From: Natrarchaeobius chitinivorans
GTDB lineage: Archaea; Halobacteriota; Halobacteria; Halobacteriales; Natrialbaceae
Reading direction: 5' to 3'
Length of the DNA: 64,000 bases
NCBI RefSeq assembly: GCF_003841505.1
Contig: NZ_REGA01000004.1
Span: 124,001 to 188,000 of the forward strand
Both the position numbers and the translations under genes were made by a program. Under the pieces are notes generated by a model. It saw nothing but the letters and a program-made list of their open reading frames with translations, had not been told where the DNA came from and did no database searches. Each line of letters starts with the position of its first letter. Position 1 is the stretch's first letter. Of the stretch, positions 1-64,000 are shown piece after piece.

Positions 1-439
1 TGCTCACGGCCGCCCAGACACCGGCCGCCCTGCCGGCGTGTTCGCGGGCGTCGGCGGCTACCGTCGCGGTATCCAGGGTCGTCGTCGTATCTTCCATCTG
101 ACCGACGCAACTGCGGGCGGCTTCGCGCTCGCTCGTGATCTCCTCGCGTATCGCCCCGTTCGGCAGCGTATCTACCGTGAGCGGTTCAGGAATCGGTTCG
201 AGAAGCTCGTCGACTCGACCGCCGATCGCCCGGCGTCGGTCGTCCGCAATGGCGACGGGGATCACCGTCGGTCGATCGGGAACCGTCCGGTCGGTCACCG
301 ACTCGAGGCCGTCGTCGTCGAACGACGGGGGCGAGTCCCAGTATCGGCTTTCGTTGTTCACACAGCCCGCGAGTGCGAACGTTCCCACAACGGTACCGGC
401 CGTTGCCAGCACGCGGCGCCTGGTACACCGTCGGCTCAT
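1..439 (-). CDS. Hypothetical haloarchaeal lipoprotein, C-terminus beyond the window
   Basis: The gene starts at 439 on the minus strand and stays open to base 1, so the C-terminus is missing. The N-terminus MSRRCTRRRVLATAGTVVG followed by TFALAGC is a secretion signal ending in a lipobox, so the protein should be exported and lipid-anchored at that cysteine. The mature part is acidic (NNESRYWDSPPSFDDDGLE) and then reads like a small extracellular domain I do not recognise. Its ATG overlaps the TGA of the upstream lipoprotein gene (ATGA at 436-439), so the two are probably translated together. Function unknown. Confidence 0.8.
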   Translation of the reverse strand, partial: MSRRCTRRRVLATAGTVVGTFALAGCVNNESRYWDSPPSFDDDGLESVTDRTVPDRPTVIPVAIADDRRRAIGGRVDELLEPIPEPLTVDTLPNGAIREEITSEREAARSCVGQMEDTTTTLDTATVAADAREHAGRAAGVWAAVS

Positions 440-1091
440 TCGTCCTCACCCTCCACTCGGCCGTCCGGCTCCTCCGGTTCGATCGTCTCGTACTCCGTAT
501 CCGTCTCTCGACACGGGGACCGGCCGCTCGAGCCCGCGCCTCTGACGGTCATCTCGAGCGGTTCGGGAATTCGGATACACAGCGCTACCTGTTCGCGGGC
601 GTCGGCAGTGCAGTCGTCCTCGGGCGGACGCAATTCGCGGCAGTACTCGTACTCGACTCGGTTGGGCTCCCACGTGACCGAGTGGATTCGGTACTGCGAG
701 CAGGATTCGACGCCGACGTGTGTGACGTAGATCGTTTCCTCGTCGAACGCTGTCTCGTCGAAAAACTCGCGCGTCGATTCGACGTCCGCTTGCGGGACGC
801 CGTCGGCGAATACGAGATCAGCGGCCTGGGATCGACTCGTTACGAGCCCTCGCCGAATCCCGGTTCCGGACTGGCCGACTCCGTCGGCATCGCCGTCGGA
901 CTCGACGAGCACCGGGCCGTCCTCGAGGGTCCGTGGTTTGCTGACGTCGGGATCGTACTCGGTGCCGCGGGACCGTCCGTCGGCCGAATCGTCGCCGTTC
1001 GGATCCGTCGTGGTATCGGATTGCGCACAGCCGGCGAGGCCAAAGCGGCGGGAACGGTCGACTGGAGGAGCCGCCGTCGCGTCGGGGACAT
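436..1091 (-). pseudogene. Frameshifted lipoprotein gene
   Basis: An ATG at 1091 opens with MSPTRRRLLQSTVP, a typical twin-arginine start. That frame never reaches a lipobox. One frame over, with no start codon of its own, the sequence reads GLAGCAQSDTTTDPNGDD and runs as a coherent acidic protein to the TGA at 436. Joining the two frames needs a single base added near 1041-1047 and gives a normal haloarchaeal lipoprotein of about 218 residues. Either the gene carries a one-base deletion or the assembly has an indel. The alternative is a GTG start at 912, giving 158 residues without a signal. The mature part is hypothetical. It overlaps the next lipoprotein gene by four bases. Confidence 0.6.
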
Positions 1092-1179
1092 ATCGGTTCG
1101 TCGTATCGATTCGGACAAGTATCTTCTGTCCCGACGCGAACGGGTGGAGAGAAAGAGCGGTGACGGTCGTCGCGCCCGA

Positions 1180-2271
1180 CTACAGGTCGTCGTCGTAGAT
1201 ATCGGGGTTGGGCTCGCCTTCGACGTCGATGACGGCGAGCATCCCTTTGCGAGCGACCCGGGAGAGCGCGTGGTCGACGATCTTGATCGGGCCCGGAACG
1301 GGGAGTTCCATCTCGCCGGCGACGACGGTCCCCGGTGCGATGGGTGCGGTCTCGACGTTTCGCCCGGGGTCCGAGAGCAGGTCGCCGTCGCGGTAGAACC
1401 GCGACCAGACGTTGCCGATCGGGTGGAGCGCGCTGGTGAGGTTCGGGCCACCGTTGGCGAAGTATACCCGGACGGTCTCTCCGACTTCGGCGTGGACGGG
1501 GCCGTGCTGGCCGGCGTCACTGAAGCCGTAGGCTTCGCCGTTCATGAGGACGTACGTCGGGTCCTCGTCCGCGGCGTCGTCGAAGGCGAAGGTGTGGTGT
1601 CCCTCTTCGCCGGTGTCGCCGTCGGTGTAGACCTCGTGCTGGCCGAAGTAGAACTCTCGGTCGACTTCCGGGAGTCCCTCTTTCGGCTCGACGAGGATCG
1701 CGCCGAACATCCCCAGGCTGATGTGCTGGTCCATGTTCGGGACCGCACAGTGGTAGATGTGGATGCCGGGATACGTCGTCTTGAACCGGAGTCGTGCCGG
1801 TTCGTCACCCGGTGCGAGCGTCGTCGCTTCGGCGCCGCCGCCTGGTCCGTACACCGCGTGGAAGTCGACGTTGTGAGCGTCGCGGTTGTGATCGTCGGGC
1901 ACTTCGAAGGTGAGGTCGATCGTGTCACCCTCGCGGACCCGAATCATCGGTCCGGGGATCTGACCCTCGTAGGTCATGAAATCCAGCGTCACACCCGGTT
2001 CGACCTCGGCCGTCACTTCGATCGACTCGAGCGTAATCTCGTGGGTCCGGGGTTCGTCCCAGTCGACCGGGGGCGGGATTGCCGTCGGATCCGCCGCTAC
2101 GTGGTCGACGTCGACCGCTGCCGCGTCTGGGAGGCCCTGTTCTGCCTCGGTCGATTCCGGGACCGGGTCGTTCTCGGCCGTGCCGTCCGAAAGACAGCCT
2201 GCGATCGCGACCGCACCGGTTGCACCTGCCGCCTGAATGAATGAACGTCGATTTACTGCGTTAGGTTGCAT
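1180..2271 (-). CDS. nirK: Copper-containing nitrite reductase NirK
   Basis: A 363-residue enzyme that reduces nitrite to nitric oxide in denitrification, outside the cytoplasmic membrane. The start at 2271 gives MQPNAVNRRSFIQAAG, a twin-arginine-type leader ending in the lipobox AIAGC (Cys26). Two cupredoxin domains follow. Ligands visible by family pattern: type 1 copper His133, Cys175, His183 and Met188; type 2 copper His138, His174 and His334; catalytic Asp136 (in HNVDFHA) and His283 (in ALHPIGNVW). The whole set is present, so the enzyme should be active. An in-frame start further upstream would place 18 residues before the signal and is unlikely. A palindrome at 2349-2360 lies upstream and recurs before the neighbouring genes. 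Confidence 0.96.
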   Translation of the reverse strand: MQPNAVNRRSFIQAAGATGAVAIAGCLSDGTAENDPVPESTEAEQGLPDAAAVDVDHVAADPTAIPPPVDWDEPRTHEITLESIEVTAEVEPGVTLDFMTYEGQIPGPMIRVREGDTIDLTFEVPDDHNRDAHNVDFHAVYGPGGGAEATTLAPGDEPARLRFKTTYPGIHIYHCAVPNMDQHISLGMFGAILVEPKEGLPEVDREFYFGQHEVYTDGDTGEEGHHTFAFDDAADEDPTYVLMNGEAYGFSDAGQHGPVHAEVGETVRVYFANGGPNLTSALHPIGNVWSRFYRDGDLLSDPGRNVETAPIAPGTVVAGEMELPVPGPIKIVDHALSRVARKGMLAVIDVEGEPNPDIYDDDL

Positions 2272-2348
2272 TGTATTTCCCCTCAACTCTACAAATACTG
2301 CCCATATGTACACCTCCATCGACAATTCTTACGGGGAGGGAACTCAGC

Positions 2349-2360
2349 CGAACATGTTCG
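2349..2360. promoter_or_regulatory. Palindromic operator candidate upstream of nirK
   Basis: CGAACATGTTCG is a perfect 12-bp palindrome 78 bp upstream of the nirK ATG. Variants of the same form (YGAAY-NN-RTTCR) occur at 4179, 4621 and 5474, with a half-degenerate copy at 5384. Half-sites of the CGAAC/GTTCG type have been described for NarO-controlled haloarchaeal denitrification promoters (from memory; spacing there may differ). Assignment as an operator is inference. Confidence 0.55.
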
Positions 2361-2487
2361 TCCAGGTTGCGAGATCGTCACGCTTTCGGGGGATCCCTGA
2401 TCGAACCCAATTCGGAACGAGCCGGTGTGTCCAGCCGAGGAAGTGACCGGCGCGGTGAGGTACTCAGTGGCGTCCCAAGCCTGCACT

Positions 2488-2527
2488 GATGAGCGAAATC
2501 ACGCGGTGTGATCCGATTTCGCTCATC
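2488..2527. repeat. Perfect 13-bp inverted repeat in the nirK upstream region
   Basis: GATGAGCGAAATC at 2488-2500 and its exact reverse complement at 2515-2527 flank a 14-base loop. A further matching pair, TCCCAAGC near 2473 and GCTTGGGA near 2535, extends the symmetry beyond an internal loop. It sits in the 334-bp space between divergently transcribed nirK and the hydrolase gene. It could be a regulator site or an RNA hairpin. Nothing in the sequence decides which. No gene is visible in this space. Confidence 0.5.
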
Positions 2528-2605
2528 GGTCGACGCTTGGGAGGGTACTCAGCCTGCAGGGGCGGTACTGATGTGTCCGCAGAAAAACGAACGGAATACG
2601 ACCGC

Positions 2606-3505
2606 ATGAGAACGGAATCGTCGCCGCCGGAGACCGATGCATCGCTGTGTCCGGACGCAGAGTCGATCAGGCGGACGGTCAACGGCGTCGAGTTACACGC
2701 CGTCGTGGCAGGGGACGAGAGCGCCCCGCTCGTCGTATTGCTTCACGGATTCCCCGGATTCTGGTACACCTGGCGTCACCAGATCGACCCCCTCGTCGAC
2801 GCCGGCTATCGAGTGCTCGTCCCCGACCAGCGCGGGTACAACCTGAGCGAGAAGCCCGGTCCGGTCCGCGAATACCGACAGCGAACGTTGGCGACGGACG
2901 TCGTCGAGCTCATCGGAACCGAGGGTCGCGACTCCGCCCACGTCGTCGGCCACGATTGGGGCGGTATGGTCGCGTGGTCACTCGCACTTCATCACCCGTC
3001 AGCCATCGATACCCTCGGCATCGTCAACGCACCCCATCCGGTGGCGTTTCGCCGGCAACTCCTCTCGAACCCGGAACAGCTCCGTCGGAGCTGGTACGCC
3101 TTCTTCTTCCAGTTGCCCGCGGTTCCGGAGTGGGCCTGTCGGTACGACGAATATCGCCTGCTCGAGCAGGTACTGCGGGAAACCTCGGCCCCGGACACGT
3201 TCACCGACGAGGACATAAAGCGATATCGGCAGGCCTGGCGTCAGGAGGGTGTGCTGAGCGGAATGCTCGCCTGGTATCGTGCGAGCGCGCGCTATCCCCC
3301 GAAGCCACCGCGTACGGACGTCGACGTCCCGACGCTCGTCGTCTGGGGGCGAGACGACGTCGCGCTCGTCCCGGAACTGGCGATCGACAGCTACGACTTC
3401 TGTCCGAACGGTCGACTCGAGTTCCTGCCGGAGGCGAGCCACTGGGTCCTTCACGAACGACCCGAGCGAACCACGGAACTGATGGTAGACTCGTTTCGCC
3501 GCTGA
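2606..3505 (+). CDS. Alpha/beta hydrolase, epoxide-hydrolase type
   Basis: A 299-residue alpha/beta-hydrolase fold enzyme. HGFPGFWYTW near residues 47-56 carries the oxyanion-hole HGxP motif. GHDWGG (nucleophile Asp117) is the elbow used by epoxide hydrolases and haloalkane dehalogenases rather than the Ser of esterases. GRDD near residue 253 and ASHWVLHE near the C-terminus supply the acid and the His. The ATG at 2606 is preferred because an earlier in-frame start adds 39 residues with no domain, read from the inverted repeat region. The substrate cannot be told. It is transcribed away from nirK, and a link to denitrification is not evident. Confidence 0.88.
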   Translation: MRTESSPPETDASLCPDAESIRRTVNGVELHAVVAGDESAPLVVLLHGFPGFWYTWRHQIDPLVDAGYRVLVPDQRGYNLSEKPGPVREYRQRTLATDVVELIGTEGRDSAHVVGHDWGGMVAWSLALHHPSAIDTLGIVNAPHPVAFRRQLLSNPEQLRRSWYAFFFQLPAVPEWACRYDEYRLLEQVLRETSAPDTFTDEDIKRYRQAWRQEGVLSGMLAWYRASARYPPKPPRTDVDVPTLVVWGRDDVALVPELAIDSYDFCPNGRLEFLPEASHWVLHERPERTTELMVDSFRR

Positions 3506-3557
3506 AGGGGCCATTCCCCACCAGCCGAGGCGCAGTCCGAAAATGGTCGGCAGTAGG

Positions 3558-3818
3558 TTAGGGCCGCCAGATCGCGGTGACGACTTCGTCGTCCAGCTCG
3601 AGGCTCTCGTACGTGTACCCTCGGTCATCGAGTTTCGGAAAGAGGAACTGGGGGACGCGGTCGTTTCGCTGGAGCAACACCGCCTCGTCGGGGAGATCGA
3701 CGAGTTGCTCGAGCGTTCGTTTGAGCGGTTCCGGCGGGCCGAGCGAGCGGACGTCGAGCGTCGTTCGTGGTCGATCCGGCGGCGCATCCGTTCGGTCGAC
3801 GACGGCTGTATACTGCAT
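3558..3818 (-). CDS. DUF2249 (TusA-like) small protein 1
   Basis: An 86-residue protein with the DUF2249 core: TTLDVRSLGPPEPLKRTLEQL, then a hydrophobic strand, NDRVPQFLFPKLDDRGY and a closing strand ending VVTAIWRP. The fold resembles TusA sulfur carriers, but the family's role is not established. A GTG at 3842 would add eight residues. I prefer the ATG at 3818 because MQYTAVVDRTD is a normal beginning. It lies 86 bp downstream of a second DUF2249 gene on the same strand, and these genes commonly sit beside denitrification genes in haloarchaea. It may form an operon with the next two. Confidence 0.8.
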   Translation of the reverse strand: MQYTAVVDRTDAPPDRPRTTLDVRSLGPPEPLKRTLEQLVDLPDEAVLLQRNDRVPQFLFPKLDDRGYTYESLELDDEVVTAIWRP

Positions 3819-3904
3819 ACGTATTCGGTCGACCTCCGCCACCCTATCTCTCCTGCCGGACGTGTTCGTCCCCGAACTCGCTCACTCAGGAACCGAAACG
3901 CCAC

Positions 3905-4138
3905 CTAGGCTTCGACTTTCGGGAACCGCGCGACGAACTCCTCGGGTGCGACGCGTTCGACCTCGTAGCCGTCGGCGTCGAAGCTCTCGACTTCGGCCTG
4001 AAACTCGTAGAACAGTGGTTTGGGCTCGTGATCGTTGACGATCGTCAGCGTCTCGCCGGGCTCGAGGTCCTCGAACGTTTCGTGGATGGTCGGATGGCGG
4101 TTCACCGGTGGAATGTCTCGAACGTCGAGTCGTGTCAT
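3905..4138 (-). CDS. DUF2249 (TusA-like) small protein 2
   Basis: A 77-residue protein that is a single DUF2249 domain: TRLDVRDIPPVNRHPTIHE, a GETLTIVNDHEPKPLFYEF strand-helix unit typical of the family, and a C-terminal RFPKVEA. The conserved NDHEPKPL motif is complete. A palindrome (4179-4190) lies 41 bp upstream of the ATG, where an activator would act. With its two relatives at 3558 and 4238 it forms a cluster between nirK and a Bat-type regulator, which points to a role in nitrogen-oxide metabolism or metal/sulfur delivery to it. That role is inference. Confidence 0.88.
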   Translation of the reverse strand: MTRLDVRDIPPVNRHPTIHETFEDLEPGETLTIVNDHEPKPLFYEFQAEVESFDADGYEVERVAPEEFVARFPKVEA

Positions 4139-4178
4139 GCGAGTCTGAGTGGACGGCGAAGCGGGATCGGTGTTGGTA

Positions 4179-4190
4179 CGAATATGTTCG
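4179..4190. promoter_or_regulatory. Palindromic operator candidate before DUF2249 gene 2
   Basis: CGAATATGTTCG matches the nirK palindrome at 11 of 12 positions. It lies in the 99-bp gap upstream of the minus-strand gene starting at 4138, 41 bp from its ATG. Confidence 0.5.
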
Positions 4191-4237
4191 CCGGTCGGCG
4201 GTACAGATTTCGAATATTGGGTCGGTACGTCCCGCAG

Positions 4238-4483
4238 TCAGACCGATGCAGATCCCTCGTCGTGTACGATGTGGACGTACCAGACGCCGTCCCGGTTTTC
4301 GGCCTCGTGGCTGAACCCGCGCGCATCGAGCACCTCGTACAGCGGCGCCGGTTCGAACGGTGCGATCAGCCGCAGCCGTTCGTCGGTCTCGAGGTCCTCG
4401 AGCGCGGAGACGATGTCGTCGAATGGCGGGCCGTCGATTTTCCTGACGTCGAGCGTCTGGTCGGCGATGTCGGTTGCCATCAT
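4238..4483 (-). CDS. DUF2249 (TusA-like) small protein 3
   Basis: An 81-residue protein from an ATG-ATG pair at 4483/4480 (either may be used). The domain reads QTLDVRKIDGPPFDDIVSAL, then ERLRLIAPFEPAPLYEVL, then GVWYVHIVHD. It has the TusA-like layout, but the usual NDHEP turn is replaced by APFEP. It is divergent from the Bat-type regulator at 4676, and the shared space holds a perfect palindrome at 4621-4632. Function is unknown; co-regulation with nirK is suggested by that site. Confidence 0.85.
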   Translation of the reverse strand: MMATDIADQTLDVRKIDGPPFDDIVSALEDLETDERLRLIAPFEPAPLYEVLDARGFSHEAENRDGVWYVHIVHDEGSASV

Positions 4484-4620
4484 CGCTCTCTTCGGGCCAT
4501 CGCCGATTGGATGTTGGGCCGAATCAGTTCGGCCGTTCCACCTCGAGAGCGAAACCATCCCGCCTCGAGGGCGAACCCGTCCCGCTTCGAGAGAGGAATT
4601 CCCACGGCGTAGGAACCGGG

Positions 4621-4632
4621 CGAATATATTCG
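4621..4632. promoter_or_regulatory. Palindromic operator candidate shared by DUF2249 gene 3 and the regulator gene
   Basis: CGAATATATTCG is a perfect palindrome. About ten bases downstream, GTTTATAC at 4641-4648 is a TATA-box candidate for the plus-strand regulator gene starting at 4676. A site just upstream of BRE/TATA is the usual place for a haloarchaeal activator. The minus-strand gene starting at 4483 could use the same site. Confidence 0.55.
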
Positions 4633-4675
4633 TGGTCACGGGTTTATACGTACGGTTAGAAGGAGTTCGTATCAA

Positions 4676-5350
4676 ATGGCCCAGGCGACTCTCTCCGTGA
4701 CGATGCCCGAACAGGTCTGGATCCAGCAGGTGTCGGTGGCGTACCCCGAGGCCACGTTTCAGGTGCTGGCCGCGGTCCCCGGCTCCGAGTCGGGATTCGC
4801 ACTCGTCAGAATCACCGGTCCGGACGTTCCCGACGTGGTCGACGACGTCAACGACCACCCACAGATCACTGAACTCTCTCTCATCCAGTGGAGCGACAAC
4901 GAGGCGACGATCCACTTCGAGACGACGGCTCCCCTGCTGTTGTTCTCCTCTCGAGAGTCCGGAATGCCGATCGAACTCCCCGTCGAGATCCAGGACGGCG
5001 AGGCGACAGTCGACGTCACCGGCTCCCGCGAACGGCTCGCCGAACTCGCCGAACAGCTCGAGTTCTTCGGACTTCAGTATCGCATCGAAAACGTGAGCGA
5101 GCGACTACACGAGAGTCAGCTCCTCTCGGAACGCCAGCTCGAGGTCGTCGTCGCCGCCGTCGAGGAGGGGTACTACGACACGCCACGTCGGAGTTCGCTG
5201 ACCGAACTCGCCGATCACCTCGATATCGCGAAATCGACCTGCAGCGAGACGCTTCACCGCGCCGAAGAGGCGATCGTCAAGCGCTTCGTCGAGGATCTTC
5301 CGGGACTCGACGAAGACGAGCCGCTCGAGGAACAGCTCGCGGCGTACTGA
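4676..5350 (+). CDS. Bat-type (HTH_10) transcriptional regulator
   Basis: A 224-residue regulator of the bacterio-opsin-activator family. The first about 150 residues form an alpha/beta sensor domain. The C-terminus from about residue 150 is the HTH_10 domain: LLSERQLEVVVAAVEEGYYDTPRRSSLTE begins it and LADHLDIAKSTCSETLHRAEE forms the recognition part. Relatives include DmsR and NarO, which control anaerobic respiration genes. This one lacks the N-terminal cysteine cluster I would expect for an iron-sulfur NarO, since its only Cys is inside the HTH. A palindrome and TATA box directly upstream suggest autoregulation. Its place between nirK, the DUF2249 genes and psrBC makes it the likely regulator of all of them. 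Confidence 0.88.
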   Translation: MAQATLSVTMPEQVWIQQVSVAYPEATFQVLAAVPGSESGFALVRITGPDVPDVVDDVNDHPQITELSLIQWSDNEATIHFETTAPLLLFSSRESGMPIELPVEIQDGEATVDVTGSRERLAELAEQLEFFGLQYRIENVSERLHESQLLSERQLEVVVAAVEEGYYDTPRRSSLTELADHLDIAKSTCSETLHRAEEAIVKRFVEDLPGLDEDEPLEEQLAAY

Positions 5351-5383
5351 TCGCCATTCAGGCCGACTGCCTACTTGTATACT

Positions 5384-5395
5384 CGAACATGTTAC
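5384..5395. promoter_or_regulatory. Degenerate palindrome upstream of psrB
   Basis: CGAACATGTTAC keeps the left half and core of the nirK palindrome, with two changes in the right half. It is 34 bp after the regulator's stop and 154 bp before psrB. Confidence 0.35.
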
Positions 5396-5473
5396 CGTCC
5401 ATTCTCACGGCGTGGAAATCGGGTCGATACTTCAACCGCGTCTAGTCGTGAGTCGGGTGTAGTGAATCGCAAA

Positions 5474-5485
5474 TGAACGTATTCA
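5474..5485. promoter_or_regulatory. Palindrome candidate close to the psrB promoter
   Basis: TGAACGTATTCA fits the pattern YGAAY-NN-RTTCR and is followed at once by CAAGTAC, a weak TATA-like stretch. It lies 64 bp upstream of the psrB ATG. Confidence 0.4.
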
Positions 5486-5548
5486 AGTACCTGTCGCTGA
5501 GTATCCACTCTGTGAGAAAGACGGCATGTCAGGAGGTGTTCTAAGCGG

Positions 5549-7180
5549 ATGAGCGCGGACGACGAATCGTTCCATCCACTCGGCGGGGAGTGGGAAGACG
5601 AACTCGAGACCATGCTCGACGATACCGAGTACGATAGCGACCTCGGTATGGAGATGGCTAAAGACGCGATGCGCGTCACCAAAGGCGAACTGTCCGAAGC
5701 CGAATTCCACGAGATGTATCACGACGACGTGATGGAAGAATTCGGCGAGGACAACCGACCGACGGAAGAAGCCTACGAAGAGATGAAAGCCGCAGAGGAA
5801 GGCACGTTCTCCCGGATGCTCTCGAAGTTCGAGGGCGACGGCGAGGATAGCCGTCGCGGCGCGATGAAGAAGATGGGCGCCGGCGCGGCGGCCGTCGGTC
5901 TCGGTGCGTGGGGAACCGTCGACGACGGCGAACCCGAAGCGGCAGTCGCCGACACACAGCAGCAAGTCGACGAGCAAGACGGCACCCAGTGGGGGATGAC
6001 GATCGACCTCGAGCGGTGTGACGGGTGTCTAACTTGTGTGACTGCGTGTCAACAAGAGAACCAGACCGACCAGGGTGTCAACTGGATGTACGTCCTCGCG
6101 TTCGAGGACGACACCACCGCCGGCGGCAATCCGACACCTGACGTGCGAGGCGGTAACGACGATTTCAATTTTCTCGTCCGACCGTGTCAACACTGTACGG
6201 ACGCGCCCTGTGAGAAGGTCTGTCCGACGACGGCCCGCCACACTCGTGACAAGGACGGTCTCGTCCTGACGGATTACGACGTCTGTATCGGCTGTCGGTA
6301 CTGTCAGGTCGCCTGTCCGTACGGCGTCAACTACTTCCAGTGGGAAGAGCCCCAGGAAGCCACCGAAGCGGAAATCGCCGATCAGATGGGTGTCGAACCC
6401 GGCGAAGAAGGCGATCACATGACCGACGAGCGCGGTCGATGGGTCGACAGTCGCGCACCTCGCGGCGTCATGAGCAAGTGTACGTTCTGTCCGACTCGAC
6501 AGGACGGCCTGATGGGCGACGACCGCGTCGGAACGACGGCCTGCGAGGACGCCTGTCCACCGGACGCGATCCAGTTTGGCGACGTCAACGACGAACGCAG
6601 CGACGCGTACCAGCACGGCGAGTATCCGAGCAAGAGCCGAGCAATTATCGACATCGTCCGCAACATCCCGTCGCCGGATGCGATCGACAACCTTCTCAGC
6701 GAAGACGACGACCTCGAGTCCGCACTCGAGGCGTTCGATGAGGACGAAGACGACGACCTCGATCAGGAACTCGTCAGCATCATGAAGGCGATCGAGATCG
6801 TCAGCGGCGGGGAAGAGCCGGCCGAGGAGACGAACGACACCATCCTCGAGCAAGAACAGGCGGTCCTCGAATCCCTCGAGGCGCTCGAACAGTACGTCGA
6901 TCTCGAAAGCGAGGACGTACTCGCCGAGTTGCAACTCGGTGACGGCAGCGAAGACGACGCCAACCTTCGACTCCGTCAGTACGCCGGCATTGCCGGCTCG
7001 AAGTTCAAGCTGCTCGAGGACATCGGAACGAATCCGAACATCACGTACATCGGACAGAACCCCGGACCGAACGCCGAGCAGGTAGAAAGTTGGATCTCCT
7101 ACGAGGACGTCGGCCAGACGGACAACCGGAAAGAGATCCTCGACGAAGGAACCGTCGGTGACCCAGGGGTGTCGCTATGA
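5549..7180 (+). CDS. PsrB/DmsB-like ferredoxin subunit with four Fe-S clusters
   Basis: A 543-residue electron-transfer subunit of the complex iron-sulfur molybdoenzyme type. Four cysteine clusters are visible: C157-C167 (CDGCLTCVTAC), C213-C225, C246-C256 and C311/C314/C332/C336. This is the PsrB/DmsB set. About 150 residues precede the clusters and include SRRGAMKKMGAGAAAVG at 101-117, which looks like an internal twin-arginine or membrane-targeting segment. About 200 acidic residues follow, so the protein is roughly twice the usual length. It overlaps the NrfD-type membrane gene by four bases. No molybdopterin catalytic subunit is next to it. It should pass electrons between quinol and an unknown partner. 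Confidence 0.9.
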   Translation: MSADDESFHPLGGEWEDELETMLDDTEYDSDLGMEMAKDAMRVTKGELSEAEFHEMYHDDVMEEFGEDNRPTEEAYEEMKAAEEGTFSRMLSKFEGDGEDSRRGAMKKMGAGAAAVGLGAWGTVDDGEPEAAVADTQQQVDEQDGTQWGMTIDLERCDGCLTCVTACQQENQTDQGVNWMYVLAFEDDTTAGGNPTPDVRGGNDDFNFLVRPCQHCTDAPCEKVCPTTARHTRDKDGLVLTDYDVCIGCRYCQVACPYGVNYFQWEEPQEATEAEIADQMGVEPGEEGDHMTDERGRWVDSRAPRGVMSKCTFCPTRQDGLMGDDRVGTTACEDACPPDAIQFGDVNDERSDAYQHGEYPSKSRAIIDIVRNIPSPDAIDNLLSEDDDLESALEAFDEDEDDDLDQELVSIMKAIEIVSGGEEPAEETNDTILEQEQAVLESLEALEQYVDLESEDVLAELQLGDGSEDDANLRLRQYAGIAGSKFKLLEDIGTNPNITYIGQNPGPNAEQVESWISYEDVGQTDNRKEILDEGTVGDPGVSL

Positions 7181-8583
7181 GCACCAAGATGCCGACGGAG
7201 GAGGACATCCTCCGACCGACCGAAGGGTTCAGCAAGAAGTACTTCGCCCTGTTCGGCGTCTGTGCGCTCGCCCTCGGTGCGTTTCTGGTTGGGTGGATGT
7301 ACCAGCTCAGCCAGGGTCTGGTCGTCACCGGCCTCTCCGACTGGGGGAGCGGTGGCGGCGTGACGTGGGGGCTGTACATCGGCGCGTTCATCTGGTGGGT
7401 CGGAATCGCCCACGGCGGGATCATCCTCTCGGCGGCCGTCCGCCTGCTCGGCATGGAGCGGTACATGCCGGTCGCGCGTCTCGCGGAGATGTTGACGCTG
7501 GCTGGCCTCTCGGCCGCCGGCTTTTACATTCTCGTTCACATGGGCCGTCCAGACCGGATGGTCACGAGCGTCATCGGCCACTACCACATCACGGTGAACA
7601 ACTCGCCACTGGTGTGGGACGTCACCGTCATCACGGCCTACTTCGTGTTGACGGCGACCTACCTCGGGCTGACGCTTCGCTACGACGTCTCGCGACTGCG
7701 CGATCAGCTCCCATCGTATGCCCCTCAACTCGGAAGCGTACAGCTTCCGGACCTCTACGGAAAGATCTACGACGGGTTGACCCTCGGATACACGGAGAAA
7801 GAAGACGAGATCATCGAGCGGATGGTCTGGTGGCTCGCCCTCGCGATCATCATCATGGCCCCGCTGTTGCTCCACGGCGGTGTGATTCCGTGGCTGTTCG
7901 CCGTCCTGCCGAACTACCCGAGTTGGTTCGGTGCGATCCAGGGTCCGCAGTTCCTGACGATCGCACTGACGTCGGCGATCAGCGGCGTTATTCTGGTTTC
8001 CTACGCCTTCCGTCGCGCCTACGACTGGGATCACATCATCACCGACGACATCTTCCGCGGCCTCTTGTTGTGGCTCGGATTCTTCTGTCTGCTGTTCCTC
8101 TGGCTCCAGCTTCAGCAGCTCACCGCAGGGAGCTTCGCACCGACCGTCGACCACGCGACTGCGACCGACTCGAAGTTCTCGCACCCGATGTATGTCGTTC
8201 CGATGCTGATGGTCGTCGGCGTTCTCGGGTTCATCTTCGCGACGGTACTTCGCCCATCGCTGTTTAGCAAGAAACGGGCGATCGTCGCCGGCGTGCTCGT
8301 CCTGATCGCGACGCTCGTCGAGAAGACCTACTTCGTCCTCTCGGGCTTCTGGTACCCGACGTTCAGCATCTACGAGGCGACGCCGGGTGATTACTTCCCG
8401 AGCGCGATCGAGCTCCTCTCGCTGGTCGGAACCATCGGGATGGTGGTGTTGTTCTTCCTCGTCATCTCGAAGCTGGTTCCGGTCGTCGAACTCCACGCGG
8501 TCGAACACCTGCGTGGCGATCACGACCACGGCGAACACGAGTCCGCGAGTGAATCCGCTGGCGAACCGGAGGTGGAAGCATGA
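7177..8583 (+). CDS. NrfD/PsrC-type membrane quinol-interacting subunit
   Basis: A 468-residue polytopic protein of the NrfD/PsrC family. It oxidises or reduces quinol in the membrane and trades electrons with the PsrB-like partner encoded just upstream (four-base overlap). Many hydrophobic spans are evident, for example ALFGVCALALGAFLVGWMY near 25, WGLYIGAFIWWVGIAHGGII near 65, and a long C-terminal series up to VVLFFLVISKLVPVVELHAV. The charged tail ends in GEHESASESAGEPEVEA. Between spans, a loop near 175-215 is longer than in compact relatives. The ATG of the next gene overlaps its stop. It is likely the membrane anchor of an electron-transfer module expressed with nirK. Confidence 0.9.
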   Translation: MSTKMPTEEDILRPTEGFSKKYFALFGVCALALGAFLVGWMYQLSQGLVVTGLSDWGSGGGVTWGLYIGAFIWWVGIAHGGIILSAAVRLLGMERYMPVARLAEMLTLAGLSAAGFYILVHMGRPDRMVTSVIGHYHITVNNSPLVWDVTVITAYFVLTATYLGLTLRYDVSRLRDQLPSYAPQLGSVQLPDLYGKIYDGLTLGYTEKEDEIIERMVWWLALAIIIMAPLLLHGGVIPWLFAVLPNYPSWFGAIQGPQFLTIALTSAISGVILVSYAFRRAYDWDHIITDDIFRGLLLWLGFFCLLFLWLQLQQLTAGSFAPTVDHATATDSKFSHPMYVVPMLMVVGVLGFIFATVLRPSLFSKKRAIVAGVLVLIATLVEKTYFVLSGFWYPTFSIYEATPGDYFPSAIELLSLVGTIGMVVLFFLVISKLVPVVELHAVEHLRGDHDHGEHESASESAGEPEVEA

Positions 8584-8897
8584 TCGCCCCCGCGACGCTC
8601 GCGAGTGCGTTCTCGTGGATCCTCTATCACGGCTACGAGGGAACCGAAGGGTTGACCGGCTTCCCGAACATCGGCACCTACCTCATCTTCGGTGTCATCC
8701 TGGTACCGGTCTACGTCATGGTAATCGCGTGGTTCGTCGGCGAACCGCGAGACTCCAAGACCGGCCTGATGGGCGTCGGCTACCTCGTCGGGATCACGGC
8801 CCAGATGTGGATCGGGATGTTCATCCTGACGATGATCATCGGCGTCGTCTTCTACGGCGGCCTTCCCGAACCGCTTGGATCCGTCGGACCGCCGTAA
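8580..8897 (+). CDS. Small membrane protein A of the psrBC operon
   Basis: A 105-residue protein with about three hydrophobic spans: a short N-terminal one, LIFGVILVPVYVMVIAWFVG in the middle, and MWIGMFILTMIIGVVFYGG near the end. A hydrophilic loop GEPRDSKTGLMGVGY lies between the last two. It overlaps the NrfD-type gene by four bases, so it belongs to the same operon and probably to the same complex. It is about 75 percent identical over most of its length to the protein at 9031, so the pair is a tandem duplication. I do not recognise the family; a third membrane subunit or assembly factor is likely. Confidence 0.82.
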   Translation: MIAPATLASAFSWILYHGYEGTEGLTGFPNIGTYLIFGVILVPVYVMVIAWFVGEPRDSKTGLMGVGYLVGITAQMWIGMFILTMIIGVVFYGGLPEPLGSVGPP

Positions 8898-8924
8898 CCC
8901 GATCGATCGAGTTTCCCGATCCGC

Positions 8925-8929
8925 TTTTT
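8925..8929 (+). terminator. T-tract after small membrane protein A
   Basis: A run of five T follows the stop at 8897 by 27 bases, as in archaeal oligo-T termination. It may be partial, since the paralogue continues 100 bp downstream. Confidence 0.35.
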
Positions 8930-9030
8930 CGTCCGATTCGTTGGAGTCTACCGTTCGAAGAGTCGTGTCGGTGCCCTGCGAGTGCAGGCAGTATCACCAC
9001 CCTCCTCGGAGGTGTCACGAACGTAGACGA

Positions 9031-9333
9031 ATGATTTCGACGTCCACGCTCGCATACATCCTGTATCACGGCTACGAAGCCACCGAGGGAGTGACCGGGT
9101 TTCCGAACACCGGGAGCTGGCTCATCTTCGGCGTCGTTCTCCTTCCGATCTACGTCATGGTCGTCGCGTGGTTCGTCGGCACCCCTCGGGATACGAAAAC
9201 CGGGTTGTTGGGCGTCGGTTACCTCGTCGGAATCACGGCCCAGATGTGGATCGGGATGTTCATCATGACGCTGATCGTCGGCCTCATCTTCTTCGGTCGG
9301 CTGCCCGAACCCATCGGCTCGCCCGGACTGTGA
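9031..9333 (+). CDS. Small membrane protein B, tandem paralogue of A
   Basis: A 100-residue protein nearly parallel to its neighbour at 8580: LAYILYHGYEATEGVTGFPN, then LIFGVVLLPIYVMVVAWFVG, then GTPRDTKTGLLGVGYLVGITA, and a last span ending in FFGRLPEPIGSPGL. The ATG at 9031 gives the same N-terminus as the paralogue; longer starts would read into the 133-bp spacer. Unlike the first copy it does not overlap the preceding gene. Both copies keep the same charged loop, which suggests both are functional. The second may have its own promoter or alternate with the first. Confidence 0.82.
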   Translation: MISTSTLAYILYHGYEATEGVTGFPNTGSWLIFGVVLLPIYVMVVAWFVGTPRDTKTGLLGVGYLVGITAQMWIGMFIMTLIVGLIFFGRLPEPIGSPGL

Positions 9334-9527
9334 TACGGTTTACTGTACGTCATTTCCGATGAAACCGCGACCCGTCCTGTGGTTGCATCGGGAAACCGTT
9401 ACAGCAATCCGTATGACTCCCGCCGACCGCTCCAGGTCCGCGAAACCGCCAGACGAGATCGACTAGCGTCTCGAACCATCACACGTATGCCGTTCGACGC
9501 CGTCCATTCGAACAGGATTACTGACGC

Positions 9528-10619
9528 ATGAGTATTACAGAACACGAACTCAAGATCGAACTCGAGGGGATCGAGGACCCGGACATCGGCGAGGACATCG
9601 TTTCGCTCGGACTCGTCAACGACGTCACCATCGACGACGAGACCGCCCGAATCTCACTCGCGTTCAACACGCCGTATGCACCCTCCGAGATGGAGATCGG
9701 CAACCGGATTCGCGAGGTCTGTGACGACGCCGGCCTCGAGGCTGACCTGCGCGCACACACCGGCCCGGAACACGGATTCGACGACGAGGTCCTCCCGCGG
9801 GTACGAAACGTGATCGCCGTCGCCTCGGGGAAAGGTGGCGTCGGCAAGACGACCGTCGCCGCCAACCTGGCCGCCGGCCTCGAGAAACGCGGCGCGATGG
9901 TCGGCATCCTCGACGCCGACATCCACGGCCCCAACGTTCCCCGAATTCTCCCGATCGAAAGCGAGCCCGGCGTCACGCCCAACGAGGACATCGTGCCGCC
10001 ACGTTCCGACGGCGTTCGCGTCATCAGCATGGGCTTCATGATGGAAGAAGAAGACGATCCCGCGATCCTCCGCGGTCCGATGGTCAACAAGTTCATGCTG
10101 AAGTTCCTCGAGGGAGTCGAGTGGGGCCGCCTCGACTACCTCATCGTCGACCTGCCGCCGGGAACCGGCGACGCCACGTTGAACCTGCTGCAGTCGATGC
10201 CGGTCACGGGATCGGTCGTCGTCACGACGCCCCAGGAGATGGCCCTCGACGACACCAGCAAGGGGATCCAGATGTTCAACAAGCACAACACGCCCGTCTT
10301 GGGCGTCGTCGAGAACATGAGCTCGTTCATCTGCCCGAGCTGTGGCGACGAACACGGCCTGTTCGGTACCGAAGGCGCGGATGGAATCGTCGGCAAGTAC
10401 GACGTCCCGCTGCTCGGACGGATTCCGATCCACCCGGACTTCGGCGCGGACGGCAGCGAGGGTGCGATCGTCAAAAACGACGAGAGCGACGTCCAGGACC
10501 CCATCGAGGACCTCGTCGCCGAAATCTCCAACCGCGTCGGCGAGATCAACCGTCGCACCGTCGACGAGAACACCTCCGATACGCCCGACGACGCGCTCCC
10601 GACCGAACTCGAGGACTGA
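9528..10619 (+). CDS. Mrp/NBP35-family iron-sulfur carrier ATPase
   Basis: A 363-residue cytosolic P-loop ATPase that carries and delivers Fe-S clusters to target proteins. An N-terminal MIP18-like (DUF59) domain covers residues 1-80. The deviant Walker A ASGKGGVGKTT lies at 99-109, DADIHGPN near 130, and IVDLPPGTGD near 210. The cluster-binding pair CPSC is near 268 (SSFICPSCGDE). All expected residues are present and the length is normal for archaeal Mrp with a DUF59 domain. It follows psrBC by about 190 bp on the same strand. It could help mature the four-cluster PsrB protein, but Mrp is also a general housekeeping factor. Confidence 0.95.
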   Translation: MSITEHELKIELEGIEDPDIGEDIVSLGLVNDVTIDDETARISLAFNTPYAPSEMEIGNRIREVCDDAGLEADLRAHTGPEHGFDDEVLPRVRNVIAVASGKGGVGKTTVAANLAAGLEKRGAMVGILDADIHGPNVPRILPIESEPGVTPNEDIVPPRSDGVRVISMGFMMEEEDDPAILRGPMVNKFMLKFLEGVEWGRLDYLIVDLPPGTGDATLNLLQSMPVTGSVVVTTPQEMALDDTSKGIQMFNKHNTPVLGVVENMSSFICPSCGDEHGLFGTEGADGIVGKYDVPLLGRIPIHPDFGADGSEGAIVKNDESDVQDPIEDLVAEISNRVGEINRRTVDENTSDTPDDALPTELED

Positions 10620-10771
10620 CGTCTCAACGCCTTCCGACCGACCTCGCGGATCGACCGGTCTCAATCTCGTCAGCCCCTCGAGTGGTTCGGTCCGTGAGGG
10701 CTGTTCGGTTCGTAACCCCCACCCCGTCAGAAGCGGTGCGATTATTGTTCCCGTCGCCGAATCACTGACCC

Positions 10772-11101
10772 ATGACACTCGACAGGTACGCCGACGCACT
10801 CGAATCGCTCGACCCCGCGGCTGGCGAAACCGAGAGCACGGAACTGGTCGTCACCGACGACGTCCTCGTGAAAGCGTTCGCGCTCGGTCCAGACGCCGAA
10901 CTGCCGGCCCACGAACACGGCGACAGCACGAACGTCTTCCACGTCCTCGAGGGGACGGTGACGGTTCTGCAGGGCAACGAGAGCGAACGGGTCGAGGCAC
11001 CCGGCGTCGTCCTCCACGAACGGGGCGTCGAGCACGGCGCGAGAAACGAGACCGACGAGACGGTGATCTTTACCGCCAGTCTGTGCCCGCTGCCGTCCTG
11101 A
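10772..11101 (+). CDS. Cupin-domain protein
   Basis: A 109-residue single-domain cupin. The metal-site motif is PAHEHGDSTNVFHVLEGTVTV near 47-66, giving two His and a later Glu. The second half, APGVVLHERGVEHGARN, supplies the remaining His. Such small beta-barrels bind a metal ion and serve as enzymes, sugar binders or sensors, and the sequence does not say which. It stands alone, with a 152-bp upstream region on the same strand as mrp. Confidence 0.85.
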   Translation: MTLDRYADALESLDPAAGETESTELVVTDDVLVKAFALGPDAELPAHEHGDSTNVFHVLEGTVTVLQGNESERVEAPGVVLHERGVEHGARNETDETVIFTASLCPLPS

Positions 11102-11130
11102 ACCGTCGGTCGTCGCCGTTTTGAACCGGC

Positions 11131-11184
11131 GTCGCTACCGTCCCCAAACACCGTCGCTACCGTCCCCAAACACCGTCGCTACCG
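11131..11184. repeat. 22-bp tandem repeat, 2.5 units
   Basis: The 22-base unit begins GTCGCTACCGTCCCC. It occurs exactly at 11131-11152 and 11153-11174 and begins again at 11175-11184. The repeat lies between the cupin stop and the stop of the convergent gene ending at 11208. Confidence 0.8.
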
Positions 11185-11207
11185 GTTTCACTCGTCGGGC
11201 GACTATT

Positions 11208-12419
11208 TTACCCCTCGGCCGCGTCCTCGAGCAACGACGCGACGTACTTCGAGACGTGGTCGTCCATCCGGCGTTTGTACCCCGCCTGCCGGGCGAGTCG
11301 GTCGAGTTCGCGAGCGACGAGGCTCCCGTACTGGACCGCCTTCTTGTCCCGGCTGGCGACGTCATCGGGAAGATACCTCGCCGCAACTCGCCGGAATCCC
11401 CGCTTTCGCGTCTCCTCGTCAGCAAGCAGGTCGTCCGGCAACCGAAGCGCCGCGTCGACCACCGCGTCGTGGAGAAGCGGGGCGACGGGCTCGAGGCCGG
11501 TTGCCCGAACCGCGAGGACGTCGCGCGGAAGCTGATCGGGCAGGCTTCGAATCTGTTCGCGGACGGCACCGCGGGTCGTCTCCGCCTCGACGCGGTGGTC
11601 GAGGCGAACGACCTTCTCGTAGCCGCCGAACAGTTCGTCCGCGCCCTGCCCGACCGCGAGCGCGTCGAACCCTTCCCTCGCGACGCGTTCGCCGACCAGA
11701 TACAGCGGCAGGGCGATCTGGACGTCCATCGCGTTCGTCCGCCCGGTCGCCCGCGCGACTGCCGGGACGGCTCGCTCGAGGTCAGCGGGCTCGAGGTCGA
11801 TCACGGTGAGGTCGCGATCCATCGCGGCCGCCGCAGTCCGGGCGGCGTCGACGTCGTGGCTGTCCGGAAAGCCGACGACGAAAAGCGGCGCGTCGAGCAG
11901 TTCCGCGACGAGCGCCGAGTCGACGCCGCCCGAGAAGGCGACGGCGATCTCCCGGTCCGTCGAGCGAACCGCGTCGATAGCCGTCCGAATCGAATCGTCG
12001 AGACGCTCGAGTGCGTCCCGTTCCGGCAGGGGGTCCGGGTCGGGGAGCGACCACCTCGTTTCGACGGCGACGTCTCCCTCGAGGAGCCGGTCGATCTCGC
12101 TTTCCTCGAGGACTGCCCCTGCGGGGAATGGGACGGGCTCCTCGAGTTTCGTCGGGTCGAACGCCCACGACGGCAGTGAGTCCTTCGGCGTCGACTCTGC
12201 CGACAGTGGGTCCCTCGGCGTCGACTCTGCCGACAGTGGATCCGATGGCGGCGATTCCGCCGGTGATCGGGCGCTCTCGACGAACAGCGGCTCCCGTCCG
12301 AGAACGTCCCGAACGAGCCGTCCGTCGACCTCGCCCGCGAACCCCAGCGTTCCGGGGAGCGGGTCAGCCTGTGCGATCGCCGTTCGAATCACCGCCGGCC
12401 CGGCCCCGTGGACGGTCAT
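11208..12419 (-). CDS. Asparagine-synthase-like PP-loop ATP pyrophosphatase
   Basis: A 403-residue protein whose C-terminal two thirds match the AMP-forming amidotransferase domain of asparagine synthase. The PP-loop reads VAFSGGVDSALVAEL near 169-183, followed by GQGADELFGGYEKV near 274. Asparagine synthases begin with Cys2 of a glutaminase domain; here the N-terminus is MTVHGAGPAV with no such Cys and only a shortened, degenerate domain. It would therefore use ammonia or act on another substrate. Residues about 53-82 are a repetitive Ser/Pro/Glu/Asp linker coded by 30-bp repeats. Its ATG overlaps the stop of the PHP-domain gene, so the two are co-expressed. Confidence 0.88.
   Translation of the reverse strand: MTVHGAGPAVIRTAIAQADPLPGTLGFAGEVDGRLVRDVLGREPLFVESARSPAESPPSDPLSAESTPRDPLSAESTPKDSLPSWAFDPTKLEEPVPFPAGAVLEESEIDRLLEGDVAVETRWSLPDPDPLPERDALERLDDSIRTAIDAVRSTDREIAVAFSGGVDSALVAELLDAPLFVVGFPDSHDVDAARTAAAAMDRDLTVIDLEPADLERAVPAVARATGRTNAMDVQIALPLYLVGERVAREGFDALAVGQGADELFGGYEKVVRLDHRVEAETTRGAVREQIRSLPDQLPRDVLAVRATGLEPVAPLLHDAVVDAALRLPDDLLADEETRKRGFRRVAARYLPDDVASRDKKAVQYGSLVARELDRLARQAGYKRRMDDHVSKYVASLLEDAAEG
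12175..12264. repeat. 30-bp in-frame tandem repeat inside the asparagine-synthase-like gene
   Basis: Three 30-base units (12175-12204, 12205-12234, 12235-12264, the last degenerate) encode the ten-residue repeat LSAESTPRDP. They form a flexible linker between the N-terminal remnant and the PP-loop domain. Unit number could vary between strains without frameshift. Confidence 0.75.
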
Positions 12420-13102
12420 CGAAACAGCCCCACGACGCCGTTTCTGAACCGTCGTTTGACGCCGCCGGCGGCCTGGCGGACGCTGATGTGCCACGGCGTT
12501 CGCTTGCCCTCGACCGACGTCTTCCCTTCGCGGATCGCCTCGAGAATCGCGTCGGCGCTCCGTTCGTCGGCGTCGACGCGCGTGACCGCCTGTCCGACCA
12601 TCTCGCTGATGTGTGCGTCGCTACCGGCCGTCATCGGCAACTGCCGCGACTGCGCGAAGCGTTTCGCCTGACGGTTCGCCCGCCCGGTCAACAACCGGGA
12701 GTTGTACACCTCGATCGCGTCCCCGTCCGCGAGTTCCTCGCGCGAAATTCGTCCCATCACGCCGTGTCTCGACTCCTGGAACGGGTGTGGAATCACCGCC
12801 AGCCCGCCTTGGGCGTGTATCGCCTCGAGCGTCGATTCGAACGAGAGCCCGGGTGGCACCTCCTCCTCGAGGCCCAGGCCCAGCACGTGACCGGCTTTGC
12901 TCGATATCTCCATTCCCGGAATCGCGACCAGACCGTACTCCGGTGCGCGTTCGACGGCTTCGAGGCTCGCATCGATCTCGTCGTGGTCGGTGATCGCAAT
13001 CGCGTCGAGGCCGACGCCTTCGGCCTGCTCGAGGATGAGATCTACCGGATCCCGACCGTCGTAGGAGAGCTCCGAGTGGACGTGGAGTTCGACCGACAGC
13101 AC
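12416..13102 (-). CDS. PHP-domain metal-dependent phosphoesterase
   Basis: A 228-residue PHP-domain protein. Metal-binding motifs are HVHSELSYDG at residues 6-15, ITDHDE near 35-40, an internal GMEIS, a His near 106 (IPHPFQ) and GSDAHI near 160. This is the full PHP set seen in the YciV/TrpH family, which hydrolyses phosphoesters such as short nucleotides. I chose the GTG at 13102 because it puts the first metal motif six residues from the start, as usual. Earlier in-frame starts read through the promoter region. The stop overlaps the start of the downstream PP-loop gene. Confidence 0.88.
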   Translation of the reverse strand: MLSVELHVHSELSYDGRDPVDLILEQAEGVGLDAIAITDHDEIDASLEAVERAPEYGLVAIPGMEISSKAGHVLGLGLEEEVPPGLSFESTLEAIHAQGGLAVIPHPFQESRHGVMGRISREELADGDAIEVYNSRLLTGRANRQAKRFAQSRQLPMTAGSDAHISEMVGQAVTRVDADERSADAILEAIREGKTSVEGKRTPWHISVRQAAGGVKRRFRNGVVGLFR

Positions 13103-13333
13103 GATCGATATTTTACGTCGCCTGATGAAAAGCGCCTCGGTCCGCCCGTTGGACGTGAGAACGACCGGAACGAACGTCGTCGCTCCGTCGAGGTTGACGG
13201 TCCCCCTCAAGGTATCAGTTCGAGAGCGGTCTTGGACGACGGACGAACGTCCGGCGAGTTGCGAACCGAGTCGACGATGCACGAACGTGCACATAGAAAC
13301 CCATTTACCGGCTACGGACCACCATTGACGTGA

Positions 13334-15550
13334 ATGAGTTTAGCCGATTCGGACCGCGAACTCGTCGTTTCGGAACTCGAGCGCGAGCCGACCCCGGCCG
13401 AGGCGGCGCTGTTCGAGAACCTCTGGAGCGAGCACTGTGCGTACCGCTCCTCGAGACCGTTGCTTTCGGCGTTCGACAGCGAGGGCGAGCAGGTCGTCAT
13501 CGGGCCGGGCGACGACGCGGCGGTCGTCGCGTTGCCGGAGAGCGACGCCGATGGAGACGGTAAGACGTACATCACGATGGGGATCGAGAGCCACAACCAC
13601 CCCTCCTACGTGGATCCGTTCGACGGGGCCGCCACGGGTGTCGGCGGCATCGTTCGGGACACGCTCTCGATGGGTGCGTACCCGATCGCGCTTGCGGACT
13701 CGCTTTACTTCGGGGAGTTCGACCGCGAGCACTCGCGATACCTCCTCGATGGCGTCGTCGAGGGGATCAGCCACTACGGTAACTGCATCGGCGTGCCGAC
13801 GGTCGCGGGAAGCGTCGATTTCCACCCCGATTACGAGGGGAATCCGCTGGTGAACGTCGCCTGTATCGGCCTGACGAACGAGGAGCGACTCGTCACGGCC
13901 GAAGCACAGGAGCCGGGGAACAAACTGGTGCTCGTCGGGAACGCGACCGGCCGCGACGGGCTCGGCGGTGCGAGTTTCGCGAGCGAGGATCTGGCGGAAG
14001 ACGCGGAAACCGAGGATCGACCCGCGGTCCAGGTCGGCGACCCGTACGCGGAGAAGCTGTTGATCGAGGCCAACGAAGTGCTGATCGAGGAGGGTCTGAT
14101 CGAGTCCGCCAGGGACCTCGGCGCTGCTGGGCTGGGCGGGGCCTCGAGCGAACTGGTCGCGAAGGGCGGACTCGGCGCACACATCGAACTCGAGCGGGTT
14201 CACCAGCGCGAGCCGAACATGTCGGCCCTGGAGATCCTGCTCGCGGAGTCCCAGGAGCGGATGTGTTACGAGGTCGACCCGGAGAACGTCGACCGCGTCC
14301 GCGAGATCGCCGATCGGTTCGATCTCGGCTGTTCGGTCATCGGCGACGTGACTGACGGAAACTACGTCTGTACGTTCGACGACGGCGACGGGCCGGAGAC
14401 GGTCGTCGACGTCGACGCCCACTTCCTCGGTGAGGGCGCACCCATGAACGACCTCCCACACGAGGAGCCGGCCGAACCCGAGGTCGACCGGCCCGACGTC
14501 GATATCGAGGAGGCGTTCGACGCGGTCGTCTCGAGTCCGAACACGGCCTCGAAGCGGTGGGTCTACCGCCAGTACGACCACGAGGTCGGCGTCCGGACGA
14601 GCGTCGGTCCCGGCGACGACGCCGCTATCGTCGCGATCAGGGAGGCGAGTGCGGGTTCGCGAGCCGCGGAGACGTCGAGCGGCGAGGAGACGGGGATCGG
14701 GCTGGCGATTTCCGCCGGAGCCGCGCCGAACTGGACCGACGTTGCGCCGTATGAAGGTGCGCGAGCGATCGCACTCGAGAACGCGACGAACGTCGCGGCG
14801 AAGGGAGCGACGCCGCTGGCGGCGGTCGACTGCTTGAACGGCGGGAATCCGGAGAAACCCGACGTCTACGGCGGCTTCAGGGGAATCGTCGACGGGCTCG
14901 CCGAGATGTGTGAGTCGCTGTCGGCGCCGGTCGTCGGCGGAAACGTCTCGCTGTACAACGACTCCGCGACGGGACCGATTCCGCCGACGCCGACGCTAGC
15001 GCTGGTCGGGACCAAAGACGGCTACGACGCGCCGCCGATGTCCGTCGAACCCGGCGGGGAGCTCTTGCTGGTCGGCGACCTCGGCTTCGAGACGGATGGG
15101 GCGGGACTTGGCGGCTCGGAGTATCTCGCCCGGTTCGGCGGCAGCGACCGGTTCCCGTCCCTGCCCGAGAACCCATCCGAAATCGTCGAGACGCTCGCGA
15201 CGGTCGCCGACGACGAGTCGACGCTCGCGGTCCACGACGTCAGCCACGGGGGACTCGCCGTCGCGCTCGCAGAGATGGTCTCCGACGACGCCGGCCTCGA
15301 GATTTCGATCCCGGAGTCGGCGGGCGGACCCGCAGCCACACTCTTTCACGAACAGCCTGCTCGCGCGTTGATCCAGACCGATTCGTCCGAAACCGTCCGG
15401 GATGCCTTCGACGGGATCGCGCCGGTCGTCTCACTCGGCCGGGCAACGGACGGCGACGCGCTCGAACTCTCCGTCGGCGACCGAACGATCACGCGGAACG
15501 CGGCAACGATCGGCTCCCTGCGGGAGACACTCGAGACCGAACTCGAGTGA
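13334..15550 (+). CDS. purL: Phosphoribosylformylglycinamidine synthase subunit PurL
   Basis: A 738-residue large subunit of FGAM synthase, fourth step of purine synthesis. It converts FGAR, ATP and ammonia from PurQ to FGAM in the cytoplasm. Length is that of the small-PurL type, which needs PurS and PurQ partners; these are not in the window. Family segments are clear: [14 protein letters not shown] near 30, [23 protein letters not shown] near 85, the internal second AIRS-like half beginning [13 protein letters not shown] near 400, and [14 protein letters not shown] near 635. It is divergent from the PHP gene, with its own upstream region of 231 bp. Confidence 0.97.
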
Positions 15551-15618
15551 ACCGCCCCCGGGTGCTGCGGACCGCACACTTCACACCGCCTCCGACGTTT
15601 CGTCGGCAGACGGGGAGT

Positions 15619-15650
<32 letters not shown>

Positions 15651-15752
15651 CGATGACATCGCGATCAGTATCCCGCCTCTCTGGGATTGTCCGCTATTTT
15701 GATATGGGTACAGCGTACAGATAACGGCGATAGCGTGGAGGAAACTCGTTCG

Positions 15753-16340
15753 ATGACACCCGATCGACCGTCCGTGCTGATCGCCGAGGACGAACCGGAC
15801 CTCGCGAACCTGTACGCCTCTCGGCTCGAGAAGCGATACGAAGTACGAACCGCCTACGACGGGGTGGAAGCGATCGAGTCGATCGACGGGGACGTCGACG
15901 TCGTTTTGCTCGATCGTCGAATGCCGGAACTGTCGGGTGATCTGGTCCTGGAGACGATCCGAGAGCGGGGTCTGGATTGCCGAGTTGCGATGGTGACGGC
16001 GGTAGAGCCCGATTTCGACATCGTCGAGATGGGATTCGACGACTACCTCGTCAAACCCGTCTCGAAAGCCGAGTTGATCGAGGTAATCGATCAGCTGTTG
16101 CTCCGATCGACGTACGACGAGCAACTGCAGGAACTGTTCGCGCTCGCATCCAAGAAGGTGATACTCGACCGACGCAAGTCCGAAGCCGAGCGGAAAGCGA
16201 GCGAAGAGTACGCACGACTCGAGGATCGGATGACCGTGTTGCGCGTTCGTATCGACGAGACCGTCTCGGAGTTGCTCCAGGGAGACGATCGCAGACAGCT
16301 CTGTCGAGACATCACCAGGGAGTCGCTCATCGACGAGTAG
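15753..16340 (+). CDS. Response regulator with HalX domain
   Basis: A 195-residue two-component output protein. Residues 5-115 are a receiver domain: acidic pocket EDEPD near 11-15, phospho-acceptor Asp in VVLLDRRMPELSG near 53, conserved Thr in MVTAVEP and Lys in LVKPVSKAEL near 100. The C-terminal 75 residues are the HalX domain (ALASKKVILDRRKSEAER), a haloarchaeal coiled helical module of unknown output. The ATG at 15753 puts the receiver strand directly at the N-terminus; an earlier start would add 22 residues. It is convergent with the kinase-like gene at 16413, its most obvious partner. Confidence 0.93.
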   Translation: MTPDRPSVLIAEDEPDLANLYASRLEKRYEVRTAYDGVEAIESIDGDVDVVLLDRRMPELSGDLVLETIRERGLDCRVAMVTAVEPDFDIVEMGFDDYLVKPVSKAELIEVIDQLLLRSTYDEQLQELFALASKKVILDRRKSEAERKASEEYARLEDRMTVLRVRIDETVSELLQGDDRRQLCRDITRESLIDE

Positions 16341-16412
16341 CGGCAATCATCATCGGGCCTCGACGTCAGTACCACCAGCCTCCGACGGCATTACTCTCGG
16401 GCCTCGGCGTCG

Positions 16413-18347
16413 CTACTCCCGAGCCTCGAGCGTCATTACGCCTCGAACGTCGATTCGCGTCCCTACCGTGTCCTCCGTTTCGATCTCGAGGTTCCAGTCG
16501 TGGGCTTCCGCGATCGCCCGAACGAGGGTGAGACCGAGACCGTCGATCGCCGCGTGGTACTCCGTCGTCGGATCGAGAAGCTGGTCGGTCGCAACCGGCG
16601 GGTTCTCCGGGGCGTCGTCTTCGATGAAAAAGCCACGGCTCTGACCCGGTTCGTCGATCCCAGTGAGTCCGACTCGCACTGCAACTGACTCGGCGTTTGC
16701 GCGTGCCGCGACGTCGTCGAACGCCGTCTCGAGGAGGTAAATGAGTCGATCCGGGTCGGCTCTGAGCGTCGCCGCTCGCTCGACGAAGACGGCGTTTTCC
16801 TCGAGACGCGACGCGGTTGCTGCCTCTTCTATCACGCGGTCGAGACGGACCCGACTCCGGGACCGAACGGTCGAGGCGTTGCGAGCAAACTCGCGGACGT
16901 CGTCGATGAGACGTTCCGCCCGGTCGAGCGTCTCCACGACGGAGTTCTCCGCGAGGGGGAACTCCCAGTCGTTGGACGGATCGTCCGCGCCGCGTTCTCG
17001 GCCGTCGATCGATTGCTCCTCGAGGGGGAACTCCCAGTCGGTTTCCGAATCGACGGTGAGCCCGTTGGCGACGCTCTTGAGCTGGCGTTTCAGATCGTTC
17101 GAGAGGACGTCCGCGATCCCTTCGAGTCGCTCCGTCTGGCGCTCGAGTTCGCTCGTTCGTTCCCGGAGAACGCGCTCTCGAGCGGCGCGGTCGAGGGCCG
17201 CTCGCGTGTTCTCTGCGAGCGTCGAAACCAGTTCGACGTCGGTTTCGTCGAACTGGTGGGGCTCGAGCGAGCCGGTCATGATGACGCCGTGTGTTCCGAT
17301 CGGAGCGATGATCTCCGACCGGATCGGCGTCTCCGGGTTGTAGAGTCCGTCGACGGCCTCGAGGTCGTCGAACCGTTCGACGTCGCCTGCCTCGAACACC
17401 TCCCAGACCAGTCCCTCGTTCGGGTGAAATCGCGGGAGGCCGCCGAACTCGTCGTGAGCTCCCGCCGTTCCCGCCACGGGTTCGAGATACCCCTGCTCCT
17501 GCTCGAGCAACCAGACGCCGCTTATCGGGAGATCCAGCAGGTCGCTGCCGGCGTGGACGGCGATCGCACAGATCTCCTGTCGGTCGTCTGACTCGAGTAG
17601 CCATCGCGTGATCTCGTGGAGCGAGGCGGCGATGCGTTCGTACTCGTACTGGTCGGTGACGTCACGGACGACGACCGCGACGGTCGCCGTGTCGTCTTCG
17701 ATCGGGACGAATCGGAACTCGCCCATCCGATCGGTCCCGTCGGCGTCGGTAAACGGGGCCTCGACCGTACGTGTCTCGGCGGTGCCGATGTCGACGTCGG
17801 TGATCGCGCGACCGATTTCGATTGCGTCATCGTCGTCGATAGCGGCCAGTTCGGGAACGATTTCGACGTGTTCGCCGACGAGTTCGTCCCGGTCGGATCC
17901 GAGAAATTCCTCCATCGCGGTGTTGACCGTGACGATCTCCCGATTGCGATCGAGCGTGGCGATCCCGTCGTGAACCGCCTCGACGACGGCGGCGTGTTGG
18001 GCCAGCGTCGTCTCCTGGCTCTTTCGATCCGTGACGTCGCGCATGTACACCGAGAGGCCGTCTTCGGACGGGTAGGCTTGCGCCTCGAACCACGTCTCGA
18101 GTTGCGCGTGGTAGATTTCGAACGAGACGGGGACCTGTTCGTCCATCGCTCGGTGGAACCCGTCAGGGAACTGCGTTTCGACGGTCTGTGGAAACTCGTC
18201 CCACATGACGCGTCCGATGAGTTCGGCCCGCGATCGTTTGAGAAGCGTCTCCGCCCGATCGTTTACGTACGTGAACCGGAAATCCGTATCGAGCGCGAAG
18301 AACGCGTCCGTGACGCGATCGACGATTGGTACCGATCGACGTGTCAC
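16413..18347 (-). CDS. PAS-PAS-GAF histidine-kinase homologue with altered H-box
   Basis: A 644-residue sensor protein with no clear membrane segment. Two PAS domains cover about 8-110 and 120-235 and a GAF domain about 245-390, followed by a coiled coil and a kinase-like region from 400. The H-box reads VLSNDLKRQLKSVANGL: position 417 is Asn where kinases have the phospho-acceptor His. The N-box (LLETAFDDVAARA) also lacks the usual Asn, while a G-box-like GLGLTLVRAIAEAH remains. The phrase DWEFPL occurs twice (437-442 and 460-465) in an insert after the H-box. It is likely a sensory scaffold or pseudokinase rather than an active kinase. It is convergent with the HalX response regulator. Confidence 0.88.
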   Translation of the reverse strand: MTRRSVPIVDRVTDAFFALDTDFRFTYVNDRAETLLKRSRAELIGRVMWDEFPQTVETQFPDGFHRAMDEQVPVSFEIYHAQLETWFEAQAYPSEDGLSVYMRDVTDRKSQETTLAQHAAVVEAVHDGIATLDRNREIVTVNTAMEEFLGSDRDELVGEHVEIVPELAAIDDDDAIEIGRAITDVDIGTAETRTVEAPFTDADGTDRMGEFRFVPIEDDTATVAVVVRDVTDQYEYERIAASLHEITRWLLESDDRQEICAIAVHAGSDLLDLPISGVWLLEQEQGYLEPVAGTAGAHDEFGGLPRFHPNEGLVWEVFEAGDVERFDDLEAVDGLYNPETPIRSEIIAPIGTHGVIMTGSLEPHQFDETDVELVSTLAENTRAALDRAARERVLRERTSELERQTERLEGIADVLSNDLKRQLKSVANGLTVDSETDWEFPLEEQSIDGRERGADDPSNDWEFPLAENSVVETLDRAERLIDDVREFARNASTVRSRSRVRLDRVIEEAATASRLEENAVFVERAATLRADPDRLIYLLETAFDDVAARANAESVAVRVGLTGIDEPGQSRGFFIEDDAPENPPVATDQLLDPTTEYHAAIDGLGLTLVRAIAEAHDWNLEIETEDTVGTRIDVRGVMTLEARE

Positions 18348-18523
18348 TGTCGCTCACTCACCCCCACCAGCCCGCTTACAGTATTTGGCCCCCCTGGCAG
18401 GACACCCTTCGTTGACAGCATCGACGGACAGTCAGGAATTACTTTGCGAAGCCCGTATTTCAGTGTCGTGGCCGACGAATACGCGACGTATGATCCCCTG
18501 GTTCTTGTTTCGTTCCAGTCAGA

Positions 18524-19510
18524 CTATAATAAAACCGTCGCTCCGATCCCCTCCGCACTCGCGCGTTCGAAGACGAACTCCGCACTCGCGGCGTCCAGTA
18601 CCGCCGTTCCGACGGACTCCAGAACGATAATTTCGTCTTCAGAGTGCCGGCTTCGATCCCCCGTGACCACGTCGCCGAAGGGTAACACCGCGAGGTCGTC
18701 GTGACCGTTTAAATCCCCGGTCTCGGCCGCTTCGTCCGGGACGTCCCCGAAAACGCGGGCCGCTCGAGCGACCGTAGTGTCGTCGAGTTCGCGCATCTCG
18801 GGCGTGTACGCCCCGACGGCGATCACGAGCGTCCCGTCTGCGAGCGCGTCCCCGGGAAACACCGGTTCGGTACTCGTCGTCGCCGTGACGGCGACCGTCG
18901 CACCGTCGACGGCTTCGATGGGACCCGAGGCCGCCTCGATCGGGACGTCGAGTTCGGCCTCGAGGTCGGCGACGCAGTCGAATCGGGACGCAGTCGGCGA
19001 GTAGATTCGGACCGACTCGAGGCGAGAGCCGACCGCAGCGTCGATCGCCCGAGTCTGCCAGCGAGCCTGGGTTCCGGCACCGATCACCGCGAGATCGATC
19101 GGCCCGTCGGCCGCGAGTTCTCTGGCTGCGAGGCCGCCGATGCAACCGGTCCGGGCGTTCGTGATACGATTTCCGGCCAGATAACCGGCGGGCTGGCCCG
19201 TTTCGGCGTCGACGAGCGAGATCTGTGCCGTGACGGTCGGGAGCCCACGTTCGGGATTGTCCTCGCAGACGGCGACGAGTTTCGTCGCCGCGTACGTCGC
19301 CCCGTGGAGGTACGCGGGCATACAGAGCCCGGTTCCGACCGGCTCTTCAGGGTCGTCCGGCTTCAACCCGGTTCCGATCGGGTAGTGGGGGCGCTCCGGC
19401 CGGTCGACCGCCCCCGACGCCTGTTTCTCGAAGGCGTCGGCGACGACGGGGAGAAGCTCCTCGAGGTCGAGAACCGACGCGATCGCATCGTCGGAGAGAA
19501 CGCGAACCAT
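18524..19510 (-). CDS. Ornithine cyclodeaminase / alanine dehydrogenase family protein
   Basis: A 328-residue NAD-dependent enzyme of the OCD/mu-crystallin family, whose members deaminate or reduce small amino acids and imines. The Rossmann motif AVIGAGTQARWQTRAI lies near 140-155. Other family blocks are THGATYAATKLV-like sequence near 70-80, GNRITNARTGCIGGLAAREL near 110-130, and the C-terminal GDVVTGDRSRHSEDEIIVLESVG. The ATG at 19510 gives family length; an earlier start adds 27 acidic residues. Ornithine, alanine, lysine-derived imine and other substrates are all possible. The aminotransferase two genes upstream may act in the same area of metabolism. Confidence 0.9.
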   Translation of the reverse strand: MVRVLSDDAIASVLDLEELLPVVADAFEKQASGAVDRPERPHYPIGTGLKPDDPEEPVGTGLCMPAYLHGATYAATKLVAVCEDNPERGLPTVTAQISLVDAETGQPAGYLAGNRITNARTGCIGGLAARELAADGPIDLAVIGAGTQARWQTRAIDAAVGSRLESVRIYSPTASRFDCVADLEAELDVPIEAASGPIEAVDGATVAVTATTSTEPVFPGDALADGTLVIAVGAYTPEMRELDDTTVARAARVFGDVPDEAAETGDLNGHDDLAVLPFGDVVTGDRSRHSEDEIIVLESVGTAVLDAASAEFVFERASAEGIGATVLL

Positions 19511-19646
19511 ACTCGAGTCTCGAGAGCCATCGACTTCAGTGTCGGCTTCGAGACTCGAATCGTCGAATTCCGGCCCTCGATCCGCAACCAAATCTAACCC
19601 CCAGCGGTGAGCAAACGGGGGTGAGCTGACCGTCAGGAGTGGCGTA

Positions 19647-20855
19647 TCAAAATCGGTCGCCGAGATAGACCTGCGTTTCCGGAAACGCCTCCTCGAGTGC
19701 CGCCACGACGTCGGAATCTCCTACCTCGAGTCGGCCGGTTCGCTCGAGGGCGGACGCGGATCGACTGCCGACGACCATTTGCGAGAGCGCCGCGACGTCG
19801 ACCGTCGCGTCGGGATCGACGGCTACGGACTCGTCGACGCGCTCGCAGACCGTGCGATCGTTCGCCGTCTCGAGGCGGAATCGTCCGTCGTTCCAGTCCG
19901 CGAGCGGGTCCTCGATCTCGAGGGTGATCGACGCGTTCGCGTCCGGCTGCGCGAGCGCTGCGAGCGCCGTTTCGACGTCCACGATCCGGACCATCGGGCC
20001 GTTTTCCACAGTCGTCTCGATCTCTTCGGGGTCCATCGAGAGGTCGCGCAGCGGAAACTCGGATGGAACGCGGAGTTCGACGTCTTCGACCTGGGAGTCG
20101 TGATCGTAACAGAAGCCGAGCAGCGCCAGCAGCGCCTCGTGATCGACGGCGACGAGTTCCGAGACGGACATCGTTTTCTCCCCCCACTCGCCGTCGATCT
20201 GGTAGATCAGATACCCCACGACGGAGCCATCTCGTTCGTACGCGTAGACGAACGGATCGGTTTCGTACCCCTCGAAGATCCTGTGTCGCCACCATCCCTC
20301 GGTCCGATCGAACGCGAGAGTCGGAGGGGAGGCTGCATAGGCGTCTTCGAGCGTCTCGAACTCGTCGGGATCGACTCGAGAGAACGTTCCCGTCGCGCCC
20401 GCGTTTTTCGCGAACGAGAGAACGGCCGGGTCGAACTCGTGAGTGACGATTCTGTGTGCCGTCTCCCAGCCGAAGCGTCGGTAAAACCGGTAGTTGAACG
20501 GCCAGAGGACGGTCAGGACGGTTCCGCGGTCGCGGTACTCCTCGAGCGAGTGAGCGATCAGCCGTCGAACGTCGCCGCTGCGTCGGTTCTCCGGTGGGGT
20601 CGCGACCGAAGCCAGGCCGGTGATCGGATAGCGGTCGCCGCGAACGTAGCCCTCGAACCAGTAGTGTTTGCAGACCGCTCGAGGTCGATCGTCACCGTCA
20701 CGCGCGAAGACGCCGCGGCGGACGCCGAGGTTCGCTCGTGGGGTTTCGTGTTCGTCGGGATCGTACGGTCGAACGCCCGATTCCGGGCTGAACGCGTAGC
20801 TCGCGTACTCGTGAAAGACCTCCCGCCGGTCGGGAATGGGGCGGTATTCCGTCAT
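19647..20855 (-). CDS. Eis-like GNAT N-acetyltransferase with SCP2-like C-terminus
   Basis: A 402-residue protein of the enhanced-intracellular-survival family. The first about 170 residues form a GNAT fold with the acetyl-CoA loop ATPPENRRSGDVRRLIAHSLE and the motif WPFNYRFYRRFGWETAHR. A second GNAT-like half holds GYLIYQIDGEW. The last about 110 residues, from NASITLEIEDPLADWN, form the sterol-carrier-like domain that closes Eis proteins, ending in the free carboxylate (YLGDRF) used in catalysis by the family. It acetylates amines, but the substrate in haloarchaea is unknown. Single gene with spaces on both sides. Confidence 0.9.
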   Translation of the reverse strand: MTEYRPIPDRREVFHEYASYAFSPESGVRPYDPDEHETPRANLGVRRGVFARDGDDRPRAVCKHYWFEGYVRGDRYPITGLASVATPPENRRSGDVRRLIAHSLEEYRDRGTVLTVLWPFNYRFYRRFGWETAHRIVTHEFDPAVLSFAKNAGATGTFSRVDPDEFETLEDAYAASPPTLAFDRTEGWWRHRIFEGYETDPFVYAYERDGSVVGYLIYQIDGEWGEKTMSVSELVAVDHEALLALLGFCYDHDSQVEDVELRVPSEFPLRDLSMDPEEIETTVENGPMVRIVDVETALAALAQPDANASITLEIEDPLADWNDGRFRLETANDRTVCERVDESVAVDPDATVDVAALSQMVVGSRSASALERTGRLEVGDSDVVAALEEAFPETQVYLGDRF

Positions 20856-21004
20856 ACGAACGCGACCGGTGGCGAGGTGAATAATCCTTCCTGATCGACG
20901 GTACCGTCTCCCGCTGCTCTCGATCGATCGTTACCCTGAAGCCGTCGAGCGGTCGGCACCGAAAAAGCGACTGGCAGATCGTGCCCGCGGGGGACACCGC
21001 GCCG

Positions 21005-22162
21005 TTAGGCCTGTTCCTCGAGGAACGCCTCGATACGGGTCAGCGCTTCACGGAGATCGCCGAGGCTCGTCGCGTAAGACACCCGGAGGTGGCCCTCGCC
21101 GCCCTCGCCGAAGACGTCGCCCGGGACGACGGCGACGCCCTGCTCGCGAAGGACCGTTTCGGCGAACTCCTCGGCCGTCCACCCCGAGGGGACCTCGGGG
21201 AAACAGTAAAACGCGCCTTTCGCCTCGAAGACGTCCATCCCGATCTCGCGAAAGCGCGAGAGGACGAACCGCCGTCTGCGGTCGTACTGGTCGATCATCT
21301 CGCGGACGTCGTCCTCGCAGGAATCGAGTGCCTCGAGGGCGGCGTACTGGGCCGTCGTCGGGGCCGAGAGCATCGTGTACTGGTGGATCCTGTTCATCGC
21401 ACCGACGACGTCCGCGGGACCGAGCGCGTATCCCAGCCGGAGACCGGTCATCGCGTGGGCCTTCGAGAAGCCGTTGAAGACGATCGTCCGCTCGCGCATG
21501 CCCGGCAGCGTCGCGATCGACGTGTGTTCTCCGTCGTAGGTCAACTCGGCGTAGATCTCGTCCGAGAGGACCGTCAGGTCGTGCTCGCGTGCGAACGCCG
21601 CGATCGGCTCGAGGTCGGACTCGCGCATGATCGCGCCGGTCGGGTTGTTCGGATAACAGAACACGAGCAGGTCCGCGTCCGCCGCACCCGCGTCCTCGAG
21701 TCCATCGACGGTGAGTCGGAACTCGTCTTCTTCTTTCGTCGGGACGGGACACACCTCGCCGCCGGCGAAGATCACCCCCGGTTCGTAGGAGATGTACGAC
21801 GGCTGGGCGATCGCGACCGTATCGCCCGGGTCGACCAGCGCCCGGAAGGCGAGATCGACCGCCTCGCTCGCTCCGGCGGTGACGATGATCTCCTCGCCGG
21901 GATCGTAGCCGAGGTCGAATCGATCGGCGACGTAGCCGGCGATCGCCTCCCTGAGTTCGCGTTTGCCTTTGTTCGCCGTGTAAGACGTCTTTCCTTGCTC
22001 GAGGGAGGTGATCGCGGCGTCGCGGGCTGCCCACGGCGTCGAGAAGTCGGGTTCGCCGACGCCCAGCGAGATGACGTCGTCGCGTTCCTCGGCGATCTCG
22101 AAAAACCGCCGGATTCCGGACGGCGGAACCGTCTTCACCCGGTCTGAGAGTTCGATCGTCAT
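21005..22162 (-). CDS. Class I/II PLP-dependent aminotransferase
   Basis: A 385-residue cytosolic aminotransferase of the aspartate aminotransferase fold. Visible family features: LGVGEPDFSTPWAARDA near 33-49, YTANKGKRELREAIA near 61, PNNPTGAIM near 172, and SDEIYAELTYDG near 200. The PLP lysine sits in NGFSKAHAMTGLRLGYALG near 236. The final substrate-carboxylate Arg is in GHLRVSYATSLGDL. The specific amino donor cannot be inferred; archaeal relatives handle aspartate or aromatic or branched amino acids. The Lrp-type regulator gene sits six bases upstream on the same strand, so the pair is an operon and the enzyme is probably under that regulator's control. Confidence 0.93.
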   Translation of the reverse strand: MTIELSDRVKTVPPSGIRRFFEIAEERDDVISLGVGEPDFSTPWAARDAAITSLEQGKTSYTANKGKRELREAIAGYVADRFDLGYDPGEEIIVTAGASEAVDLAFRALVDPGDTVAIAQPSYISYEPGVIFAGGEVCPVPTKEEDEFRLTVDGLEDAGAADADLLVFCYPNNPTGAIMRESDLEPIAAFAREHDLTVLSDEIYAELTYDGEHTSIATLPGMRERTIVFNGFSKAHAMTGLRLGYALGPADVVGAMNRIHQYTMLSAPTTAQYAALEALDSCEDDVREMIDQYDRRRRFVLSRFREIGMDVFEAKGAFYCFPEVPSGWTAEEFAETVLREQGVAVVPGDVFGEGGEGHLRVSYATSLGDLREALTRIEAFLEEQA

Positions 22163-22168
22163 CGGTGA

Positions 22169-22654
22169 TCAGGGTGAAAACGAGAGCCGGTCGTCCTCGT
22201 CGCCGTCGCCGAGTTCGATCCCGTTTTCCTTGTAGGAGGTCATCACGTAGTGTGTGACCGTCTGGGTGATCTCCGGGACCGGTGCGACCTTCTCGCTGAT
22301 GAACTGGGACACCTCGCGAATCGAGTCGCCTTCGACCTCCATGTCGAAGTCGTAGTCGCCGCTGACCAGACGCAACGCCGTGACCTGTGGAAACCGTGCG
22401 AGGCGGTCGGCGATGTCGCTGTACCCCGTCTCCCGGTCGAGTCGGACGTTCAACTCGACCTCGGCGCGGACGCGTTCGTCTTCCAGTTTGTCCCAGTCGA
22501 CGACCGCCTGGTAGCCGCGAACCACGCCTGCTGCCTCGAGTTCCTCGATGATTGCCTCGACCTCGTCTTCCTCGAGGTCGGTCATTCGCGCGATGTCGGC
22601 CGCGGAGTACCGCGCGTTCTCACGAAGGGACTCGAGCACCTCGCGTTCGCTCAT
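22169..22654 (-). CDS. Lrp/AsnC family transcriptional regulator
   Basis: A 161-residue regulator. The N-terminal winged helix-turn-helix occupies residues 1-55 (ARYSAADIARMTDLEEDEVEA). The effector-binding RAM domain follows (VRAEVELNVRLDRETGYSDIA, LRLVSGDYDFDMEV). The C-terminus, GIELGDGDEDDRLSFSP, is an acidic tail. Such proteins form octamers that sense amino acids. The downstream aminotransferase begins six bases after its stop, a classic local-regulator pairing. Confidence 0.95.
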   Translation of the reverse strand: MSEREVLESLRENARYSAADIARMTDLEEDEVEAIIEELEAAGVVRGYQAVVDWDKLEDERVRAEVELNVRLDRETGYSDIADRLARFPQVTALRLVSGDYDFDMEVEGDSIREVSQFISEKVAPVPEITQTVTHYVMTSYKENGIELGDGDEDDRLSFSP

Positions 22655-22799
22655 ACAACTTCGATGCGCGAGAGCGAGTAAAAGCGTTGTCTCTTGGTGT
22701 CGGCCGACGCGTGCTCGAACGCCTCGATTCGTACACTCGGTCTGGGCGGTCGATAACGGTCGGTCGTTCGCGGCCCTGCAGTGGAACGCCGTCCGACGG

Positions 22800-23456
22800 T
22801 CACCGATAGTTTTTGAACAGTAGAGCCCGCACGTCGTCTTTCGTCTGCACGTCTTCGCTCGAGTCGTCGGGGAGCGTGACGGTGTACCGGTAGTCGGCCG
22901 ACGAGGACTCCTCCCACTTGTCGTCGTGGGTGTCGAGCAGGCTCATCATCTCGTTTAGCATATCGTCGTCGTCCGCTTCGCCACTCTCGCTCGAGCCGAG
23001 GTCGGCTCCGCCTTCGTCGACACTGTCATCGGTTTCGGCGTCCTCGTCGGCACTGGTACCGCTTTCATCGCCCGGTTCGTCCACCTCGTCATCGACGGAC
23101 TCCGTCTCCGAGTCGTCGACACCGTCGGCATCGCCGTCGGTCTTCTCGCCGACCTCGGTCGCGGACTCCGCCGGACTGTCGGCCGATTTCTCCGCCTCGT
23201 CGTAGGAGACTTCCTCGAGTTCGTGGGGGTCGGGATCGCCGTCGATCGCCGCGCCGACGGAGGCCGCGACGTCGTCGGTCGCCGAGGAATCGAACTCGCC
23301 GTCGATTTCGATATCCTCGTCGAGGTTGTCGATCAGAAACTGGATCGCGTCTTGCTCGCGAACGAATCCGTACTTGCCGACGACCGATTCGGAAATCTCC
23401 TCCCGGAGGTGTTGCACGTAAGCGTACTGTTCGTCAGTGACCTCGAGCGTCTTCAT
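22800..23456 (-). CDS. Hypothetical protein with long acidic linker
   Basis: A 218-residue protein I do not recognise. It begins with a compact segment of about 45 residues (MKTLEVTDEQYAYVQHLREEIS, then FVREQDAIQFLIDNL) that looks like a small helical DNA- or protein-binding unit. A very acidic low-complexity stretch covers about 50-160 (repeated Asp, Glu, Ser). It closes with a folded piece DYRYTVTLPDDSSEDVQTKDDVRALLFKNYR. Such two-ended proteins with acidic linkers are common in haloarchaea. The start is an ATG at 23456, 99 bp from a MITE-like element on the other side. Confidence 0.82.
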   Translation of the reverse strand: MKTLEVTDEQYAYVQHLREEISESVVGKYGFVREQDAIQFLIDNLDEDIEIDGEFDSSATDDVAASVGAAIDGDPDPHELEEVSYDEAEKSADSPAESATEVGEKTDGDADGVDDSETESVDDEVDEPGDESGTSADEDAETDDSVDEGGADLGSSESGEADDDDMLNEMMSLLDTHDDKWEESSSADYRYTVTLPDDSSEDVQTKDDVRALLFKNYR

Positions 23457-23554
23457 AATTCACCGATGAGGTGGCAGGTACAAATATGTAGGCCGTCCCG
23501 GCGTTCCTCGAGGCCGGGACCGTCGACCAGCGACGGTACCGACCCGGCTTGTGG

Positions 23555-23640
23555 CTATAGTAACAACTGAAACGATGTACACACCGATCGCCGATCCGTC
23601 CCGCGATCGGGTGTGCAATGACGTTCAGTGGCTACTATAG
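23555..23640. mobile_element. MITE-like palindromic element, copy A (complete)
   Basis: 86 bp bounded by CTATAGTAACAACTGAAACG on the left and the reverse complement of CTATAGTAGCCACTGAACGT on the right. The two arms pair over about 38 bp with a few mismatches around a central spacer of about ten bases. No coding sequence is inside. The same ends recur at 25710, 35994 and 42023. It lies 50 bp upstream of the peroxiredoxin-like gene and may affect its promoter. Confidence 0.65.
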
Positions 23641-23689
23641 GGACTCGAACTCACAAACGGTTTTGAATCGGCACACGCAAGGACACGAC

Positions 23690-24265
23690 ATGGCCCTACA
23701 GGAATCCGATTCGGAACTGGACGCCGGAGACCGAGCACCAGCGTTCGAACTACCCGGTGTGGACGGCGAGACGTACACGCTCGAGCGATTCGCCGACGAC
23801 GAGGCGATCTTGCTCGTGTTCACCTGCAATCACTGTCCGTACGCCCAGGCGAAGTTCGACCTGATGAACGAACTGGCCGCGGCGTACGGCGACGTCTCCG
23901 TCGTCGGGATCAATCCGAACGACGCCGAAGAGTACCCGGAGGACTCCTTCGAACGGATGCAGGAGTTCGTCGCAGACGGCAGGATCGACTTCGACGCCTA
24001 CCTCCGCGACGAGAGCCAGACGGTCGCCCGTGAGTACGGTGCGATGTGTACGCCGGATCCGTTCCTCTTCGCCAACACCTCGAGCGGCGACGCTGGGGAG
24101 TTTCGACTCGTCTATCAGGGTCGACTCGACGACGCGCCGAACCCCGACGACGATCCCTCGCAATTCTACGTTCGGGAAGCCATCGACGCCGTCCTCGCGG
24201 GAGAGGATGTCGACCTCGAGTGGCGACCGTCGCAGGGCTGTTCGATCAAGTGGACGGACGACTGA
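23690..24265 (+). CDS. Peroxiredoxin-like thioredoxin-fold protein
   Basis: A 191-residue thioredoxin-fold protein of the AhpC/TSA-like group. The core begins DRAPAFELPGVDGETYTLER. The redox site is TCNHCPYA with Cys46 and Cys49 spaced CxxC, and a further Cys lies near the C-terminus (SQGCSIKW). The cis-Pro region is CTPDPFLF. It probably reduces peroxides or disulfides in the cytoplasm using thioredoxin. The ATG at 23690 puts the fold about 14 residues from the start; an earlier start would read from the MITE-like element. Confidence 0.92.
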   Translation: MALQESDSELDAGDRAPAFELPGVDGETYTLERFADDEAILLVFTCNHCPYAQAKFDLMNELAAAYGDVSVVGINPNDAEEYPEDSFERMQEFVADGRIDFDAYLRDESQTVAREYGAMCTPDPFLFANTSSGDAGEFRLVYQGRLDDAPNPDDDPSQFYVREAIDAVLAGEDVDLEWRPSQGCSIKWTDD

Positions 24266-24271
24266 GTCGGT

Positions 24272-24331
24272 CTACTACCCGTCAGTACCGTCTACTATCC
24301 GTCAGTACCGTCTGCTCCGTCAGTACCGTGT
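24272..24331. repeat. Imperfect tandem repeat, three units
   Basis: A unit containing GTCAGTACCGTCT is repeated three times with 18-20-bp periods between the peroxiredoxin-like stop and the mscS gene. The remaining 220 bp of this space shows no gene. Confidence 0.65.
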
Positions 24332-24554
24332 GACCGCAGACGCGTTGCAGCCCCACCGCCACACCGGTATGGAAATCCGTTTCTCGGAGGAGTCGACGGG
24401 AAACGCGACGGGTTCCGGCCCGATTCACCGCCGGGGAGAATACCGGAAGACGAGGTCGACACGATCGATAGACGGCCCACGCTATACGGCCGTAGATCTT
24501 GAACATGCCGGCTTCCAACACAAGTAGACTGCGTCTGTTATCATCGACCCCGAA

Positions 24555-25724
24555 ATGTTCCAAGCGATGTGGAGCGCTGTTGCGCTTCAATCTCGCCTTC
24601 GACCCCGGCCTATCCCGCAGATACAGGAGACGTATCTCGCCACGCTCGAGACACAGCTACTCGCAACCCTCTCTCTCGGCGTCCTCGTCGCTCTCGGCAT
24701 CGGCGGCATCTCCCGAGTTCAACCGGCGCTCGCGCGCCGATACGGTCTCCAACTTTCAGAAAGCGCGGTGCTTCTCGCCCTCGGCTCGCTCGTCGTCGTG
24801 GCGGTCTACGCTCTCAGCGTCATCTGGCACGTCACGTTCGTCCTCGAGTACACGCTCCAGGCGGTGATGATCGACCGGTGGCTCGCCGCACAACAACTCA
24901 TCACGGCCGCGATCGTTTTGACCGCGTACATGGCGATCAGATTCGTTAACCGTTCGATAGATGCCCTCGCGAAGACGGACGCGATCACGAAACACCAGAG
25001 CGAAGTCGCATACCACGTTGCCGACATCGCGATCGTTGCGTTCGCGGGAACGGTCCTGCTGACGCTCTGGGGAATCGACCTGACGAACGTCTTCATCGGT
25101 GCCGGCGCGATCACCGCGATCGTCGCGCTGACCGCTCGAGAGACGCTGACGGCGATGCTCGCTGGATTCATCCTGTTGTTTTCGAGGCCGTTCCGGGTCG
25201 GTGACTGGATCGCGGTCAACGAAACGACCGGCATCGTCACCGACGTCACCATCTTCACCACGGAGATTCAGACGTTCGACGACCGGAGCGTTCTCGTTCC
25301 GAACGACGAGATCACGGACAGCCAACTGACGAACTTCTCGCAGAACGATCAGCTTCGCGTCGACATCGACGTCGGAATCGACTACGAGGACGACCCCGAA
25401 CGCGCCCGTTCGATAATCGTCGACGCCGTCTCCGACCTGGAACTGGTCAAAGACGCACCCGATCCACAGGTAGTCGCCAAACGATTCGACGATTCGGCGA
25501 TCGTCCTCGAGTGTCGGATCTGGATCGCCGATCCGACGATGCGACGGAAACTCGACGCGCGGACGGCCGCGATCGAAGCGATCGTCCGGTCGTTCGATCG
25601 CGAGGGGATTTCGATCCCGTTCCCACAGCGCACACACGCCGTTCGTAACGATACGTTTCCCGTCGATACAATCGGCCACGAAGACGTCGAACCCGTTCCA
25701 GCCGAAGAGTATAGTAGCCACTGA
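24555..25724 (+). CDS. MscS-family mechanosensitive channel
   Basis: A 389-residue channel that opens under membrane tension to release solutes after hypo-osmotic shock. Four hydrophobic spans lie near 38-52, 68-90, 112-128 and 150-175. The pore helix and MscS core follow: TNVFIGAGAITAIVALTARET, then the beta domain FRVGDWIAVNETTGIVTDVT near 210-230 and VPNDEITDSQLTNFS near 250. The C-terminal domain ends in GISIPFPQRTH, the usual closing motif. About 30 further residues follow. The last, EYSSH and the TGA stop, are coded by the MITE-like element at 25710, so the original C-terminus was changed by that insertion. Confidence 0.92.
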   Translation: MFQAMWSAVALQSRLRPRPIPQIQETYLATLETQLLATLSLGVLVALGIGGISRVQPALARRYGLQLSESAVLLALGSLVVVAVYALSVIWHVTFVLEYTLQAVMIDRWLAAQQLITAAIVLTAYMAIRFVNRSIDALAKTDAITKHQSEVAYHVADIAIVAFAGTVLLTLWGIDLTNVFIGAGAITAIVALTARETLTAMLAGFILLFSRPFRVGDWIAVNETTGIVTDVTIFTTEIQTFDDRSVLVPNDEITDSQLTNFSQNDQLRVDIDVGIDYEDDPERARSIIVDAVSDLELVKDAPDPQVVAKRFDDSAIVLECRIWIADPTMRRKLDARTAAIEAIVRSFDREGISIPFPQRTHAVRNDTFPVDTIGHEDVEPVPAEEYSSH

Positions 25725-25778
25725 ACGTCATTGCACACCCGCTCACGATATCCTCCCGGAAACCGGGCCGTTACTATA
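25710..25778. mobile_element. MITE-like element, copy B (internally deleted)
   Basis: The left end TATAGTAGCCACTGAACGTC matches copy A exactly. The right end is reduced to CCGTTACTATA. It is 69 bp instead of 86, with a different centre. It supplies the last five codons and the stop of the mscS gene. Confidence 0.55.
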
Positions 25779-25923
25779 ACCGTCTCTGTCGCCGAATTCG
25801 AGAAAGGGACGATCGAATCTCGAGAGTTTGGGACGGTATTCCTCTAAAACGGTCGACACGGACGGACACGAGCGCCGATTCGATGGAGACAGCCCAGACC
25901 GCCGACCGGTTCGTCTGATACCC

Positions 25924-26397
25924 TTACTCGACCTGGATTTCGCCGACCATCGTCGTCTCGTGGGGGTCACAGACGTACTCGGCCATCTCGCTGCTGGCTT
26001 CGAACTCGAGGATCTGGTCGTCGCCCGGGTCGTCGACCTCGTCCGTCTGGAGGTCGTCGACGACGTCGCCGCCGTCGTCGCGGATCTCGATGTTGTGCAG
26101 CGAGCCGTCGCCTTCGGTCCAGCCGATGGTGTACGATTCACCCTCCTCGAGGACGAGCGTCGGGTTCTGTTCACCTTCGATCTCCGAGGGCTCGAGGCCC
26201 TCCCAGCCGGCGGTCTGGCCGTCGAACCGGATGTCCGTGCCGGGTTCGATCGCGGCTTCGCCGTTGCCGTTGCCGTCGTCGTCGCCGTTACCGTTGCCGT
26301 TGCCGTTGTCGTCGTTACATCCTGCAACGACTGCTGTTCCAGCCGTCGCGACCGCTCCCTTCAGGAACGTTCGACGGTTCGTGGTGAATCTGGTCAT
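25924..26397 (-). CDS. Halocyanin-type blue copper lipoprotein
   Basis: A 157-residue small electron carrier. The N-terminus MTRFTTNRRTFLKGAVATAG ends in the lipobox AVVAGC, so it is exported by the Tat route and lipid-anchored. A low-complexity Asn/Gly/Asp linker follows, then a plastocyanin-type domain. Type 1 copper ligands are His in HNIEI near 103 and Cys, His and Met in VCDPHETTMVG near 141-151. A start 44 residues upstream would place non-signal sequence first and is rejected. A donor to NirK or to a terminal oxidase is possible by family, but nirK is 24 kb away. Confidence 0.92.
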   Translation of the reverse strand: MTRFTTNRRTFLKGAVATAGTAVVAGCNDDNGNGNGNGDDDGNGNGEAAIEPGTDIRFDGQTAGWEGLEPSEIEGEQNPTLVLEEGESYTIGWTEGDGSLHNIEIRDDGGDVVDDLQTDEVDDPGDDQILEFEASSEMAEYVCDPHETTMVGEIQVE

Positions 26398-26551
26398 ATA
26401 ACTCACCGTGATATTACGGGAGGAAACCATTGAACACCCCGTCGATTCCCACTCTCTGGGACGGGGACGAACACGTTCGTTGAAAGTCGAGGTCGAGAAG
26501 GGTCGGTCGTCGTTCGAGTCGACGGCCACCGGTGATAGACGACGACCGCGA

Positions 26552-27814
26552 TCAGGTCCAGAGAATCAACGGGCCGATGAGAACGCCCATCAGGTGTACC
26601 CGCCGTGCTCGCAACCTGACGGGAACGAGCCCGATCGCGGACGCAACGAGGAACACCACGATTCCGGGGACGCCGGTAAACAGGTACGAGAGGACGAACA
26701 GGATCCCGAGTACGGCCGTCGAAATCTTCCAGTACGCTGTGTGCCCGACCAGTTCGAGGTAGGCATCTCCGACGACGATCACGAGGACGAAACCGAGTAT
26801 GCCGGCGACGACGACGGCCAGAAGCAATACTGGAAGCTCGAGCGGCGCGTTCGCGTTTTCGAAGGCGACCATTACGCCCGTCCGGGGCTGGCCGATGGCG
26901 ACCAGTGCGAACAGGGCGAAGATGGTGTTCGCCGTATCGACGCCGCTAGTCGCGACGATGTAGCCTCGATTGCCGGAGCCGCCGGGGACGAGTACCAGCA
27001 CCGCAACGGCGGCTATCGCGGCGGAGATGCCCGGGATGTAGCCCACGACCGCCCCTGCGAGCGCGCCGGCCAGTGCCGTTGCACCGAGGAGCCACCGCGG
27101 GAGCGCGATCGTCTCGTCGTTTTGCTCCGGGATCCCGCTTCCGAAAACCGCGTCGATCAACACCGGTGCGCCGAACAGCCCGGCGAAAAGCGGTGCTAGC
27201 ATCCCTCCGGCCTCGAGCGGCGCGTCCGGCGAGAGGTCGAGCGTCAGCGCACCCAGCCCGGCGGCGAGCACGAACGAGAGGGCTCCACCGGCTCGAGCCC
27301 GCCAGGTTCGTTCCGCGGCGATCAACGCGACGACGACCATCGCGAGTACGAGCGGAAGGTTCGCTCGAACGGTCGGGTACGCGGCCATCACGGCGTAGGT
27401 GACCGGAATCGCCAGCGGCACCGCGGCGAGTACCGCGAGGATGCTTCCCAGCGCCGACAGGCGGATCGCCTCGTAGCCCCGTCCCTCGAGAACCATTCGA
27501 TGGCCCGGCAGCGCCGTCACCGCCATCTCGGCGTCTGGGACGCCGAGTGCCATCGCCGGGACGGCGTTGAGGAACGTGTGGACGACGCCCGCCGACAGCA
27601 TCGCGCACCCGACGAAAAGCGGCGGGCCGGGAACGGCGACCGCGAATCCGGCCAGCAGGAGGGCGAAGTTGTTCGCGTGAAGTCCCGGAACGAGACCGCT
27701 GACGCTCCCGAGGGCCGATCCGGCCAGGATCCACGCGAGCAACCGGATCGAAAACGACGGATCGACGACGAACTCGAGCAACGCGACGGCCATCGACCGA
27801 TCTGGCCGCGTCAT
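26552..27814 (-). CDS. TctA-like (DUF112) multispanning membrane protein
   Basis: A 420-residue protein that is almost entirely hydrophobic, with about ten to twelve spans. The opening GSALGSVSGLVPGLHANNFALLLAG is the glycine-rich motif of the TctA/DUF112 family, and GYIPGISAAIAAVAVLVLVPG repeats the pattern in the second half. This internal two-fold symmetry is typical. TctA proteins are the large permease of tripartite tricarboxylate carriers; no TctB or TctC partner is nearby, as with most archaeal members. The transported solute is unknown. Alternative start ATG at 27793. Confidence 0.85.
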   Translation of the reverse strand: MTRPDRSMAVALLEFVVDPSFSIRLLAWILAGSALGSVSGLVPGLHANNFALLLAGFAVAVPGPPLFVGCAMLSAGVVHTFLNAVPAMALGVPDAEMAVTALPGHRMVLEGRGYEAIRLSALGSILAVLAAVPLAIPVTYAVMAAYPTVRANLPLVLAMVVVALIAAERTWRARAGGALSFVLAAGLGALTLDLSPDAPLEAGGMLAPLFAGLFGAPVLIDAVFGSGIPEQNDETIALPRWLLGATALAGALAGAVVGYIPGISAAIAAVAVLVLVPGGSGNRGYIVATSGVDTANTIFALFALVAIGQPRTGVMVAFENANAPLELPVLLLAVVVAGILGFVLVIVVGDAYLELVGHTAYWKISTAVLGILFVLSYLFTGVPGIVVFLVASAIGLVPVRLRARRVHLMGVLIGPLILWT

Positions 27815-28159
27815 CCGTGTTAAACCCGCGGACGGCGTGAATCGTGAACGGTGGTATCACATCGGTTCGCGCCATCACGGCGGGGGCGAACGCACCGAGG
27901 AGATATGTCCGGTTCGATGGGCGGAACCGCGGGCCAGACTGGGAGTCGAGCGGTTTTTGTAACGAAGTTCTCGAGAGCGTCTATTCTCATACTGTCGGAC
28001 AGAAGCCAGTGAGAGGGCGGTCGCGAATTCGCGGCCGTCGCCATCGAAGACGGCGGCAGGAGGGCGACCGATCGCCACATCGTTCTGTCCGGCAGTATCT
28101 GCAGGTCGAAAGCGACGGGATTTTGCTACTCGAGTCTGCGTAACCGAACGAGAAGAGGT
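27815..28159. other. Intergenic region with a 16-bp imperfect inverted repeat
   Basis: No convincing gene lies in these 345 bp. ATACTGTCGGACAGAA at 27989-28004 returns in reverse complement with one mismatch at 28083-28098, enclosing 78 bp. The block of about 110 bp could be a second type of short transposon relic. One frame inside (EFAAVAIEDGGRRATDRH) has coding-like third positions but no start codon. Confidence 0.45.
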
Positions 28160-29569
28160 GTGAACGGACCACGATCCGCGGCTGGACGACCTGGGGTCGG
28201 CCGCGAACGGATCTCGAGGCGGGGGCTGCTCGCGGGCATCGGTACCGTCGGTACTCTGTCGCTAGTCGGCTCGCTCGGGCGCGTCAGGCGGACGGCGCCC
28301 GATTGCTCTCGAGCGATCGAAGCGGCCGGTTCGCCGACCGATCCACGGCCGGTCGACGACGACGTGACGATGTTTCGCCGGGGATTGCGACGGTACGGCT
28401 ACTACCCCGAGGCCGTCGTCCCGTCCGACGTTCGCGTCGACTGGTCGTTCCCCGTCAACCGCATCGGTCACACGGCGGCCAAATCGACGCCGCGACCGAC
28501 GCCAGACGGCGAAACCGTTCTCGTCGCGAGCGACGCGGGCGACGTTCACGCGGTCACACCGGAGGGGGAACGGCGATGGACGCTCGAGACGGCGGCCTCG
28601 TGGAGTCTCGGCTTTCACGGCACGCCGGCGGTCGTCGGCGACGTCGCCTACATCGGCGGCTACGACGGCGCGCTGTACGCAATCGCCGTCGAGACGGGAG
28701 AACTGATCTGGCGGACCGGGGTCCGCGAGTTCGACGGCTCGATCGCGATCGGCTCGAGCCCGGCGTACATCGACGGAACGCTCTACCTGCTGGCGGAGTA
28801 CAGCAATCCCGCAAGCGGCGCACTCTGGGAGATAGACGCCGAAACGGGGACGCCGACGTGGAGCGACGATCGGATCTGGGGGATGCCCCATCCCTCGCCC
28901 GCGATCGACTGCGACGCCGGCCGCCTCGTCACCGGCTCGAACGACGGCGTCGTCTACTGCTGGGAGTTTCCCTCCCTCGAGTTCGCCTGGTCGTATCAGG
29001 CCGGCGGCGAGGACGGACCGGACGGCGATTCCATGGCGGGCGGACGCTTCAATCTCGGCGCGGAGATCAAAGGAACGACGCCGGTGTACGACGGTGCAGC
29101 GTTCGTCGGCTCCTGGGACGGTCGGTTCTACCGGCTCGACCTCGAGGACGGAAGCGAGGAGTGGTCGTTCGAGACTGGTCGGGTGATCATGTCGAACCCG
29201 GCGCTCGATCCGGAGGAGGGGGTCGTCTACGTCGGCGGCGACGACCGCCACGTCTACGCGCTCGATACCGACACCGGTGAGGAGCTGTGGTCGGCGAACG
29301 TCAACGGGCGGGTCATCGGCTCGGTGACGGCGACGGCCGAGACGATCCTCGCCGGTTCCTACGACACCCACCTCTACGCGCTCGATCGTGAGACCGGTGA
29401 ACGTCGGTGGCGAGTGGAGAATCGAGGCCACGTCACCGGCGGTGCGATCCCCGACGGCGACCGGATCTACTACGCCGAACGCGGCGTCTTCTCGAACTAC
29501 TGGGACGACGACGAACCGACGGTCCTCGAGGAGCCGGGTCACGCGTACTGTCTGGTGCCGGACGATTGA
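28160..29569 (+). CDS. Exported PQQ-type beta-propeller protein
   Basis: A 469-residue secreted protein. The twin-arginine signal ERISRRGLLAGIGTVGTLSL lies at residues 16-35 and lacks a lipobox Cys. From about 90 on, repeated blades carry the PQQ-like signature, e.g. GDVHAVTPEGERRWTLET, GALYAIAVETGELIWRTG, RFYRLDLEDGSEEWSFET, HVYALDTDTGEELWSANV and HLYALDRETGERRWRVEN. Seven to eight blades fit the length. No PQQ-binding or metal residues can be assigned, so it may be a structural or BamB-like propeller rather than a dehydrogenase. Start GTG at 28160. Confidence 0.88.
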   Translation: MNGPRSAAGRPGVGRERISRRGLLAGIGTVGTLSLVGSLGRVRRTAPDCSRAIEAAGSPTDPRPVDDDVTMFRRGLRRYGYYPEAVVPSDVRVDWSFPVNRIGHTAAKSTPRPTPDGETVLVASDAGDVHAVTPEGERRWTLETAASWSLGFHGTPAVVGDVAYIGGYDGALYAIAVETGELIWRTGVREFDGSIAIGSSPAYIDGTLYLLAEYSNPASGALWEIDAETGTPTWSDDRIWGMPHPSPAIDCDAGRLVTGSNDGVVYCWEFPSLEFAWSYQAGGEDGPDGDSMAGGRFNLGAEIKGTTPVYDGAAFVGSWDGRFYRLDLEDGSEEWSFETGRVIMSNPALDPEEGVVYVGGDDRHVYALDTDTGEELWSANVNGRVIGSVTATAETILAGSYDTHLYALDRETGERRWRVENRGHVTGGAIPDGDRIYYAERGVFSNYWDDDEPTVLEEPGHAYCLVPDD

Positions 29570-29964
29570 TACGGATTGCTGTCCCTGTGTACCGGAGACC
29601 GCGGGACGGTGCCCGGTCGCTCCGATTACGACTTGCGGCAAATTGCATGATACGGGCAGGTGTCTCAGTCGGACGGTCTCACTGGCCGATCAACCGGTGA
29701 GACCGGCCGGCCAACCGGAGATCGCAGTCGTGTCGTGGGTCCCGGAACTGACCGACAACGGCCGCCCAAGAGGTCGATTTTCGATCGACGACGGCTCTCT
29801 CACGATCAGGATTCGCCTCTCACACCGGGATCTGTGAGTGTACCCGACCGGCGGCGACAGCGGCCAGTGATGACGAATTTCGACGAGTTGTCGCGAGGGG
29901 CCCCGAGACGAAATCGTCGATACGAAAGCGTGCATTCAAGTATTCGCCGGATCTTTTCCCGGGT
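29570..29964. other. Intergenic region, 395 bp, no gene seen
   Basis: I see no supported gene or repeat here. A TATA-like stretch TTCAAGTATT near 29935-29944, about 25 bp before the rps8e ATG, fits a leaderless promoter for that gene. Confidence 0.5.
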
Positions 29965-30336
29965 ATGCAAGATCAGGGACGCTCTACGCGAAAGCGGACC
30001 GGCGGTCGACTGAAGAACGTTCGAAAGCGCCGCAAGGACGAACTCGGCCGACTTCCGACCGAGACGCAGGTCGGCGAGCCGCGATTCCGCACCGTCGATG
30101 TCCGCGGAAACGGCACGAAGACGCGAGCGCTGGCGACGAACGTCGCGAGCGTCAACGACGGCGGCGACACCCTTTCGGCCGATATCGAGGATGTCGTCGA
30201 GAACGACGCGAACCCGAACTACGTCCGCCGAAACATCATCACGAAGGGTGCAGTCATCGCGACCTCCGAGGGCGAGGCCCGCGTGACGTCCCGACCGGGC
30301 CAGACCGGCCAGGTCAACGCCGTTCTCCTCGAGTAA
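29965..30336 (+). CDS. rps8e: 30S ribosomal protein S8e
   Basis: A 123-residue ribosomal protein of the small subunit, found in archaea and eukaryotes. The family start QGRSTRKRTGGRLKNVRKRR is intact. FRTVDVRGNGTKTRALATNVA and NPNYVRRNIITKGAVIATSEG and the end TSRPGQTGQVNAVLLE are diagnostic. Single gene with a TATA-like box about 25 bp upstream and a T-tract shortly after the stop, so it looks like a one-gene transcript. Confidence 0.97.
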   Translation: MQDQGRSTRKRTGGRLKNVRKRRKDELGRLPTETQVGEPRFRTVDVRGNGTKTRALATNVASVNDGGDTLSADIEDVVENDANPNYVRRNIITKGAVIATSEGEARVTSRPGQTGQVNAVLLE

Positions 30337-30345
30337 CTCGTCGTC

Positions 30346-30351
30346 TTTTTT
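30346..30351 (+). terminator. T-tract terminator after rps8e
   Basis: A run of six T starts nine bases after the rps8e stop, the usual archaeal oligo-T termination signal. Confidence 0.6.
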
Positions 30352-30382
30352 CGTTCGAATTGTCGGGCTCGAGAGCGATCAG

Positions 30383-31378
30383 TCAGGGCCGCGGTGCCGC
30401 CTTCTGGAGGGCCGTCTCGGCGATGTTCCCGCCGTAGTCGGCGCTTCGAGAGAGCGAGTCGACGATCAACCCGAGCGATTGTGCCTGGACCGGATCGAGT
30501 TCGCGCAGCATATCGTCGATCCGGCGGGTGTGTTCGTCGATCTCGAGGACTGCCTCGCGAGCGGCGTGGCCGAGTCGGTTCGCCTCCTCGCTCTCCTCGG
30601 CAAACAGGGCGTCCATCGCCTTCTCGAGGACGTCGGCAGCATCGGCGCGAAGGTCGGACAGCCCGTCGGCGACGCCGTCGGGGATATCGTCGAGTTTGAG
30701 CGCCAGATTGCTGATCTTGGCCGCGTGGTCGGCGACGCGCTCGAGCTGGCGGGCGCTCGAGTGAAAGTCGAAACAGTCCTCACGGGGAACGCCGAGTTCT
30801 TCGGCTGCTTTCGGTGAGCGGAGCGTGGCTCGAAAGATGCGTGAGACGACGAGCCAGAGTCGGTCGACGTCGTCGTCGCGCTCGATGACGTCGTAGGCGA
30901 TGTCGTCGTCGTTTTCGACGAGGGCGGTGATCGCGTCCGCGAGCATCGACGTCGCGATCAGGCGCATTCGGGAGACGGCGTTGACGATCGACAGTTCCGA
31001 GGAGTCGAGTAGGTCCTGAATAACGACGCTATCTGTCGTTTCTTCGAGGACCTCGACCCCGACGAGGCCCTGGGTTGCGTCCCTGATCGCCCGGCGTTGA
31101 TCGGTCGTGATACGGCCGGCCTCGAGTCGGATGATGTCGAAGCCGCTTACGTACATCGTCATCACGGCCCGGGTGAGTCGCTCGCCCTCGAGGTCGGAGA
31201 CGTCGAGCGTTCCCTCCTGTCGTTCGACGTCGCTCTGTGGCGTCAACAGCAAAGCGTCGTCTTCGGGATAAAATTCGACCGTCGTTCCGGCACTGACGTC
31301 GTTTGCAGTCGCCCAGTCTTTCGGCAGGGAGACGGTGTACGTCGACCCTCCCGTCACCTGCACCTTTCGCGTCTCCAT
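30383..31378 (-). CDS. AbrB-PhoU phosphate regulator
   Basis: A 331-residue protein. Residues 1-50 are an AbrB/SpoVT DNA-binding domain (METRKVQVTGGSTYTVSLP and WATANDVSAGTTVEF). The rest is two PhoU three-helix repeats, about 110-210 and 215-320, with FHSSARQLERVADHAAKISNLA and the closing SLSRSADYGGNIAETAL carrying the metal-binding acidic and Arg/His residues. It is divergent from pstS, with 203 bp between the two starts. This haloarchaeal fusion is the likely regulator of the pst operon, combining DNA binding with sensing of the Pst transporter. Confidence 0.92.
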   Translation of the reverse strand: METRKVQVTGGSTYTVSLPKDWATANDVSAGTTVEFYPEDDALLLTPQSDVERQEGTLDVSDLEGERLTRAVMTMYVSGFDIIRLEAGRITTDQRRAIRDATQGLVGVEVLEETTDSVVIQDLLDSSELSIVNAVSRMRLIATSMLADAITALVENDDDIAYDVIERDDDVDRLWLVVSRIFRATLRSPKAAEELGVPREDCFDFHSSARQLERVADHAAKISNLALKLDDIPDGVADGLSDLRADAADVLEKAMDALFAEESEEANRLGHAAREAVLEIDEHTRRIDDMLRELDPVQAQSLGLIVDSLSRSADYGGNIAETALQKAAPRP

Positions 31379-31539
31379 GGTATCGGGTTCCGATCCCGAG
31401 AACATAAATCTGGCTCGATCTATGTACTCGAGAAAATCCTCGGTTGTCTGGTCCCTGAGGGATATGAGGCGCGGATTCTGGACCGTGTGTGTACAACTGA
31501 CCCCGTCAACCGTTGTCTAATATAGGAATATATAGCAAA

Positions 31540-31556
31540 CATAGTAGGGTATTTAG
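31540..31556 (+). promoter_or_regulatory. pstS promoter candidate with shared Pho-type motif
   Basis: CATAGTAGGGTATTTAG ends 25 bp before the pstS ATG, so TATTTAG sits where the TATA box of a leaderless transcript would be. The same pattern, CATAG-N-A-NNN-TATTTAG, recurs at 34573 before pstB. Confidence 0.55.
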
Positions 31557-31581
31557 ACGGAATCTCACCTCTTTCTTGATA

Positions 31582-32616
31582 ATGCCAAACGAGCCGAAGG
31601 CTGGTCGGGCCGACGGGGTTTCTCGGCGTCGCGTTTTGCTCGGCACTGCCGGTGGGGCGCTTTCCGGGCTCGCGGGGTGTATCACACGAGGGAAAGACAG
31701 CGGGCTCGAAGGTGAAATCCGGATGGACGGGAGTAATACGGTGCTTCCTCACGGGGCCGTCGTCTCCGAGGAATTTCAGTGGCGAAACAATCAGGTCGAA
31801 ATCCCCGTACGCGGCTCCGGAACGGGAGCGGGATTCCAGCGGTTTTGTGGCGGTGAAACGCACGCACAGAACGCGAGTCGGCCGATCCTCGAGGAAGAGC
31901 AGGAACGCTGTGATCGAAACGGGATCGAGTACGTCGAACTCGAGACCGCGTTAGATGGGATCGCAGTCTTCGCGAATCCAGCAAACGACTGGTGTGAGTC
32001 TCTGACCGTCGACGAACTCGCACGGATCTGGGAGTCCGGTTCGGACGTCGAGACGTGGAACGACGTCCGAAACGGGTGGCCCGACGAGGAGATCGAACTG
32101 TACGGGCGCGATCCGGCGTCGGGTACGTTCGACTACTTCACGGAGGAGATAACCGGCGAGATCGGAAACATTCGTTCGGATTACGCCGCGAGCGCGGACA
32201 CGAACGTGATCGTCCGTGGCGTTCGCGGGGATCGCCACGCGCTGGGATTCGGCGGTGCCGGCTACTACTACGAGAACGAAGACGATCTCAAGCTCCTCGG
32301 CGTCGACGACGGCGACGGGAGCGTCAAACCGGAGCTGGCGACGATCGAACGCGGCGAGTACCAGCCGCTGACACGGCCGTTGTACACCTATTTCCGGGTC
32401 GACGCGCTCGCCCGAACCGAGTTCCGACGGTTCGCGCAGTTTTACTTCGAGGAGATCGACGGCGAGGCGACGGAGGCGGACATCGTCAGGCCGGGTGAAG
32501 AGCTTACGTGGACGCAGTGGGCCGCCAGACGGGTCGGCTACTACGCGATCCCGGACGAGGTCCGTGAAACGAGCGAAACGAAACTCGCTGACGCGATCGC
32601 GGAGGTTCAGGGATGA
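31582..32616 (+). CDS. pstS: Phosphate ABC transporter substrate-binding protein PstS
   Basis: A 344-residue exported phosphate-binding lipoprotein. [20 protein letters not shown] is a Tat signal with lipobox. The mature domain binds phosphate through [10 protein letters not shown] (Ser/Thr-rich first loop), [16 protein letters not shown] and [17 protein letters not shown], the usual PstS contacts. I chose the ATG at 31582 because it opens directly into the signal and follows the TATA candidate at leaderless distance. Its stop overlaps the pstC start (ATGA), and pstA and pstB follow, so this is a standard phosphate-starvation operon. Confidence 0.95.
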
Positions 32617-33542
32617 GCCAGGCCGAGGAAACGGCCGAGATAACGACGGGGGGCGCTCGCGGCATCGACGACCGGAAGAACGCGGCGATCCGGTACGTCT
32701 TCTTCTCGTGTGCGCTGGTTACCGTTCTCACGACCCTCGGTATCATTCTCGTCCTGATTCAGGGCTCCGTCGAGTTCTTCCAGCAGGTGTCGATCCTCGA
32801 GTATCTGACCGGAACCGAGTGGTCGCCCGTCATCCGGCCCCGAAGTTACGGCGTGTTGCCGCTCGTCTGGGGAACGCTCATCATCACGGTCGGATCGGCG
32901 CTCATCGCGATCCCGATCGGCACTGCGACGGCGATCTATCTCTCCGAATACGCCGATCCACAGGTTCGGAAGATCGTCAAACCGACCCTCGAGATCCTCG
33001 CGGGGATTCCGACGATCGTCTACGGCTTCTTCGCGCTCTCGTTTATCACGCCGATCATCCAGTATTTCGTTCCCGACACCGGGACGTTCAACGCGGCCGC
33101 CGGCGCGATCGTCGTCGGGATCATGATCATCCCGATGGTCTCGAGTCTGAGCGAGGACGCGATGTCTGCAGTTCCTGACGATCTCCGGAACGCAGCGTAC
33201 GGGCTCGGTGCGACCAAGTTCGAGGTGTCGACGCGGGTTGTCGTCCCCGCGTCTCTGTCGGGGGTCATCGCGTCGTACATTCTCGCGCTTTCGCGGGCGA
33301 TCGGAGAGACGATGGCGGTGACGCTCGCAGCCGGGATGAGTCCCCAGATAACGACTGATCCGTTCGAGCCGATCCAGACGATGACCGCGTACATGGTCCA
33401 GATTGGGATTAGCGACGTCTCGGTCGGATCGATCGGGTATCAGAGTTTGTTCGCGGTCGGCCTGACGCTGTTTGCCATGACGCTCTCGATGAACCTGATC
33501 AGCCTGTGGATCAAATCGCGGTACAGAGAGGAGTACCAATGA
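32613..33542 (+). CDS. pstC: Phosphate ABC transporter permease PstC
   Basis: A 309-residue permease with about six spans, one half of the Pst membrane channel. Family marks are [23 protein letters not shown] near 90-112, [17 protein letters not shown] near 125-141, and the ABC-coupling loop [24 protein letters not shown] with the EAA-like motif near 190-213. [18 protein letters not shown] follows. It overlaps pstS and pstA by four bases on each side, which points to coupled translation. Confidence 0.95.
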
Positions 33543-34441
33543 GTACGAGTAACCCGTTCGCCGAGGGAACCGACGACATCGAGCGAAAGCGGATGATCGG
33601 TCGGGTCTTCGTGGCGATCTGTTTCGCGTCGACGCTCGTCGGTATCGTCGCACTCGTGGCCCTGATCGCGGACGTTCTCTACGAATCGTGGGGCTGGGTC
33701 ACCTGGGAGTTTCTGACGTATCCGCCGTCGCAAGTGATCGAGAACTTCCTCCCCGGTGGCCGCGGTGCCGGGATTTACCCCGCGCTCGTCGGTTCGATCT
33801 TTCTCATCGCGTTGACCGCCGTCTTCACCGTCTTCCTCGGCGTCGGCGCGGCGGTGTACTTAGAGGAGTACGCCTCCGAGAACTGGCTGACGTCGTTCAT
33901 CGAGGCCAACATCGCGAACCTCGCGGGCGTTCCATCGATCGTCTACGGACTGCTCGGTCTGGCGATTTTCGTCCGGGGGATGCAACTCGGCTCGAGTCTC
34001 GTCGCCGGTGCGTTGACGCTTACGCTGTTGATCTTACCGATCGTCATCGTCTCCACGCAGGAGGCGCTCCGTGCGGTCCCTGACTCCCAGCGCCAGGCCG
34101 CCTACGGCGTCGGTGCGACCCAGTGGCAGGTCATCCGCGACGTCGTTTTGCCGCGTGCACTTCCCGGTATCATGACGGGAACGATCCTCTCGCTTTCGCG
34201 GGCGATCGGCGAGACGGCTCCGATCCTCATGGTCGGTGCTGCGACGTCGCTTTTCGTCGCACCCGACGGACTCACGAGTTCGTTCAGCGCGATGCCGATG
34301 ATGATCTTCGAGTGGGCAACCCTACCCGAACCGGAGTTTCAACACGTCGCCGCCGCTGGGATCGTCGTCTTGCTCACGATCTTGCTGTTGATGAACGCCG
34401 TCGCGATCCTCATCAGAAACAGGTACGACCCCCGCAGTTGA
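33539..34441 (+). CDS. pstA: Phosphate ABC transporter permease PstA
   Basis: A 300-residue permease, partner of PstC. Six spans are evident, beginning [47 protein letters not shown] and the EAA-type loop [22 protein letters not shown] are diagnostic, and [19 protein letters not shown] matches the PstA signature. The ATG at 33539 overlaps the pstC stop; an earlier start would give a 44-base overlap. A T-tract follows the gene, and pstB is 289 bp away, so pstB may be transcribed partly on its own. Confidence 0.95.
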
Positions 34442-34463
34442 TCGATGCCGATCCTGAGCGGGC

Positions 34464-34469
34464 TTTTTT
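34464..34469 (+). terminator. T-tract after pstA
   Basis: Six T follow GCGGGC, 22 bases after the pstA stop. This could separate pstSCA from pstB. Confidence 0.5.
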
Positions 34470-34572
34470 GAGATTCCAGTCGACGGGTACTCTATCATCG
34501 TAAACCGTATCAGTCGGGGATCCACCAGCCCTTCATAGTACTATATAGATCACAGTTCGAATTGGGAGGGAT

Positions 34573-34589
34573 CATAGCACCCTATTTAG
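34573..34589 (+). promoter_or_regulatory. pstB promoter candidate with shared Pho-type motif
   Basis: CATAGCACCCTATTTAG matches the pstS element at 13 of 17 positions, with identical spacing between CATAG and TATTTAG. It lies 141 bp before the chosen pstB ATG (63 bp before an alternative ATG at 34653), in a 289-bp space that holds no gene. Confidence 0.5.
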
Positions 34590-34730
34590 GAACCGGGCGG
34601 TGTACTGTACCGTACGAACCGCTCCCGGTGTATCGATCCTCGAGCGCGGTCGATGCTGCCGGCGAACGCCGGGTCGGACGATCGATCCGGAACAGGTAAC
34701 TGCCTGACACCGAACAATGAACTACCGTAT

Positions 34731-35588
34731 ATGACCGCGAACGCCGGTGGGCCACGAACCGTATCGAAGTCCGAAACCGACGATTTCCGGTCGGAAACCG
34801 AACAGGAAGATGCGCCGCTTGGAACGCCACGCGTCGCCGATCCCGTTATCGAATCTCGAGATCTCGACGTCTACTACGGCGACGAACAGGCGCTTCACGG
34901 GATCCACATGGAGATTCCCGAACGGAAGGTCACTGCGCTCATCGGCCCCTCCGGGTGTGGAAAGTCGACGTTCTTGCGCTCGATCAATCGGATGAACGAC
35001 CTCATCGAGATCGCTCGCGTCGACGGCGAGTTGAGCTTTCACGGCAAGAACGTCTACGACGACGACGTCGATCCGGTCGCCCTGCGCCGGAAGATCGGCA
35101 TGGTGTTCCAGAAGCCGAACCCGTTCCCGAAATCGATCTACGACAACGTCGCGTACGGCCTCCGCGTGCAGGGGAAAGCCGACGACGTCGACGAACAGGT
35201 CCACACGGCGCTCGAACGGGCGGCCCTGCTCGACGAGGTCGAAGACCAGCTCGATTCCTCGGGGCTCGATCTCTCGGGTGGCCAGCAACAGCGACTCTGT
35301 ATCGCTCGAGCGATCGCGCCGGATCCCGAGGTTATACTGATGGACGAACCGGCCTCCGCGCTGGATCCGGTCGCGACCTCGAAGATCGAGGACCTGGTCG
35401 AGGAGTTAGCCGAAGAGTACACCGTCGTTATCGTCACCCACAACATGCAACAGGCGGCGCGTATTTCGGACAAGACCGCGGTCTTTCTCACCGGCGGACA
35501 CCTCGTCGAGTTCGACGACACGAACAAGATCTTCGAAAACCCCGAGAGCGACCGCGTCGAAGACTACATCACTGGAAAATTCGGCTGA
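34731..35588 (+). CDS. pstB: Phosphate ABC transporter ATPase PstB
   Basis: A 285-residue ATPase that powers phosphate import. Walker [11 protein letters not shown] lies at 71-80 and the signature [10 protein letters not shown] near 178. Walker B is [15 protein letters not shown] with the catalytic Glu, and the switch His is in [14 protein letters not shown] 40-residue acidic extension precedes the fold, common in haloarchaeal PstB. The start could instead be the ATG at 34653, which adds 26 residues; 34731 is preferred on length. It has its own promoter candidate matching that of pstS. Confidence 0.95.
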
Positions 35589-35731
35589 GAAACACCCGAC
35601 TCACCGGACCGAGCAGCCGATTCTCGAGCGGTAGTCGAACAAGCAGACTGGTCTTCCGTGACTCGACGACCGTCTCTCGAGTCCGCCCCGGTTGGAACCG
35701 ACAGTTTAGCGGTAAGTGTCGAAATCCGTCA

Positions 35732-35739
35732 TTTTTTAG
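35732..35739 (+). promoter_or_regulatory. TATA-like box before the 29-residue ORF
   Basis: TTTTTTAG starts 38 bp upstream of the ATG at 35770, near the distance of a leaderless haloarchaeal promoter. The T-run could also terminate pstB transcripts. Confidence 0.35.
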
Positions 35740-35769
35740 TGGGAGAAGTACCCACATTCCCTCTGGATC

Positions 35770-35859
35770 ATGGCGGAAGAACACGACGACCGACAGACGA
35801 ACCAGAACGAAGATAACGGTATCGTCTCGCGAATCAAGAGCGTGTTCGATCGGCGCTGA
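35770..35859 (+). CDS. Candidate 29-residue microprotein
   Basis: A short open frame beginning MAEEHDDRQTNQNEDNG and ending with the amphipathic stretch IVSRIKSVFDRR. The composition is what haloarchaeal small proteins show: acidic polar head, basic-hydrophobic helix. A TATA-like box lies just upstream, and T-tracts follow at 35879-35883 and 35896-35901. It therefore looks like an independent one-gene transcript after the pst operon. Function unknown; membrane-surface association of the C-terminal helix is possible. I could not compare it with other genomes, so it remains a candidate. Confidence 0.45.
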   Translation: MAEEHDDRQTNQNEDNGIVSRIKSVFDRR

Positions 35860-35895
35860 ACTGGTCGAGGATCGGCCGTTTTTCCGTCAACACCG

Positions 35896-35901
35896 TTTTT
35901 T
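35896..35901 (+). terminator. T-tract after the 29-residue ORF
   Basis: Six T follow CAACACCG, with another T5 run at 35879-35883, both within 45 bases of the small ORF's stop. Confidence 0.45.
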
Positions 35902-35993
35902 GACCGCCAGCCGATGAGCGGCTTCTCTACAGGCGCCGACGCCCCTTCCCGACAGAGACTACCCCCGTAGCCACGACTCTCGCGTGGCCGTTT

Positions 35994-36019
35994 GGTGATG
36001 ACTTGCAGTGGCTACTATA
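35994..36019. mobile_element. MITE-like element, solo end (copy C)
   Basis: The sequence ending GCAGTGGCTACTATA matches the right arm of copy A at 20 of 24 positions. No convincing opposite end is present. It lies 18 bp beyond the stop of the minus-strand permease gene. Confidence 0.45.
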
Positions 36020-36036
36020 ACCGTCGGACACGCGAT

Positions 36037-37194
36037 TCACAGCGACTCGTGGTCGACGCGAACGAGCGCGATCCGGACCGCGGCGAACGCGAGCGCCCCG
36101 AGGAGACAGTACAGCGCGAGCGACAGCCAGGTCGTTCCAGTCGCAGATCCGATCGCGAACTTCGCGACGGTGTTGGCCGGGTGTTCCGGGAGGAGCGTCG
36201 AAACGACGAGCGCGGCGACGATCGCACTCGAGTAAAGCAGTTGGGCCTGACGCCTATCCGGTGCCGAGAGCGCGACCACGCCGCCGATTCCGACGACGAG
36301 TACCGACAGTGCCGAGACGAGAGCGATCAGCGCAGCCGGGTTCGCAATCGCAGTTCCGTTGATCGCGAGCAACGCGAGCCACGCAATCGCCTGCAGCGGC
36401 GCGAGCAACGCGGTCGCGACGAGTTTCGCGTCGACGACGTCGACGAACGAAAGCGGCGCGACTCGGAGCAACTCGAGCGTTCCTCGCTGGCGCTCTTCGA
36501 TCAGCGAGTCGACGACGATCGAGCCGCTGATGAACGCCGGAAGGAACAACAATAGCGGGAGCAAGACGGTGTAGGTGAATTCGGCGTACGGACTGGCGTC
36601 GGCTCCGGACGGGACGGCAAGCGGCGGCTCCTCGAGTCGGTCGGCGTTCTCGACGCGTTCGACGTACTCGACCGTCTCGAGTGCCTCCCGAAGCTGGACG
36701 ACGAGTAGCGTCGTCTCGAGTCCGCCGTCGGGCGCGGTCACCCTGACGACGAGTCGCCCGTCGTCGTCCCTGTTCGCGTCGAGGACCGCGTCGTCCCATC
36801 GGTTGTCGAACGCCCGGTGGGCGTCGGCACGGTCCTCGTAGATCGTCGCGTCGAGTCCGTCCTGACTATCCACGACGGGCGCGACGTCGATTGCGTCGCT
36901 TCCGGTGACCGCGACGTCGCTCTCGTAGCCGTCGACGACACCGGGGTCGTACATCGAGACGAGCCCGACGACGAGAAACGAGGAGAACGCCGCGATAAAC
37001 AGCTGGATCGCGACGGCGAGCAGGATCGTCTTTTCCGAACGCAGGGACCGGAGTTCGCGACGGACGATCGCCCAGCGAGCCCGCCAGACTCCTCGCGAAT
37101 TTGCACCGTCGTCGTCGACTGGAGCCGGTGGGTTCGGCCCTCGCGGTCCGGTTTCATCGTCGGACCGACGCCAGGACTCGCGATCAGACGACAA
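36037..37194 (-). CDS. ABC-2 type permease
   Basis: A membrane protein of about 385 residues. After an acidic, Pro-rich N-terminus comes ARWAIVRRELRSLRSEKTIL, the cytoplasmic helix before span 1 (LLAVAIQLFIAAFSSFLVVGL). An extracytoplasmic domain of about 150 residues follows, then a bundle of five spans opening with FTYTVLLPLLLFLPAFISGS and the loop SLIEERQRGTLELLRVAPLS. That is the NatB/CcmB-like permease layout. The start is uncertain: I chose TTG at 37194, which overlaps the stop of the preceding gene. A longer frame reaches 37281. With the two upstream genes it forms an ABC exporter. Confidence 0.85.
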   Translation of the reverse strand: MSSDRESWRRSDDETGPRGPNPPAPVDDDGANSRGVWRARWAIVRRELRSLRSEKTILLAVAIQLFIAAFSSFLVVGLVSMYDPGVVDGYESDVAVTGSDAIDVAPVVDSQDGLDATIYEDRADAHRAFDNRWDDAVLDANRDDDGRLVVRVTAPDGGLETTLLVVQLREALETVEYVERVENADRLEEPPLAVPSGADASPYAEFTYTVLLPLLLFLPAFISGSIVVDSLIEERQRGTLELLRVAPLSFVDVVDAKLVATALLAPLQAIAWLALLAINGTAIANPAALIALVSALSVLVVGIGGVVALSAPDRRQAQLLYSSAIVAALVVSTLLPEHPANTVAKFAIGSATGTTWLSLALYCLLGALAFAAVRIALVRVDHESL

Positions 37195-39094
37195 GGGCGA
37201 CCACCCCGAGGTTGTAGAGGGCGTGGACGAGCGTCGCCACCACGAGGGCAGCCGCGTAGGTAGCCGGTCCTCGCCTCGCACCCACCGCCGAGACGGTCGC
37301 CGTCACGACGTGAAGTACAAGCGGTGCGAGAAAGAGCGCGAGCAAGAGGGCGACGGAGAGATCGCTCGAGAGTTCGGGACCGAACGCCGCCATGCTGATC
37401 GTCAGCTCCGGAAGGCCGACGAGCTGGCCGACGTGGGTGATCTTCTCGCCGACGAAAAAGCCGAGTCCGGAGAGCGCGCCGACGACGACGGCGACGCGAA
37501 TGGACGATTCGAATCGTCCGCGCGCGAACCCGGCGTAGACGTGGATGCTCTTGGCGAACTCCTCGATCACGGCCGCGATGATGAACATCACCGGCAGGGC
37601 GATCGCTTCCGGAACGACGAACAGGAGTGCAACGGCGAGCAACTGTGCGGCGAAGACGAAGGGGATAAAGAGGATCGAGAGGGCGAACGGGCTCCAGTAG
37701 GCGTGGACCCGACTCGAGATCGCGTCGATCTGGCTGGTGATCGCGTCGACGACCTTCGCCGGGATCGGCTTCTGGGCGAACATATCCTCCTCGCGGTAGA
37801 TTCCGATTCCGAGCAGGAAGAGCACGAGCGCGCTGAGGTAAAACGGGATCGTCGAGAAGAGGTACTCGCCAACAGCGACCGGATCCCCCTGTAGATCCAT
37901 GACGACGAGCGTAAGCGGTGAGATCAGCGCGATCGGCGTGACGTCCGTGAAGATCGCCGGGACGAACGTATAGGTGGTCAGGAAGACGCTGATCGTCACG
38001 GTGACGAACGTGAGTTCCTTGAACGAGCGGGCGAGCATCGCGCCGGCGAACGTCGACCCGAGGAAGACGAGCGCGATCGGTATCGCGGCCGCGACAGAGA
38101 GGACCCCGCCACCGATCACCGCCGCGGTCGCGACGACGATAGCCACGAGGCCGAGCACGTACGGCAGGGTCTTTCCGGCGACGATCTCGTATCGGGAGGA
38201 TGGCGAGACCAGCAGGAGTTCACCGCGGCGCTTGATTCGCTCGTCCATGATCGTACTCCCGTAGGCCTGAATGAGGAAGTTCATCGGCACGATAAACAGA
38301 AACGCGAGCACGAGCGACTGGAAGGGAAACGGCGGCGAGAGCGTCTCCGGCGTCCCCGGAGTCGACTGCTCCGCGACCGTTCCACCGACGTCCGGGACCT
38401 GGAGCCCGTCCTCGTCATCGCCTCCGTTCGTGAGGGTCCCCGTTTCTCCGCCGTCCTCGATCGATCCGGTGGCCGGATCGTCGGCGGCGTCTGAACCCGT
38501 TCCGTCCGAATCCGTCGTTCCGTCCGAATCCGCCCTCTCGCTTTGGCTCGTCCCGCCAGACTCGATCGGATCCCGTTCCTGATAGTCGACGGTTACGAGC
38601 ACCGGATAGGCGGCGATTTCGTCCTCAGCGTTCGCCATCCGCTCGTCGTTGTACGACTCGATGGCGTCTCGAAACGCGTCGAACGCCTGCTGACCGTTTT
38701 CACCGACGTACCCCAGTTCGCCGTCGGGAGTGACGACGACGTCGACGTTCGACTCGGATCCGTCCTCGGAGATTTCGATCGCCTCGAGCGGAACCGACCG
38801 AAAGCGATCGCTCTCGGCTGCCACGTCGGCGTAGGGGTCGTTCTCGTCGACGCCGACGACGTACAGTTCGTCCTCGAGACCCAGCCCGTCGTCGGCGACC
38901 GAGAGGCCGACGGCACCGACGACGAGGATCATCGCGGCAACGACGAGGATCGTCTTCCGGTCGATCGTTCCCGTACTCCGGCTGACCTCCCAGCGAGCGA
39001 TTCTCGCGGTTCGTCCGACCGAGCCGGCGAGGCGACGAGCGACGAGGATCGCCCTGTGGCGAATCGGACCAGTGGCCTGCTCCCCTTCGTTCAC
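37184..39094 (-). CDS. ABC-2 permease fused to PrsW-type intramembrane protease
   Basis: A 636-residue membrane protein made of two parts. Residues 30-430 are an ABC-2 permease: span near 48-65, a large external domain with an acidic Ser/Asp/Gly-rich insert (175-250), then spans from 258 with the cytoplasmic motif DERIKRRGELLLVSPSS. Residues about 470-636 form a PrsW-like protease: IIAAVIEEFAKSIHVYAG (Glu511, Glu512, Lys515), GLGFFVGEKI (Glu550), LVLHVVTATVSA (His595) and LVHALYN (His624). These are the conserved Glu and His of that family, so catalysis is plausible. It overlaps the ATPase gene by four bases. Confidence 0.88.
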   Translation of the reverse strand: MNEGEQATGPIRHRAILVARRLAGSVGRTARIARWEVSRSTGTIDRKTILVVAAMILVVGAVGLSVADDGLGLEDELYVVGVDENDPYADVAAESDRFRSVPLEAIEISEDGSESNVDVVVTPDGELGYVGENGQQAFDAFRDAIESYNDERMANAEDEIAAYPVLVTVDYQERDPIESGGTSQSERADSDGTTDSDGTGSDAADDPATGSIEDGGETGTLTNGGDDEDGLQVPDVGGTVAEQSTPGTPETLSPPFPFQSLVLAFLFIVPMNFLIQAYGSTIMDERIKRRGELLLVSPSSRYEIVAGKTLPYVLGLVAIVVATAAVIGGGVLSVAAAIPIALVFLGSTFAGAMLARSFKELTFVTVTISVFLTTYTFVPAIFTDVTPIALISPLTLVVMDLQGDPVAVGEYLFSTIPFYLSALVLFLLGIGIYREEDMFAQKPIPAKVVDAITSQIDAISSRVHAYWSPFALSILFIPFVFAAQLLAVALLFVVPEAIALPVMFIIAAVIEEFAKSIHVYAGFARGRFESSIRVAVVVGALSGLGFFVGEKITHVGQLVGLPELTISMAAFGPELSSDLSVALLLALFLAPLVLHVVTATVSAVGARRGPATYAAALVVATLVHALYNLGVVALVV

Positions 39095-40011
39095 GCCTCG
39101 GCCTCCCCGTCGGAATCGGACGTGCTCGCGATCTCGAGGAAGATCTCCTCTAACGTCGGCGTCTTCGTCTGGATGTCGGTTACGCGTCCGTCGTCTGCCT
39201 CGACGATCTCCCGGATCGTCTCGACGTCGCTCATCTCCGAGACGACGTGTCTGACGCGGCCGTTCTCTCGAGCGACCTCGATCTCACCGAGGCCGTCGCC
39301 GTGGCTCCCGTCGGCCGTCGCGTAGACGTGGTACTCGGTTCCGCCGTGGGCCTCGCGGATCTCCTCGATCGTACCGCGGGCGACGATCCGTCCGTCGTTC
39401 ATGACGGCGATCCGATCGCAGATGCTCTCGACGTGAAAGAGGTTGTGCGCGCTGAAGACGATCGTCTTCCCGTCCTCGCTCAGTTCGCGCGTGAACTCGA
39501 TGATGTAGTTCGTCGTGAGCGGATCGAGCCCCGAGGCGGGTTCGTCGAAGATAAGCACGTCCGGATCGTTCACCAGCGCTCGAGCGATCGCGACCTTTCG
39601 TTTCATTCCCTTCGACATGTTCCCGATCCGCCGATTCCGGTGCTCGAGATCGAGGCGATCGAGCGTTCCGTCGATCCGGTCGCGCGCGACGTCCGCGGCG
39701 ACGTCGTACAGGTCGGCGAAAAAAGTGAGGTACTCGATGGCGGTCATCTCCTCGTACAGCGGCGACTCCTCCGGGAGAAACCCGAGCCGTCGCTGCATCG
39801 CGGGTTCACCCGGCTCGTGGCCGACGACGGTCGCCGAGCCGCCGCTTGGCTCGACGAGTCCGGCGAGCATCTTCAGCGTCGTCGTCTTCCCCGCGCCGTT
39901 CGGGCCGACCACGCCGAACACCTCGCCGCGCTCGATCGAGAACGAACTTCCCTCGACCGCGGGGAATCCGCCGTACTCCTTTCGGAGGTCCGCGACTTCG
40001 ACTATCGCCAT
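39091..40011 (-). CDS. ABC transporter ATP-binding protein
   Basis: A 306-residue ATPase that should drive the two permeases encoded downstream. Walker A GPNGAGKTTTLKML lies at 36-49. The Q-loop region is RRLGFLPEESPLYEEM, the signature is the degenerate NMSKGMKRKVAIARALV near 133, and Walker B VLIFDEPASGLDP is followed by the switch His in FSAHNLFHVESI. The C-terminal 70 residues after ARGTIEEIREAHGG form the accessory domain of NatA/DrrA-type exporters. Its stop overlaps the permease-protease gene, so the three genes are one operon reading leftward. Confidence 0.93.
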   Translation of the reverse strand: MAIVEVADLRKEYGGFPAVEGSSFSIERGEVFGVVGPNGAGKTTTLKMLAGLVEPSGGSATVVGHEPGEPAMQRRLGFLPEESPLYEEMTAIEYLTFFADLYDVAADVARDRIDGTLDRLDLEHRNRRIGNMSKGMKRKVAIARALVNDPDVLIFDEPASGLDPLTTNYIIEFTRELSEDGKTIVFSAHNLFHVESICDRIAVMNDGRIVARGTIEEIREAHGGTEYHVYATADGSHGDGLGEIEVARENGRVRHVVSEMSDVETIREIVEADDGRVTDIQTKTPTLEEIFLEIASTSDSDGEAEA

Positions 40012-40481
40012 TGCGTGACTCGAGGCAGGGATCCCCGCCAGTAAAGTCTAGCGGCTCCGGACAGTTCGATCGATCTATGGAAGTCGGGAAACCCCCTTGG
40101 TCGGCCGAAACGGAGGCGTTCGACGATTACCGGGTGCAGTTCGTACGGACTTCCGACGGGCGTCGGCTCGCGGTATCGAACGGCATTCCGGTTCCGGCGG
40201 AACGGGAACGACCGGCCGAATCAGGCTGTCCGGGGTCTGGGTACCGTTTCCCGCCACGTCGCGAACCGATCGCCGCTGGACGTCGCGCGTGCCGGGCGTC
40301 CCTTCTGCAGGCCAGCGCGTCGACGACCTCTCGAAACGGCGATCCCGCGTCGTCTTCGAGGTTCCCCTCCACGACGCAGGGTCCGTCCCGGTCTGTCTCG
40401 AGGCGCTCGAGCAATCGAAACGATCGTCGACGACGAGCCTAGAGAGCGCGACGACTCCAGAAGCTAACACAGTGTCACCAC
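40012..40481. other. Intergenic region, 470 bp, no supported gene
   Basis: Several open frames cross this stretch, but all are rich in Arg and Ser as expected from antisense or random high-GC DNA. One, starting at 40077 with MEVGKPPWSAETEAFDDYRV, looks protein-like for about 45 residues and then loses that character. I call no gene. Confidence 0.4.
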
Positions 40482-40495
40482 GTTCGGTACCGAAC
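40482..40495. promoter_or_regulatory. 14-bp perfect palindrome upstream of the HxlR gene
   Basis: GTTCGGTACCGAAC is exactly self-complementary and ends 33 bp before the ATG of the HxlR-type regulator. Dimeric winged-helix repressors of this family bind such sites to control their own gene. Confidence 0.5.
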
Positions 40496-40528
40496 TGCTA
40501 TTGTTCTCCAGGACGAATTCCGACCCAG

Positions 40529-40879
40529 ATGTCCTCGCAACGACCGGATGCAAGCGAGCGCCTCGAAGAGGCCTGTCCAGTCATCGAATCGCTCGAGCAG
40601 ATCGGCTCCCAGTGGCGGCTGGCGGTGTTACACGAACTGCTCTCGGGCGAACAGCGGTTCAACGAACTCAAGCGCTCGACCGGTGCGAACGCACGGACGC
40701 TCTCTCGCGTGCTCGACGATCTCGGGGAGATGGGATTCGTCGAGCGACGTATGGAAGAGGACGCACCGATCGCCACCTACTACAGCCTCACTGCGAAGGG
40801 GCGGTCGCTCGAGCCGGTGTTCGACGAGATCGAGTGTTGGGCAGGGAGCTGGCTCGAGGACGACGAACTCGAGGCGTAA
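40529..40879 (+). CDS. HxlR-family winged-helix regulator
   Basis: A 116-residue transcription regulator. The family core is complete: CPVIESLEQIGSQWRLAVLHELLSGEQRFNELKRS, then ANARTLSRVLDDLGEMGFVERR and TYYSLTAKGRSLEPVFDEIECW. One Cys (Cys16) lies in the position where some relatives sense thiol or aldehyde stress. The ATG at 40529 fits HxlR length; longer frames run through the non-coding upstream region. The palindrome ending 33 bp upstream is a likely autoregulatory site. The target genes are unknown. Confidence 0.92.
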   Translation: MSSQRPDASERLEEACPVIESLEQIGSQWRLAVLHELLSGEQRFNELKRSTGANARTLSRVLDDLGEMGFVERRMEEDAPIATYYSLTAKGRSLEPVFDEIECWAGSWLEDDELEA

Positions 40880-40938
40880 CCGGTCGAAATCTACAGGCGG
40901 TTCAAGGCGAGTGCCTCGGGGCTTGACCCCGAGGCGGT

Positions 40939-41385
40939 TCACTCCTCGACGTCGAATTCGACGAGCTGTAGGCCTCTGTCGAGGTGACAGACGTCGTGGG
41001 GTGGATCGCCGACGATCTCGTCGATTCGGTACTCCTCGTCGAACTCGAGGCCGTCGGGTTCGCAGTATTCGTGGCTCGGACACTCGACGTACGGACACGG
41101 TCCGGGGAGGCTGGCTTTGCTCCCGGCGAACGCGCCCTTCGAGGTGATGTTCGCTCGCACCGGGACGGGTTCGACCTCGACCGCGCGAACGCCGCCGTCG
41201 TGCATCGCACACTCGAGGGTCTGGGCGTTCTCGCGAACTGCGGTGATCCGGTATCGGGTGTCTGTAGAGAGGTTGAGACACTGACTTCGGTAGGGACAGC
41301 CCGCACAGCCGTCGGCCTCGCCTTCGTAGACGAACTCGGTCCCCGGTTCGGCCAGCCGGGTTCCGACGAGAGTGACGGTCGACAT
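40939..41385 (-). CDS. UPF0179 family protein
   Basis: A 148-residue archaeal protein of unknown function. Two cysteine groups stand out: GCAGCPYRSQC near 27-37, with CAMHDG near 60, and CPYVECPSHEYC near 97-108, with a last Cys in HDVCHLDRG. Nine cysteines in a haloarchaeal cytosolic protein strongly suggest a bound metal or Fe-S cluster. The N-terminus MSTVTLVGTRLAEPGTEFVY and length match the family. The preceding gene on the same strand is 25 bp away, so they may be co-transcribed. Confidence 0.92.
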   Translation of the reverse strand: MSTVTLVGTRLAEPGTEFVYEGEADGCAGCPYRSQCLNLSTDTRYRITAVRENAQTLECAMHDGGVRAVEVEPVPVRANITSKGAFAGSKASLPGPCPYVECPSHEYCEPDGLEFDEEYRIDEIVGDPPHDVCHLDRGLQLVEFDVEE

Positions 41386-41410
41386 ACCCGTCTCTCGGGG
41401 CCACTGGCGG

Positions 41411-41809
41411 TTAATCCTGTCGCGTCAGTTCGTCCAGCCGATCGAAGTAGCGCTCTCGAGGGACCTGATAACTGCCCCGGTAGTCGACGTCGCCGTCGTC
41501 GAACCGCCGGGCGAGGTCCACCGCGTACTCGAGGGCGTCGGCTCGATCGGAAAAGCGGTTCGTCTCATCGAGGGAGACGTCGGGTTCGAAATACAGGGTG
41601 ACGAACCAGTCGTCGGTCCCGGTCGTGTCGGCGGGGTTTCGGCCGGGCCGTCGCGTACGCCGGCCGTGGGTCAGGTACAGCGTCGGGAGGCAGGCTGGCG
41701 GGAACTCCCTTCCGTCGAAGACGTCCGGACGGTACGCGAGAACGAGTCGACCGTCGTCGCCGTCGGACCAGACGTCCCAGGCTGTCGGGAGCCCCTCGAG
41801 ATCCGTCAT
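41411..41809 (-). CDS. DUF5820-like haloarchaeal protein
   Basis: A 132-residue acidic protein of unknown function. It opens MTDLEGLPTAWDVWSDGDDG, continues RLVLAYRPDVFDGREFPPACLPTLYLTHG and WFVTLYFEPDVSLDETNRF, and ends in a helical segment ADALEYAVDLARRFDDG. The layout matches what I know as DUF5820, though the family name is from memory. The ATG at 41809 is preferred to a frame reaching 42034 because the extra part overlaps the MITE-like element and a divergent gene fragment. It precedes the UPF0179 gene by 25 bp. Confidence 0.82.
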   Translation of the reverse strand: MTDLEGLPTAWDVWSDGDDGRLVLAYRPDVFDGREFPPACLPTLYLTHGRRTRRPGRNPADTTGTDDWFVTLYFEPDVSLDETNRFSDRADALEYAVDLARRFDDGDVDYRGSYQVPRERYFDRLDELTRQD

Positions 41810-41836
41810 GTAAACGAGTACGGCTGATCGTCCTAA

Positions 41837-42037
41837 ATCTCCGTCGGCATCGATCGACGTCGGTCTGGTGGGTTCCGAACAAAGACACTCGAGGAGGAGA
41901 CACTCGCGGAGCTTTCTGCCACCGAGCGGGCCTCGTTCGCCTCCGAGGTCGACCCTATCGTCGACTCCCTCGAGCGAGCAATCGCGGCAGGCGTCGACGA
42001 AGGATTGTACGTACCAGTTCGGTATGGGTGCCACTGA
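41837..42037 (+). pseudogene. Coding remnant cut by a MITE-like element
   Basis: A 66-codon frame without a start codon. It reads TKTLEEETLAELSATERASF, then ASEVDPIVDSLERAIAAGVD and EGLYVPV, with strong G/C at third positions and haloarchaeal composition. It ends RYGCH and TGA inside the element starting at 42023. Both ends appear lost: a TAA lies just upstream, and the 3' part was replaced by the insertion. I do not recognise the parent family. Confidence 0.5.
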
Positions 42038-42107
42038 ACGTCAGTGCACATTCGACCGCGGGATGGATCGGCGAACGATGTGTAACTCGTTTCAGTTGTT
42101 ACTCTAT
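42023..42107. mobile_element. MITE-like element, copy D (degenerate, reversed)
   Basis: The left end carries GCCACTGAACGTCAGTGCAC, the copy A right arm in reverse. The right end carries CGTTTCAGTTGTTACTCTAT, the copy A left arm in reverse. It is 85 bp, the same length as copy A within one base, so it is a whole but mutated copy in the opposite orientation. Confidence 0.55.
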
Positions 42108-42618
42108 CGGTTTCTGCAGATCAGGTCGTTCTCATCAATTGCAATCGAACGTGAAATACAGGGTGACGGGTGTGGTAATCGGGTGCATACCGCGCGCGAG
42201 CAAACCGCGGTAATGCAGGCCACGAACTTATGACACCGACACCCAAATCCGTGCCGTGGCTCGTGTCGACCTTCAGACGTACATGCAGATATTGCCTGCA
42301 ATTAACTCCTGGTAAATACCTTTTGGGGCCAGCTTTAAGTATCTGGATTACTCACTCATTAAATACTATCGATATCCGAATGGCGGATCGATCCACTCCG
42401 CGTCCGTCCCCGGCGCGATTCGCACGAGACCCTCGACCGGCGTCTCAGACAGCGAGCAGTGGCAAACGCACACGTACGAACCGACAGACCGTCGCCAGTA
42501 GAGGCCCACACGCCTCGAGAGCGTTCGGACCGGAACCGACCGTGTGGAGGCCGCTGGATCGATGCCGGACGGGTGTTGGCGACCCGACGGCGGGGGAAAG
42601 ACAACTAGCAGTGATACC
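42108..42618. other. Upstream region of the prkA operon, 511 bp
   Basis: No supported gene. An AT-rich island at about 42300-42375 contains CTTTAAGTATC and CATTAAATACTATC, the best TATA candidates for the operon. If they are used, the first gene has a leader of about 240-280 bases. Open frames in the leader lack haloarchaeal amino acid bias. Confidence 0.45.
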
Positions 42619-44691
42619 ATGAACGGTGACATCGAGACCCTCGAGAAGCTCAGTACTGATTACAAAGAATCGATGCCCGCGGACCTGCGGGAGACGAAGG
42701 CCTTCGATTGGTACCTAGAAGAGTGCTACGAGGATCCGAAGGTCGCCCGCAACGCCCACCAACGCGTCGCGGATATGTTCGATTACTACGGGACGACCTA
42801 CGACGAGACGGAAGGGGTCGTCGAGTACCAGCTCGCGAGCGAGGATCCGCTGGGCGACGGCGAGAACACCTTCTACGGGAAGGTGATTCACCAGTCGATC
42901 CACGAGTTCGTGAACAAGGTCAAATCCGGCGCACGGAGACTCGGTCCCGAACGACGTATCAAACTCCTGCTCGGTCCCGTCGGGTCGGGGAAATCCCACT
43001 TCGACAAGCAAGTTCGCCGGTACTTCGAGGACTACACGCTCCGGGAAGACGGGCGGATGTACACGTTCCGCTGGACGAACCTCTGTGACGTGATCAAGGA
43101 CCAGGATCCTGCCGACGACACCGTCCGATCGCCGATGAATCAGGATCCGCTCGTCCTCCTCCCGCTCGAGCAGCGCCAGCGGGTGATCGACGACCTGAAC
43201 GAGCGCCTCGACGCACCGTACACCATCCAGAACGAGCAGGCGCTCGACCCGGAAAGCGAGTTCTACATGGACAGACTGCTCGCGTACTACGACGACGACC
43301 TCCAGCAGGTCCTCGAGAACCACGTCGAGATCGTTCGCTTCATCGCCGACGAGAACAAACGCCAGGGTCTGGAGACGTTCGAGCCCAAGGACAAGAAAAA
43401 CCAGGACGAGACCGAGCTCACGGGCGACGTCAACTACTCGAAGATCGCCATCTACGGCGAGTCGGACCCACGGGCGTTCGATTACTCCGGGGCGTTCTGT
43501 AACGCGAATCGCGGCGTCTTCTCCGGCGAGGAGCTACTCAAGCTCCAGCGGGAGTTCCTCTATGACTTCCTGCACGCCACCCAGGAGCAGACGATCAAGC
43601 CCAAGAACAACCCGCGGATCGACATCGACCAGGTGATCGTCGGGCGGACGAACATGCCCGAGTACAAGGACAAGAAAGGCGACGAGAAGATGGAGGCCTT
43701 TAACGACCGCACCAAGCGGATCGACTTCCCGTACGTCCTCTCGTACGAAGACGAGGCCAGCATCTACAACAAGATGCTGAACAACGCCGACGTCCCCGAC
43801 ATCAACGTCGAACCCCACACGCTCGAGATGGCGGGGCTGTTCGGCGTCCTGACCCGGATCGAAGAGCCCGACGCCGAGACGGTCGATCTCCTCTCGAAGG
43901 CGAAAGCGTACAACGGCGAGATCGACGAGGGCGACGACATCGACGTCAAGAAACTCCGCGAGGAGGCCGCGGCGAAAGCCGAGATCGGCGAGGGGATGGT
44001 CGGCATCTCGCCTCGCTTCATCGGCGACGAAATCGCCGAAGCGATCATGGATTCGAAACACCGCTCTCGCGGGTTCCTCTCGCCGCTTACGGTGTTCAAC
44101 TTCTTCGAGGAGAACCTGGAACACCACGGCTCCATCCCCGAGGACAACTTCGAGAAGTACTACCGCTACCTCGAGACCGTCCGCGAGGAGTACAAAGAAC
44201 GCGCCATCGAGGACGTCCGCCACGCGCTCGCGTACGATCTGGACGAGATCCAGCGCCAGGGCGAGAAGTACATGGACCACGTGATGGCGTACATCGACGA
44301 CGACACGATCGAGGACGAACTCACGGGTCGCGAGCAGGAACCCGACGAGACGTTCCTGCGCTCGGTCGAGGAGAAACTCGACATTCCCGAAGACCGCAAG
44401 GAGGACTTCCGTCAGGAGGTCTCGAACTGGGTCTCCCGACGCGCTCGCGAAGGAGAGGCCTTCAACCCGCAGGACAACGAACGCCTGCGCCGCGCGCTCG
44501 AGCGCAAGCTCTGGGAAGACAAGAAACACAACATCAACTTCTCCGCGCTGGTCAGCGCCAACGAGTTCGACGACGACGAACGCTCGGCGTGGATCGACGC
44601 GCTGATCGAACAGGGCTACTCCGAGGAGGGTGCCAAAGAAGTGCTCGAGTTCGCCGGCGCGGAGGTCGCCAAAGCTGAAATCGAAGACTAA
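42619..44691 (+). CDS. prkA: PrkA-type serine protein kinase 1
   Basis: A 690-residue cytosolic protein of the PrkA/YeaG family, an AAA+ P-loop protein reported as a Ser/Thr kinase or protease in stress and starvation. Walker A LLGPVGSGKSHF lies near 117-128. The AAA core includes DPLVLLPLEQRQRVIDDLN, FLHATQEQTIKPKNNPRIDIDQVIVG and the arginine-finger segment NDRTKRIDFPYVLSYEDEASIY. The C-terminal kinase-like domain starts after GISPRFIGDEIAEAI. The ATG at 42619 is chosen because residues before it read Arg/Gly/Pro-rich leader DNA. One base separates it from the second prkA. Confidence 0.95.
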   Translation: MNGDIETLEKLSTDYKESMPADLRETKAFDWYLEECYEDPKVARNAHQRVADMFDYYGTTYDETEGVVEYQLASEDPLGDGENTFYGKVIHQSIHEFVNKVKSGARRLGPERRIKLLLGPVGSGKSHFDKQVRRYFEDYTLREDGRMYTFRWTNLCDVIKDQDPADDTVRSPMNQDPLVLLPLEQRQRVIDDLNERLDAPYTIQNEQALDPESEFYMDRLLAYYDDDLQQVLENHVEIVRFIADENKRQGLETFEPKDKKNQDETELTGDVNYSKIAIYGESDPRAFDYSGAFCNANRGVFSGEELLKLQREFLYDFLHATQEQTIKPKNNPRIDIDQVIVGRTNMPEYKDKKGDEKMEAFNDRTKRIDFPYVLSYEDEASIYNKMLNNADVPDINVEPHTLEMAGLFGVLTRIEEPDAETVDLLSKAKAYNGEIDEGDDIDVKKLREEAAAKAEIGEGMVGISPRFIGDEIAEAIMDSKHRSRGFLSPLTVFNFFEENLEHHGSIPEDNFEKYYRYLETVREEYKERAIEDVRHALAYDLDEIQRQGEKYMDHVMAYIDDDTIEDELTGREQEPDETFLRSVEEKLDIPEDRKEDFRQEVSNWVSRRAREGEAFNPQDNERLRRALERKLWEDKKHNINFSALVSANEFDDDERSAWIDALIEQGYSEEGAKEVLEFAGAEVAKAEIED

Positions 44692-44692
44692 C

Positions 44693-46978
44693 ATGACCGA
44701 CAACGACTACGTCACCGAGGCCGACCGTGCGCTGGAGGAAACCTACGAGGAGCCGATGAGCCTCGCGGCGTACGTCGATCGGATCTTCGAGAAGCCGACC
44801 GTCGCCTCCCACGCGTCGAAGTACCTCCTCGAGGCGATCGAAGCCGCGGGAACGCGTTCGGTGGTCGAGGAGGGCGAAGAGAAAGAGCGATACCGCTTTT
44901 TCGACGACCCGCACAACGGCGGCGAACACGCGATCCTCGGCAATACGGAGGTGTTGAACAGCTTCGTCGACGACCTTCGATCGATCGCCGCGGGTCGCGC
45001 GAAAGACGAGAAGATCGTCTGGTTCGAAGGCCCGACCGCGACGGGGAAATCGGAGCTCAAACGCTGTCTGGTCAACGGCCTTCGGGAGTACTCGAAGACG
45101 CCCGAGGGTCGCCGGTACACCGTCGAGTGGAACGTCACGACGGCCGACGCCGGCGAGCGCAGCCTGAGTTACGGCGGCGATCCGACCGCCTCGGACGACC
45201 AGCACTGGTACGAGAGCCCGGTGCAGGCACATCCGCTCTCGGTGTTCCCCGAGAACGTCCGCGAGCGGATACTGACGGATCTCAACGACGGGATCGAAGA
45301 CCACGTCCCCGTCCGGGTGGACACGCAACTCGACCCGTTTTCGCGGGAAGCCTACGACTTCCTCGAGGAGCGCTATCGCCGGGAAGGGAAGGCAGAACTG
45401 TTCTCGGCGATCACCGACGAGAGCCACCTCCGGGTGAAAAACTACGTCGTCGACGTCGGTCAGGGCGTCGGCGTTCTCCACAGCGAGGACGACGGCCCGC
45501 CAAAGGAGCGACTCGTGGGATCGTGGATGCACGGAATGCTCCAGGAACTCGATTCGCGCGGGCGGAAAAACCCGCAGGCCTTCAGCTACGACGGCGTCCT
45601 CTCGCAGGGAAACAGCGTCCTGACGATCGTCGAAGACGCCGCCCAGCACGCCGACTTGCTCCAGAAGCTGCTCAACGTTCCCGACGAGCAGTCGGTGAAA
45701 CTCGACAAGGGAATCGGGATGGACGTCGACACGCAGCTGTTGATCATCTCGAACCCGGATCTCGAGGCACAGCTCAACCAGCACGCCGACCGCAACGGGA
45801 TGGACCCGCTGAAGGCGCTCAAGCGCCGGCTGGACAAACACCGCTTTGGCTACCTGACGAACCTGAGTCTCGAGTGCGAACTGATCCGTCGGGAGCTGAC
45901 GAACGAGATGGCCGTCTGGGAGGCCGACGGCTACGACGAACTGGCCGAGCGGATTCGCGAACCGGTGACTGTCACGGTCAAAGACAGCGGCGGCGAAACG
46001 CGAACCGAGGAGTTCGCACCCCACGCCATCGAGGCGGCGGCGCTGTACGCGGTCGTCACCCGGCTGGACGAGGAGGACCTCCCGAACGGACTCGACCTCG
46101 TCGACAAGGCGTTGATCTACGATCAGGGCTACCTGCAGGAAGGCGACAGTCGCCGGGAGAAAGAGGAGTTCGACTTCGCCGACGACGGCCACGACGGCGA
46201 CCACGGAATTCCGGTGACGTACACGCGGGATACCCTCGCAGAACTCCTCCAGAGCGACCGCGACCGTCACCACGCCGAGTTGCCGGTCGAGGACGTCGTG
46301 ATGCCACGGGACGTGTTAAACGGGATAGCCGAGGGGATGGCCGACGCGCCGGTGTTCTCGACGGGCGAGCGCTCGGAGTTCGAGAACCGCGTCGTCCCGG
46401 TGAAAAACTACGTCTTCGACCAGCAGGAGTCCGACGTCATCGAGGCGATCATGCACGAGAAACGCGCCGACGAGGAGACCGTCGGGGAGTACGTCGAACA
46501 CGTCTACGCGTGGGAGACGGACGAACCGCTGTACAACGACCGGGGCGAGCGCGTCGAACCGGACCCGCTGAAGATGAAACTGTTCGAGATCGAACACCTC
46601 GGACGGTTCTCCGAGGAGGAGTACCAGGGCAACCTGCCCAGAGAAAGCGTTCGGGAGTTCCGCCGGGAGAAGGTGATCACGTCGTTGAACCGCCACGCCT
46701 GGGAACACCGCGACGAGGACTTCGCCGTCGGCAACGTCGACCTCACCGCGATTCCGGTGATCAAGAGCGTCCTCGAGAGCCACGACTGGGACGACGTCAG
46801 GCGAACGTTCGAGGACTTCGATCCCCGGCAGTGGGACGACCCGCCGACCGGGACGGAGACCGAGACGGTCAAAGAGAGCACGATCGAGGCGATGGTCGAG
46901 CGCTTCGATTACTCCGAGGCGTCGGCCGAACTGACCAGCAGACACGTCATGGGACAGGTGAGCTACCGATGGGACTGA
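44693..46978 (+). CDS. PrkA-type serine protein kinase 2
   Basis: A 761-residue divergent paralogue of the first PrkA. Its Walker A reads [12 protein letters not shown] near 111-122 instead of GPVGSGKS. It keeps [20 protein letters not shown], the AAA second region [21 protein letters not shown], and [25 protein letters not shown]. An extra segment near 470-500 ([19 protein letters not shown]) is unique to it. The similarity is low, so this is an old haloarchaeal duplication rather than a recent copy. The two likely assemble together as a mixed AAA+ ring. It is followed after 16 bases by the DUF444 gene. Confidence 0.93.
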
Positions 46979-46994
46979 CCAGCGAGGGACGATC

Positions 46995-48317
46995 ATGGGA
47001 CTGAGAGACGACCTCGACCGATTCCGCGAAGTTGGCGAACAGCGCCGCGAGGATCTGGCCGATTTCATCCAGTACGGCGACCTGGGCTCGAGCCGGCCGG
47101 GCGAGATCAACATTCCGGTCAAGATCGTCTCGCTCCCCGAGTTCGAGTACGATCAGCGCGACAAGGGTGGCGTCGGTCAGGGGGACGGCGACACCCCGGA
47201 CGTCGGCCAGCCCGTCGGCCAGCCACAGCCCCAGCCCGGCGACGGCGACGAGGACGGCGAACCGGGCGAGGAAGGCGGCGAACACGAGTACTACGAGATG
47301 GATCCCGAAGAGTTCGCACAGGAACTCGACGAGGAACTCGGACTCGACCTCGAGCCGAAGGGCAAGAAGGTCATCGAGGAGAAAGAGGGGCCGTTTACGG
47401 ACCTGACCAGAACCGGTCCCGACAGCACGCTCGACTTCGAGCGGATGTTCAAGGAAGGGCTGAAACGAAAGCTCGCGATGGACTTCGACGAGGAGTTCCT
47501 GCGCGAACTGTGCAAGGTAGAGGGGATTTCCCCGCGGGAGGTCTTCGAGTGGGCGCGCGGCGAGAACCTGCCGGTATCGATGGCCTGGATCGAAGAAGCC
47601 CACGCCGACGTGGCGGACGAACGCGGAGCGTGGTCGTCGATCGCGGAGGTCGAAGCGAACGTCGAACGCGAACCGGTCCAGCAGAAGATCCGTCGCGAGG
47701 GAATCAAGCACGTCCCCTTCCGCCGCGAGGACGAACGCTACCGCTATCCCGAGATCATCGAGGAGAAAGAGAAGAACGTCGTCGTCGTCAACATCCGGGA
47801 CGTCTCCGGCTCGATGCGCGAGAAGAAACGCGAACTCGTCGAGCGGACGTTTACGCCACTGGACTGGTATCTCACCGGCAAGTACGACAACGCCGAGTTC
47901 GTCTACATCGCCCACGACGCCGACGCCTGGGAAATCGAACGCGAGGACTTCTTCGGCATCCGTAGCGGCGGCGGGACGAAGATCTCGAGTGCGTACGAAC
48001 TCGCGGCCGAGTTGTTAGAGGAGTACCCCTGGAGCGACTGGAACCGGTACGTCTTCGCCGCGGGCGACTCCGAGAACTCCTCGAACGACACCGAAGAGCG
48101 CGTGATCCCGATGATGGAGAAGATCGACGCAAACCTCCACGCCTACGTCGAAACCCAGCCCTCGGGGAACGCGATCAACGCGACTCACGCCGAAGAGCTC
48201 GAGCGTCACTTCGGGCCGGACGACGACGAGGTGGCGGTCGCGTACGTCAACGGCGAAGGCGACGTCACCGACGCGATCTACGAGATTCTCAGCACGGAAG
48301 GTGAGGAAAATGAGTAA
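46995..48317 (+). CDS. YeaH/YhbH (DUF444) family protein
   Basis: A 440-residue protein that accompanies PrkA in many genomes. Residues 1-60 are a family N-terminus ([22 protein letters not shown]). An acidic Gly/Pro/Glu linker covers about 60-95. The C-terminal 200 residues have a von Willebrand A-like fold: [20 protein letters not shown] is the metal-site DxSxS variant, and [19 protein letters not shown] holds the second site. The product probably bridges PrkA and SpoVR. The gene sits between them and overlaps spoVR by eight bases. Confidence 0.95.
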
Positions 48318-50334
48318 GACGAACTCCAACGCCGATCGATTCCGCAAACAGGCGATCGCGACCGAACTCGAGGAACCGGTGACCGAAGCCAGAAACCTGG
48401 CCGAGAAACTCGGCCTCGAGCCGTACCCGGTCAACTACTGGATCATCGACTACGACGAGATGAACGAACTCATCGCCTACGGCGGGTTCCAGTCGCGATA
48501 CCCTCACTGGCGGTGGGGAATGCAATACGACAAGCAACAGAAACAGGGCCAGTACGGCGGCGGAAAGGCCTTCGAGATCGTCAACAACGACAACCCCGCC
48601 CACGCGTTCTTACAGGAGTCGAATACGACCGCAGACCAGAAAGCGGTCATCACCCACGTCGAGGCTCACTCCGACTTCTTCGCGAACAACGAGTGGTTCG
48701 GTCTCTTTACGAGCGGACGCGCCGACGACCAGGTCAACGCCGCCGCGATGCTAGAGCGCCACGCCCGGGCGATCGACGAGTACATGTCCGATCCGGAGAT
48801 CGACCGCGCGGAGGTCGAAAAGTGGATCGATCACTGTCTCTCACTCGAGGACAACATCGACCAGCACCGGGTGTTCGAACGCCGCCTCGACGTCGACGGA
48901 CCGACCGAAGAGATCGACGAGGACCTCGCGGAGAAACTCGACGAACTCGACCTCTCCGAGGAGATCAAAGGCGAGGTGTTCGACGAGGAGTGGCTCGAGA
49001 AACTCGAAGCCGAAGACGGCCAGATAACGTTCCCCGAGGAACCACAGAAAGACGTACTCGCGTTCGTCCGCGAACACGGCAAACAGTACGACGCGGAGTC
49101 ACAGCGGGCGGTCGAGATGACGGAGTGGCAGCGGGACATCCTCGATATGATGCGCGCGGAGGCGTACTACTTCGCCGCCCAGAAGATGACGAAGGTGATG
49201 AACGAGGGATGGGCCGCCTACTGGGAGTCGACGATGATGACGGACGAAGGGTTCGCCGACGAGGACGAGGTCGTCGACTACGCCGATCACATGGCCAAAG
49301 TGCTCGGCTCCGGCGGGCTCAACCCCTACAGCCTCGGGATGGAACTGTGGGAGTACGTCGAGAACACGACGAATCGCCGGGAAGTGCTCGAACAACTGTT
49401 GCGCGTCGAGGGCGTCTCCTGGCGAAACCTCACCGACGTCGTGGACTTCGACGAGGTGATCGATCACCTCGAGCCGCCGGCGGCGATCGGGACCGTCACG
49501 CCCGACTCGCTCGACGACCTCGAGGCGGTTCCCGACGAGTGGATCGATCACGACGCGCTCGAGCGAGCCCGAGAGGGTGAGATCGACGTGGAGCGGTATC
49601 CCTGGAAAGTGCTCACGTTCGAGGGGCTTGCCCGGCGACACTACTCGCTCGTCAAACGGCAAAATCGCGGGTTCCTGTCGCGGGTGAACCAGAACGAACT
49701 CGAGCGGATCGGCCGCTACCTCTTCGACGACGCCCGTTACTCGTCGATCGAGGAGGCACTCGCCGAGGTGGACTTCTCGGCGGGCTGGGACCGAATGTTC
49801 GACGTCCGAGAAGGGCACAACGACGTGACGTTCCTGGACGAGTTTCTCACCCACGAGTTCATCACCGAGAACGATTACTTCACGTACGAACACTCCCAGG
49901 CGACCGGCCAGTTCCACGTCGCGAGCGACGCGGCCGACGACGTGAAAAAGAAACTATTGTTGCAGTTTACCAACTTCGGGAAGCCGACGATCGCCGTCTA
50001 CGACGGCAACTACAACAACGCGAACGAACTCCTGTTGGGCCATCAGTACAACGGCATCATGCTCGATCTCGGGAAAGCCCGGGAGACGCTCAAGCGGATC
50101 TTCGAACTGTGGGGTCGACCGGTGAACCTGCTGACGATCGTCAAGGAGGTCGACGAACACGACGTCGAGGTTGCAAAGCGGCGAAACCGCGAACCCGAAC
50201 CGGAAGAGCGAGGAAAGCTGATCCGATACGACGGGAGCGAGGTAACGATCGAGGACGTCCCGTGGGACGAGGTCGAACACCTCGCGGCCGACGACGTCGA
50301 TTACGACACGAAACCCGACGAGTGGCTCGCGTGA
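48310..50334 (+). CDS. SpoVR-family protein
   Basis: A 674-residue SpoVR/YcgB protein, third partner of the PrkA-YeaH system. Family blocks: [37 protein letters not shown] near 40-75, [18 protein letters not shown] near 115, [14 protein letters not shown] near 295, and [12 protein letters not shown] near 335. The C-terminus [15 protein letters not shown]-like segment near 580 is also present. His and Glu in HVEAHSDFF and NEGWAAYWE could hold a metal. ATG at 48310 is preferred to a GTG nine bases earlier. Spacing and overlaps show one operon, prkA1-prkA2-DUF444-spoVR. Confidence 0.95.
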
Positions 50335-50396
50335 CTCTCGTTTCCGTCTAGAAATTTCGGATTAAACTGCCGGAAGGCTTTTCCCTTCTATCAAAC

Positions 50397-51008
50397 ATGA
50401 ATCCAGCGGGTAGCATGGATAGGGATGGGGGTGAGTCCGTCCACGAGCGACGAGACTCCACGACGTTCGATCTGCCGGCAGTGCTCGTACAGCTCGACGA
50501 TCGAACGCCGACGGTACAGCGAGACGCCGTTCGAACGATCAGAAACGAGGTCGAAGAGCGGCCGAGAGAGTGTCTCCCGGTCGTCCCGAAGCTTCGAGGG
50601 CTGCTCGAGCAGCCGTCGCTCGAGTGTCACGACGAGGTCGCCTACTGTCTCGCGGAGCTGGCAGCGGAGTCCCCGGTCGACGTCGCTCCCTCGGCCGACG
50701 AAATCGCCACGTTCGTCGCAGACGATCCGCCCGAGGACGCGACGCCGGCGTTGCTCCGCTGTCTCGAGGAAGTCGCCGCCGTCAGACCGGACGTTCTCGT
50801 CGATCACGTCGACGGGATTTCGACGCATCTCGAGAACGACGATCCGCAGGTGCGTGCCGGCGCTGCAGCCACGCTCGGTCACGTCGCCGCCGAAACCGAC
50901 GCAGCCCTCGAGAACGTACGATCCCGGCTCGGTGACCTCGCGTCGAGGGACCCGAATCCGATGGTTCGCGAGCGGGCGAAACGAGCGGTAGACGGGCTCT
51001 CCGAATAG
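50397..51008 (+). CDS. HEAT-repeat protein
   Basis: A 203-residue helical-repeat protein. After 25 polar residues, paired helices recur about every 40 residues: AVLVQLDDRTPTVQRDAVRTI, LRGLLEQPSLECHDEVAYCLAELA, ALLRCLEEVAAVRPDVLVDHV and STHLENDDPQVRAGAAATLGHVAAE. The last two fit the HEAT/PBS-lyase-like consensus with Asp-Pro turns. It is a protein-binding scaffold with no catalytic residues. An internal ATG at 50415 could also be the start. Downstream of it lies a 28-bp tandem repeat array. Confidence 0.88.
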   Translation: MNPAGSMDRDGGESVHERRDSTTFDLPAVLVQLDDRTPTVQRDAVRTIRNEVEERPRECLPVVPKLRGLLEQPSLECHDEVAYCLAELAAESPVDVAPSADEIATFVADDPPEDATPALLRCLEEVAAVRPDVLVDHVDGISTHLENDDPQVRAGAAATLGHVAAETDAALENVRSRLGDLASRDPNPMVRERAKRAVDGLSE

Positions 51009-51060
51009 GGGCCGCGCTGGATCGTCGCGATTTCGAGGCCGTTCTCCGGTCGTCGCTCGT

Positions 51061-51190
51061 CGGACGGATTTCGAGCCGTTCGTTCTGTCGGACGGATTTC
51101 GAGCCGTTCGTTCTGTCGGACGGATTTCGAGCCGTTCGTTCTGTCGGACGGGGTTCGAGCCGTTCGTTCTGTCGGACGGATTTCGAGGCC
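51061..51190. repeat. 28-bp tandem repeat array, 4.6 units
   Basis: A 28-base unit beginning CGGACGGATTTCGAGCCG occurs at 51061, 51089, 51117 and 51145 (the last with two changes) and starts again at 51173. It occupies the whole gap between the HEAT gene and the convergent CHY gene, so it may also act in transcript ends. No spacers, so it is not CRISPR. Confidence 0.85.
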
Positions 51191-51191
51191 G

Positions 51192-51530
51192 TCAGTTCTC
51201 GTTCGAACCGGTCTCGAAGTACAGGTTCGCGTGTGCCTCACAGCCGGGGTTGAACGCCGCGTCACAGGACGGGCAGCGGTAGTCGGCCTCGAGATAGGCG
51301 GGTACGGTGAGTTCGGCCAGACAGACCCCACACAGGACCGACGGCTCGTCGAACCGGTCTCGAGGCCACGGCACCGCGCGGTGGTCCGTCACCTCCTGGT
51401 GACAGCGAAAACAGGGGAAGTACTCCTCGCAGCAATCGAACTTGAAGGCGACGACGTCGCGGTCGTTGCGGTAGTGACGACACCGAGTAGCGTGATCGAC
51501 GTCGACGCCGCGGACGATCGGTTCGGACAC
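51192..51530 (-). CDS. CHY zinc-finger protein
   Basis: A 112-residue zinc-binding protein. Family motifs: CRHYRNDRDVVAFKFDCCEEYFPCFRCHQEV near 17-47 with the Cys/His set for two zincs, then LCGVCLAEL near 67 and CPSCDAAFNPGCEAHANLYF near 86 for a third. Related eukaryotic proteins join this finger to ubiquitin ligases; stand-alone prokaryotic forms have no known function. It ends next to the 28-bp repeat array. The MFS gene lies about 70 bp away on the same strand, with its stop before this start. Confidence 0.92.
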   Translation of the reverse strand: MSEPIVRGVDVDHATRCRHYRNDRDVVAFKFDCCEEYFPCFRCHQEVTDHRAVPWPRDRFDEPSVLCGVCLAELTVPAYLEADYRCPSCDAAFNPGCEAHANLYFETGSNEN

Positions 51531-51599
51531 GGTACGTGTTCGGCCAGAGACACCGGCGAGACTTCGAGGTTGCGGTTCGATCGGTGCGGTTTCGAGGGG

Positions 51600-52814
51600 T
51601 TACCGAGAGAGACGGTCGAGAAACAGCGCCAGGACGAGGACGACCACCGCGAGAATCGTCAGGAGGAAAAACGACTCGTCGAACAGGCCTCGGTCTGCGA
51701 GCGTCCCGACGACGAACGATCCCGCGGACGCAAACAGGAAGTAGCCGGTTCGCAAGAGACCGAGTCCCGACCCTCGTATCTCCGATGGGAGGGCGTTGGT
51801 CAGGCGAGTGAGCGCGATCGGAGAGGCACCGAACATACTGCCCAACAGCACGGTCACGAAGACGATCTGTGGAAACGTCGTTGCGACGGTGACGAGGGGG
51901 AGCGTTACGGACAGAACCCCGACGACGATAAACAGCGCCGATCGCGTTCCGATCTGGTCTTTCAACGCCCCCGCCAGGGGCTGGACAGCCGTCGCGACCG
52001 CAAACAGGAACGCGAACACGGTCGCCGCAGTCGTCGGCGCGAGCCCTTTCACCTCCACGAGATAGACCGTGTAGAAGCCGGTCACCCCCTGGATGAGAAA
52101 CATCGAGAGCGCCAGAATAGCAGTGAGGACGAGCGAAAGGGGAAAACAGGTCGCCGCGACGATCTCGCGGATCGAGTCGGTCGAGGCGGCGGGTTCGTCG
52201 ACACCGTCGCCGACATCGTCGAACGAGGGGACGACGACCCAGATTCCGACGCCGGCGATCACGAACAGCGGGATGATGTAGAGGAAGCCGGCCTGCCAGA
52301 CGAAGACGGTCGCGACGAATCCCGACAGCGCGGGGAGTGTCATGTTCCCGATCTGGCCGGACGCCTGGGTCAGTCCGATGGCAGTGCCGGCGCGGTCGTC
52401 GTAGATTCGCGTCGCGATCGTGATCCGACTCGGGCCGTACAGGGCGCTCGTCACCCCGAACAGGAACATCCCGATAGCCAGCAACTCGAGACTGCTCACG
52501 AATCCGATAACGAGCAACGCGACAGCGGAGAGGAACGTGCTGTAACCGAGCGTCCGTCTGATCCCGATGAGGTCGCTGACGTACCCGGCGGGAAACTGAC
52601 CGAGCGCGTACGTGGCCCACAGGAGCGTATACAGGGCACCCAGCGTCGACAGATCGAGTTCGAGTGCAGTCTGAATCTGTGGGAACAGCGCGGGAAACGC
52701 GTATCTGGTCCCTAACGTCAACAGCCAGCCGACGGATACGAAAAACAGGATCCATCCCCGACCGTCGGTCCACAGCGGCTCGACGCTGTTCCGGACCCGG
52801 GAGAGGGGATCCAT
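51600..52814 (-). CDS. MFS transporter
   Basis: A 404-residue permease with twelve predicted spans. The first loop motif reads FPAGYVSDLIGIRRTLGYST near 75-94, the MFS loop 2-3 signature, and a related QPLAGALKDQIGTRSALF near 274-291 occurs in the second half. The central loop is short and acidic (PSFDDVGDGVDEPAAST). It belongs to the general drug/metabolite MFS group; the substrate is not evident. It stands between the CHY gene and the gas vesicle cluster with no sign of linkage to either. Confidence 0.92.
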   Translation of the reverse strand: MDPLSRVRNSVEPLWTDGRGWILFFVSVGWLLTLGTRYAFPALFPQIQTALELDLSTLGALYTLLWATYALGQFPAGYVSDLIGIRRTLGYSTFLSAVALLVIGFVSSLELLAIGMFLFGVTSALYGPSRITIATRIYDDRAGTAIGLTQASGQIGNMTLPALSGFVATVFVWQAGFLYIIPLFVIAGVGIWVVVPSFDDVGDGVDEPAASTDSIREIVAATCFPLSLVLTAILALSMFLIQGVTGFYTVYLVEVKGLAPTTAATVFAFLFAVATAVQPLAGALKDQIGTRSALFIVVGVLSVTLPLVTVATTFPQIVFVTVLLGSMFGASPIALTRLTNALPSEIRGSGLGLLRTGYFLFASAGSFVVGTLADRGLFDESFFLLTILAVVVLVLALFLDRLSR

Positions 52815-53054
52815 CGGTACGACGTGTGATTCGGGCGGGGAAACGAATACCTGACGCCTTCACCGTTCCACGGACCGAACTCGTCGGCGACTGCAGGCTC
52901 GAATCCGTTCTCGTTCTCGAGTCCGACTCGCCAGTGCAGGCCCGGGACACGACTCGAGACGCTGCTCGTGCTATTCGACGGCTCGAGATCCGCCACGGGC
53001 GGCCGACCGACGGTCCGAATCGAGATCCCTACGCGAACGCAGCGGTGTCGCTCG

Positions 53055-53594
53055 CTACTCGAACGCGGCGGTGTCGCCTCGCCGGTAGCGGTCGAGTCGC
53101 CGGTAGCCGTGGACGGTCGCGTTGCCGTCGAGTTCGATCTCGTACCGGCCGATGATGTCCTGCGTGTCGGGGATCGCGCGCCGTTCGACGACTTCGACGG
53201 TCGCCAGCCAGCCGTCGTCGGTCGGGACGATCTCGCTGACGGCGTCGAACTCCCGGCCGATGAGGTCGCTCGCCGTCGACTGGACGGTCCGGCGAACGGC
53301 GAGTACTCCCTCGATCTTCTCGCCTGCATCGACGTCGTCGGCGTCGACCGATTCGGGATCGGTCTTCTCCTCGGCGGTCATGTCGGCCCCGAGATCCTTG
53401 CTTCGCTCGTCCTGGCGTTCGTTTTGCTGTTCCTGTTCGCCTTCCTCGACTGTTTGACTATCACTCACGGTCGAATCACTCTCGTCGTGCTGGTAGCAAA
53501 AGCCGTCGTCCTGGGCCGGCCGCGAACAGCGCTCGCCGTCCGCAGTGAGCGCCTTGCACTGGTCCGTCGATGCCTTCGTGTCGGCTTCGGCCAT
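53055..53594 (-). CDS. gvpO: Gas vesicle protein GvpO with N-terminal Cys/His knuckle
   Basis: A 179-residue gas vesicle protein. Residues about 90-179 are the GvpO domain: GVLAVRRTVQSTASDLIG, DGWLATVEVVERRAIPDTQDIIGRYEIELD and the end HGYRRLDRYRRGDTAAFE. In front is an unusual small knuckle, CKALTADGERCSRPAQDDGFCYQH at about 13-36, of the kind annotated as DUF5763. An acidic linker joins the parts. Typical GvpO lacks a Cys/His knuckle as far as I know. GvpO affects expression and assembly of the vesicle wall. It is the last gene of the leftward gvpA-gvpN-gvpO unit. Confidence 0.92.
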   Translation of the reverse strand: MAEADTKASTDQCKALTADGERCSRPAQDDGFCYQHDESDSTVSDSQTVEEGEQEQQNERQDERSKDLGADMTAEEKTDPESVDADDVDAGEKIEGVLAVRRTVQSTASDLIGREFDAVSEIVPTDDGWLATVEVVERRAIPDTQDIIGRYEIELDGNATVHGYRRLDRYRRGDTAAFE

Positions 53595-53601
53595 AGCTGT
53601 T

Positions 53602-54618
53602 TCAGATCGTTTCGCTGATTTTCGATCGCAGGTCGTCGATGCCGTCTCCCTCGCCGGCGATCTTCGGCGAGAGGACGTCCGTGAAGACGTCCGTCAGCAA
53701 CTCGTCGTCGTCCGTCCCGTTCTCGCCGTCGAAGACCGATACGCCCTTCGCCGCCGTGATCGCCGCCCGCGTTCCGACGACGATATCGAGGTCCTCCCGG
53801 AGCGATCGCGTCGCGTCGACGATCGTCTCGACGTCGTCCTCCGACAGATCGACGTGCGTTCGAACGATCTCGCGTTCGGTCTCGTCGTCGTAGTACTCGA
53901 CGTGGACGCCGACGAATCGATCGAGCAACGCGTCCTGTTGTTCGTGGACGCCCGCGTACTCGACGTCGTTCGACGTGAAGATCGCCCGAAACTCGGGGTG
54001 GACGTCGATCGATCTGTCCTCGCCGCGTTTCCCCGGCCGCTCGAGGACGCCCTCCTCGAACACCGAGAGCAACACGTTGTGGGCGGCCGGATCGCTCCGG
54101 GAGAACTCGTTGTAGACGAGCGTCGCACCCTCGCGAACGGCGACGGAAAGCGGGTTGTCGACCCATCGCTCGCGGACGATCTGGGTCTTCTTGTCGACGC
54201 CGCTGACGAACCGGTCGTGTTCCTCGTAGCGTTCCCCGCCGGCGTGTGCACCCACGAGCGCCGCCGTGTCGACGGCCTCGTCGCCGTTGAGCCAGACGAC
54301 CGGCCGACCTCGCCTGGCGGCCGCCGAGAGCGCAAGCGCCGTCTTGCCACAACCGGTCGGCCCGATCAGGTGGACCGGCTGGTCCGCATCGAGCCAGCCG
54401 GTGATCCTGTCTCGAAGCGACGTGACGGCGTCGGTTTCGACGAACGGGTCCGGAGCGATCGCTTCCGGGTCCGCCAGTGGACTGTCGCCGTTTCGCTCGC
54501 CGACGCTCGAGGCGGTCCGCGCGAGTTCTTTCTTCGCCCGCCGACCCTCCTTCGGTTTGCGGTCGCTCCTGATCTTCCGGCCGCGGACTTTCCGCTTTCG
54601 CGAGGAGTCGTCGGCCAT
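53602..54618 (-). CDS. gvpN: Gas vesicle AAA ATPase GvpN
   Basis: A 338-residue MoxR-type AAA+ ATPase that helps gas vesicles enlarge. Walker A GPTGCGKTALAL lies near 85-96. Walker B is ATLVYNEFSRSDPAAHNVLLSVFEEGVLERPG, sensor 1 lies in FRAIFTSNDVEYAG, and the arginine finger region is ALLDRFVGVHVEYYDDETE. The first about 50 residues are basic, unlike the acidic proteome average (RKRKVRGRKIRSDRKPKEGRRAKK), perhaps a wall-binding tail. Six bases separate it from gvpA upstream and seven from gvpO downstream. Confidence 0.95.
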   Translation of the reverse strand: MADDSSRKRKVRGRKIRSDRKPKEGRRAKKELARTASSVGERNGDSPLADPEAIAPDPFVETDAVTSLRDRITGWLDADQPVHLIGPTGCGKTALALSAAARRGRPVVWLNGDEAVDTAALVGAHAGGERYEEHDRFVSGVDKKTQIVRERWVDNPLSVAVREGATLVYNEFSRSDPAAHNVLLSVFEEGVLERPGKRGEDRSIDVHPEFRAIFTSNDVEYAGVHEQQDALLDRFVGVHVEYYDDETEREIVRTHVDLSEDDVETIVDATRSLREDLDIVVGTRAAITAAKGVSVFDGENGTDDDELLTDVFTDVLSPKIAGEGDGIDDLRSKISETI

Positions 54619-54624
54619 CAGTTG

Positions 54625-54912
54625 TTACTCCGAGGTGGACTGTGGGGACGATTCTGGCCGCCGTTCGACCTCGAGTTCCTCGAGTTCCTCGAGTTCGCCT
54701 TCGGCGGTGGCTTGCTCAATTTTTGCGATCTCCTCCGCGTAGTGCAGGAAGGTGTCGACGCTCGCGACGACGACCCTGGCTTCGACCGTCAGGAGTTCGA
54801 TCCCGACGACCGATACTCTCGCCCAGATGTCGATAACGACGCCCTTATCGAGGATTCGGTCGAGCACTTCCGCGAGGCTCGATGAATCCGGTCTGCGCTG
54901 TGGTTGTGCCAT
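54625..54912 (-). CDS. gvpA: Major gas vesicle protein GvpA
   Basis: A 95-residue wall protein forming the ribs of the gas vesicle. The core [54 protein letters not shown] matches GvpA along its full length. A C-terminal extension ending SSPQSTSE makes it about 18 residues longer than the usual 76-78. gvpN and gvpO follow; the normal next gene, gvpC, coding for the strengthening outer protein, is absent here. The upstream region holds an eight-base inverted repeat that recurs near gvpF. Confidence 0.96.
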
Positions 54913-54947
54913 AAGACGTCCGATCGTTCACGACCTGCTCGTAACAC

Positions 54948-54970
54948 GGCTTGCACTGCGACTGCAAGCC
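54948..54970. promoter_or_regulatory. Inverted repeat upstream of gvpA
   Basis: GGCTTGCA at 54948-54955 and TGCAAGCC at 54963-54970 form a perfect inverted repeat around CTGCGAC, 36 bp upstream of the gvpA ATG. The inner 14 bases, CTGCGACTGCAAGC, recur exactly at 55503-55516 upstream of gvpF. Confidence 0.5.
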
Positions 54971-54999
54971 GGTTCGAACGTGTACTCGATGGGTGGGTC

Positions 55000-55059
55000 G
55001 TCCGTGAGTACCCGATACCTGCTTGCACCATCTTTAGTCCGCTGGACGCCGTACTCACG
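55000..55059. promoter_or_regulatory. 10-bp inverted repeat before the SPW-type gene
   Basis: CCGTGAGTAC at 55000-55009 and GTACTCACGG at 55050-55059 are exact complements, 40 bp apart, immediately before the ATG at 55062. CTTTAG at 55030-55035 between them is a weak TATA candidate. Role unknown. Confidence 0.4.
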
Positions 55060-55061
55060 GT

Positions 55062-55463
55062 ATGGAACGAGCGTCGTCCGACCGGTCCTCGCCGATGGCA
55101 CAGCGAACAGCCGGACTCGCAGCCGGGTTCGGCTTCCTGATCCTGATTTCGGGCGTGTTCTTCACCGGGTTCGGACTCATCATCGTGAACAACGTCGTCG
55201 TCGGAGCAGTCCTCGCAGCCAGCGCGGCGTACGCTGCGGCGGTGCCCTCCGGCGGCCGGCTGCCGGGGATCGTTCCACCGGCGGTCGTTGTGCTCTTCGG
55301 ACTGTGGACGATCGCAGCGCCGTTCGTCCTCGGCGTCGAGGGGATACTGATCTGGAGTAACGTCGTTCTCGGGGTGCTCGTGACGATTCTCGCCGTCGCG
55401 AGCGTCTACGGCTCCCGGCGTGAGTCGGCTGCGACGGGAACTGGGACGTCCTCCCGGACCTGA
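55062..55463 (+). CDS. SPW-repeat-type small membrane protein
   Basis: A 133-residue protein with four hydrophobic spans. Segments such as TAGLAAGFGFLILISGVFF, VLFGLWTIAAPFVLGVEGI and IWSNVVLGVLVTILAVASVY carry the W-x3-APF-x-LG and N-x2-LG patterns of SPW-repeat proteins. The N-terminus is short and polar, the tail basic and Thr/Ser-rich. It lies alone between the divergent gas vesicle units and reads toward gvpF. A link with gas vesicles is only positional; ATG at 55095 is an alternative start. Confidence 0.8.
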   Translation: MERASSDRSSPMAQRTAGLAAGFGFLILISGVFFTGFGLIIVNNVVVGAVLAASAAYAAAVPSGGRLPGIVPPAVVVLFGLWTIAAPFVLGVEGILIWSNVVLGVLVTILAVASVYGSRRESAATGTGTSSRT

Positions 55464-55502
55464 CGGCCGATAATACACCGCTCGACGGTTGTGATACGAA
55501 GG

Positions 55503-55516
55503 CTGCGACTGCAAGC
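55503..55516. promoter_or_regulatory. Shared 14-base motif upstream of gvpF
   Basis: CTGCGACTGCAAGC is an exact copy of the inner part of the gvpA upstream repeat. It lies 156 bp before the gvpF ATG in the 209-bp space after the SPW-type gene. Shared control of the two gvp units is possible. Confidence 0.45.
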
Positions 55517-55672
55517 ATCACGGTCTCCCCTCGAGCGGTGGAAGTCCGCCCGACGAGCGCTCCGAGACCCGCGGGTGTCCCCGGGTCGACGACACAGCCA
55601 CGCCATGATATCCGTTCCATCGATACGCCTCGCGGCGACCGGCGACGGACGCACCGAGCGGGTGATCTCCCG

Positions 55673-56296
55673 ATGAACAACCGGTACGTCTACGGGATTA
55701 TCGACGGCGACCCCGTCGAGTTCGAGGGGGAGGCCGTCGCCGGTGCGACCGACGTCTACACGATCTCGCATCGCCGACTCGGCGCGGTCGTCTCCGACAT
55801 CGACACGACCGAGCCCGAGGAGACCGACGAGGACGCGAAGCGTCACGACGAGGTCCTCCGAGAGATCATGAACCACGACGGCGGTCGAGCGGTCGTCCCG
55901 ATGCAGTTCGGCATGGCATTCGAGAGCGACCGCGCGCTGAAGAACGTCCTCCGGGGCGCGTTGCCGGCGTTCAGACGAGCGTTGAACGACGTCGAGGGCC
56001 GCGTCGAACTCGGCGTCAAGGTAGTCAGCGAGGAGGACGCCGACGTCGACGCCGACGCCGTCCGCGAACGCGTCGCCGACGAACTCGAGCCGATCGCCGC
56101 ACAGTCCGTCGCGAACGACCTGTTCAGCGACCGACTCCTCCTGAACCGCTCCTATCTGGTCGACCGCGAGGAGCGCGAGGAGTTCGACGAGGCGATCGCT
56201 CGCCTCGAGGAGGAGGCCGAGGGCTTCATGGTCAGGTACACGGGACCGTTCGCGCCGTACAGCTTCGTAGACGTCACGATCGGGGCCAGCCAGTAA
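55673..56296 (+). CDS. gvpF: Gas vesicle protein GvpF
   Basis: A 207-residue GvpF/GvpL-family protein needed for gas vesicle formation; it nucleates assembly and can touch GvpA. The family start YVYGIIDGDPVEFEG and AVVSDIDTTEP are followed by the central VVPMQFGMAFESDRALKNVL. The C-terminal domain ends EGFMVRYTGPFAPYSFVDVTIG, the GPxxPYxF motif of the family. The ATG at 55673 opens directly into the domain. It begins the rightward unit, with gvpG starting two bases after its stop. Confidence 0.95.
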   Translation: MNNRYVYGIIDGDPVEFEGEAVAGATDVYTISHRRLGAVVSDIDTTEPEETDEDAKRHDEVLREIMNHDGGRAVVPMQFGMAFESDRALKNVLRGALPAFRRALNDVEGRVELGVKVVSEEDADVDADAVRERVADELEPIAAQSVANDLFSDRLLLNRSYLVDREEREEFDEAIARLEEEAEGFMVRYTGPFAPYSFVDVTIGASQ

Positions 56297-56298
56297 CG

Positions 56299-56553
56299 AT
56301 GTTCGTTCTCGACGACCTGTTGTTCCGGCCGTTCGTCGGCATCGTCGACGCGATTCACACGATCGCACTCGACGAACTGTACGACGTGGAGGGACTCGAG
56401 GACGACCTCAAGGAGAACCAGTTGCTGTACGAACTCGGCGAGCGATCCGAGGCGGAGTACCGACGGCGGAAAGCGGAACTCGAGGCCGAACTCGAGATCG
56501 CCCGCGAGGTTCACGAACGCCTCGCCAGCGGCCGCGTAGAGGTGAAATCCTGA
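56299..56553 (+). CDS. gvpG: Gas vesicle protein GvpG
   Basis: An 84-residue GvpG. LLFRPFVGIVDAIHTIALDELYDVEGLEDDLKENQLLYELGE and a charged coiled helix AEYRRRKAELEAELEIARE match the family, which is short, helical and required for assembly in some systems. The gene joins gvpF by a two-base gap and gvpH by a one-base overlap. Confidence 0.94.
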   Translation: MFVLDDLLFRPFVGIVDAIHTIALDELYDVEGLEDDLKENQLLYELGERSEAEYRRRKAELEAELEIAREVHERLASGRVEVKS

Positions 56554-57182
56554 TGAGCAACGACGATCCGGACGACCGACGCGACGAACCGAACGACGAC
56601 CCGTTCGACGACGTACCGGCTCCCGACCCCGACGTCGGGGACGGGGGAAACCCGGACGTCGGAGACGTGCGTGATCCCAACGCCGGAGACGAGGAGGACG
56701 ACCACTGGCTCTCGAGTTTGCTGTCGGCACTCGAGGGCCTCGAGGACGCGTCGACGTCGAGACGCCGTCGGAGCGGTCGATCCGTGTTCGACGTCGACCT
56801 CTCCGTTCGATCCGTCGACGACCTGTTAGATGGCGGTGGACGGACCAGCGGAGATCCCTTCGCCGATCGGCGGTCGGGTAGCGAAAACCGAGACCAGCGA
56901 GGGAGTGACTCCCACCAGTCCCGGCGCAAACGACGTCGGTCGTCGAACTCCGCACGGTTGGCGACCCGTCGTTACGACGACGAACTGCTGCTTACCGCCG
57001 ACGTCGCCGACGCCGACCCCGACGACGTCACCGTCGGGTTCGACGGCTCGACGCTCGTCGTCCGCGTCTCGGGACGCGAGATCGGACGACTCGACGTCCC
57101 GTGGGACGAACGAACGACGGAAGCGGGGATCAGAAACGGCGTGCTCACCGTTCGGGTCGAGCCGGAGGGCAACGATGGGTGA
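56553..57182 (+). CDS. gvpH: Gas vesicle protein GvpH (Hsp20-like)
   Basis: A 209-residue protein with a very acidic, Asp/Pro-rich N-terminal half (PDPDVGDGGNPDVGDV) and a C-terminal Hsp20/alpha-crystallin-like domain. This domain reads YDDELLLTADVADADPDDVTVGFDGSTLVVRV and ends NGVLTVRVEPEGNDG. A Ser/Arg-rich basic patch (SRRKRRRSSNSARL) sits just before it. GvpH acts as a chaperone-like helper in haloarchaeal vesicle formation. Its stop lies inside the next gene (eight-base overlap). Confidence 0.9.
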   Translation: MSNDDPDDRRDEPNDDPFDDVPAPDPDVGDGGNPDVGDVRDPNAGDEEDDHWLSSLLSALEGLEDASTSRRRRSGRSVFDVDLSVRSVDDLLDGGGRTSGDPFADRRSGSENRDQRGSDSHQSRRKRRRSSNSARLATRRYDDELLLTADVADADPDDVTVGFDGSTLVVRVSGREIGRLDVPWDERTTEAGIRNGVLTVRVEPEGNDG

Positions 57183-58080
57183 GGAGTCCGACGCGTCGGA
57201 GACGGTCGACGCGAGCCTCGAGGACGCGACGGAAACCCTCGAGGCGGTGGAGGACTATCTCGGCGACGTCGACAGTCTCGAGGAGCTCGACGACGGGACG
57301 ATCGAGTCCGTCCTCGGCGATCTCGACGCCCTCGCGAAGGTCCTCACCGAAGCCGTGGAACTGATCGAAACCGCCGATCTCGGCGAGTTACCGGAGGCCG
57401 TCGACGGGGAGGATCTCGTCGAGGCGATCGAGTTCGGCGAGGTTCCCGACGTGCTTACCGACGAGGACGCCGGGGTCACCGACCTCGTCGCGTTCGACGA
57501 ACTGGTCCACGCGATCGATTTGCTGTCCGCCTGGAACGCGTCGGACCTCGGTTCGCTCTGGGAGGCGAAACGAGAGCTCGACGACGCGACCGACGCGTTG
57601 GGCGACGACGAGGATGGGTTGATCGGTGAGGAGGGACTGATCGACGACGAGGCGATCATCGGCGACGACGGCGACGGACTCGTCGGCGGCGACGACGAGA
57701 TGTTCGAAGACGCCGACCTCACGGGAGCGCTCGGCGACATCGACGTGATGGAGGATCCGGAGGCCTACCAGGTCGCGATCCAGCAGGGGGCGATCGAGGG
57801 AATCGACGCCTTCCGCGCGGCGTTACTCGAGACCCACGCGAAGTTCGAACGCCTCTACGAGTTCAACCGGGAGAAGATGCGGCGGCGGGACACGAGCGCG
57901 AATTCCCGCAATCCGACTGCATCGTCGACGATGCCGACCGAACGGGCGGCGATCGGCAGCGGCGTCAAACACTCGACGGTACCCCAGTCGGTCAAACTCT
58001 CGACGGCACCAAGCCGCAAGCGGATCTACGGCGGGCGGTTCGAGCGGGAGCGACAGAAACGGAGGAACGAGAATGACTGA
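57175..58080 (+). CDS. Acidic gas vesicle cluster protein in the gvpI position
   Basis: A 301-residue protein in the place of gvpI between gvpH and gvpJ. Residues 1-190 are strongly acidic and helical (ETVDASLEDATETLEAVEDYL, LDALAKVLTEAVELIETADL). A variable stretch of Gly/Asp/Glu near 140-175 follows (DGLIGEEGLIDDEAIIGDDG). The C-terminal 110 residues turn basic: AYQVAIQQGAIEGIDAFRAALLETHAKFERLYEFNREKMRRR and RKRIYGGRFERERQKRRNEND. Haloarchaeal GvpI is a basic protein of about 145 residues; only this basic tail resembles one. It may be GvpI fused to an acidic domain, or a separate accessory. Its end overlaps a short basic ORF. Confidence 0.82.
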   Translation: MGEESDASETVDASLEDATETLEAVEDYLGDVDSLEELDDGTIESVLGDLDALAKVLTEAVELIETADLGELPEAVDGEDLVEAIEFGEVPDVLTDEDAGVTDLVAFDELVHAIDLLSAWNASDLGSLWEAKRELDDATDALGDDEDGLIGEEGLIDDEAIIGDDGDGLVGGDDEMFEDADLTGALGDIDVMEDPEAYQVAIQQGAIEGIDAFRAALLETHAKFERLYEFNREKMRRRDTSANSRNPTASSTMPTERAAIGSGVKHSTVPQSVKLSTAPSRKRIYGGRFERERQKRRNEND

Positions 58081-58234
58081 AATCCGAAGACAACACGACG
58101 AAACCGCACGCGTGAACTGGCGGCCGACCGTTTCCGTCCGACGACGGACGCGGCGAGCACCGGACGGACGACGTCCCGGCGGGCCCCACCCGGGGAGGCG
58201 ATTCAGCGTCGGAGGTGAGTGCGATGGTCGATGA
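58073..58234 (+). CDS. Short basic ORF between the gvpI-position gene and gvpJ
   Basis: A 53-residue frame that starts with an ATG overlapping the preceding stop (bases 58073-58080) and ends inside gvpJ (11-base overlap). The sequence MTEIRRQHDETARVNWRPTV continues with many Arg (SVRRRTRRAPDGRRPGG) and is unlike any frame forced by gvpJ. Overlapping ends at both sides are how all genes of this operon are joined, which argues that it is translated. GvpI proteins are basic, so this could be a short GvpI. Without comparison it stays a candidate. Confidence 0.45.
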   Translation: MTEIRRQHDETARVNWRPTVSVRRRTRRAPDGRRPGGPHPGRRFSVGGECDGR

Positions 58235-58847
58235 CTTCCAGCCCAGCCGCCAGAAGACCGATCTCGCCGAAGTCGTCGAGATGTTACTCGACAAAGGGAT
58301 CGTCATCAACGCCGACATCGCCGTCTCGATCGGTGACACGCAACTGCTCGGCGTACAGGTCCGGGCCGCGATCGCGTCGTTCGAGACCGCGGCGAAGTAC
58401 GGCCTCGAGTTCCCGGAGGGAACGGACATGCGACGGGTGGCCGAGGCGGCCGGCGAACCCGAACTCGCGGAAATGGAGCGACCCAACCCCGCGATCGATC
58501 CGACTCGGGGCGTCAACGTTACGCCCGACGATCGGTACGCGGACGAGACGCGTGAGGGAGCCGACGGCGATACGGGCGAGGGAGAGACCTCGAGCGGGAC
58601 CGATAGAGGAGACGACGACTCGAGCGAAGACGGCGGAACGTTCGAGCCGCCGGATCGTGGGACCGAACGACTCGGCGCGCGGCCGGACCCGGAGCGGCCG
58701 ACGAGCGGCGGATTCGACATGATCGGAACCGACGATGGCGGCGGCGACGGCGAGGAGTCCGAGGACGGCCCGGAGGGTTCCGCGGAAACCGACTCTTCGG
58801 AGGAAGCTGACGACGAGGGAATGGCGGCGGAAACGGAGGAGAGCTAA
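58224..58847 (+). CDS. gvpJ: Gas vesicle protein GvpJ
   Basis: A 207-residue minor wall protein. Residues 1-80 follow GvpA/J closely: DLAEVVEMLLDKGIVINADIAVSIGDTQLLGVQVRAAIASFETAAKYGLEFPEG. After it comes an unusually long acidic tail of about 110 residues (GADGDTGEGETSSGTDRGDD and further), where other GvpJ proteins have a short one. The start is the ATG at 58224; a GTG nine bases earlier is possible. GvpJ is thought to build the cone tips or seed the vesicle with GvpM. Confidence 0.93.
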   Translation: MVDDFQPSRQKTDLAEVVEMLLDKGIVINADIAVSIGDTQLLGVQVRAAIASFETAAKYGLEFPEGTDMRRVAEAAGEPELAEMERPNPAIDPTRGVNVTPDDRYADETREGADGDTGEGETSSGTDRGDDDSSEDGGTFEPPDRGTERLGARPDPERPTSGGFDMIGTDDGGGDGEESEDGPEGSAETDSSEEADDEGMAAETEES

Positions 58848-58848
58848 C

Positions 58849-59193
58849 GTGACCCGGATCGACGTCGGTGACGGTGAGGACGCACGTCAGGGACTGGTCA
58901 CGCTCGTCGTTACGGTCGTCGAGATCCTAATCGACACGTTAGAGCGCGAGGCGGTCCGGCGCATGGATTCGGGAGAGCTCTCCGACGAGGAGATCGAACG
59001 GCTCGGCGGCCAACTCGCGAGGATCGAAGCCGAAATCGACCAGCTCAAACGCGACGAAGGGGTCGAGGACGGCGTCGACGACCTCCGCGGGGACCTCGAC
59101 GGGCTCGTCACGGACGCGATCGACCAGCTCCACGAGGACCCCGGCGTCGTGTCCGGCCCCGGCTACTCCGTGTTCGGGGGTGAAGACGAGTGA
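58849..59193 (+). CDS. gvpK: Gas vesicle protein GvpK
   Basis: A 114-residue GvpK. The family core reads GLVTLVVTVVEILIDTLEREAVRRMDSGELSDEEIERLGGQLARIEAEIDQL and ends in a helical LDGLVTDAIDQLHEDPG. The start is the GTG at 58849, one base after the gvpJ stop, because no ATG occurs before the core. Its stop overlaps the GTG of gvpL by four bases. GvpK is essential for vesicle formation in the haloarchaeal systems studied. Confidence 0.94.
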   Translation: MTRIDVGDGEDARQGLVTLVVTVVEILIDTLEREAVRRMDSGELSDEEIERLGGQLARIEAEIDQLKRDEGVEDGVDDLRGDLDGLVTDAIDQLHEDPGVVSGPGYSVFGGEDE

Positions 59194-60137
59194 CTGCCGA
59201 CCGGTCGGACGACCGCCTCGAGGATCCGGATGCGGTCGAGCGACCGCCCGCTGGCGCTGACGGGGCCGAGACTCCGGAGATCGACGAGGGGCGGTATCTC
59301 TACTGTCTCGTCCGTGCCGACGACGACGCCACCTTCGACGCGACCGGCGTCGACGACGAACCCGTCTCGGTCGTCACGGAAGACGGGATCGGTGCGGTCG
59401 TCCACGACTGCGACGGTCTCTACGACTCGTCCGATCTCGAGCAGATCAAACGCTGGCTCGTCCGCCATCAGGTGACGGTCGACGAGGCGGGTGAGGCGTT
59501 CGGAACGCCGGTTCCGTTCCAGTTCGATACGATCCTCCGCGGGGACGACGACGACGTGCGGACGTGGCTTCGCGAGGAGTACGACCTCCTCGAGCGGACG
59601 CTCTCGGAACTCGCAGCTCACTGGGAGTACCGGGTCGAAGTCGTCGAAACCGAACCCATCGGTGACGACCGTCTACTCGAGCACGACGACGAGCTTCGGG
59701 ACCTCGATCGACGGATCGACGACGCCGGAGAGGGGACAGCCTTCCTGCTCGAAAAGCAGTACGACCAACGCATCGCGGAACTGCGAGCGGCCCGTCGGGA
59801 GTCACTGACGAACGATCTGACGGACCGGCTCGACGACGTGGCGCGGGAGGTCCACGCGCTCGAACGGTCCCCGACCGCGTCGCTGTCGGACGATCTGGCG
59901 ACCGGCGGCGGATCGGACGCGACCGACGGGACCACCGGCGACGGCGAAACTCTCTGTCGACTCACCCTGCTCGCACACGAGGACGAGGAGGGCGAGATCG
60001 GATCGATTCTCGAGGACGTGGCGTCGACCGACGGCCTCGAGGTCAGGTTCACGGGCCCGTGGCCACCGTACACGTTCACGCCGGCACTCGGAGACGACGA
60101 TTCGACCGATACCCGACCGGCCGACCCGAATCCATGA
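59190..60137 (+). CDS. gvpL: Gas vesicle protein GvpL
   Basis: A 315-residue GvpF/GvpL-family protein. After an acidic lead the domain starts EGRYLYCLVRADDDATFDATG. PVPFQFDTILRGDDDDVRTWLREEYDLLERTLSELAAHWEYRVEVV forms the central part, a coiled helix near 170-225 follows, and the end is LEVRFTGPWPPYTFTPALGD with the GPxPPYxF motif. It is longer than GvpF. The GTG start at 59190 overlaps the gvpK stop, and the stop overlaps gvpM. GvpL binds several accessory proteins during assembly. Confidence 0.94.
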   Translation: MTADRSDDRLEDPDAVERPPAGADGAETPEIDEGRYLYCLVRADDDATFDATGVDDEPVSVVTEDGIGAVVHDCDGLYDSSDLEQIKRWLVRHQVTVDEAGEAFGTPVPFQFDTILRGDDDDVRTWLREEYDLLERTLSELAAHWEYRVEVVETEPIGDDRLLEHDDELRDLDRRIDDAGEGTAFLLEKQYDQRIAELRAARRESLTNDLTDRLDDVAREVHALERSPTASLSDDLATGGGSDATDGTTGDGETLCRLTLLAHEDEEGEIGSILEDVASTDGLEVRFTGPWPPYTFTPALGDDDSTDTRPADPNP

Positions 60138-60496
60138 GACCGAGAAAAGACGACGAGGCGCTCGTCGACGTTCTCGACGTGGTGCTCAGAGACGGTGCGA
60201 TCCTTCGCGCCGACGTGATCGTTTCGGTCGCTGACGTCCCGCTCGTCGGAATCAAACTCACCGCGGCGGTTGCCGGAATGAACACGATGACCGAGTACGG
60301 GCTCTTCGAGGAGTGGGACGTCGAACGCAGACGGTCGGCCATCACTCGCCGCCAGCACAGCCCCAGACGCTCGAGGGGAGAAACGAGCCGCGTGAATTCG
60401 AGGGGAGAATCCAGGTCCTGGAACGCGAGGGGAGAATCCGAATCCGGGAACGCGAGAGAAGAATCGAACGGCGCGTCGAAATCGATCGATTCGTAA
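60134..60496 (+). CDS. gvpM: Gas vesicle protein GvpM
   Basis: A 120-residue minor wall protein. Residues 1-75 are GvpA/J/M-like: DEALVDVLDVVLRDGAILRADVIVSVADVPLVGIKLTAAVAGMNTMTEYGLFEEWD. The last about 40 residues are a nine-residue repeat (RGETSRVNS, RGESRSWNA, RGESESGNA, REESNGASK) coded by a 27-bp tandem repeat, longer and more basic than the usual end. It closes the rightward gvp unit; the opposite strand gene at 60571 follows. Confidence 0.92.
   Translation: MRPRKDDEALVDVLDVVLRDGAILRADVIVSVADVPLVGIKLTAAVAGMNTMTEYGLFEEWDVERRRSAITRRQHSPRRSRGETSRVNSRGESRSWNARGESESGNAREESNGASKSIDS
60373..60480. repeat. 27-bp in-frame tandem repeat in the gvpM 3' end
   Basis: Four 27-base units begin at about 60373, 60400, 60427 and 60454, the last degenerate. 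Each begins CGAGGGGAGAA or a close variant and adds nine residues to the GvpM tail. Confidence 0.75.
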
Positions 60497-60570
60497 GCGG
60501 CCGGTACACGGCGGACGATATCCCACAGTCGCGAAACGCGATGGTCGATACCCTCACCTGGGGCCTGCGG

Positions 60571-60786
60571 TCAAGCGAACTTCGGGCGTTCCGTGGTGAG
60601 TTCGACGTCGCCGGTGACGGCCTCTTCGTCGCGGTCGTCGTCGTAGACGTACTGGCCGGTCGATCCACAGAGCGTACACTCGTAGGATTCGGATATCTCG
60701 TTTATTATTTCGCCGTTTTCGAAGTAAATCCGGCTCTGGGTGATCTGCAGGAACTGTGGGGTATCGCAGTTTGTGCAGGTGATCAT
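60571..60786 (-). CDS. Small zinc-ribbon protein
   Basis: A 71-residue protein with two CxxC knuckles: MITCTNCDTPQFLQITQ at the N-terminus and ECTLCGSTGQYVYDDD near 36-51, enough for one zinc ribbon. Between them lies an acidic segment ENGEIINEISESYE, and the end is TGDVELTTERPKFA. Such stand-alone ribbons are frequent in haloarchaea and usually unassigned; nucleic acid or protein contacts are possible. It converges on gvpM, 75 bp away. Confidence 0.82.
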   Translation of the reverse strand: MITCTNCDTPQFLQITQSRIYFENGEIINEISESYECTLCGSTGQYVYDDDRDEEAVTGDVELTTERPKFA

Positions 60787-61061
60787 ACCAGACGGCTAGG
60801 TTCCACCGGTTGTAGTTATCCGGCTTGTAACCGAAAGCGAACCGGCTCTACGCCGGTATTACCGGCGTTTCATCCACCATGAGAACGTAACCCACACTCA
60901 CCCGTGATACGTCGCCTGATTGCGGTCAGATCGGGAAGTAACCGCCGACTACCGCCAGGCGTCGGTCGCGAAACCGCTTGCTCGATCGAGTCGGCACATC
61001 CTCCGCAAATGGGCTCGAGAGTCCCTCATACGGACCGTAAGGACCAGTTTACCGGCTCGAG

Positions 61062-62084
61062 CTACTGATCAACGGTGACGCTGTGGCCGGTTCGGGCCGC
61101 TTCGTACGCCGCTTCGGAAAGCGCCGTCACCGCGAGGGCGTCCCGGGCCGTCGCCGGCGGTTCCGTCCCGTCCCGGACGCTCTCGATGAACGCCTCCGCC
61201 CGCGACGGTTCACGGCGCGGGTCAAGGTACGGAACGTGTTCGCCGGCATCGGAATCGATCTCGAGTATCTCCCGCGATCCCCACTGGGTCCCCTCGAGGT
61301 AAACGGCACCGCCGTCGTCCCAGAAGTGGACGTGTTCGCGAACCGACGGTGCGTCGCCGTTGAACGAGAACGTGCCGGTCGCCCCGTTCGAAAAGCGGAC
61401 GTCGAGGTGTGCCCGTCGGTCGATCCGGCGCTCGTCGTCGTGAAACTCCATGCTCGCGGTGACGGACTCGGGTTCGAGCCCAGTCGTCCAGAGGACGCCG
61501 TCGAGAACGTGACTGCCGGTATCGTAGAGGAATCCGCCGCCGGAGAGTGCGGGATCGAGTCGCCACGTCCCCCTCGAGTCGTCGATCCAGTCTTGCGTGA
61601 TCGAGGCGGTCAACCAGTTCGGTCCGTCGTCCCCGAAACGCTCGCGTGCCGTTCGAAACGCCGCCTGAAGGTGGCGCTGGTAGCCGACCATCAGCGTTCG
61701 CTCGCTCCGGTCGGATCGCTCCACGAGATCGCGTGCGTGCTCGAGATCCGTCGTCAGGGGCTTGTCACAGTAGACGTGGAGGTCACGCTCGAGCGCCGCC
61801 GAAACCTGCTCGTAGTGAAGCGTGTGTGGCGTCCCGATCAGTACTGCGTCCAGGTCGTCCGCCCGCCGCTCGAGCATCGTCGAATACTCCCGATACCGTC
61901 TCTCGGCCGGCACGTCGAACTCGCGGCCGATCTCGGCGAGGCGACCGTCGTCCGGATCACAGATCGCGCTCACCGCCGAGTCCGGACGTCGAAAAAACTG
62001 TCCGCCCACGGTCGTCCCGATGTATCCGAGTCCGACGACACCGATTCGCAGCGGCGATCGAACGGTGGGGTGGGATTCACTCAT
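61062..62084 (-). CDS. Gfo/Idh/MocA-family oxidoreductase
   Basis: A 340-residue NAD(P)-dependent oxidoreductase, a family acting on sugars, inositols and similar polyols. The Rossmann start is IGVVGLGYIGTTVGGQFFRR near 13-32. The catalytic-lysine motif appears as HVYCDKPLTTDLEHA near 102 (Asp-Lys-Pro where most have Glu-Lys-Pro), and the second domain has GGGFLYDTGSHVLDGVLW with the active-site Asp and His. The ATG at 62084 is preferred; a start 22 residues earlier reads polar leader sequence. The substrate is not inferable. The zinc alcohol dehydrogenase gene lies 615 bp upstream on the same strand. Confidence 0.92.
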   Translation of the reverse strand: MSESHPTVRSPLRIGVVGLGYIGTTVGGQFFRRPDSAVSAICDPDDGRLAEIGREFDVPAERRYREYSTMLERRADDLDAVLIGTPHTLHYEQVSAALERDLHVYCDKPLTTDLEHARDLVERSDRSERTLMVGYQRHLQAAFRTARERFGDDGPNWLTASITQDWIDDSRGTWRLDPALSGGGFLYDTGSHVLDGVLWTTGLEPESVTASMEFHDDERRIDRRAHLDVRFSNGATGTFSFNGDAPSVREHVHFWDDGGAVYLEGTQWGSREILEIDSDAGEHVPYLDPRREPSRAEAFIESVRDGTEPPATARDALAVTALSEAAYEAARTGHSVTVDQ

Positions 62085-62499
62085 GCGTACGCCACGACGG
62101 CCGTCCGTATGCATCTGCCGCCGACTGAACGTGGGAGCCGGGAGACTCACGGCGGTGACGATTTCCGTCTGGACGGTGGGACGACGACCGACTGGACGGT
62201 TGGAGACGACGACCGACCGGACGGTGGTGGCGATTTCCCCCTCGGGAACTGGCCGTCCGGCAAAGCCGTCACACCGACCGCCGGTCGCTGGTAGAGACAG
62301 CCGGTGACAGTGGAGTTCCCCGGGAGGTCACCGGCGAGTGTACGATCAGTATACGGTGATTCAGGTGGACGATATCGTCTCGAAAGCAGGGGCAACGAAT
62401 CCGTAGTTCGGTGCTATAGCGGCGTTACAACCACCCTGTCAACGAGAGACGCGTGCTACTCGAGTCCAATCGACCTCATAACAATGTGGGACGTTGCCC
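62085..62499. other. Intergenic region with short tandem repeat
   Basis: No supported gene. Two near-identical units of 23 and 25 bp beginning CTGGACGGT lie at 62169-62191 and 62192-62216, and a third starts at 62217. The remainder shows no clear promoter pattern. Confidence 0.45.
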
Positions 62500-62699
62500 T
62501 TCGAACCACGTGCGGGGATGAAACGCCCCGCCGGGTATGCGTTCGGCCCAGACATCACCGCGTTGACCAGCCGATTGCGTGCGTTCGTGCCCGGATCGCT
62601 CGGAAGTGGACTCGCCCCCGCTTCGAGTTAGCTCATGTCTCTCATACCGGGGCGGGCCCCGCCCCCGCCCGGGTTTCAGACCCCAGATATTACCGTCGA
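62500..62699. other. Very GC-rich region with hairpins downstream of the alcohol dehydrogenase gene
   Basis: About 200 bp follow the minus-strand stop at 62700. GGGGCGG and CCGCCCC around 62651-62667 form a strong short-loop stem, with GGGT/ACCC pairing next to it. A 37-codon plus-strand frame at 62518-62631 (MKRPAGYAFGPDITAL...) has no haloarchaeal acidic bias. It could be an RNA, a transposon end or a transcript terminator. I cannot decide. Confidence 0.35.
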
Positions 62700-63761
62700 T
62701 CAGAACTCCGTGACGACGGGAATGCCGACCGTTTCGTAGTCGTTCATCGCGGCGAGCGTCCCCGGTAATTCCTCGAGCGAAAGCGTCTCGCCGACGATCT
62801 TGCCCGGCTCGAGGGTACCCTGCTGGATCAACTCGAACAGCTCTTCGTATGTGACGGGGGGCATGCCGTGAGATCCGTGGAAATCGATCTCGCGAAGCGT
62901 CATCACGTCCACCGGAAGCTCGATCGATCCCGCTTCGTCGTCGGTCGTAAGACCCACCTGAACGTGGGTCCCTCTGGTTCCCAGGCTTCGGATCGAGTTC
63001 CGACAGGTGTCCGCGATCCCGAGTGCGTCGACCGAGAGGTCGGCTCCCCCGTCGGTGATCGCGAGGACCTCCCGACCGACGTCTTCGACCGCCGTCGCGT
63101 CGATCGTCTCCGCGGCCCCAAGTTCCCGCGCGCGCTCGAGGGGTTCCGGCCGGACGTCGACGGCGACGGGACGCGCCCCGAGCGCGCTCGCGACGTGGAT
63201 CGCCGAGAGACCGACCCCGCCACAGCCGTGGATCGCGACCCACTGGTCGGGCTGGAGTCGTCCCCGGTTGACCAGCGCGTGGTAGGCCGTCACGAACCGA
63301 CAGCCGAGACCGGCCATCTCGGTGAACCCGACCCCGTCTGGAAGTTCGACGCAGTTGAGGTCCGCTTCCCGAACGGGAAACGCCTCCGCGAACGCACCCG
63401 GAGCGGCGCTCGATAGCCCGAGCGGAACGACCGATTCGCAGTTGTTCGACCGACCGTCACGGCAGTGGGGACACGTGCCGTCGCCGAGGTGAAACGGGAC
63501 CGTCACCCGATCACCTTCCTCGAGCGTTTCGACGCCGTCGCCGACCGCCGCGACGACGCCCGCGGGCTCGTGGCCGAGGATCTGCCCCGGCGACACCGAC
63601 GCTCCGATCCAGCTCCAGTCGCCCTGCCAGGCGTGCCAGTCGCTCCGGCAGACGCCACACGCCTCCGTTTCGACGACGACCTCACCTCGATCGGGTTCGG
63701 GATACTCGACATCCTCGATCACGAGGGGCTCTCCGTGTTCTTCGAGTACGGCAGCTCGCAT
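62700..63761 (-). CDS. Zinc-dependent alcohol dehydrogenase (MDR family)
   Basis: A 353-residue medium-chain dehydrogenase. Catalytic zinc ligands are in ACGVCRSDWHAW near 35-46 and GHEPAG near 64. The structural-zinc loop reads GTCPHCRDGRSNNCES near 96-111. The Rossmann motif GCGGVGLSAIHVASALGARPVAVDVR lies near 178-203, where the Asp ending the second strand favours NAD(H). It oxidises an alcohol or polyol reversibly; the substrate is open. I chose the ATG at 63761 because it starts MRAAVLEEHGEPLVIEDVE, the family's first strand; an earlier start adds 14 residues. Confidence 0.94.
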   Translation of the reverse strand: MRAAVLEEHGEPLVIEDVEYPEPDRGEVVVETEACGVCRSDWHAWQGDWSWIGASVSPGQILGHEPAGVVAAVGDGVETLEEGDRVTVPFHLGDGTCPHCRDGRSNNCESVVPLGLSSAAPGAFAEAFPVREADLNCVELPDGVGFTEMAGLGCRFVTAYHALVNRGRLQPDQWVAIHGCGGVGLSAIHVASALGARPVAVDVRPEPLERARELGAAETIDATAVEDVGREVLAITDGGADLSVDALGIADTCRNSIRSLGTRGTHVQVGLTTDDEAGSIELPVDVMTLREIDFHGSHGMPPVTYEELFELIQQGTLEPGKIVGETLSLEELPGTLAAMNDYETVGIPVVTEF

Positions 63762-63889
63762 ACACAGTCGTTTCGACGGAGCGTACAAAAAGACACAGCG
63801 CAATCGGACAGCGATCGACTCTCACCAGCCACTCGGTCGGGCGTCGCTCGACCGTGAATCGTCGCGTCACACGACGAGCGGTCGAATCG

Positions 63890-63895
63890 AAAAAA
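63890..63895 (-). terminator. T-tract terminator for the gene at the right edge
   Basis: Six A on the plus strand read as six T on the minus strand, about 75 bases beyond the stop at 63971. Confidence 0.4.
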
Positions 63896-63970
63896 CCGCA
63901 ACGGGCGACCACGCCGTCTCGAGTCTCCGACGGTGGCCCTGCTCGTCGTCTCGAGTCTGCTACAGCGGCG

Positions 63971-64000
63971 TTACTCGTCGTCTTCGTCCTCGTCTTCGTC
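63971..64000 (-). CDS. C-terminal end of a gene with acidic tail, cut by the window edge
   Basis: The minus strand reads DEDEDEDDE and TAA from the window edge to 63971. Only the last nine residues and the stop are visible. Such acidic tails are common in haloarchaeal proteins. The family cannot be told. Confidence 0.5.
   Translation of the reverse strand, partial: DEDEDEDDE

Follow-up and report, generated by a model that had tools for sequence, protein, structure and literature searches.

Bacterial alternative complex III (ACIII) donates electrons to the blue-copper protein auracyanin and to HiPIP (PMC8552683), and roles have been described for the quinol-site residues of its ActC subunit (PMC8076601, PMC5928083). 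In complex III-less haloarchaea the path from quinol to halocyanin is a stated gap (PMC3403918, PMC8305020): since 2012 Natrialba, Haloterrigena and Natronomonas have been on record as having halocyanins and terminal oxidases with no known quinol-halocyanin enzyme, a 2018 paper came to the conclusion that natronoarchaea lack both complex III and its alternative homologues, and a 2021 review, noting that complex III is absent in about one third of haloarchaea, called the electron path unresolved. Here we describe a haloarchaeal gene module that is a candidate for a minimal, haem-free, ACIII-like menaquinol:halocyanin oxidoreductase, without a catalytic subunit, which would replace complex III; on sequence evidence we place the probability of this reading at roughly 0.8. 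A search confined to published open-access papers recovered no earlier proposal of the module as a stand-in for complex III.

The window, that is the whole stretch of 64,000 nucleotides that was examined, carries on its forward strand psrB (5549-7180; 543 residues), which codes for an Fe-S protein with four [4Fe-4S] clusters, psrC/nrfD (7177-8583; 468 residues; Pfam NrfD, 3e-22) and the genes of two small membrane proteins, A (8580-8897; 105 residues) and B (9031-9333; 100 residues). Overlaps of 4 nt join psrB to psrC and psrC to the first small gene. The small proteins are tandem paralogues sharing 72% identity and find no Pfam or NCBIfam family match that counts. An earlier note on this DNA had described these four genes, all of which are real, and had credited each small protein with about three spans; two are predicted for A and B, as in all 101 of 101 copies. 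The same note closed the module at 9333, which is too early: a gene for an ApbC/Mrp protein, a NUBPL-type P-loop Fe-S carrier (9528-10619, forward strand; PF10609, 1e-89), is conserved with the module at 83 of 88 loci as its fifth member, and probably serves to load clusters into PsrB before export. On the other side of psrB lie a gene for an HTH_10/BAT-type regulator (4676-5350, forward strand), conserved upstream of the module in Natrialbaceae and found at 58 of the 88 module loci, and nirK, encoding a copper nitrite reductase (1180-2325, reverse strand; TIGR02376, 360 bits). Further along the window a Tat-lipoprotein cupredoxin (Copper-bind; 25924-26529, reverse strand) is a candidate acceptor; its true start is likely near 26397, which would place the motif CGAACACGTTCG at 26468-26479 upstream of it.

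The order psrB-psrC-small gene-apbC is repeated in about nine haloarchaeal families, more than expected by chance, and the comparison of neighbourhoods that the earlier note had called for shows psrBC and the small protein occurring together. One small gene is present at 69 of the 88 module loci and two at the remaining 19, the tandem pair being lineage-specific. The loci that we name individually are the best 80 of a longer list, and for this reason nearly all of them belong to Natrialbaceae. A phylum-wide search beyond Halobacteria drew in weak PsrC matches only (best 2e-35, over partial length), and we therefore claim no module there.

Profile and fold comparisons agree in identifying PsrC as a 10-helix NrfD-type membrane subunit of the ActC type, and not of the Thermus type. 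A search of the PDB with the PsrC profile recovered four ActC chains (E-values of 6e-29 to 2e-27) and nothing else at E<=10; Foldseek placed the same four chains at the top (TM 0.75-0.80), followed by ActF. Three of the four quinol-site residues of ActC are invariant in PsrC, with His139, Ser164 and Asp169 corresponding to H121, S143 and D148, and the fourth, Asp253, is replaced by a conserved Leu. ActC Glu394/Arg395 map to E382/K383 of PsrC. PsrC is probably the quinol-oxidizing subunit. A solo PsrC paralogue is encoded elsewhere in this genome (contig C17).

PsrB was noted earlier to be about twice the normal length, and this holds against the PsrB of a molybdenum-linked sister operon of haloarchaea (543 versus about 270-290 residues). 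Its extra parts relative to that sister are an N-terminal Ferredoxin_N domain (PF16947; residues 9-73), a Tat segment centred on R102-R103, and a C-terminal extension with a helical insert at about 357-480; between them lies the cluster domain (about 148-354), and all 16 cluster Cys are present in the PsrB of this genome. The twin-arginine pair is invariant: it reads SRRGAMK in the window, is followed by an apolar stretch, and RRxx[ML] is found in 87 of 87 PsrB loci, so that the four Fe-S clusters should face outward. We infer that PsrB is exported and anchored via this Tat motif, which sits about 100 residues into the protein. The nearest solved relatives are the ArrB-like chain 6cz7_B and the C-terminal half of ActB, the Fe-S half being the only part of ActB that aligns; against the QrcC profile it scores 116 bits, under the QrcC cut-off of 400. 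The predicted structure of PsrB, of which the helices of the C-terminal insert are the confident part, was too poor (mean pLDDT 50) and was left out of the fold search.

Across 292 haloarchaeal genomes we used PF00032 (cytochrome b of bc1/b6f) purely as a proxy for complex III. It is missing from 70 of them, and the module occurs in 68 of these 70 as against 29 of the 222 PF00032-bearing genomes, a contrast whose raw p value overstates independence because the bc-less genomes come mostly from one family. At the genus level, outside the window's family and with two oxidase-less exceptions left out, the counts are 5/5 versus 8/47 (p=5e-4). The two bc-less genomes without the module also lack the haem-copper oxidase PF00115; every other bc-less genus has the module. 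The genome of the window itself has five CuA subunit II genes, NosZ, NirK and halocyanin, with PF00032 absent genome-wide and neither cytochrome b nor Rieske protein in the module. As 29 genomes have both module and PF00032, the module is not solely a complex III replacement. Quinol oxidases such as cytochrome bd may bypass the complex III step. One genome bears a divergent module yet has no PF00115 oxidase.

In at least nine genomes from two families psrB is immediately preceded by a halocyanin gene in the same orientation (TIGR03102, above the curated cut-off), and a HiPIP gene takes this position in Halostagnicola; four of the nine halocyanin-linked genomes have both module and PF00032. Natronosalvus and Halovivax offer examples of an adjacent halocyanin. 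Within this window no halocyanin gene adjoins the module. The earlier note had pointed to nirK and its motif. The motif near nirK is real, with an exact CGAACATGTTCG at 2349-2360 upstream of that gene, and psrB has its own promoter palindrome, CGAACATGTTAC (5384-5395, forward strand). This is a degenerate form of the denitrification/low-oxygen motif of haloarchaea and stands 165 nt ahead of the psrB start; the motif family is CGAAYATDKTYG (PMC11218638). The motif stands upstream of 63 of 90 module loci versus 9% of random pieces, and an alignment places the psrB copy at the same position in most Natrialbaceae loci, which suggests low-oxygen control of the module. The link to nirK itself was overstated: the gene is near the module in only 24 of 88 loci, which puts it outside the core module, and NirK as an obligate partner is rejected. 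NirK is likely one end user of the module's electrons. Low-oxygen control sits uneasily with a role as sole complex III, which is also required in air.

Gene content and order, homology, the export signal, the promoter motif, the phylogenetic profile and the halocyanin linkage are the direct observations from which we infer that these proteins form a complex passing electrons outward. It would unite the ActC-type PsrC and the outward-facing four-cluster PsrB with the small two-span protein or pair of proteins, and ApbC would be the dedicated loader of its Fe-S clusters. Menaquinol would be oxidized in a quinol pocket on the outer side of PsrC (H121/S143/D148), and electrons would cross PsrB by way of its four [4Fe-4S] clusters, exiting singly to a membrane-anchored blue-copper protein, putatively halocyanin. 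Halocyanin would supply CuA-type haem-copper oxidases; when oxygen is low, NirK and NosZ would draw on it as well. Neither a molybdenum subunit nor haem would take part, and the module would stand in for cytochrome bc1/b6f in haloarchaea without it. The earlier proposal, in which quinol electrons go to halocyanin, NirK or a similar external acceptor, is thus borne out indirectly by the ActC-type PsrC, the Tat-bearing PsrB, the halocyanin linkage and the bc-less profile; what it overlooked was the kinship with ACIII, apbC and the replacement of complex III.

Classical PsrBC/DmsBC pairs serve a molybdoenzyme catalytic subunit, and PsrBC could accordingly be seen as anchoring to the membrane a molybdoenzyme whose gene lies at another place in the genome, the catalytic subunit docking on PsrB. 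Indeed, operons of a distinct sister PsrC clade, in four genomes, contain a Tat-signal-bearing molybdoenzyme. However, the module clade is separate from this molybdenum-linked clade in the tree (100/99 support), no molybdopterin subunit lies within the module in the loci read across haloarchaeal families, and five module genomes have no PF00384 molybdopterin oxidoreductase at all, so that the anchor reading is already contradicted there. The sole PF00384 protein of the present genome is NasA/formate-dehydrogenase-like, lacks a Tat signal, and is encoded on another contig with no psrBC beside it. We regard such an anchor role as highly improbable; the related idea of a catalytic subunit present in homologues and lost here is rejected as a general case by the same five genomes, and the absence of a catalytic subunit, as first noted, is a property of the module. 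Still less credible is a conserved membrane redox protein of some other role, whose anticorrelation with complex III reflects inherited clade history. The predominance of one family among bc-less genomes would favour it, but the pattern is seen in at least five lineages (the window's family, two genera of a second family, and two further families), and operon linkage with halocyanin is independent evidence.

A denitrification-specific line, which at low oxygen would feed NirK/NosZ alone by way of a copper carrier and would not be a general complex III, fits the grouping of nirK with three DUF2249 genes and the denitrification motif here and in relatives, and the flanking of the module by nirK at locus L065 as well. 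We consider it unlikely, as the module's presence in bc-less genomes extends well past the loci having nirK nearby, the two module-free bc-less genomes have no haem-copper oxidases, and a role in denitrification only leaves the aerobic flow to CuA oxidases unexplained. The reverse direction, from an outer donor to menaquinone, has a precedent in QrcCD, an Fe-S/NrfD pair of the same kind that reduces menaquinone (PMC13059093). It is very doubtful here, since bc-less aerobic genomes require the outward direction. Moreover, the linked carriers, halocyanin and HiPIP, normally have higher potentials than menaquinone.

Being in nearly all bc-less haloarchaea, ACIII-like and often beside a copper-carrier gene, the module is a concrete and specific candidate for the missing quinol-halocyanin enzyme. 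If so, alternative complex III would extend to archaea, and its minimal need would be two main subunits and no haem. We lean slightly towards a general haloarchaeal substitute for complex III, free of haem and molybdenum, which would have arisen, on a course parallel to that of bacterial ACIII, from a molybdoenzyme complex that lost its catalytic subunit and gained a copper carrier, and would translocate protons via its ActC-type subunit.

Among known systems, ACIII (ActABCDEF; R. marinus, F. johnsoniae, Chloroflexus/Roseiflexus) shares with the module a 10-helix ActC-type NrfD subunit with most quinol-site residues, a four-cluster Fe-S unit, predicted to be on the outer side (the C-terminal half of ActB in place of PsrB), and occurrence where bc1 is missing; like ACIII, which delivers to blue copper (auracyanin) or HiPIP, the module would hand its electrons to such a carrier. 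ActD likewise has two spans and may be a counterpart of the small proteins. Unlike that of ACIII, the gene cluster of the archaeal module encodes no counterpart of the multihaem ActA or the monohaem ActE (none in any locus read), of ActF or of the molybdenum-less, catalytic-like N-terminal half of ActB. All four cluster motifs are of the full [4Fe-4S] type, whereas one of the four ActB clusters is a [3Fe-4S], and ApbC and Ferredoxin_N are additions. The CISM enzymes (PsrABC, PhsABC, TtrABC and the haloarchaeal molybdenum-linked sister operon) likewise combine Fe-S and NrfD subunits in one operon, and a small protein also belongs to the sister operon, joined by ApbC in three of four cases; the module differs in lacking the catalytic subunit and in that PsrB itself bears the Tat signal and an extra N-terminal domain. 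QrcABCD, the menaquinone reductase of sulfate reducers, has a similar Fe-S/NrfD redox pair, but the module is without the QrcA cytochrome or QrcB and likely works in the opposite direction. Finally, though its proteins are unrelated to those of cytochrome bc1/b6f (PetABC) of other haloarchaea, with no cytochrome b, no Rieske protein and no Q cycle expected, the module would match that complex in its proposed reaction and position in the chain, from menaquinol to halocyanin.

The genes psrB (5549-7180, + strand), psrC (7177-8583, +) and the first small gene (8580-8897, +) overlap successively by 4 nt, and are followed on the same strand by a second small gene (9031-9333) and apbC/Mrp (9528-10619). 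The two small proteins are 72% identical to each other and are predicted to have 2 spans each. We observed the order psrB-psrC-small-apbC in nearly all of 40 haloarchaeal loci read around small-protein matches, and the same order in the named loci with psrB. As apbC is found in 83 of 88 module loci it belongs to the unit, and the conserved unit is one of five genes, apbC included. An HTH_10 regulator accompanies 58 of these loci. nirK (24/88) and the tandem small-gene duplication (two copies in 19/88, one in 69/88) are thus local features.

Of 90 module loci, 63 have the haloarchaeal denitrification motif, CGAAYATDKTYG (PMC11218638), ahead of psrB as CGAACATGTTCG; the rate in random pieces is 9%. 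Its distance from the start is mostly about 165 nt, and in the alignment a conserved GGAAATC and a TATA-like stretch lie 3' of it. The window copy has two mismatches at psrB and none at nirK. Three DUF2249 genes (3558-4489, -) separate nirK from the regulator; copies of the motif stand at 4179 and 4621. We also noted a 23-codon leader ORF (5474-5545, +; MNVFKYLSLSIHSVRKTACQEVF) ending 3 nt ahead of the psrB start. Across 19 Natrialbaceae its ATG is invariant, its length mostly 21–26 codons and its stop usually a few nt from the psrB ATG, with poor sequence conservation; it possibly serves in translational coupling or regulation.

Natrialba magadii, Haloterrigena turkmenica and Natronomonas pharaonis (PMC3403918), and about a third of haloarchaea (PMC8305020), lack cytochrome bc1, with quinol-to-halocyanin transfer unresolved in both accounts; natronoarchaea are described as devoid of complex III and likewise of alternative homologues of it (PMC6176080). 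Whether the module fills this gap, as predicted, was tested in 292 genomes of the class, with module-type PsrC called at E<1e-100 and PF00032 (cytochrome b) as the proxy for complex III. PF00032 is absent from 70 genomes, and module-type PsrC is present in 68 of these versus 29 of the 222 with PF00032 (raw Fisher p 2e-40, for genomes related to each other). The two exceptions (G007 and G093, 2.1-2.2 Mb) both lack a haem-copper oxidase. Among genera outside the window's family, with two oxidase-less ones set aside, the module occurs in 5/5 without PF00032 versus 8/47 (p=5e-4); within that family it occurs in 16/16 such genera. The 29 genomes with both include four halocyanin-linked ones, and one genome (G129) has a divergent module and no COX1. 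The window genome encodes five COX1 proteins, five subunit II proteins whose CuA motif is intact, NosZ, NirK and halocyanins, and no PF00032 was found in it; it would therefore need a quinol-to-halocyanin enzyme.

No molybdopterin gene lies within the module in the loci read, and five module-bearing genomes among 40 checked entirely lack a PF00384 protein. The single molybdopterin oxidoreductase of the window genome (711 aa, NasA/formate-dehydrogenase-like) lies on another contig, away from the module, and has no Tat signal. In four genomes, members of a PsrC sister clade, split from the module clade with support 100/99, share their operon with a PhsA/PsrA-like molybdoenzyme that bears a Tat signal, a PsrB of ordinary length (268-287 aa) and a small protein. 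These operons suggest that the module derived from a molybdoenzyme complex via loss of the catalytic subunit, a direction of change that we infer. Of the four sister operons (L251-L254), three also encode ApbC, together with an HdrA2-like 700-aa protein.

A profile of 22 diverse PsrC, run against PDB, recovered the ActC chains of the four solved alternative complex III (ACIII) enzymes at E 6e-29 to 2e-27, with no other match as far as E=10. The PsrC model, predicted at pLDDT 70 and with some ten long helices, placed the same four chains on top in Foldseek (TM 0.75-0.80), with ActF next and Thermus PsrC not among the top 50 matches. Of the quinol-site residues of R. marinus ActC (PMC8076601, PMC5928083), His139, Ser164 and Asp169 correspond to the invariant H121, S143 and D148, and Asp253 to Leu240; the ion-path residues Glu394/Arg395 (same sources) correspond to E382/K383. 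A solo psrC, 75% identical, lies on another contig of the window genome (C17; L003 8551-9894) with neither psrB nor a small gene alongside, adjoining a gene for a rubredoxin-reductase-like FAD protein; such copies are present in many Natrialbaceae. The protein from the C17 gene may act as a second membrane subunit resembling ActF.

PsrB comprises a Ferredoxin_N domain (residues 9-73), a twin-arginine Tat motif (R102-R103), a four-cluster domain and a C-terminal extension; RRxx[ML] occupies the Tat position in 87/87 sequences tested. Tat export of the folded Fe-S domain, with an ActC-like orientation, would place its clusters outside the membrane, on the same side as halocyanin, NirK and the CuA domains. 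A solo 459-aa Ferredoxin_N/PsrB paralogue (L008 7746-9125, contig C16), has lost one cluster Cys (KCTFC to KCIFD); downstream of its gene lies one for a 290-aa membrane protein that matches no family.

At least nine genomes have a halocyanin gene immediately 5' of psrB in the same orientation: Natronosalvus (L055/L185, 58 nt), L056, Natronobiforma (L057/L228, 65 nt), L064 (41 nt), Natronoglomus (L233), Halovivax (L235), and each of the three genomes from a single f3 genus (L076, L259, L260); 9/9 of these halocyanins exceed the NCBIfam cut-off. In the window no halocyanin gene adjoins the module. A Tat-lipoprotein cupredoxin (25924-26529, -) has the denitrification motif, with 1 mismatch, about 70 nt 5' of its likely start. 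Halocyanin's place upstream of psrB is taken in Halostagnicola sp. A-GB9-2 by a HiPIP gene, its product being a HiPIP-like lipoprotein (L053 4245-4667 / L226 5724-6146). Bacterial ACIII is known to pass electrons to the blue-copper auracyanin and to HiPIP (PMC8552683).
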